Shown here: positions 1 to 21,706 of the stretch, piece by piece
Layout: each line of letters begins with the position of its first letter
How positions within the stretch are numbered: position 1 is the first letter of the stretch
Origin: a virus
Virus record (IMG/VR): IMGVR_UViG_3300040801_001203
Span: 1 to 21,706 of that record
Strand: one strand, 5' to 3'
Length of the DNA stretch: 21,706 bases
The notes under the pieces: generated by a model
Databases searched by the model: none
What the model was told of the DNA's origin: nothing
The model's input: the letters and a program-made list of their open reading frames with translations, nothing else
Program-made: the position numbers and the translations under genes

Positions 1-172
1 ATCGTCCTGGACGACGGCACCGAGTGGGCGACCATGATCGAGGACGTCCGCCTGTCCAACGCGGACCCGCAGGCGCTGCAGATCGGCCGGTTCTGGCAGC
101 GGTGGGACGCGGTCGACCCGGACCCGGCGAAGCGGACCGCCGTCAGCGCGGCGAAGACCATCGCGCAGACGC
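1..172 (+). pseudogene. Fragment of a DEDDh exonuclease gene
   Basis: Frame 1 encodes IVLDDGTEWATMIEDVRLSN and continues to about TIAQT, matching residues 40-96 of the intact exonuclease at 801-1442. After 172 the frame runs 32 codons into unrelated sequence and stops at 265-267. Relative to the intact gene there are four clustered base changes (codons CTG CAG ATC against CTC GAG GTG) and one GCG/GTG change, so this is a slightly diverged copy, not an identical duplicate. None of the catalytic residues lies in the fragment, so it cannot be functional by itself. Sequence left of position 1 is not visible, so a larger upstream paralogue cannot be excluded. Confidence 0.6.
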
Positions 173-252
173 AGAGCCATCTCTGCCTGGGTCAGGCCCG
201 CGAGCTTGCGGCCGTAGGCGAGCCGGTGTCCGAGAGCGGCGTGCGCATCCAT
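1..252 (-). pseudogene. XRE-type repressor, N-terminal fragment running into foreign sequence
   Basis: Read leftward from an ATG at 252-250, the first ~27 codons give MDAHAALGHRLAYGRKLAGL followed by TQAEMAL, the usual opening of a Cro/CI (XRE) helix-turn-helix: helix 1 with RLAYGRKLAGLTQ, then the start of helix 2. An AGAGGAGG ribosome binding site lies just upstream (about 256-265), so the start is well supported. From about 172 down to 1 the frame stays open but encodes only the antisense of an exonuclease fragment, with no repressor similarity, so the recognition helix and everything after it are lost. Divergent orientation to the next gene and a palindrome between them fit a lysogeny repressor. 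The break may be a real rearrangement or an assembly join at the window edge; the frame is also cut by the window start. Confidence 0.6.
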
Positions 253-278
253 GGTGCCCTCCTCTAGTAGGTCCCTCG

Positions 279-307
279 ATGGTGTCACATCTGCACGCAG
301 CGTGCAA
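279..307 (-). promoter_or_regulatory. Candidate leftward repressor promoter
   Basis: On the minus strand TTGCAC (307-302) is followed after 17 bp by CACCAT (284-279), placing a transcription start about 20 nt before the repressor ATG at 252 and its AGGAGG. The -35 hexamer overlaps the 292-306 palindrome, which would let a bound repressor control its own synthesis. The -10 matches consensus at only three positions, so this is a weak prediction. Confidence 0.35.
292..306. promoter_or_regulatory. Operator-like palindrome in the divergent switch region
   Basis: TGCACGCAGCGTGCA is a perfect 7-bp inverted repeat around one central base. It sits between the divergent repressor and HTH genes, overlaps the proposed leftward -35 and ends 15 bp before the rightward -35. 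Size, symmetry and location suit a dimeric XRE-family operator. Only one perfect copy was seen here, so multiple operator sites are not demonstrated. Confidence 0.5.
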
Positions 308-321
308 GTACTCCACGAAGG

Positions 322-349
322 TTGACTAGGGCGCGCCGTCGTGTAAAGT
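322..349 (+). promoter_or_regulatory. Rightward sigma70-like early promoter
   Basis: TTGACT (322-327) and TAAAGT (344-349) are separated by 16 bp, giving a predicted start near 356 and a leader of roughly 27 nt to the TTG codon at 383. This is the best promoter match in the window and stands in an AT-richer pocket. It would drive the HTH gene and possibly the whole early operon. Confidence 0.65.
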
Positions 350-382
350 GCGGATGTCGCACGAAGATGGAGGATGCGCACC

Positions 383-598
383 TTGGCTGAGAGCCCGCTC
401 TACGCCGCAGCCGACAGGATGCTGCGCAACGCCCACGGCATCACCCTCGAGGACTGGCTGAGCAAGTACGCCGGCGTGGGGATGTCCAGCCGCGCGATGG
501 CCGAGCTCCTCGCCGTCGAGACCGAGGGCGTCGTCACGGTCTCGCGAGAGGCCATCCGTCGCTGGGTCGCCGCCATCGATCACGAGCCGGCCGCGTGA
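383..598 (+). CDS. Small helix-turn-helix protein, Cro/activator-like position
   Basis: A 71-residue protein whose second half (SSRAMAELLAVE, then VSREAIRRWV) has the look of a helix-turn-helix: a helix with Ala-Glu-Leu-Leu, a short turn and a recognition helix with Arg-Arg-Trp. I choose the TTG at 383 because GGAGG at 369-373 is nine bases upstream. The ATG at 374, three codons earlier in the same frame, directly abuts that GGAGG and would be badly spaced. As the first gene to the right of the promoter and divergent from a repressor, it occupies the place of a Cro-like or early regulator. The DNA-binding call rests on pattern only; the exact family is not recognised. Confidence 0.7.
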   Translation: MAESPLYAAADRMLRNAHGITLEDWLSKYAGVGMSSRAMAELLAVETEGVVTVSREAIRRWVAAIDHEPAA

Positions 599-629
599 CC
601 GGCGTTGCCGCGGCTGCCGGCCTGCCCGA

Positions 630-710
630 GCCCTCACGAGGGCGCCACCACGGTGGCCAGGCCGACAGCTCCGGCAGCGCCGGGTCGGACTCCACGGGGA
701 AGGGAGTCCG
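630..710 (+). other. Cluster of three hairpins in the 599-800 leader
   Basis: The 202-bp gap between the HTH gene and the exonuclease holds three perfect inverted repeats in a row. They are GCCCTC/GAGGGC (630-643), GCCACC/GGTGGC (644-657) and an 8-bp stem CGGACTCC/GGAGTCCG with a 9-nt loop (686-710). None is followed by a T-run, so these are not classical intrinsic terminators. They could form an attenuator, an antitermination site or a structured 5' leader of the early operon. No promoter or coding sequence was recognised in this gap. Confidence 0.45.
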
Positions 711-800
711 GCCCGGCCGCTGAACACACCACGCCCCCGGGCCGCATCGCTCGACAGCAACGGCACCGGGGGCGCAGAACAGAACAGGAGCACAGAGTAC

Positions 801-1442
801 ATGATGACACCGACATCAACGAAGCATCCCAGCGTCCGACAGCCCGCCGGATGGGCAAGCGTCGACTGCGAGACCACCGGCCTGGTCGCGGGCATCCACC
901 AGATCTGGGAGGTCGCGATCGTCCTGGACGACGGCACCGAGTGGGCGACCATGATCGAGGACGTCCGCCTGTCCAACGCGGACCCGCAGGCGCTCGAGGT
1001 GGGCCGGTTCTGGCAGCGGTGGGACGTGGTCGACCCGGACCCGGCGAAGCGGACCGCCGTCAGCGCGGCGAAGACCATCGCGCAGACGCTGGCGGGGCGG
1101 GTGATGGTCGGGTCGAACCCGGCGTTCGACGCCCGGTTCCTCGAGCAGCTGCTGCGTGGCGCGAACCGGGCGCCGTCGTGGCACTACTCGGTGGTGGACA
1201 TCAAGGCCATGGCGGCCGGCTGGCTGCACGCCGCGGTCCTGTTCGACGGCGTGGACGAGGAGCTGCAGCCCACCACCCTGCCCTGGTCGTCCTACGCCCT
1301 GTCCGAAGCGTGCGGCGTCGCCCCTCCGTCCCACGAGGAGCGCCACAGCGCGCTCGGCGATGCCAGATGGGCCGCCCGCCTGTACCGCCGGCTGACCGGC
1401 GAGGTGGACCGGCTCGTCGCGCTGCAGGAGGTGCCGTCGTGA
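801..1442 (+). CDS. DnaQ-like DEDDh 3'-5' exonuclease
   Basis: A 213-residue single-domain exonuclease of the DnaQ/RNase T superfamily, which removes nucleotides from 3' ends using two metal ions. All five signature residues are visible: D22 and E24 in VDCETTG, D110 in NPAFDARFL, and H182 with D187 in RHSALGDA, so it is the DEDDh type. AGGAG at 786-790 lies 10 nt before the ATG; an adjacent second ATG at 804 is an alternative. It opens the long early operon and overlaps the next gene by GTGA. In phages such proteins proofread for the replicase or process recombination ends; no polymerase gene is in this window, so the partner is unknown. A piece of this gene is repeated at 1-172. Confidence 0.9.
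   Translation: MMTPTSTKHPSVRQPAGWASVDCETTGLVAGIHQIWEVAIVLDDGTEWATMIEDVRLSNADPQALEVGRFWQRWDVVDPDPAKRTAVSAAKTIAQTLAGRVMVGSNPAFDARFLEQLLRGANRAPSWHYSVVDIKAMAAGWLHAAVLFDGVDEELQPTTLPWSSYALSEACGVAPPSHEERHSALGDARWAARLYRRLTGEVDRLVALQEVPS
918..1089 (+). repeat. 172-bp direct repeat, partner of 1-172
   Basis: Positions 918-1089 inside the exonuclease gene match 1-172 with an offset of 917 bp and five mismatches. Four of these fall within eight bases (copy 1 at about 77-83) and one lies at copy-1 position 109. Similarity ends sharply after GCGCAGACGC in both copies. The left end coincides with the window start, so the true length of the repeat is unknown. Confidence 0.85.
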
Positions 1443-1624
1443 CCGGACGCGAAGCCCTCCAGCACGCCGTCGACCACGCCCGGCAAGCCGCCGAACTGCT
1501 CGACACCTACCCGCCCGAGACCCTGAACGCCAACGCGCACGCCGCGGTGTCGCGCGCCTGGTCCGCGATCGCAACCGAGATGGTCTACGTCGAGATCCAG
1601 CACCCCGAACAGGTGCCGTCATGA
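1439..1624 (+). CDS. Small hypothetical protein (61 aa)
   Basis: A GTG start at 1439 overlaps the exonuclease stop (GTGA), with AGGAGG at 1426-1431 seven bases upstream. The product begins VTGREALQHAVDHARQAAEL, is rich in Ala, His and Glu and looks mainly helical. I see no Cys motif, membrane segment or recognisable domain. Its position between an exonuclease and other small early genes suggests an accessory phage protein. The function is unknown; translation from the overlap and the ribosome binding site make it a real gene. Confidence 0.7.
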   Translation: MTGREALQHAVDHARQAAELLDTYPPETLNANAHAAVSRAWSAIATEMVYVEIQHPEQVPS

Positions 1625-1770
1625 CCGGGGACCTCGCCGTGCTCCTGGTCGTGTTCGTCGCCCTCGCCGGACCGTTCGCCATCGCCGCGCTGCTCGAGGA
1701 CCACGTCGAGCTGCGCTGGGCCGACCGGCTCCTGCGCGGCAACACCTCCAGCTGGGACGGTGACCGCTGA
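1621..1770 (+). CDS. Small single-span membrane protein (49 aa)
   Basis: The ATG overlaps the previous stop as ATGA. The product begins MTGDLAVLLVVFVALAGPFA and continues IAALLEDHVELRWADRLL, so residues about 5-24 form one hydrophobic membrane span followed by a charged cytoplasmic-type tail. Small early membrane proteins are frequent in actinobacteriophages and some affect superinfection or host physiology, but nothing in this sequence identifies such a role. Confidence 0.65.
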   Translation: MTGDLAVLLVVFVALAGPFAIAALLEDHVELRWADRLLRGNTSSWDGDR

Positions 1771-2003
1771 TGGGCCGCACCGTCGCCAAGGCGTGGCGCT
1801 ACTCGTGCGACCACGTCCACCCGACCACCGGCCAGTTCGACTGTCACCTCCAGGTCGACGTCCGCACCGGCCAGGCCTGCAACACCGGCCGCGGGACCGT
1901 CGTCAACGACCAGGCCGACGCCGACGCAGCCATGCGCGCCGACGGGTGGACCGTCGGCCGCCGCGTGCTCTGCCCCACCCACAAGGAGACCGCCCGTGCC
2001 TGA
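1770..2003 (+). CDS. Small Cys-containing hypothetical protein (77 aa)
   Basis: Starts at an ATG sharing one base with the previous stop (TGATG). The protein contains four Cys residues (near 13, 25, 37 and 68) and several His, with the C-terminal RRVLCPTHKE resembling a half zinc-binding site. Spacing does not match a named zinc-finger family. It overlaps the next gene by eight bases, so it is translated as part of the early operon. The function is not recognised. Confidence 0.65.
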   Translation: MGRTVAKAWRYSCDHVHPTTGQFDCHLQVDVRTGQACNTGRGTVVNDQADADAAMRADGWTVGRRVLCPTHKETARA

Positions 2004-2343
2004 CCACGACGACACCCCCGACCCGTTCCTCCACGCCCTGCAGCAGTCCATCCGCCCCGAGGTCCTCGACCGTGCCGGCCGCAAGCTCGCCGAGGTCGTC
2101 GCCGCCGTCGCGGAACTCCAGAAGAAGGGCCGGCTCACCCTGACCCTCGAGCTGTCCCCGATGAAGAACAACACCGGCGCCGCCGAGGTCGCCGTACGCA
2201 TCAAGGCCGCCATCCCCGAAGCGATGCCCGCATCCACGTTCATGTGGCCCGACGAGCACGGCCGCCTCCACCGCAACGACCCCCGCCAGCAGGAACTGCC
2301 CGGGATCCGCGCCATCGACCACGACGACCGGAAGGCCAACTGA
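1996..2343 (+). CDS. Hypothetical early phage protein (115 aa)
   Basis: GTG start at 1996 with AAGGAG at 1983-1988. The protein has an amphipathic N-terminal half (QQSIRPEVLDRAGRKLAEVV) followed by a beta-rich stretch (RLTLTLELSPMKNNTGAAEV) and a polar tail. Proteins of this shape often sit just before DUF2303 genes in phage recombination operons, as here. It may assist the neighbouring protein, but this is inferred from position only and I do not recognise a named family. Confidence 0.7.
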   Translation: MPDHDDTPDPFLHALQQSIRPEVLDRAGRKLAEVVAAVAELQKKGRLTLTLELSPMKNNTGAAEVAVRIKAAIPEAMPASTFMWPDEHGRLHRNDPRQQELPGIRAIDHDDRKAN

Positions 2344-3227
2344 TGACCGACGACACCGAGCTCGAGACCCTCACCGTCGGGATGGACGCCGAGGCCATCG
2401 CCCGCCTCGCCCGCGATGGCGTCGCCCCCCACACCGTCAAGGTCGGCGACGGCCCGTCCGGCGCCGTCGACCAGCTGTGGTTCGGCAACGGCCCCGACGG
2501 GCACCGGCTCATCCACATCGAGAACCTGCAGGAGAAGCGTTCCCGGCCCGCCATGAAGGCCGGCGACGTCCAGGTCGACACCCCCGAGGCGCTCATCACC
2601 TACGCCGAACGGCACCTCGACGAGTCGACCACCACCCTGTGGGCCCAGGTCGACCGCGGCCGGATCACCGTCATCCTCAACGACCACGGCGACGTGGACG
2701 ACATCGCCGGCTGGGCCGACCACCGTGCCATGCTCACCATGCGCCGCGCCGAGGAGTGGGACGCCTGGACCGGCATCGCCGGCCAGTGGACGACCCAGCA
2801 CGACCTGGCCCTGTTCATCGAGGAGCACCTCCAGGACATCGCCGAACCCGACGGGTCCACGCTGCTCGAGGTCACCCAGACGTTCCACGCGATCTCCGAG
2901 GCCACGTTCACCTCGACACGGCGGCTCGCGGACGGCACCCAGCATCTGGTGTGGACCGAGGACGTGAACGCCACCGCCGGCCGGGACCAGCACACCGCGA
3001 TCCCGACCGACCTGACCCTGCACCTGCGCCCCTGGGTCGGGGTCGCACCGGAGAAGGTCGACGCCAAGTTCCGGTTCCGGGTCCGTGACGGCCACCTGTC
3101 GTTGCGGGTCGACCTGCTGCGCACGGCGGACATCTCCCGGCGGGCGGTCGAGGCCGCGGCGGTCGACGCCGCCACCCAGCTCGGTGTGCCCATGATCGAG
3201 GGCACCGCCCCGTCCGCGCGCCGCTGA
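2343..3227 (+). CDS. DUF2303 (YfdQ-like) phage protein
   Basis: A 294-residue protein starting at the TGATG overlap at 2343. The central segment has the order typical of DUF2303: AQVDRGRITVILNDHGDVDD, a WADHRA stretch, a W..W motif with WDAWTGIAGQW, then DLALFIEEHLQDIAEPDGST, and later a KVDAKFRFRVRDGHLSLRV beta region. The family includes E. coli prophage YfdQ, is common in temperate and lytic phages and is usually found beside recombination or exonuclease genes; its biochemical activity is unknown. Length is normal for the family and no truncation is seen. Confidence 0.8.
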   Translation: MTDDTELETLTVGMDAEAIARLARDGVAPHTVKVGDGPSGAVDQLWFGNGPDGHRLIHIENLQEKRSRPAMKAGDVQVDTPEALITYAERHLDESTTTLWAQVDRGRITVILNDHGDVDDIAGWADHRAMLTMRRAEEWDAWTGIAGQWTTQHDLALFIEEHLQDIAEPDGSTLLEVTQTFHAISEATFTSTRRLADGTQHLVWTEDVNATAGRDQHTAIPTDLTLHLRPWVGVAPEKVDAKFRFRVRDGHLSLRVDLLRTADISRRAVEAAAVDAATQLGVPMIEGTAPSARR

Positions 3228-3228
3228 C

Positions 3229-3804
3229 ATGCGTGCCCTGATCCTCGCTCTCCTGCTCGTCGCGGCCACTCCCTCCGCGGCGGCCGAACCCGCCCGTCCC
3301 CTCTCCCAGACGGTCCCGGGTCCGGCAGCGGGGGCCACGTCACCCCCCGGCGTGGCCCCCGCACCCCAACCTCCCACACCGGTCGAGGTCCCACCGGTGG
3401 TGCCAACATCGCCCCAAGTGGTAGCTGCTGACATCGAGCCGACGCCACCCATCGCCGACCTGTGGCTCGAGCTCGCCCGATGCGAATCGGGCGGGTGGGT
3501 GGACGGCGGTGCGTCGTTCACCGGCCCGATCCGGTGGGACTGGGGCGCCGACCTCGACCGTCTCCCACCGTGGGCGTCGGTCATCGACCGCGGCGACGGG
3601 CCCGAAGCGCAGTTCCACGGCGGCCTGCAGCACCACCCCGACACCTGGGAGTGGGTCGCCGGCGACCTCGGCCTCCTCGACGACTACCCGGCCGCGTACG
3701 ACGCGCCCGCGCACGTCCAGGTCCAGGTCGCCACCGAGGTCCAGCAGCGCCAAGGCTGGCAGGCGTGGCCCGTCTGCGCCCGGCGGACAGGACTGCTGCC
3801 ATGA
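3229..3804 (+). CDS. Exported Rpf-like transglycosylase
   Basis: A 191-residue protein with a signal peptide (about 1-19, MRALILALLLVAATPSAAA), a Pro-rich linker (about 21-75) and a C-terminal domain like the transglycosylase-like domain of resuscitation-promoting factors. The active-site segment ELARCESGGW places the conserved Glu at 86. The later FHGGLQHHPDTWEW, YPAAYDAP and QGWQAWPVC blocks follow Rpf order, with C85 and C183 as the likely disulfide. Unlike a standard Rpf domain, about 25-30 extra residues lie between CESGGW and FHGGLQ. It would cut peptidoglycan outside the membrane. The start is one base after the DUF2303 stop with no clear ribosome binding site, so translation is probably coupled. 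Its location in an early DNA-metabolism operon, not a lysis cassette, is unusual. Confidence 0.85.
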   Translation: MRALILALLLVAATPSAAAEPARPLSQTVPGPAAGATSPPGVAPAPQPPTPVEVPPVVPTSPQVVAADIEPTPPIADLWLELARCESGGWVDGGASFTGPIRWDWGADLDRLPPWASVIDRGDGPEAQFHGGLQHHPDTWEWVAGDLGLLDDYPAAYDAPAHVQVQVATEVQQRQGWQAWPVCARRTGLLP

Positions 3805-4124
3805 ACATCGAGCAGCTCACGTTCGAATCCCAGCCCGAGCTCGTCCACACCGTGCGCCGCGGCACCCCACAGGAACAGTGGGACGCCGCGGTCGCTGCCA
3901 ACCCCTGGCTCGTCGGTGAGGTCGTCCGCACCCTGCGGCAGCTCGTCGACGCCGGGAAGCGCCCGTCGCTCAACCGTGCGTTCGAGGAGATGCGCGAACG
4001 GGTCCACACCACCGGATCCGAGTACCGGATGAACAACACCTGGAGGGCTCCGGCAGCCCGGCACGTGATCCGGCTCCACCCCGAGTTCGCGACCGTCATC
4101 GAGACCCGACGGAGCCGCCCATGA
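3801..4124 (+). CDS. Conserved-type hypothetical phage protein (107 aa)
   Basis: Begins at an ATGA overlap with the Rpf-like gene. It has a helical N-terminal half and a C-terminal pattern NRAFEEMRERV, YRMNNTWRAP, ARHVIRLHPEF and ending RRSRP. This pattern (FE..R, then NN..APA.R, then a short P.F) recalls small conserved proteins beside phage replication and nuclease genes. I cannot attach a named domain or reaction. The basic C-terminus could contact nucleic acid, but that is only inference. Confidence 0.7.
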   Translation: MNIEQLTFESQPELVHTVRRGTPQEQWDAAVAANPWLVGEVVRTLRQLVDAGKRPSLNRAFEEMRERVHTTGSEYRMNNTWRAPAARHVIRLHPEFATVIETRRSRP

Positions 4125-4480
4125 CCCGGGCGCTGCACTTCTGCCGCTGGTGTGGCCGCAGGCCCGCACCGTCCTCAGACCCGCTCGGCCGCGGTCGCCC
4201 GCGGACGTTCTGCTGCGACGCCCACCGGACCGCGTACCGGTCTGTGTTCGGCACGAGCTCCTGGGCCGGCGCCGTCGCGTTCACCACCGTCTGCGACCAC
4301 GGCTGCGACGGCAGCCAGCTCGTCATCCCCGGCCCGGTCCACGCCCCGGACGCCTGGGCGCATCTCGAAGCCCAGGTCGGCGAGATCGTCCACGGCCATC
4401 CCGTCGAGGTCACCGTCGCGCCCGCCGCGGCCGGCACCTCAGCCATGTGGGCCGACGAGTTCCTGCGAGGCAGCGCATGA
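4121..4480 (+). CDS. Small zinc-finger-like protein (119 aa)
   Basis: Starts at ATGA overlap. The N-terminus carries FCRWCGR (C8, C11) and, after a Gly/Arg-rich loop, FCCDAHRTAYR (C31, C32, H35). This arrangement resembles the small zinc-binding knuckle with a GRGR-type loop and CxxxHRxAYR found in many actinobacterial and phage proteins. A second group, CDHGC at 58-62, may add another ligand set. The C-terminal half is acidic and unrecognised. It probably binds zinc and possibly DNA or RNA. The next gene is also a Cys-rich DNA-binding candidate. Confidence 0.7.
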   Translation: MTRALHFCRWCGRRPAPSSDPLGRGRPRTFCCDAHRTAYRSVFGTSSWAGAVAFTTVCDHGCDGSQLVIPGPVHAPDAWAHLEAQVGEIVHGHPVEVTVAPAAAGTSAMWADEFLRGSA

Positions 4481-5196
4481 CCGCCACCCGCACCCACGGC
4501 GACTACCTGACCTACATCCACGACCGGTGCCGCTGCGACGACTGCCGGACCGCGTGGAACGTCTACAACCAGGGCGTGAAGCTCCGCCACCAGCGCGGCG
4601 AGACCGTCTCCGTCGACCGGGCCGTGGTCCGCGCGCACATCCTGGACCTGCAGGACCGCTACGGCGCGACCACCATGGCGATCGCGCGCGCCGCCGGGTA
4701 CGGCAACAACTCCGTGGTCCGCAACGCCCTGGACGCCACCAAGACCCGGCCGGTGCCGGCGTCCGCCGCCCGACGCATCCTGGCCGTCACCTACGAGGCC
4801 CTCCCAGACGACGCGCTGGTCTCCGCCGACCTCGCCCTCGAGCAGCTCGACCGGCTCCGCGCACATGGCGTCATCCATGCTGCCATCGCCCGCCGTCTCG
4901 GCTGGACCGGATGGCCCGGCGCCAGCTGGCCCCGCAACCGCGTCCAGGCCGGCACCGTCCGGACCCTGCGCGCCTACGCCGACGAGCTCGACGCCCGCTG
5001 CGAGGACTGCGACCAGCCGTCCTGGGGCGGTGGCCGCTGGTGCTGGACCCACTACTCGGCCCGCGCCAGACGCGCCCCTGCAACCGGGTGCGGCACCGAC
5101 GCGGGCTACACCGCACACCGCCGCAACAGCACCCCACCGTGCCAGGCCTGCAAGGACGCCCACCACCAGGCCCACGAGCTGAGGAGGGCCTCATGA
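4477..5196 (+). CDS. Multi-zinc-finger, double HTH protein (239 aa)
   Basis: Starts at an ATGA overlap. From N to C: a Cys knuckle (HGDYLTYIHDRCRCDDCR, C18, C20, C23); a helix-turn-helix near 61-85 (TTMAIARAAGYGNNSVVRNA); a second HTH-like segment near 130-165 (HAAIARRLGW, then RNRVQAGTVRTL); a zinc-ribbon CEDC...CWTH (C175, C178, C189, H192); and a final CGTDAGYTAHRR...PCQAC (C205, C222, C225) similar in style to the first knuckle. This architecture suggests a sequence-specific DNA-binding regulator with two or three structural zincs. Target and role are unknown. An operator-binding or middle-gene regulator is possible. Confidence 0.75.
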   Translation: MTATRTHGDYLTYIHDRCRCDDCRTAWNVYNQGVKLRHQRGETVSVDRAVVRAHILDLQDRYGATTMAIARAAGYGNNSVVRNALDATKTRPVPASAARRILAVTYEALPDDALVSADLALEQLDRLRAHGVIHAAIARRLGWTGWPGASWPRNRVQAGTVRTLRAYADELDARCEDCDQPSWGGGRWCWTHYSARARRAPATGCGTDAGYTAHRRNSTPPCQACKDAHHQAHELRRAS

Positions 5197-5387
5197 CCCT
5201 GGCCGTCTGGCTCTGGACCGACCTCGCACTCCTCGCCGGCCGCGCCGCCCTCGTCGCGCTCGCCATCCACGCCGCCGCAGGCACCTACCGGACGGTCGCA
5301 CCGCGGCTCCAACGCCCAGACCGCCTCCGCCTCACCGACCAGCAACGCCACCGGATCCTGAAGGAGAACGACCGTGCCCACCGCTGA
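5193..5387 (+). CDS. Small membrane protein (64 aa)
   Basis: Begins at an ATGA overlap with GAGGAGG at 5181-5187. Residues about 3-30 form one long or two short hydrophobic segments (LAVWLWTDLALLAGRAALVA then LAIHAAAG), followed by a basic tail ending DQQRHRILKENDRAHR. An integral membrane protein with a cytoplasmic C-terminus is likely. It lacks the gene context of a holin (no endolysin adjacent; the only muralytic gene is 1.4 kb upstream), so a holin role is possible but unsupported. Confidence 0.7.
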   Translation: MTLAVWLWTDLALLAGRAALVALAIHAAAGTYRTVAPRLQRPDRLRLTDQQRHRILKENDRAHR

Positions 5388-5559
5388 CGTCATCGCCGCC
5401 GCACGCGAGTACATCGCCGCCCGCGACCACGAGCGCGAGATGTACATCCAGACCGCCCGCAACGCCCCCAAGGAGCACGTCGTCAAGGCGCAAAAGGCCG
5501 CCCGGGTCCGCAAGGCCGAGGAGAACCTCCGCGCCGCCCTCGAGGCGCACGATGGCTGA
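5374..5559 (+). CDS. Small helical protein (61 aa)
   Basis: GTG start at 5374, 14 bases inside the preceding gene, with AAGGAG at 5361-5366. The product is strongly charged and helical (AAREYIAARDHEREMYIQTA, then KAQKAARVRKAEENLRAALE), probably a short coiled coil. No Cys or catalytic motif is present. It may be a structural or regulatory partner of another early protein; the family is not recognised. Confidence 0.65.
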   Translation: MPTADVIAAAREYIAARDHEREMYIQTARNAPKEHVVKAQKAARVRKAEENLRAALEAHDG

Positions 5560-5821
5560 CCGCACCCCGAAGCAGCAGCAGGCTCTGCAGCGGCTGGAAC
5601 CGTGGCAGCGGCAGATCGCCGAAGCCGTCCTCGACGGCCGCCCCCTCACCGTGGCCCGGCTGCGGCAGCCCGGCAAGGACCGGCTCGCGGTGTTCCTCGG
5701 TGCCGCGTACGAGCTCGAGGGACGCCGGTGGGACTACTGCGGGACCGACCCGGAACGGGCACGCCGGCTGCGCCGCCAGGCACGCGAACTCGCCGCCCAG
5801 CTGTCCAAAGGCCAGCCATGA
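5552..5821 (+). CDS. Hypothetical early protein (89 aa)
   Basis: Starts at ATG 5552, eight bases inside the previous gene. The protein is basic and helical: QQQALQRLEPWQRQIAEAVL, LTVARLRQPGKDRLAVFLGA, then RRLRRQARELAAQLSKGQP. The arrangement of Arg-rich helices could bind nucleic acid, but no HTH signature is clear. It ends in an ATGA that begins an 11-codon frame leading to the RecB-like nuclease gene. Confidence 0.65.
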   Translation: MADRTPKQQQALQRLEPWQRQIAEAVLDGRPLTVARLRQPGKDRLAVFLGAAYELEGRRWDYCGTDPERARRLRRQARELAAQLSKGQP

Positions 5822-5853
5822 CCACCACTCAACCCAGACAGAGGTCCCGATGA
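5818..5853 (+). CDS. 11-codon linking mini-ORF
   Basis: ATG at 5818 (in the ATGA stop of the previous gene) opens MTTTQPRQRSR and stops in the ATGA that starts the nuclease gene at 5850. It therefore bridges two coupled genes by overlaps at both ends. It may be a translational relay keeping ribosomes engaged through the 28-base gap, or a chance frame: the nuclease has its own AGAGG-type site near 5840. Confidence 0.25.
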   Translation: MTTTQPRQRSR

Positions 5854-6788
5854 CCAACGAACCGCGCAAGCTCGGCCTCACCCCCATCGACGTCAAGCAG
5901 CCCGACGAGCACGACCGGCTCTTCTGGTCCGTGACCTCCATCATCGGCGTGCTCGAGAAGCCCGGCCTCCTCTACTGGGCCGCCGAAGAAGCCGCCAAGG
6001 CGGCCGTGTCCTCCGCCCGGTCCCTTCCCGCCCGTGTCGAAGAAGAAGGCGAAGAGGCGGTCGTGAAGTGGCTTCGCGACGCACGGTTCCGCCGACCCAA
6101 GGACCGGCTGTCCGCCACCTCCCTCGGATCCGTCGCCCACGCCGCCTGCGAGGAGTACGCCCTGACCGGCACCCGGCCCGACCGCGACCACCTCGAGCAG
6201 CTCGTCAACGCCGAAGCCGGACACGGGTTCACCGGAACCACCGCCGAGACCGACGTCATCGACCTCATGCTCGACCGGTTCGACGGCTGGCTTCAACGGT
6301 TCACCCCCCAGTACCAGGCCCCCGAGGTCGTCGTGTACGACACCAGGTACGGCTACGCCGGCCAGTCCGACGCGTTCCTGACCGTGGACGGTTTCCGCGC
6401 GATCGTGGATTACAAGTCGTCCCGAGAGCCCCGCGACTCCCGCGGCAAGCCGAAGACCCCGTACCCCGAGGTCGCCCTCCAGCTTGCCGCCTACCGGCAC
6501 GCCGAGTTCGCCGCCGTGTGGCGGCCGCGCCGGACCGAGAAGATGCGCCGCCGCTACTACGCGCTGTCCCCGGAGGAGGAGCAGCTCGCCGTTCCCGTCC
6601 CCGAGGTCGACGGCGGCCTGGTCATCCACCTCACCACCGAGGCGTGCGAGGCCTACCCGGTCGACTGCGGCTCCGACCGGCACACCGACTTCCTCTACAT
6701 CCAGGAGGCGTTCCGCGCGAACCAGAACCTCAAGACGGCGCTCGGACCACCCCTTGAGGCCCCAACGCTTGCGGAGGTGCCAGCATGA
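5850..6788 (+). CDS. RecB-like PD-(D/E)XK nuclease
   Basis: A 312-residue nuclease of the PDDEXK_1/RecB-Cas4 group. The order of motifs is standard: SLGSVAHAACEEYAL (H97, helix E101-E102), YAGQSDAFLTV (D174), the catalytic IVDYKSS (D187, K189), and VALQLAAYRHAEF (Q211, Y215). No Walker motif or Cys cluster for an iron-sulfur site is visible, so this is a stand-alone nuclease without helicase or Cas4 cluster. In phages such proteins act as 5'-3' or 3'-5' exonucleases feeding recombination. It precedes the Gp3-SAP protein with an ATGA overlap, so the two probably act in the same DNA-processing step. The ATG at 5850 was chosen because it follows AGAGG and an overlap. Confidence 0.88.
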   Translation: MTNEPRKLGLTPIDVKQPDEHDRLFWSVTSIIGVLEKPGLLYWAAEEAAKAAVSSARSLPARVEEEGEEAVVKWLRDARFRRPKDRLSATSLGSVAHAACEEYALTGTRPDRDHLEQLVNAEAGHGFTGTTAETDVIDLMLDRFDGWLQRFTPQYQAPEVVVYDTRYGYAGQSDAFLTVDGFRAIVDYKSSREPRDSRGKPKTPYPEVALQLAAYRHAEFAAVWRPRRTEKMRRRYYALSPEEEQLAVPVPEVDGGLVIHLTTEACEAYPVDCGSDRHTDFLYIQEAFRANQNLKTALGPPLEAPTLAEVPA

Positions 6789-8533
6789 CCATCCTGGACC
6801 TGCAGCGACGCATCCGAGAGGCTGGACGCATCCGGATCGGACAGAAGGACGCCGGCCGCGGCTTCCCTAAGAAGCTCGACACGTTTCGGCTCACCTCGCC
6901 AGACCGGCGCGCCATCGAGCAGGCCGCAGGGATGTACGGCGGGAAGCCCGAGCCGTGGGACGCCCCCGCCGGCCGCCAGTGGCAGGTCGTGACCGGCGTG
7001 GACGAGCTCGACGTGATCGTCCCCCCGTCCGACATGGCGTTCTCCCAGCACTACGAGCTCTGGTCCGGCGGCGGCTGCCAGCGTCGCTGCGACGGATTCA
7101 CCGAGCAGATCACCGACGGCCCCTGCCTGTGCGACCCCGACGAACGCGAGTGCAAGCCCCACACCCGCCTCTCCGTGATGCTCCGTGAGCTCGTAGGCCT
7201 GGGCGTGTGGCGGCTGGACACTCAGGGGTTCTACGCCGCCGTGGAGCTCTCCGGAGCCGTCCAGGTCGTCCAGGCCGCGGCCGGTGCAGGCGTGATGCTT
7301 CCCGCCAGACTTCGACTCGAGCAGCGTCAGATCAGACGGCCAGGGCAGCCGACCCGGAACTTCGCGGTCCCGACGCTCGATGTCCACGTCACCCCTGAGC
7401 AGCTGTTCGGCGGCCAGGCCGGCGGGATGTCGCTCGCCACCGGGCCCAAGCCCGCCGGCCACCTCGGCAACGGCGCCCCCGAGCTCCCTGCGGGCGACGA
7501 CCCGGCACCCATGCAGTCCAGCCACCTCACCCCGGTCCCCAAGGAGGTGGAGGAGCGTCCCGCGAGGTCCGTGGCCGACCAGGTCGCAGACGCGTCCGGG
7601 AAGGGCGGCGGTGTCAGGCGTGCCGGCGCAGCAGCCCCCGTACCTGCGACCGGGCTCCGGCCGCGCACCACCGCGGAAGCCGCCGCGGGAACTCAGCCTG
7701 AACGTGGCCAGCCGGAAGGTGTCGCGACCGTCTCCGGAGACGACCTGGAGTCCCTCACGGTCGCGCAGCTCAAGATCCGATGCAAGCGTGCGGACCTGCC
7801 GGTGTCCGGCACGAAGGCCGAGCTCATCGAACGCCTGCAGGCAAGCACCGGCGCCACCCCGGCCGAAGACGCCGAGCCACCGCACGACGACGCCGAGCAT
7901 GGCAGCACCGACAAGGACGGTCCGATGACCGACGGGCAGCGCCGCAAGCTGTTCGCCACGTTCCGCGAGCACGGCATCAGCGACCAGCAACGCAAGGCCG
8001 TCCTGGCATCCCGCTACCAGCTCGACACCATGAACGACCTCAGCTTCACGCAGGCCGCCTGGATCATCGACCGGCTGGAGCAGGAAGGCGGGCCCGACGC
8101 CTTCAAGGCCGTGGCAGACGACTGGCTCTCCGCACAGCAGCACGACGAAGAAGGCCCTGACCCGGCCCCGTGCGAAGCCTGCGGCGAGCTGATCGCCGGA
8201 GAACACGACTGCCAGGACACCCCCGACCCTGAACCTGAGGTCGAGGCTCAACTTGAGGTTCAGGGTTCCCCTCAGTCGCTCGCGGAACGCGCCAGATCGC
8301 ACGCCTCCGGCACTTCGGAGACCGTCGACACCTACCAAGACCGGATCCGAAAGGCCTTCTCCGTCCTCGCCGTGAAGGACAACGCCATCTACGAGGGCGG
8401 GTGGCAGCGCCTCCAGGACATCACCGATGGCCGGGCATCCCATACCGACTGGACAGGCGCCTCAGAAGGGCGGCTTCGTTCGCTCGCCGAAGACATGGAA
8501 CGCGCCGTCGACAGGCTGGAAGGCCGACCATGA
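6785..8533 (+). CDS. Gp3-like RDF domain fused to SAP and zinc modules
   Basis: A 582-residue protein. Residues 1 to about 212 resemble the phiC31 Gp3 recombination-directionality-factor-like family: MTILDLQRRIREAGRIRIGQ, then a Cys cluster (C98, C102, C114, C116, C123, H126) around ELWSGGGCQRRCDG and PCLCDPDERECKPHTRLSVM, ending VTPEQLFGGQ. After a disordered linker (213-318) comes a SAP DNA-binding motif (319-353, LTVAQLKIRCKRADLPVSGT then KAELIERL), a small helical domain (381-432, MTDGQRRKLFATFREHGISD), a CEAC...HDC zinc-like site (463-476) and a C-terminal helical domain (514-575). Gp3 itself is about 244 residues and switches its serine integrase to excision. The extended form here sits beside a RecB-like nuclease and RusA with no integrase in view, so a general recombination or single-strand-handling role is at least as likely. 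Confidence 0.75.
   Translation: MTILDLQRRIREAGRIRIGQKDAGRGFPKKLDTFRLTSPDRRAIEQAAGMYGGKPEPWDAPAGRQWQVVTGVDELDVIVPPSDMAFSQHYELWSGGGCQRRCDGFTEQITDGPCLCDPDERECKPHTRLSVMLRELVGLGVWRLDTQGFYAAVELSGAVQVVQAAAGAGVMLPARLRLEQRQIRRPGQPTRNFAVPTLDVHVTPEQLFGGQAGGMSLATGPKPAGHLGNGAPELPAGDDPAPMQSSHLTPVPKEVEERPARSVADQVADASGKGGGVRRAGAAAPVPATGLRPRTTAEAAAGTQPERGQPEGVATVSGDDLESLTVAQLKIRCKRADLPVSGTKAELIERLQASTGATPAEDAEPPHDDAEHGSTDKDGPMTDGQRRKLFATFREHGISDQQRKAVLASRYQLDTMNDLSFTQAAWIIDRLEQEGGPDAFKAVADDWLSAQQHDEEGPDPAPCEACGELIAGEHDCQDTPDPEPEVEAQLEVQGSPQSLAERARSHASGTSETVDTYQDRIRKAFSVLAVKDNAIYEGGWQRLQDITDGRASHTDWTGASEGRLRSLAEDMERAVDRLEGRP
8226..8266 (+). repeat. Intragenic 11-bp inverted repeat
   Basis: ACCCTGAACCT (8226-8236) and AGGTTCAGGGT (8256-8266) are perfect inverted arms 19 bp apart, with some further pairing inside. 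They lie in the Glu-rich linker of the Gp3-SAP protein after the zinc-like site. The arms are less GC-rich than neighbouring DNA and encode DPEPE and EVQGS. An RNA hairpin or a protein-binding site is possible. Confidence 0.6.
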
Positions 8534-8967
8534 TCGACGTGACCATCCACGGCCATCCCGCCCCCCAGGGGTCGAAACGGTACGTCGGCAACGGGATCAG
8601 CGTCGAGTCCAGCAAAGCCGTCAAGCCCTGGCGCGCCGACGTGAAGAACGCCCTCGAGGACGCCCTTCCTGCCGGTCACACTCCCTGGGACGGCCCCATC
8701 GACGTCCACATCGTGTTCACGTTCCCGCGCCCCAAGGCCCACTACCGGACCGGACGCAACGCCCACCTCCTCCGCGAACACGCCCCCACCCACCCCGCCA
8801 ACAGCCGCAACGACATCGAGAAGCTCGTACGGGCCGTCCATGACGCGGTCACGGCCGCAGGCGTCTGGAAGGACGACGGGCACGTCGTCAACCTGACAGC
8901 CGCGAAGATCTACGGCGACCGGCCCGGCGCGCGCATCGTCATCGCACCCCACCAGCAGGAGCAGTAG
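8530..8967 (+). CDS. rusA: RusA-like Holliday junction resolvase
   Basis: A 145-residue protein with RusA family order: an N-terminal HGHPAPQGSKR (P12-R17), FTFPRPKAHY (65-72), then RNDIEKLVRAVHDAV (D95, E97, D105), GVWKDDGHVVNLTAAKIYG (D115, D116, K126). RusA cuts four-way junctions as a metal-dependent dimer. In the canonical motif the first acidic pair is Asp-x-Asp; here the second position is Glu (DIEK), a conservative change that should still bind metal. It starts at an ATGA overlap with the Gp3-SAP gene and ends directly before an HNH gene, consistent with a replication-recombination cassette. Confidence 0.92.
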   Translation: MIDVTIHGHPAPQGSKRYVGNGISVESSKAVKPWRADVKNALEDALPAGHTPWDGPIDVHIVFTFPRPKAHYRTGRNAHLLREHAPTHPANSRNDIEKLVRAVHDAVTAAGVWKDDGHVVNLTAAKIYGDRPGARIVIAPHQQEQ

Positions 8968-9270
8968 ATGGCCCGCAGCCGACAGCTACCTAGCTACACG
9001 ACCGCGGCCGGCGCAGCCAAGCGACTCGCCGTCTACGAGGCGGCCGGATACGCCTGCGCTGAGTGCCGACTCACGTACGTGCGGCCCGATGGCTACACGG
9101 GCCACACCGCCCTGTCCACCAGCATCATGGTCAACGGGAAGTCGAAGATCCGCATCCTCACGATCGACCACATCGTCCCGAGGCGTTACGGCGGCTCCAA
9201 CGAGCTCGCCAACCTCCAGGCGCTCTGCACCGGATGCAACTCGCGCAAGGGCGCGAAGGTGGGCGCCTGA
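8968..9270 (+). CDS. HNH endonuclease (100 aa)
   Basis: The ATG follows the RusA stop with no gap; AGGAG lies at 8957-8961. The fold is visible in order: C30-x2-C33, the DH pair D67-H68 in LTIDHIVPRRYGG, N82 in NELANLQAL, then C87-x2-C90-N91 with SRKG. These are the catalytic His and Asn of an HNH motif (HNN-type third position) held by a Cys4 zinc site. Small HNH proteins in phages are nickases or homing-type nucleases. Located between RusA and a replication gene, this one could nick phage DNA or be a mobile insertion, but its reading frame fits the operon exactly. Confidence 0.88.
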   Translation: MARSRQLPSYTTAAGAAKRLAVYEAAGYACAECRLTYVRPDGYTGHTALSTSIMVNGKSKIRILTIDHIVPRRYGGSNELANLQALCTGCNSRKGAKVGA

Positions 9271-10091
9271 TGGCATGGATCGAGTCCCACCAGGACCTCC
9301 GCACCAACCCCAAGGCCAAGCGCCTCGCGCGCCTCCTCGACGTGCCCCTCGCGCAAGCCATCGGCCATCTTCACATGCTCTGGTGGTGGGCACTGGACCA
9401 CGCCGAAGACGGCAACCTGGGGCGCGTCGACGCCTACGACATCGCCGATGGAGCCGACTGGCAGGGCGACGAACACGCCTTCGTTCAAGCCCTCATCGAC
9501 TGTGGACCAGGGGACCGCACAGGATTCGTAGAACGTGCGGCTAGCGGACATCTGCTCTTGCACGACTGGCACGAATACACGCTCGCGCTCCGCGCTTCAC
9601 GCGAGGGATCCGCACGCGGGAACCACACGCGCTGGCACACGAAAAGGGGGATTCAGGACCCTTCCTGCCCATTCTGTGCATCGCCCCCCGACTCGCCCCC
9701 GATATCGCCCCCGATATCGCCCCCGACGTCGGGACCGAATCGGGTGGGAGTCGCCCCCGAATCGGGTCCGACATCCACCAACCAACCAACCAACCAACCA
9801 ACCAACCAAGGGGCCGCGCGCGAGGGCGCCGAAGACGGCCCGGGCCACCCCCCCCCAGTCAGCAACGGGCACCCCAAGACCCCAACCCGCTGGGACCACG
9901 CCTGGGCACGCATCCAGACCTACGTCAAGCAGTACGGCTCGCAAGACCCCACCCGCCCACCACCCGACGAGTTCTTCGACCAGCACACCCTCGCCGTCCT
10001 TCGGTCCATCGGCGGCACCTCCGCCGTCCGACGCGACGAGATCGGCAAGTTCGACTTCCGCGACGCCTGGAAAGAGCACCCCGAACCATGA
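9270..10091 (+). CDS. Replication-initiator-like protein with internal repeats
   Basis: A 273-residue protein starting at TGATG. The N-terminus (MAWIESHQDLRTNPKAKRLA, then LHMLWWWALDHAEDGNLG and a GHLLLHDWHEYT block) matches the winged-helix-type domain found at the start of many actinophage replication initiator or helicase-loader proteins. A Cys pair CPFC (133-136) is followed by a Pro/Ser/Asn/Gln linker (138-180) made entirely of DNA repeats. The C-terminal part (207-273) ends FDFRDAWKEHPEP. It overlaps the DnaB-like gene by ATGA, the expected initiator-helicase pairing. It probably binds the phage origin and recruits the helicase, but this is inference from domain type and neighbours. Confidence 0.7.
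   Translation: MAWIESHQDLRTNPKAKRLARLLDVPLAQAIGHLHMLWWWALDHAEDGNLGRVDAYDIADGADWQGDEHAFVQALIDCGPGDRTGFVERAASGHLLLHDWHEYTLALRASREGSARGNHTRWHTKRGIQDPSCPFCASPPDSPPISPPISPPTSGPNRVGVAPESGPTSTNQPTNQPTNQGAAREGAEDGPGHPPPVSNGHPKTPTRWDHAWARIQTYVKQYGSQDPTRPPPDEFFDQHTLAVLRSIGGTSAVRRDEIGKFDFRDAWKEHPEP
9681..9767 (+). repeat. Iteron-like 12-bp repeats in the initiator gene
   Basis: TCGCCCCCGA occurs at 9693, 9705, 9717 and 9751, and with one extra C at 9681. The first four are phased at exactly 12 bp. A second direct repeat, CCGAATCGGGT, occurs at 9735-9745 and 9757-9767. The repeats encode a SPPISPPIS-type linker. Their place inside an initiator gene, with regular spacing, recalls phage lambda O, where origin iterons lie within the initiator coding region. 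No AT-rich unwinding element is obvious next to them. Confidence 0.6.
9778..9809 (+). repeat. (CCAA)8 tetranucleotide microsatellite
   Basis: Eight perfect tandem CCAA units lie within the initiator gene directly after the iteron-like array, encoding TNQP repeats. A four-base unit in coding DNA means any gain or loss not divisible by three changes the reading frame. This is the longest simple repeat seen in the window and stands out from the GC-rich background. Confidence 0.9.
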
Positions 10092-10990
10092 CCCCCACAA
10101 CCCAGCGACACGGAGCCACCATGCAGACCCTCGGCGCGCAGATCAGGGCCACCTTCGCCAGCATCGAACATCACGCAGACCAGGGGACCGAAGCCACCGG
10201 GCTCCCCACCGGCTTCGACCAGCTCGACCGAGCCACAGGAGGGCTCCACCCCGGAACCCTCACCGTCATCGCAGGCGTGCCAGCATCCGGCAAGAGCGCA
10301 CTCACCGCCAGCATCGCCAGGTTCACCGGCACCCGCCTGTCGCGCCCCACGCTGTACGTCGACACGCTCGGCAGCGCCGAGAACCTCGCCCTCAGGCTCC
10401 TCGCCAGCGAATCCCGCATCTCCACCGACCGACTACGCGCAGGCAAGCTCGACGAGCCCGACTGGCGCAGGTTCGGCGACGCCATGGCCACCATCGCCGA
10501 CGCCCCCCTGCACCTCGAGGCGTCAGCGACCATCACCCTCGACACCATCGATGAAGACGCACGGACCATCGACGGGCTCGACCTCATCATCGTCGACGGC
10601 CTGGCGATGCTGACCGACAGCGAACGCGGCGACGACGAAGCCAGATGGGACGCCGCAGCACGCGTCGTCCACCACCTCAAGCGGCTCGCACGCGAACACC
10701 AGGTCCCCGTCATCGTGACCGCCTCGGTCGGCAAGGGCCCGTCGTCGCGCACCTGGAAGCAGCCGCTCATCGACGACATCGCCGAGACCTCATCGCTGAT
10801 CTACGACGCTGACCTGGTCATCGGCCTCTACCGCGACGAGATGTACGACGCGGACAGCCCCGATCGAGGCATCGCCGAGCTGTCCATCCTCAAGCATCGC
10901 GAAGGGCCGAGCGCCGTCGTGAAGCTCGCCTTCCTCGACCACCTGTCCATGTTCGCGAACCTCGCGCAGGGGCCATTGAGGGCTGTCTGA
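10088..10990 (+). CDS. DnaB-like RecA-fold ATPase, degenerate catalytic motifs
   Basis: A 300-residue protein corresponding to the C-terminal ATPase domain of DnaB-family replicative helicases, without the N-terminal primase-interacting domain. Visible are TGLPTGFDQLDRATGGLHPG, Walker A GVPASGKS (63-70), SAENLALRLLASESRI, Walker B LIIVD (D170), and DADLVIGLYRDEMY plus ILKHREGPSAVVKLAF with the K269/R271 finger region. Two usual catalytic positions differ: FSLEM is replaced by VDTLG, losing the Glu, and the SQL-type sensor is TASV, losing the Gln. It follows the initiator gene by ATGA. The ATG at 10121 with GGAG at 10112-10115 is an alternative start. It is probably a ring ATPase acting at the phage fork; activity may be altered. 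Confidence 0.82.
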   Translation: MTPTTQRHGATMQTLGAQIRATFASIEHHADQGTEATGLPTGFDQLDRATGGLHPGTLTVIAGVPASGKSALTASIARFTGTRLSRPTLYVDTLGSAENLALRLLASESRISTDRLRAGKLDEPDWRRFGDAMATIADAPLHLEASATITLDTIDEDARTIDGLDLIIVDGLAMLTDSERGDDEARWDAAARVVHHLKRLAREHQVPVIVTASVGKGPSSRTWKQPLIDDIAETSSLIYDADLVIGLYRDEMYDADSPDRGIAELSILKHREGPSAVVKLAFLDHLSMFANLAQGPLRAV

Positions 10991-11018
10991 CCGTACGCCA
11001 TCGACCATGGAGGATGGG

Positions 11019-11246
11019 ATGCCTGACCGTCGCATCACCACCACCGCAGTCACCACCCGCGAACTCCTCGACGAACTGGCACGGCTCGCGCACGACGCCG
11101 ACGAGGAACGCCACCAGATCGCCGCCGCGGTCAAGCGCATCCGCACCGTGCTGACCGACGCCCTGCTCGACGACCACCAGAAGGTCGACCAGGCGCTGAA
11201 GGTCGTGGGCGACACCCTCAAGGCCTGGGAGGCACGCCGTGGCTGA
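11019..11246 (+). CDS. Small helical protein (75 aa)
   Basis: GGAGG at 11009-11013 is five bases before the ATG at 11019; an in-frame ATG at 11007 overlaps that site and is less likely. The product is charged and helical: TTRELLDELARLAHDADEER, then AAAVKRIRTVLTDALLDDHQ and KVDQALKVVGDTLKAWEARR. It is probably a short coiled coil. It is the first gene after the continuous early operon ends (28-bp gap), so may be translated independently. The function is not recognised. Confidence 0.7.
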   Translation: MPDRRITTTAVTTRELLDELARLAHDADEERHQIAAAVKRIRTVLTDALLDDHQKVDQALKVVGDTLKAWEARRG

Positions 11247-11448
11247 CTGGTGCATGCACGAGCTCGCCCGCTGCGCCGTCTGCGACCCCAGCGACAAGGT
11301 GTCGCTGCCCGACTCGCCGCCGTTCCTCGCCCGCTACGACGGGACCTGCCCCGGCTGCGGGTTCGACATCGCCGTCGGCCAGCAGGTCCGGTTCGTCGAC
11401 GACCTGGTCGCCCACGTCGGCTGCGAGCGGGAGGTCCGCCGTGGCTGA
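11239..11448 (+). CDS. Small zinc-ribbon-like protein (69 aa)
   Basis: GTG start at 11239 with GGGAGG at 11227-11232, overlapping the previous gene by eight bases. Cys/His positions are numerous: WCMHELARCAVC near the N-terminus (C5, H7, C12, C15) and GTCPGCGFDI plus VAHVGCERE later, giving two possible zinc sites. The CPGCG.DI..GQ.V motif resembles small zinc ribbons of unknown function in actinobacterial phages. No enzymatic motif is visible. Confidence 0.7.
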   Translation: MADWCMHELARCAVCDPSDKVSLPDSPPFLARYDGTCPGCGFDIAVGQQVRFVDDLVAHVGCEREVRRG

Positions 11449-11587
11449 GCAGCTGGTGACGCACGCCGGGCATCCCCTCGACCACCACCGCTGGTGCGTC
11501 GACGACGACTGCAACCGGCAGGCGCTCGCCGAACAGGCCGCCCTGCGCGGCGACGACCCGCTCGAGGTCTTCCGAGGTCGACCATGA
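11441..11587 (+). CDS. Small hypothetical protein with Cys/His (48 aa)
   Basis: GTG start at 11441, eight bases inside the previous gene, with GGGAGG at 11429-11434. The product begins VAEQLVTHAGHPLDHHRWCV and continues DDDCNRQALAEQAALRGDDP. Two Cys (C19, C24) and several His suggest one metal site. It ends with ATGA, starting the next gene. Too short to assign; supported by ribosome binding site and overlaps at both ends. Confidence 0.6.
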   Translation: MAEQLVTHAGHPLDHHRWCVDDDCNRQALAEQAALRGDDPLEVFRGRP

Positions 11588-12306
11588 CCGCCGACGACCG
11601 CCGCCCCCAGCACGTCGCCAGAGACCTCGGCCGAGCCCACGCCGCCCTCGACGACATCCTCGACGCCCTCGCCGGCCTCCAAGCCCTCGACCCCATCGAC
11701 CGGCCCCCACGACACGCCCCTCCAGGACGACGCACCGGCATCTCCGACCCCACCGGCGCACGCCTCGTCGCCTACGAATCCGGCCTCGACTGGCACCTCC
11801 GCCACCTCGTCGGCTGGATCGAGGTACGCCACCCCGCCGGGATCGAGGTCCTCCAACCCGGCGTCATCCACCAGGTCGAAGACCTCACCGCCTCCCTCGG
11901 CGGCACCACCACCCTGGCCGCCCTCGCCGCCCAGGTCCGTGCGACCGGTGTCGCCACCCGAGACGGGAAGCAGCACCTCCGCCGGCTCGGGACCGCCACC
12001 CACGGCGCCCTGGCCGAGATCCACGACGGCTGGCACGCCCTGCATCAGGCACGGTGGGTACCGACCGACGGCGGGCACGTCCTGGACGAGGACGCCGACC
12101 GTGACTGCTGGTTCACCGCGTCGTCGGTGTCGACGGTGTCGCGGGACCTTGGCCGGGTCGCACGGCGGCTGTGTCCGCCGGCTCCGACCCAGCCGCGGCT
12201 GGTGTTCTGCAAGAACCACGACGACGAGCTCGCGAAGTATCCGGGCCGGAAGCTGTGCGCCGCCTGCTACGAGCGGGAACGACGACGTAGCAGCCGGGGC
12301 CGATAG
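11584..12306 (+). CDS. Hypothetical protein with C-terminal zinc motif (240 aa)
   Basis: Starts at ATGA overlap. The long N-terminal region is helical (ARDLGRAHAALDDILDALAG and EVLQPGVIHQVEDLTASLGG). The C-terminal 40 residues hold FCKNHDDEL then KLCAACYERERRR, a C-H-C-C set typical of a small zinc finger followed by an Arg-rich tail. This could bind DNA or RNA. A middle GKQHLRRLGTAT stretch may be a helix-turn-helix but is not clear. I do not recognise the family. Neighbours are small Cys-containing proteins. Confidence 0.7.
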   Translation: MTADDRRPQHVARDLGRAHAALDDILDALAGLQALDPIDRPPRHAPPGRRTGISDPTGARLVAYESGLDWHLRHLVGWIEVRHPAGIEVLQPGVIHQVEDLTASLGGTTTLAALAAQVRATGVATRDGKQHLRRLGTATHGALAEIHDGWHALHQARWVPTDGGHVLDEDADRDCWFTASSVSTVSRDLGRVARRLCPPAPTQPRLVFCKNHDDELAKYPGRKLCAACYERERRRSSRGR

Positions 12307-12333
12307 CACCCCCTAACCCACCAGGAGGACGGC

Positions 12334-12474
12334 ATGTGCAAGGTCGAACCGCCGTACTACGAGGTCACCGTCCGGCTGCCGCTGTACCTGTACAGCGAAT
12401 GGTGGTTCGACGCGGTGGCCGACGCAGCCGGCGAGAACGCGGCCGTGTCGGGCAGCGTCGTCCCAGGCGCGTAA
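12334..12474 (+). CDS. Small hypothetical protein (46 aa)
   Basis: A strong AGGAGG at 12323-12328 precedes ATG 12334 by five bases. The product begins MCKVEPPYYEVTVRLPLYLY and has an aromatic-rich SEWWFDAVADAAGENAAVSG segment. The beta-strand followed by helix suggests a small folded domain, but no family is recognised. It stands alone between two short gaps, unlike the overlapping genes before it. Confidence 0.6.
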   Translation: MCKVEPPYYEVTVRLPLYLYSEWWFDAVADAAGENAAVSGSVVPGA

Positions 12475-12507
12475 CGGCAGCACCACTACCACCCACTAGG
12501 AGGCCCC

Positions 12508-12645
12508 GTGCCATACATCATCGTTGACCGCATCGCCGCCATCCTGTCGGGCGTGTTCGACTGCGAGTGCTGTGACACCGGCTGCGACTGCGGGTGTCTC
12601 GCCGAGTGCCCCGTCCACAAGAAATACCTGGAGACCACCCCATAG
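12508..12645 (+). CDS. Tiny Cys-rich metal-binding-like peptide (45 aa)
   Basis: GTG at 12508 follows AGGAGG (12498-12503) by four bases. The 45-residue product starts VPYIIVDRIAAILSGVFDC and then has seven Cys in a 16-residue stretch arranged as C-x-C-C-x3-C-x-C-x-C-x3-C, followed by PVHKKYLETTP. Such dense Cys suggests one or two bound metal ions or several disulfides; cytoplasmic location (no signal peptide) favours metal binding. Base use is less GC-extreme than neighbours. Function unknown. Confidence 0.65.
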   Translation: MPYIIVDRIAAILSGVFDCECCDTGCDCGCLAECPVHKKYLETTP

Positions 12646-12655
12646 GAGACCCCGG

Positions 12656-12928
12656 ATGGAAGACCTAAGCGACCTCGACCACCGCATGTTCGCGCGTCAC
12701 CCAGGCGGTTACCTGTGCCGCTGCGGCCAGGCTGACAACGGCAAGCCTCAACACTGCACCTGCATGACCGACTTCCCCGAGGCGACTCTGTCTGACCTGT
12801 CAGCGCGCATCGAGGAGTTGGAGCGGTTCGTGCAGCGGTTCATCGATTTGGGCTACGAGTCTACCGACCACACCGACCTGCACGACCTGCACGCCGAGGC
12901 CGTGGCGCTGCTTCCCGAGAGGCGATAG
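12656..12928 (+). CDS. Small Cys-containing hypothetical protein (90 aa)
   Basis: ATG 12656 follows AGGAG at 12644-12648. The N-terminus contains a metal-site candidate, YLCRCGQ and QHCTCMTD, with four Cys and a His in about 20 residues. The remainder is helical and acidic (LSARIEELERFVQRFIDLGY). Codons such as TTG and TCT make it slightly less GC-biased than surrounding genes. It is the last gene before the non-coding gap leading to the packaging block. Family not recognised. Confidence 0.65.
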   Translation: MEDLSDLDHRMFARHPGGYLCRCGQADNGKPQHCTCMTDFPEATLSDLSARIEELERFVQRFIDLGYESTDHTDLHDLHAEAVALLPERR

Positions 12929-12972
12929 CGGCAGCTGTGCGGCCCCGTCCGGAAGCGTCCGACGCAGCCTGC

Positions 12973-13001
12973 TTGCATCCCGCCACGCTCTGTGCCACGA
13001 T
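12973..13001 (+). promoter_or_regulatory. Weak candidate promoter before the late block
   Basis: In the 129-bp gap 12929-13057, TTGCAT (12973-12978) and CACGAT (12996-13001) are 17 bp apart. The gap also has the 11-bp palindrome GCGTCCGACGC (12955-12965) just upstream. Position upstream of the HNH-terminase genes is sensible for a late promoter, but the -10 match is poor. Confidence 0.25.
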
Positions 13002-13020
13002 ACCTACCATCACCAGCCGT

Positions 13021-13035
13021 CCGCCCACCGGGCGG
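13021..13035 (+). terminator. GC-rich hairpin before the HNH-terminase block
   Basis: CCGCCC and GGGCGG flank a three-base loop, 23 bp before the ATG at 13058 and upstream of an AGGGGG ribosome binding site. No T-run follows, so if it terminates it is not of the classic form. It could instead stabilise the 5' end of the late transcript. Confidence 0.35.
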
Positions 13036-13057
13036 CTGACTGCATTCAGGGGGAACC

Positions 13058-13183
13058 ATGACACCTCCGACCCCCCTCCCCGCTGCGCACACCCTCTGGC
13101 TCCGCCGCCGCCACCCCATCGCAGCCCTCCGAGGCGACATCCGCCGCTGGTGGAGACGCCGGCACGCCCGGCCACAACGATGA
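13058..13183 (+). CDS. Tiny Arg-rich peptide (41 aa)
   Basis: ATG 13058 has AGGGGG four to five bases upstream and ends in an ATGA overlap with the HNH gene. The product begins MTPPTPLPAAHTLWLRRRHP and continues RGDIRRWWRRRHARPQR, strongly basic with three Trp. It may be a DNA- or membrane-interacting peptide, or a translated leader that couples translation of the HNH gene. Not a recognised family. Confidence 0.55.
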   Translation: MTPPTPLPAAHTLWLRRRHPIAALRGDIRRWWRRRHARPQR

Positions 13184-13452
13184 CCACCAGGCGCAACGGC
13201 TCCACACGCAGAGGCCGAGCACAGAACAAGCGCATCCTCGCAGCCTCCGACATCTGCCACCTCTGCGGACACCCCGGCGCAGACGCCGTCGACCACGTCA
13301 TCCCCCTCGCCCGCGGCGGACCAGACACCATCGACAACAAGCGCCCAGCACACCACGACAACCCGTGCGAGATCTGCGGCGAACGCTGCAACAGAGCCAA
13401 GGGCGCGAAGCTCGTTCCACCAACGATCAGACGTTCTGGCTCGCTTCGCTGA
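13180..13452 (+). CDS. HNH endonuclease beside the terminase (90 aa)
   Basis: A 90-residue protein with CHLCG (C26, C29), VDHVIPLARGG (D38, H39), N53 and an HHDNPCEICGERCNRAKGAK end (C63, C66, C70, N71). This is the HNH type that in HK97-like and many actinobacterial phages lies next to the terminase genes and stimulates packaging-site cleavage by the large terminase (established for HK97 gp74). Its place directly before the terminase pair makes the same role likely here. It starts at ATGA from the Arg-rich peptide. Confidence 0.88.
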   Translation: MTTRRNGSTRRGRAQNKRILAASDICHLCGHPGADAVDHVIPLARGGPDTIDNKRPAHHDNPCEICGERCNRAKGAKLVPPTIRRSGSLR

Positions 13453-13685
13453 GCACTTGCCCGAAGGTCCCCAGCCACCGGCCTGGGGGCACGAACGCCA
13501 GCATCAGCGGGCTCAGTCGACGGTTAGCCGTTCAGGGCAGGCGGCGCAGGGACCCAGGGGGAGGGCCCCCCTCCGACCCTGGGGTCCTGTCCCCGGCGTA
13601 GGGCCATTCTCTCCCCGCGATTTCTTCCGCAGCCCGCTGCAGGTCGGGACTCCCAACCTGTCCTGCCGTCAGGAAGGGTGCGTCG
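13453..13685 (+). other. Structured non-coding gap, candidate packaging (cos) region
   Basis: These 233 bp between the HNH and small terminase genes contain no convincing gene. They hold a very stable hairpin at 13549-13588: arms GGACCC and GGGTCC outside, AGGG/CCCT next after one bulge, and GGAGGG/CCCTCC around a three-base loop. ACGGTTAGCCGT (13520-13531) is a smaller inverted repeat. In related phages the cohesive-end site lies at this position near the small terminase, so this is the best place for it. No cleavage position can be deduced from sequence alone. Confidence 0.4.
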
Positions 13686-14132
13686 ATGGCGAAGGCGTAT
13701 CCCGAGCAGAAGAAGGCCGACGTGATCGCCCTGGCGCTGTCTGGTGAGCTCACCAAGGCCCAGGTGGCGGAACGTGCGGGCATCTCCTCGACCACGCTGT
13801 TCCGGTGGATCAAGGACGCGCAGCCGAAGCGGGCCAACGTCTCCCACCTGCGTGCCGTCCCCGACGCGAAGCAGGAACCTGCGCCGCCGGCCAGGCGGCC
13901 GACGGTCAGCGAGGCGGCGGAGACGGGCACGACCCGCGAGCTGCTGGTCGCGACCCGTACCCGGATCGCGAGGGCGGTCGAGGATCCGAACACCCCAGCG
14001 CGTGACCTCGCCGCGTTGACGAAGCGGCTGTTCGAGGTGGTCCGCGACATCGAGGCGATCGACGCCCGTGACGAGGAAGCGGGGGCCACTGGTGACGTCC
14101 CCGACGCCAAGTTCGACGCCTCGGCGATCTGA
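13686..14132 (+). CDS. terS: Terminase small subunit-like HTH protein
   Basis: A 148-residue protein with an N-terminal helix-turn-helix (YPEQKKADVIALALSGELTK then AQVAERAGISSTTLFRWIKD) and, after a Pro/Ala linker, a helical C-terminal segment TTRELLVATRTRIARAVEDP followed by LAALTKRLFEVVRDIEAIDA. This layout of DNA-binding head, linker and oligomerising helix, directly before the large terminase, is that of phage small terminases that recognise the packaging site. AGGAAGG precedes the ATG. The HTH also resembles transposase-type HTHs, but no catalytic domain follows. Confidence 0.85.
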   Translation: MAKAYPEQKKADVIALALSGELTKAQVAERAGISSTTLFRWIKDAQPKRANVSHLRAVPDAKQEPAPPARRPTVSEAAETGTTRELLVATRTRIARAVEDPNTPARDLAALTKRLFEVVRDIEAIDARDEEAGATGDVPDAKFDASAI

Positions 14133-15612
14133 GCCCAAGCTCTCCGAGGTCGCACGTCACGTCGTCCTGCCGGCCGGGATCACCGCGACGGGATGGCCTG
14201 CCGTCCGTGACCAGTGCGCGAAGTTCGGTGACCGGTTCGACCTGTGGCAGGAGGGCGCAGGTCAGGCGATCCTGGCGAAACGCAAGGACGGCATGTACGC
14301 CGCCACCGTCGGTGGCGTGGTGCTGTCCATCCCTCGCCAGGTCGCGAAGACGTTCCTGGTCGGCCGCATCGTCTTTGCCCTGTGCGTGCTGTTCCCCGGG
14401 CTTCGGGTGCTGTGGACCGCGCACCGGACCCGCACGGCCACCAACACGTTCCGGACGTTGCAGGGCTACGCCCGCCGCAAGAAGGTCGCGATGCACGTGT
14501 CGCACATCCGCACGGCGAACGGAGAGCAGGAGATCGGGTTCAACAACGGGTCGGTCATCATGTTCGGCGCCCGGGAGCAGGGCTTCGGCCGCGGCTTCGA
14601 TGAGGTCGACATCGAGGTGTTCGACGAGGCCCAGATCCTGACGGAGAAGGCCCTCGAGGACATGGTTGCGGCCACCAACCAGGCCCGCCATCCGCACGGG
14701 GCGCTGCTGTTCTACATGGGCACGCCCCCGCGGCCGGTCGACCCCGGCGAGGCGTTCTCCCTGAAGCGAACCAAGGCGCTGTCCGGCCACTCCACGGACC
14801 TGCTGTACATCGAGTGTTCCGCCGATCCGGACGCCGATCCGGACGACCGGGAGCAGTGGGCGAAGGCCAACCCGTCGTTCCCCAAGCGGACCCCGCTGGA
14901 GTCGATGCTGCGGCTGCGGGAGAACCTGCCCGGCGACGACGCGTGGATGCGTGAAGGTCTGGGCGTCTGGGACCAGGTCAAGTCCCGCGGGGTGCTGCCG
15001 GCGCCGTCCTGGGAGGGGCAGACGGACGAGCAGTCCATGGCGACGGACCGGTTCGCGCTCGGGGTCGAGTGCGGCCCGGACCTTGCCTGGGCGTCGGTTG
15101 CTCTGGCCGGGCAGCGTGACGACGAAGACTGGCACATCGAGCTGCACGACGACCAGCACACCCGCGGCCGTGGGGTGTCGTGGCTGGTTCCGGCGCTGCA
15201 GGACCTGGTGGACCGCAACCCGCAGGTCGGGGCGGTCGTGGTGGACGTGGCCGGCCCGATCGTGGCGCTGCTGGACCAGGTGGGCAAGAACCGGTGGGTG
15301 TTCAAGGGCACAAAGCTCGAGGTACATCCTGTGAAGGTCACCGAGCTCGGGCAGGGATGCACCAACGTCCTGGCGGGCATCGTGGCCGGGACGTTGTGGC
15401 ACATCGGGCAGCCCCAGCTGTCGGCCGCAGCCCTGTCGGCGGGGAAGCGTGCGTTGGGTGACACGGGCATGTGGGTGTGGTCGAGGAAGACCGCCGAGTC
15501 GGACATCACGCCGGTTCAGGCGGCCACGTTGGCGCTGATCGGTGCGCAAGCGGAGAAGCCGACCCGGCCCGGCAGGTCGCGTTCGCGACGTAGAGAGGCG
15601 GTGGTGATGTGA
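14068..15612 (+). CDS. terL: Terminase large subunit
   Basis: A 514-residue packaging motor and nuclease. The ATPase centre has a Walker A-like LSIPRQVAKT (K94, T95) in the RQxxKT form of phage terminases and Walker B IEVFDEA (D186, E187). The nuclease half shows LGVECGPDLAW (E334, D338), VVVDVAGP (D393) and a C-terminal ESDITPVQAA (D479), giving the acidic metal cluster. The GTG at 14068 gives a 65-base overlap with the small terminase; an in-frame GTG at 14092 reduces that to 41 bases and is a possible real start. Neither has a strong ribosome binding site, so translation is probably coupled. It acts on concatemeric DNA at the portal vertex. Confidence 0.95.
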   Translation: MTRKRGPLVTSPTPSSTPRRSEPKLSEVARHVVLPAGITATGWPAVRDQCAKFGDRFDLWQEGAGQAILAKRKDGMYAATVGGVVLSIPRQVAKTFLVGRIVFALCVLFPGLRVLWTAHRTRTATNTFRTLQGYARRKKVAMHVSHIRTANGEQEIGFNNGSVIMFGAREQGFGRGFDEVDIEVFDEAQILTEKALEDMVAATNQARHPHGALLFYMGTPPRPVDPGEAFSLKRTKALSGHSTDLLYIECSADPDADPDDREQWAKANPSFPKRTPLESMLRLRENLPGDDAWMREGLGVWDQVKSRGVLPAPSWEGQTDEQSMATDRFALGVECGPDLAWASVALAGQRDDEDWHIELHDDQHTRGRGVSWLVPALQDLVDRNPQVGAVVVDVAGPIVALLDQVGKNRWVFKGTKLEVHPVKVTELGQGCTNVLAGIVAGTLWHIGQPQLSAAALSAGKRALGDTGMWVWSRKTAESDITPVQAATLALIGAQAEKPTRPGRSRSRRREAVVM

Positions 15613-17021
15613 CGCACGAGTCGATCCGCCTCCCCGGCGCCTCTGGCGACGAGAACCGCACGCTCAACCTGCTCCTGGAGCGTCTCGCGGAGAAGCAGAA
15701 GCGGAACCTGCTGCGCGCCTCCTACTACGACGGGAAGCGGGCGATCCGGCAGGTGGGGACCGTGATCCCGCCGCAGTACTACCGGCTCGGGATCGTGCTT
15801 GGCTGGTCGGCGAAGGCTGTGGACATCCTTGCCCGCCGGTGCAACCTGGACACGTTCGTCTGGCCCGACGGTGACCTGGGATCCACGGGGTTCGGCGACG
15901 TGTGGGAGTCGAACCATCTCGGGTCGGAGGTGTCCTCCGCGCTGGTGTCGTCGCTGATCCACGGCGTGTCGTTCCTGGTCAACACCCGTGGCGACGAGGC
16001 TTCAGGCGAGCCGGCGTCGTTGATCCACGTGAAGGAGGCCCAGACCGCGACCGGCGTTTTCAACGGCCGGACCCGCCGCCTCGACAACCTCCTGTCCGTC
16101 CTTGGCCGAGACGACGAGGGCCGGGTCAGTGAACTGGCCCTGTACCTCCCGAACCTGACAATCACCGCGGCGAAGGAACGGGGCAAGTGGAAGGTCACCG
16201 ACCGGCAGGAACACCCCTGGGGCGTCCCTGCCGAGCCGCTGGTCTACAAGCCGCGGGCGGGCCGGCCGTTCGGGTCGTCACGGATCTCCCGGCCGGTCAT
16301 GTCGTTGCACGACCAGGCGCTGAGGACCGTGATCCGGATGGAGGGTCACGCGGACGTCTTCAGCTTCCCGGAGATGTGGCTGCTCGGCGCGGATGAGTCC
16401 ATCTTCAAGAACCCGGACGGGTCCCGCAAGGCCGCGTGGCAGGTGATGCTGGGCCGGATCAAGGCTGTCCCGGACGACGACTCTCCGGGGGCCGCGAACG
16501 ATGGCCGTGCTGACGTCAAGCAGTTCTCGGCGTCGTCCCCGCAGCCGCACATCGACATGCTTCGCCAGCAGGCCCAGCTGTTCTCCGGGGAGACCTCGAT
16601 CCCGTTGACGTCGCTGGGCGTGTCGGACATGTCGAACCCGACGTCGTCTGACTCCTACATCGCGTCCCGTGAGGACCTGATCGCGGAGGCTGAGGGCGCG
16701 ACGGATGACTGGAGTCCGCCGCTGCGACGGTCGCTTGCCCGCGCGCTGGCGATCGCGAACGGCCTATCCGAGGTCCCGCGGGAGTGGTCGACGGTCGCGC
16801 CGAAGTGGCGGTCACCGCTGTACCTGTCCCGTGCAGCTCAGGCCGACGCCGGGTCGAAGCAGCTGGGTGCGGTTCCGTGGCTGGCCGAGACCGAGGTCGG
16901 GCTCGAGCTGCTCGGCCTGGACGAGCAGCAGATCGCCCGGGCGGTCGCGGAACGCCGCAGGTCGGAGGCACGTTCGTTCGTGGAGCAGTTGCGTGAGGCG
17001 GCTGATGGCCTCCAGGTCTGA
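15609..17021 (+). CDS. Portal protein (SPP1 Gp6-like)
   Basis: A 470-residue portal with GTG start overlapping the terminase stop (GTGA). The N-terminal LNLLLERLAEKQKRNLLRAS YYDGKR region, then VLGWSAKAVDILARRCNLDT and SALVSSLIHGVSFLVN follow the order of SPP1 Gp6-type portals. The central RPFGSSRISRPVMSLHDQAL and C-terminal SDMSNPTSSDSYIASREDLI blocks complete the conserved core and barrel. Twelve copies form the DNA channel and motor-docking ring. It overlaps the MuF gene by 17 bases, as expected for co-translated head proteins. Confidence 0.93.
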   Translation: MTHESIRLPGASGDENRTLNLLLERLAEKQKRNLLRASYYDGKRAIRQVGTVIPPQYYRLGIVLGWSAKAVDILARRCNLDTFVWPDGDLGSTGFGDVWESNHLGSEVSSALVSSLIHGVSFLVNTRGDEASGEPASLIHVKEAQTATGVFNGRTRRLDNLLSVLGRDDEGRVSELALYLPNLTITAAKERGKWKVTDRQEHPWGVPAEPLVYKPRAGRPFGSSRISRPVMSLHDQALRTVIRMEGHADVFSFPEMWLLGADESIFKNPDGSRKAAWQVMLGRIKAVPDDDSPGAANDGRADVKQFSASSPQPHIDMLRQQAQLFSGETSIPLTSLGVSDMSNPTSSDSYIASREDLIAEAEGATDDWSPPLRRSLARALAIANGLSEVPREWSTVAPKWRSPLYLSRAAQADAGSKQLGAVPWLAETEVGLELLGLDEQQIARAVAERRRSEARSFVEQLREAADGLQV

Positions 17022-17802
17022 CGTCGAACGGTTCGCGCAGACCGCGGACGACATCCGCCGTCTCGCGATCCGTGACCTCCAACGGTCCCTCACGGTGGTG
17101 GACACGGCAAGCCCGCAGGCGCTTGCCGATGCGGTGCAGGAGATCATGCCGCGGCTCGTCGCGACCTACGGCGACGTCGCCGCAGCGGCCGCGGCCGACT
17201 ACTACGAGACCCTGCGGGCACGGATCGAGGTGTCGGGACGGGTCACCGCGGTCCTCGCCCCGACCCCGCCAGTGGAGGCCGTGCAGGCCAACGCCCGATG
17301 GGCGGTCGGCCCGGCGTTCACCGACGGGGACACGCGCAGGGCGGTTGCCCGGCTCTCCCAGGTCCTTGACCGCATGGCCCTGCAGGCGGGGCGGGACACG
17401 ATCGCGAGGTCAGTGGACGCCGACCCCTCCAACGTCCGCTGGGCACGCGTCCCTTCAGGTTCCAGCACCTGCGCGTTCTGCCTCATGCTCGCCTCGAGAG
17501 GGGCGGCGTACCGGTCAAGGTCGACCGCGGGGCGGGTCCGTGATGCGTCCGCGCGCGGGCCCCGCGGCTACATCCCGCCCGGCTACGGCCGCCCGGCGCC
17601 GCGCCGCGCCCAGCCCGTCGGTGAGAAGTACCACGCCGACTGCGACTGTGTTCCGACCCCGATCTGGTCCGGCCAGCCGTACCCGTCGGGCTACGACCCG
17701 GACGCGCTGTACGAACGGTACGACCAGGCCAGGATCCAGGCCGGGACCAGTTCGCCGAACGCGATCCTGTCCGAGCTCCGCAAGCTCGAAGGCATCAACT
17801 GA
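17005..17802 (+). CDS. MuF-like minor capsid protein
   Basis: A 265-residue protein whose ATG at 17005 follows GAGG at 16995-16998. The helical N-terminal half (MASRSDVERFAQTADDIRRL) is followed by the family signature WARVPSGSSTCAFCLMLASR and a later EKYHADCDCVPTP, the conserved CxxC and HxxCxC positions of phage Mu F-like proteins. These are minor head proteins placed next to the portal and ejected or used in head maturation. No C-terminal toxin or ADP-ribosyltransferase extension, sometimes fused to MuF, is seen. Confidence 0.88.
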   Translation: MASRSDVERFAQTADDIRRLAIRDLQRSLTVVDTASPQALADAVQEIMPRLVATYGDVAAAAAADYYETLRARIEVSGRVTAVLAPTPPVEAVQANARWAVGPAFTDGDTRRAVARLSQVLDRMALQAGRDTIARSVDADPSNVRWARVPSGSSTCAFCLMLASRGAAYRSRSTAGRVRDASARGPRGYIPPGYGRPAPRRAQPVGEKYHADCDCVPTPIWSGQPYPSGYDPDALYERYDQARIQAGTSSPNAILSELRKLEGIN

Positions 17803-17807
17803 GACCT

Positions 17808-17852
17808 CCCGCCTGAAGGCGGGTCACGCCCACGTCCGGCGGTCAACGGACG
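17808..17852 (+). terminator. Two hairpins between MuF and scaffold genes
   Basis: CCCGCCTGAAGGCGGG (17808-17823) is a perfect stem closing a TGAA loop, starting five bases after the MuF stop. CGTCCG/CGGACG (17833-17852) follows with an 8-nt loop. There is no T-run. Possible roles are partial termination or protection of the downstream scaffold-capsid message. Confidence 0.5.
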
Positions 17853-17871
17853 GTCGATGGAGGAACCAGCG

Positions 17872-18384
17872 ATGAGCGAGACGACCACAGGCGGTAACGA
17901 AGGCGGGCAGACGCCACCCGCCGAAGGCGGCAAGGACCAGTTCGAGCCGATCACCTCGCAGGAAGACCTGAACCGGGTCATCGGTGAACGGCTCGAGCGG
18001 GAACGGTCGAAGTTCTCCGACTACGCGGACCTGAAGGCGAAGGCCGACCGGTTCGACGAGCTCGAAGCCGCCAACAAGACCGAGCTGGAGCGCGCGCAGG
18101 ACCGTGCCGCGGCGGCCGAGAAGGCAGCCACGGCCGCACAGGCGGAAGCTCTCCGGTTCAAGGTCGCCTCGAAGCACGGCATCTCCGAAGAGGACGCCGA
18201 GCTGTTCCTCACCGGGACGGACGAGGACACGCTGACCAAGCAGGCACAGCGGCTCTCCGCCCGCGTCGATCAGAAGCGCCGCAACGGCAACTACGTGCCC
18301 CGCGAAGGGGCAACCAACTCCGACCCGAAGGAAGACCAGATGCGGCAGTTCGCGCGCAACCTCTTCCAGACGGCCGAACAGTAG
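17872..18384 (+). CDS. Capsid scaffolding protein
   Basis: A 170-residue acidic, helical protein. I use ATG 17872 because GGAGG at 17859-17863 is eight bases upstream; an ATG at 17857 overlaps that site. The N-terminal 30 residues are Gly/Glu-rich and flexible. Residues about 38-110 form a coiled coil (RVIGERLERERSKFSDYADL, ELERAQDRAAAAEKAATAAQ), followed by KHGISEEDAELFLTG and a basic C-terminal tail that would bind the capsid protein. Size, composition and position immediately before the capsid gene fit actinophage scaffolds. No protease motif is fused to it. Confidence 0.9.
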   Translation: MSETTTGGNEGGQTPPAEGGKDQFEPITSQEDLNRVIGERLERERSKFSDYADLKAKADRFDELEAANKTELERAQDRAAAAEKAATAAQAEALRFKVASKHGISEEDAELFLTGTDEDTLTKQAQRLSARVDQKRRNGNYVPREGATNSDPKEDQMRQFARNLFQTAEQ

Positions 18385-18399
18385 ACAAGGAGGCCAGCC

Positions 18400-19299
18400 A
18401 TGGCCGTTCTCGAAACCGGGGATCTCAGCCTCCCCCCCCAGATCCTCGACCCCTGGTTGGGCAAGGTCCAGCACGGCTCGTCCGTCGCCGCCCTGTCGAA
18501 CTCCATCCCGATGCAGTTCGGTGCCGGCCAGTCGATGACGTTCGACATCGGCGAGGCCGAGTACGTCGGTGAGGGCGCCAACAAGGGCGCGTCCACCGTG
18601 ACCCCGACCACCAAGACGGTCACCCCGTTCAAGTTCCACAAGACCGTCCGCTGGACGGAAGAGGTCATGTGGGCCGACGAGGACTACCAGCTCGGCGTTG
18701 TCGAGCAGATCCTCGGCGAGATCCAGCCGGCACTGTCCCGCGCACTCGACTACGGCGTCTACCACGGGATCAACCCGGCGGACGGCGCCGCCGTCGCAGC
18801 GATGACCGAGCACCTGTCGGACACCACCAACCTGGTGACCCGCCCGGCGGTCGACCCTGGCGCCCCGTACACCTACCTGGACTCCGCCGACGAGCTCGTC
18901 CTGGCCGACGACTACGTCCCCTCGGACGTGGCGATCGACCCGTCGTTCGCCGCCGGGTTCTCGACGCTTCGTGGCACGACCTCGGAGCAGAAGCTCTACC
19001 CGAACTTCCGGCTCACCACCGAGGTGTCCGAACTCGACGGCCACCGTGCGTCGGTGTCCAAGACGGTGCGGGCCACCGCGGCGGCTGCTGCGGCGACGAA
19101 CCTGCTCGCGTTCGTTGGGGACTTCTCGGCGATCCGCTGGGGCATCCAGCGGGCCATCGGCCTTGAGGTCATCCGCTACGGAGACCCGGACGGGCAGGGG
19201 GACCTGAAGCGCAACAACCAGGTCGCGTTCCGCGCCGAGGTCGTCTACGGCTGGGGCATCGCTGACCTGAACGCCTTCGCGAAGATCGTGCAGGGCTGA
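18400..19299 (+). CDS. Major capsid protein, HK97-fold type
   Basis: A 299-residue protein with AGGAGG (about 18388) before the ATG. The N-terminal PPQILDPWLGKVQHGSSVAA, the beta-rich TFDIGEAEYVGEGANKGAST and TVTPFKFHKTVRWTEEVMWA stretch, and the helix VEQILGEIQPALSRALDYGV match the N-arm, E-loop and spine helix order of HK97-fold capsids. The C-terminal QVAFRAEVVYGWGIADLNAF is the standard ending. The short N-terminal arm shows no delta domain, so a separate scaffold gene does that job. Confidence 0.95.
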   Translation: MAVLETGDLSLPPQILDPWLGKVQHGSSVAALSNSIPMQFGAGQSMTFDIGEAEYVGEGANKGASTVTPTTKTVTPFKFHKTVRWTEEVMWADEDYQLGVVEQILGEIQPALSRALDYGVYHGINPADGAAVAAMTEHLSDTTNLVTRPAVDPGAPYTYLDSADELVLADDYVPSDVAIDPSFAAGFSTLRGTTSEQKLYPNFRLTTEVSELDGHRASVSKTVRATAAAAAATNLLAFVGDFSAIRWGIQRAIGLEVIRYGDPDGQGDLKRNNQVAFRAEVVYGWGIADLNAFAKIVQG

Positions 19300-19547
19300 T
19301 GCGCTACCGCCACCACAAGACCGGTGTCGTCGTGGACGTCCGCGACGGCAAGGTCCTTGGCGGCGCATGGGTGCCGGCAGGCATGGAGTCTGCCGGCACC
19401 GCGCCGGCCGGAGAGAACGACGCGCCCCCGAAGGCGGGTGCAGGTTCGTCCCGCAAGGCCTGGGCCGAACATGCCGCGACCCTCGGCGTCGACGTCGACG
19501 AGCACATGACCCGCGACGACATCATCGACGCCGTCGAAGGGAAGTGA
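19299..19547 (+). CDS. Small head-region protein with C-terminal SAP/HeH-like motif (82 aa)
   Basis: Starts at TGATG overlap with the capsid gene. The N-terminal part (HHKTGVVVDVRDGKVLGGAW) is beta-rich, the centre is Ala/Pro-rich and flexible, and the end SSRKAWAEHAATLGVDVDEH followed by MTRDDIIDAVE has the helix-extended-loop-helix look of SAP/HeH or Rho-N-like motifs. Small genes of this kind often follow the capsid gene in actinophages. Decoration or connector-assembly roles are possible but not shown. Confidence 0.7.
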   Translation: MRYRHHKTGVVVDVRDGKVLGGAWVPAGMESAGTAPAGENDAPPKAGAGSSRKAWAEHAATLGVDVDEHMTRDDIIDAVEGK

Positions 19548-19549
19548 CC

Positions 19550-20005
19550 ATGCCTGCCGTGTCGCTCGACCCATCGGACCTGGAGCCGTTCGCGGACATC
19601 GAGACCGGCAAGGCCCTCGCGATGATCGAGGACGCGTTGGCGCGTGCAGGCCGCGTCGCTCCGTGCATCCTCACGGAGGAGTTCGAGCATCCGGCCGCCG
19701 CGAAGGCCATCCTGCGTGGCGCGATCCTTCGCTGGCACGAAGCCGGGTCGGGGGTCCTGTCACAGCAAGGTGCGGGGCCGTTCCAGCAGTCGCTGGACAC
19801 CCGGCAGCCCCGCAAGTCGATGTTCTGGCCGTCGGAGATCCGTGAGCTCCAGGAGCTGTGCGCCGAGTCGGCTTCGGGTGGGGCGTTCTCGGTGGACACC
19901 GTCGCCACCACGGTGGTCCACGCCGACTGGTGCTCGGTGAACTTCGGGGCGACCTACTGCTCCTGTGGCGCCAACCTCGCCGGCTACCCGATCTACGGCA
20001 CCTAG
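19550..20005 (+). CDS. Head-tail adaptor (connector) protein
   Basis: A 151-residue protein whose DLEPFADIETGKALAMIEDA, ILTEEFEHPAAAKAILRGAI and LRWHEAGS helices are those of Gp15-like head-tail adaptor proteins that sit under the portal. The C-terminal part has DWCSVNFGATYCSCGANLAG, three Cys in a segment also typical of actinophage adaptors. It lies one gene after the capsid and before the stopper candidate, the usual connector order. Confidence 0.82.
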   Translation: MPAVSLDPSDLEPFADIETGKALAMIEDALARAGRVAPCILTEEFEHPAAAKAILRGAILRWHEAGSGVLSQQGAGPFQQSLDTRQPRKSMFWPSEIRELQELCAESASGGAFSVDTVATTVVHADWCSVNFGATYCSCGANLAGYPIYGT

Positions 20006-20332
20006 ATGTTCCCTACGCCGTGGACCGTGCAGCATGCCGTCTGGGTGGATGGCGGCACCGACGCGCACGGCAACGACATCGATGCCTGGGCGGCACCGGT
20101 CGACGTGAAGGTGATGGGCTGGTCGGCCCCAACGTCCGATGAGCGCGCCTCCGGCCGGGTCGTCATCGACCTGGCCATGTACTGCCCGCCCGGCGTCACC
20201 GGTGCTTCACGGGACCGGTGGATCCTTCCGGACGGGCTGTACGAGCAGCAGGGTCCCGGGGAGGACTACACCCACGGTCCGTTCGGCTGGGCGCCCGGCG
20301 TGGTCATCAACCTGCAGCGCGTGGAGGGGTGA
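20006..20332 (+). CDS. Head-tail stopper protein
   Basis: A 108-residue beta-rich protein starting directly after the adaptor TAG. PWTVQHAVWVDGGTDAHGND and WILPDGLYEQQGPGEDYTHG followed by a GVVINLQRVEG end are as in SPP1 Gp16-like stopper (head-closure) proteins, which seal the connector after packaging. Position between adaptor and tail-completion candidates supports this. Confidence 0.8.
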   Translation: MFPTPWTVQHAVWVDGGTDAHGNDIDAWAAPVDVKVMGWSAPTSDERASGRVVIDLAMYCPPGVTGASRDRWILPDGLYEQQGPGEDYTHGPFGWAPGVVINLQRVEG

Positions 20333-20333
20333 G

Positions 20334-20582
20334 ATGGGCAAGGTCGACATCAAGCTGAACTCCCGGAACATCGAGCGGCACATCCTCAAGGGCCGGGCCA
20401 CTGAGGCTGACCTGCTGCGCAGGGCGCAGAGGATCGCCGAGGCTGCAGGTCCCGGCATGGAGGTCAACACCAACATCGGTCCGTCCCGTGCCCGCGCCTC
20501 GGTGGTCACCGCCACGAGCGCCGCGATGCGGGCAGAGGCATCGGATCGGGCCCTGACCCGCGCGATCGACGCCGGACGATGA
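20334..20582 (+). CDS. Minor neck/tail-completion protein (82 aa)
   Basis: GGAGGGG lies a few bases before ATG 20334. The protein KVDIKLNSRNIERHILKGRA followed by LLRRAQRIAEAAG and NTNIGPSRARASVVTATSAA matches the layout of short HK97 gp10-like or neck proteins: an N-terminal helix pair followed by a beta hairpin, then a helical Arg-rich end. It precedes the tail terminator with an ATGA overlap. It is shorter than typical gp10-like proteins. Confidence 0.75.
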   Translation: MGKVDIKLNSRNIERHILKGRATEADLLRRAQRIAEAAGPGMEVNTNIGPSRARASVVTATSAAMRAEASDRALTRAIDAGR

Positions 20583-21004
20583 CCTACGCGATCGCGTTCC
20601 CGGACGTCGAGGCGGCCCTGGTCGGATGGCTCGCCGACGTCCTGCCCTCGTACGGCCTGACCGTCCCGGTCTCCACCAAGGTCCCGAACCCCCGACCGTC
20701 ACGCTTCGTGCGGATCTTTCGCACGGGCGGACCCGAGCAGTCCCTGGTGGTCGATGGCGGTCAGGTCACCGTGGAGTGCTGGGACGACAGCGAGACCGCC
20801 GCGGCCGCAGCGGCGCGGCTGGTTCGCGCCGTGCTCTCCGCGGCCCGGAACGTGACCGTGCCGTCCGGTGACCTGATCTACCGGATCCAAGAGTTCGGCG
20901 GACCAGCCTCCCTCCCCGACGTGTCCGGACAGCCACGCTACTCGTGGACCGTCCAGGTCTACACCCGCGGCACGCCACTAGCCGACCTTCCAGCGCACCC
21001 GTAA
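20579..21004 (+). CDS. Tail terminator protein
   Basis: A 141-residue protein starting at ATGA. FPDVEAALVGWLADVLPSYG, RPSRFVRIFRTGGPE and QVTVECWDDSETAAAAAARL, then YSWTVQVYTRG follow the alpha/beta order of lambda U/SPP1 Gp17-type tail terminators, which cap the tail tube and join it to the head. Placed directly before the major tail protein, as expected. Confidence 0.85.
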   Translation: MTYAIAFPDVEAALVGWLADVLPSYGLTVPVSTKVPNPRPSRFVRIFRTGGPEQSLVVDGGQVTVECWDDSETAAAAAARLVRAVLSAARNVTVPSGDLIYRIQEFGGPASLPDVSGQPRYSWTVQVYTRGTPLADLPAHP

Positions 21005-21006
21005 AC

Positions 21007-21020
21007 CCGCCCTAGGGCGG
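21007..21020 (+). terminator. Perfect GC-rich palindrome before the major tail gene
   Basis: CCGCCCTAGGGCGG is a perfect 14-bp palindrome starting three bases after the tail terminator stop, followed by AAGGAG before the ATG at 21043. No T-run is present. Similar CCGCCC/GGGCGG hairpins precede other late genes, so a role in transcript ends or processing is plausible. Confidence 0.45.
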
Positions 21021-21042
21021 CCAACCCACAAGGAGTCCAGAG

Positions 21043-21585
21043 ATGGCCCTGACAGCAGAGAACGTCCGTGTGGGCGTCACGGGTGCCGTGTATGTCGCGC
21101 CCGCTGGCACCACCCTCCCGACCGACGCGACGACCGCGCTCCCCGTCGACCATGAGGACGTGGGCTACATCCACGAGGACGGTGTCACCGAGACTCAGGA
21201 CACCGACACGACCGACATCGTGTCGTGGCAGAACGGCGCGAAGATCCGCAAGGTCCAGACCTCTCACGACCTGACCTACTCGTTCACGATGCTCGAAACC
21301 TCCCAGGTCACGCTGCGCGAGTACTACGGCAACTTCACCGACGGTGGCGTTGCCGATGACAGCGTCGTCATCGATGGAGCCGAACTCCCGAACCGGGTCT
21401 GGGTCCTGTCCGTGGTTGACGGGGACCACGTCCTCCGGGTCGTCATCCCCGATGGGCAGGTCACGGAGCGCGGCGACATCACCTACGCCAACGGCGACGC
21501 GATCGGACGCGAGGTCACGATCACCTGCTACCCCGACGATTCGGGGAACAAGGCCTACATCTACATGGCCGAGGTCGCGTCCTGA
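21043..21585 (+). CDS. Major tail (tube) protein
   Basis: A 180-residue beta-rich protein with AAGGAG upstream. MALTAENVRVGVTGAVYVAP, GTTLPTDATTALPVDHEDVG and YIHEDGVTETQDTDTTDIVS follow the N-terminal pattern of actinophage siphovirus tube proteins (VxVGxTGAVYVAPxGTxxP, then GYIxEDG). The middle QTSHDLTYSFTMLETSQVTL and end ITYANGDAIGREVTITCYPD support a tail-tube fold. It is expected to be highly expressed, consistent with its own strong ribosome binding site after a hairpin. No Ig-like extension is fused. Confidence 0.92.
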   Translation: MALTAENVRVGVTGAVYVAPAGTTLPTDATTALPVDHEDVGYIHEDGVTETQDTDTTDIVSWQNGAKIRKVQTSHDLTYSFTMLETSQVTLREYYGNFTDGGVADDSVVIDGAELPNRVWVLSVVDGDHVLRVVIPDGQVTERGDITYANGDAIGREVTITCYPDDSGNKAYIYMAEVAS

Positions 21586-21706
21586 TGAAGGACGTGACCT
21601 ACACCGGGAAGGCGGACTACCTGCGTGTCGCCTCGGGGGCGCTGATCCCCGCAGGCGTCCGCAGCGAGGTGACCGACGCCGACGCCGAGAAGCTCACGGG
21701 ACGTGC
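21585..21706 (+). CDS. Partial hypothetical tail-region protein
   Basis: Starts at TGATG overlap with the major tail stop; the window ends after 40 codons. The visible part begins MKDVTYTGKADYLRVASGAL and continues IPAGVRSEVTDADAEKLTGR. It looks like a small soluble domain, not the start of tail assembly chaperones that usually come next, and no family is recognised. Whether the tail chaperone frameshift pair follows cannot be seen. Confidence 0.6.
   Translation, partial: MKDVTYTGKADYLRVASGALIPAGVRSEVTDADAEKLTGR

Follow-up and report, generated by a model that had tools for sequence, protein, structure and literature searches.

Passages on assembly in published work describe a metaSPAdes run with k values of 21, 33, 55 and 77 (PMC7953547), attribute overlapping contig ends to the SPAdes process and give automatic k values of 21-55 for test reads (PMC5481147), and report that phage metagenomes show strain bubbles, contigs that end early and chimeric contigs caused by repeats (PMC10563150). 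The beginning of the contig studied here resembles a SPAdes-type de Bruijn contig end in that it carries an exact overlap of a standard k at its start, diverges at the next base and has no repeated (k+1)-mer. It differs from a SPAdes-type strain-variant edge in that its edge additionally spans a junction of two genome locations, so that a chimeric or rearranged molecule is needed besides strain variation.

For gene content, the top-ranked terminase match among phage records was Arthrobacter phage Pitbull (54.9% over 94%, in a search where one record fell between 60 and 80% identity). In the divergent repressor/Cro-like immunity region of Pitbull (gp37/gp38), an HTH gene on the leftward strand faces a 74-aa HTH gene that runs rightward, both preceding the early genes, and our locus has a similar layout with its leftward repressor-like gene and rightward 74-aa ORF. 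The Pitbull repressor, however, aligns poorly (24%) with an 84-residue read-through at our locus, and the early genes differ; because this read-through is mostly antisense of an exonuclease copy, about 26 residues are comparable with the Pitbull repressor. The HTH regulators of Gordonia phages Malibo (gp34) and Opie (gp33), which we take to be XRE-type, show 51.7% identity over the N-terminal 29 residues, aligned from residue 1, but with a weak and non-significant score (E 6), and in both of these phages a same-strand upstream gene overlaps the regulator.

The window, by which we mean the whole stretch of DNA analysed, is the entire linear virus record IMGVR_UViG_3300040801_001203 (21,706 bases); position 1 is therefore a contig end, and the record is probably a fragment of a phage genome. 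The contig further carries genes for terminase, portal, capsid and tail tube proteins and for a DnaB-like helicase. Upstream of the helicase gene lie short tandem repeats (9693-9724 and 9777-9808), comprising a 20-mer that recurs every 12 nt and a series of ACCA tetranucleotides. There are no identical ends of 16-300 bases in the record, and the right end has no repeat within the contig; we considered and rejected a complete genome bounded by direct terminal repeats, the right end being unlike the left end.

The capsid gene (18400-19299) has 151 confirmed relatives in viral contigs, with identities of up to 81% among the best 80 of the 151 (L005-L084), and a relative at 77% in a Geodermatophilus genome. 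From the terminase match, the Pitbull-like gene layout, the capsid relatives and the Gp3-like domain described below, we infer that we are very likely dealing with an actinobacteriophage, one that is probably temperate. DNA matches to phage records were distant only (15 records, 3-7% of the query), and a plasmid search gave no match. The same method that yielded 151 capsid relatives confirmed no viral-contig relatives for the exonuclease (0 of 6 pattern stretches) or the 74-aa ORF (0 of 10 pattern stretches), and exact sequence patterns returned 0 matches each. Searches of 48 of the 80 capsid-relative records, the 32 with contigs of 7.1 kb or less being left out, recovered the exonuclease, the 74-aa ORF and the repressor start in 0 of 48 each, in sets that carried no positive control; the exonuclease was likewise found in 0 of 8 genomes with a capsid relative. 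Across the viral contigs, the exact patterns, the 48 capsid-relative records and the 8 genomes, no intact repressor was found in a near relative, in searches that may miss records very close to the window.

Table 1. Features of the window, with positions, strand and the evidence for each
Feature	Position	Strand	Evidence
Exact copy of 918-994, read as k-mer overlap at a de Bruijn graph branch	1-77	+	k-mer count
Variant copy of the exonuclease gene from codon 40 to the first base of codon 97	1-172	+	5 mismatches to 918-1089
Junction	163-173		GCGCAGACGC at 163-172 common to 1080-1089; first difference at 173
Repressor-like gene, first 26-27 codons, cut at junction	173-252	-	Weak profile matches
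Ribosome binding site AGGAGG of repressor-like gene	258-263	-	Read directly, 5 nt upstream of ATG
Promoter-like site TTGACT-16-TAAAGT for rightward gene	322-349	+	1 in 1-1000 vs. mean of 0.1 in shuffles
74-aa ORF, Cro-like gene position	374-598	+	HTH match E 0.029, below Pfam cut-off
DnaQ-like exonuclease, open throughout	801-1442	+	Pfam RNase_T 36.5 bits (cut-off 24); phrog_192 E 1.8e-26
Repeated part of exonuclease gene	918-1089	+	Repeat search
Gp3-like recombination directionality factor domain (residues 14-200) and SAP domain (residues 320-352)	6785-8533	+	Profile search

A repeat search identified positions 1-172 and 918-1089 as a two-copy direct repeat in the same orientation with 97% identity, whose ungapped match stops at 172. 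No other direct repeat listed for the window is longer than 39 nt (72% identity), which argues that the 1-172 repeat is not due to chance. Both the search and the sequence bear out the initial annotation in its description of a 172-bp segment joined to a repressor N-terminus, and also in its description of clustered mismatches: the two copies differ at positions 78, 79, 82, 84 and 110, with four of the five differences falling inside 7 bases. Given this clustering, a simple duplicated read was rejected, and we think sequencing error unlikely. The variant codons of the 1-172 copy comprise one silent change (codon 65) and three replacements (66, E to Q; 67, V to I; 76, V to A).

From position 1, the match to 918-994 is exact for 77 bases and breaks at 78. 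A second exact run, at 111-172, spans 62 bases, fewer than 77, and would thus stay unmerged at k=77. Counting k-mers, we found a single repeated 77-mer in the contig, located at 1 and 918, and no repeated 78-mer on either strand, which is the pattern of a de Bruijn contig end at k=77: the k-mer at the start recurs and its two occurrences diverge at base k+1, with no (k+1)-mer repeated.

We additionally modelled the region as a toy graph, using pieces of the window plus a random left flank, at k = 33, 55, 63, 69, 77, 87, 99 and 127. At k=77 the graph was cut at 1, 173-249 and 918-994, and its edges 1-249, 173-994 and 918-onward chain to the recorded window. An edge starting at 1 and holding both the variant and the junction appeared at k=77 only among the 8 k values, and at k=33 and 55 the 62-base run became a shared edge. 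As the toy graph was built from the same sequence, it tests where the boundaries fall, not whether the junction is true. Of 85 further stretches compared, whose ends are not all contig ends, none had an end with at least 20 bases repeated exactly within the same stretch; for the best 80 capsid-relative loci, 54 are whole contigs and the rest are cut-out stretches with at least one uninformative end. Nor were there any exact end matches of 77 bases between the other records, most of which come from different assemblies, so that little such matching is to be expected.

We consider it probable that the broken repressor is a seam of a k=77 de Bruijn assembly that joined two close variants at a contig end. 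Bases 1-249 would then be one short edge of the k=77 graph, and the record would begin at a branching 77-mer. The main phage sequence has an intact exonuclease at 801-1442, and some molecules would carry a close exonuclease variant joined at 172/173 to the start of the repressor gene. Such molecules would most likely derive from a related strain, either as chimeras formed during library preparation or amplification or as a rearranged minority. Reads of these variant molecules would match the main path over at least 77 bases, part from it at the first variant base (78) and rejoin it at 173, creating a loop that the assembler would have taken instead of, or for lack of, the true leftward continuation of the repressor. 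The repeat, its mismatches, the exact 77-base overlap, the lack of repeated 78-mers and the k=77 cuts of the toy graph are observed; which assembler and k were used, that the molecules are chimeric and that the main phage has an intact repressor is what we infer.

The initial annotation had offered two interpretations of the break, and the exact 77-base overlap at position 1 and the toy graph support one of them, namely a misassembly mixing related phages at a contig end, without amounting to proof. Against such a seam, k=77 rests on one coincidence, whose random chance we estimate at about 1 in 172, or a few in 172 when any standard k is allowed. Some assembly pipelines end at k = 127. Nor does SPAdes always run up to 77, its automatic k values having ended at 55 for one set of test reads (PMC5481147). 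Further, the fact that the assembler chose the junction edge over any true repressor path suggests that the junction had real support.

We also compared the variant changes with homologues of the exonuclease, whose DnaQ-like (RNase_T) assignment scores above the curated cut-off. Relatives at E up to 1e-6 occur in 2 of 112 and 9 of 391 genomes in two larger groups, and the three best-scoring ones are 43-45% identical. The comparison covered nine stretches (7 of the 11 exonuclease-relative loci plus two phage stretches), all of which matched the exonuclease query; of the three replaced codons, 66 and 67 could be compared. Isoleucine at codon 67 is present in three of these nine (L099, L100 and L004), glutamine at codon 66 in none of the nine alignments, and L096 has the main version, L-E-V. 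The variant fragment scores like the main one (30.4 and 30.4 bits with L098; 33.5 and 31.2 bits with L099), and for L096 a match was listed to the main exonuclease fragment only. The V/I exchange at codon 67 among homologues makes the changes compatible with two real strains, i.e., with an origin of the variant in a related strain, although the homologues fall short of proof.

On the other side of the junction, the minus strand from 252 reads MDAHAALGHRLAYGRKLAGLTQAEMA and enters the exonuclease copy within codon 27. The ATG of the repressor-like gene lies at 252-250, and the excellent ribosome binding site that had been attributed to it is present as described. A 29-residue start, the last two residues of which derive from the exonuclease copy, weakly matches PHROG regulators (phrog_5823, E 0.005 over residues 2-26; phrog_2328, E 0.02) and has no Pfam match at E up to 1, with only about 26 residues present. 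Across the junction the residues R-L are kept in the repressor frame and also occur in the Malibo regulator (MAARLGVS), which makes a short microhomology of about 6-10 bases plausible; such a microhomology would suit a chimeric molecule and illegitimate recombination alike.

A perfect 10-nt inverted repeat, GTGCGCATCC / GGATGCGCAC, is present at 241-250 and 372-381, at the starts of the two divergent genes. One arm covers the start codon of the 74-aa ORF; the other covers codons 2-4 of the repressor-like gene together with the final base of its start codon. The repeat might be an operator pair or a chance occurrence. Further along the contig, a Gp3-like domain followed by a SAP DNA-binding domain is found in one 582-aa ORF. 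This recombination directionality factor domain is of a kind expected in temperate phages and suggests that the phage is one of them. Recombination directionality factors of the Gp3-like kind accompany a serine integrase, and the partner integrase would lie outside the contig.

Retention of this excision-factor domain bears on the second interpretation in the initial annotation, by which a lysogeny-loss rearrangement had produced an obligately lytic variant: the C-terminal part of the repressor and the DNA beyond it would have been lost, with a stray exonuclease fragment in their place. The repressor frame is indeed cut at codon 26-27 in the record, but a distance of 172 bases separates the break from a contig end that begins at what resembles a k-mer boundary, the Gp3-like domain is retained, and the junction runs backward, joining 1089 to 173, which does not in itself take away the rest of the repressor. 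We found no support for this part of the annotation and regard lysogeny loss as very unlikely. As the backward join does not fit a deletion, an intact repressor may lie to the left of the contig.

Joins of this direction are typically left by tandem duplication, circle formation or template switching, and not by a simple deletion. If 173-1089 (917 bp) were truly duplicated in tandem, in the phage itself or in a co-occurring strain, the order would be an intact repressor, the 74-aa gene, a truncated exonuclease, the junction and a second copy with the intact exonuclease, so that repressor and exonuclease would each keep one intact copy. The copy does lie in the same orientation with 1089 joined back to 173, and a true tandem duplication would yield the same graph as the seam, here the graph of the toy model, while also explaining why the junction edge had sufficient support to be retained. 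A recent copy would be identical, however, and yet five mismatches are present, four of them in 7 bases; moreover, the other copy should span 917 bases, but the record shows just 172 of them. A start 77 bases before the first mismatch would be expected under duplication as well, and hence lends it no support. On balance we judge a real duplication unlikely, and it is somewhat more doubtful still that a diverged 917-bp duplication of the immunity region, containing the repressor start, the Cro-like gene and the exonuclease start and doubling the operator region, circulates in the phage population. A small circle of about 917 bp from a related strain, excised or amplified, could supply the 1089-to-173 junction too, giving the same backward join and the same graph loop, but no other sign of a circle was seen and the ORFs examined in 173-1089 (a non-exhaustive set) included none recognisable as a replication gene, making this origin extremely improbable.

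For metagenomic contig ends at large, a gene broken within a few hundred bases of the end calls for a check of exact k-mer overlaps before any biological explanation, and here counts of repeated 77-mers and 78-mers give the likely answer without reads. If the junction were real, its simplest explanation would be that the immunity region has been duplicated in tandem, an event of modest interest. With an assembly seam as the preferred reading, the apparent break of the repressor is probably ordinary and says little about the lifestyle of the phage.
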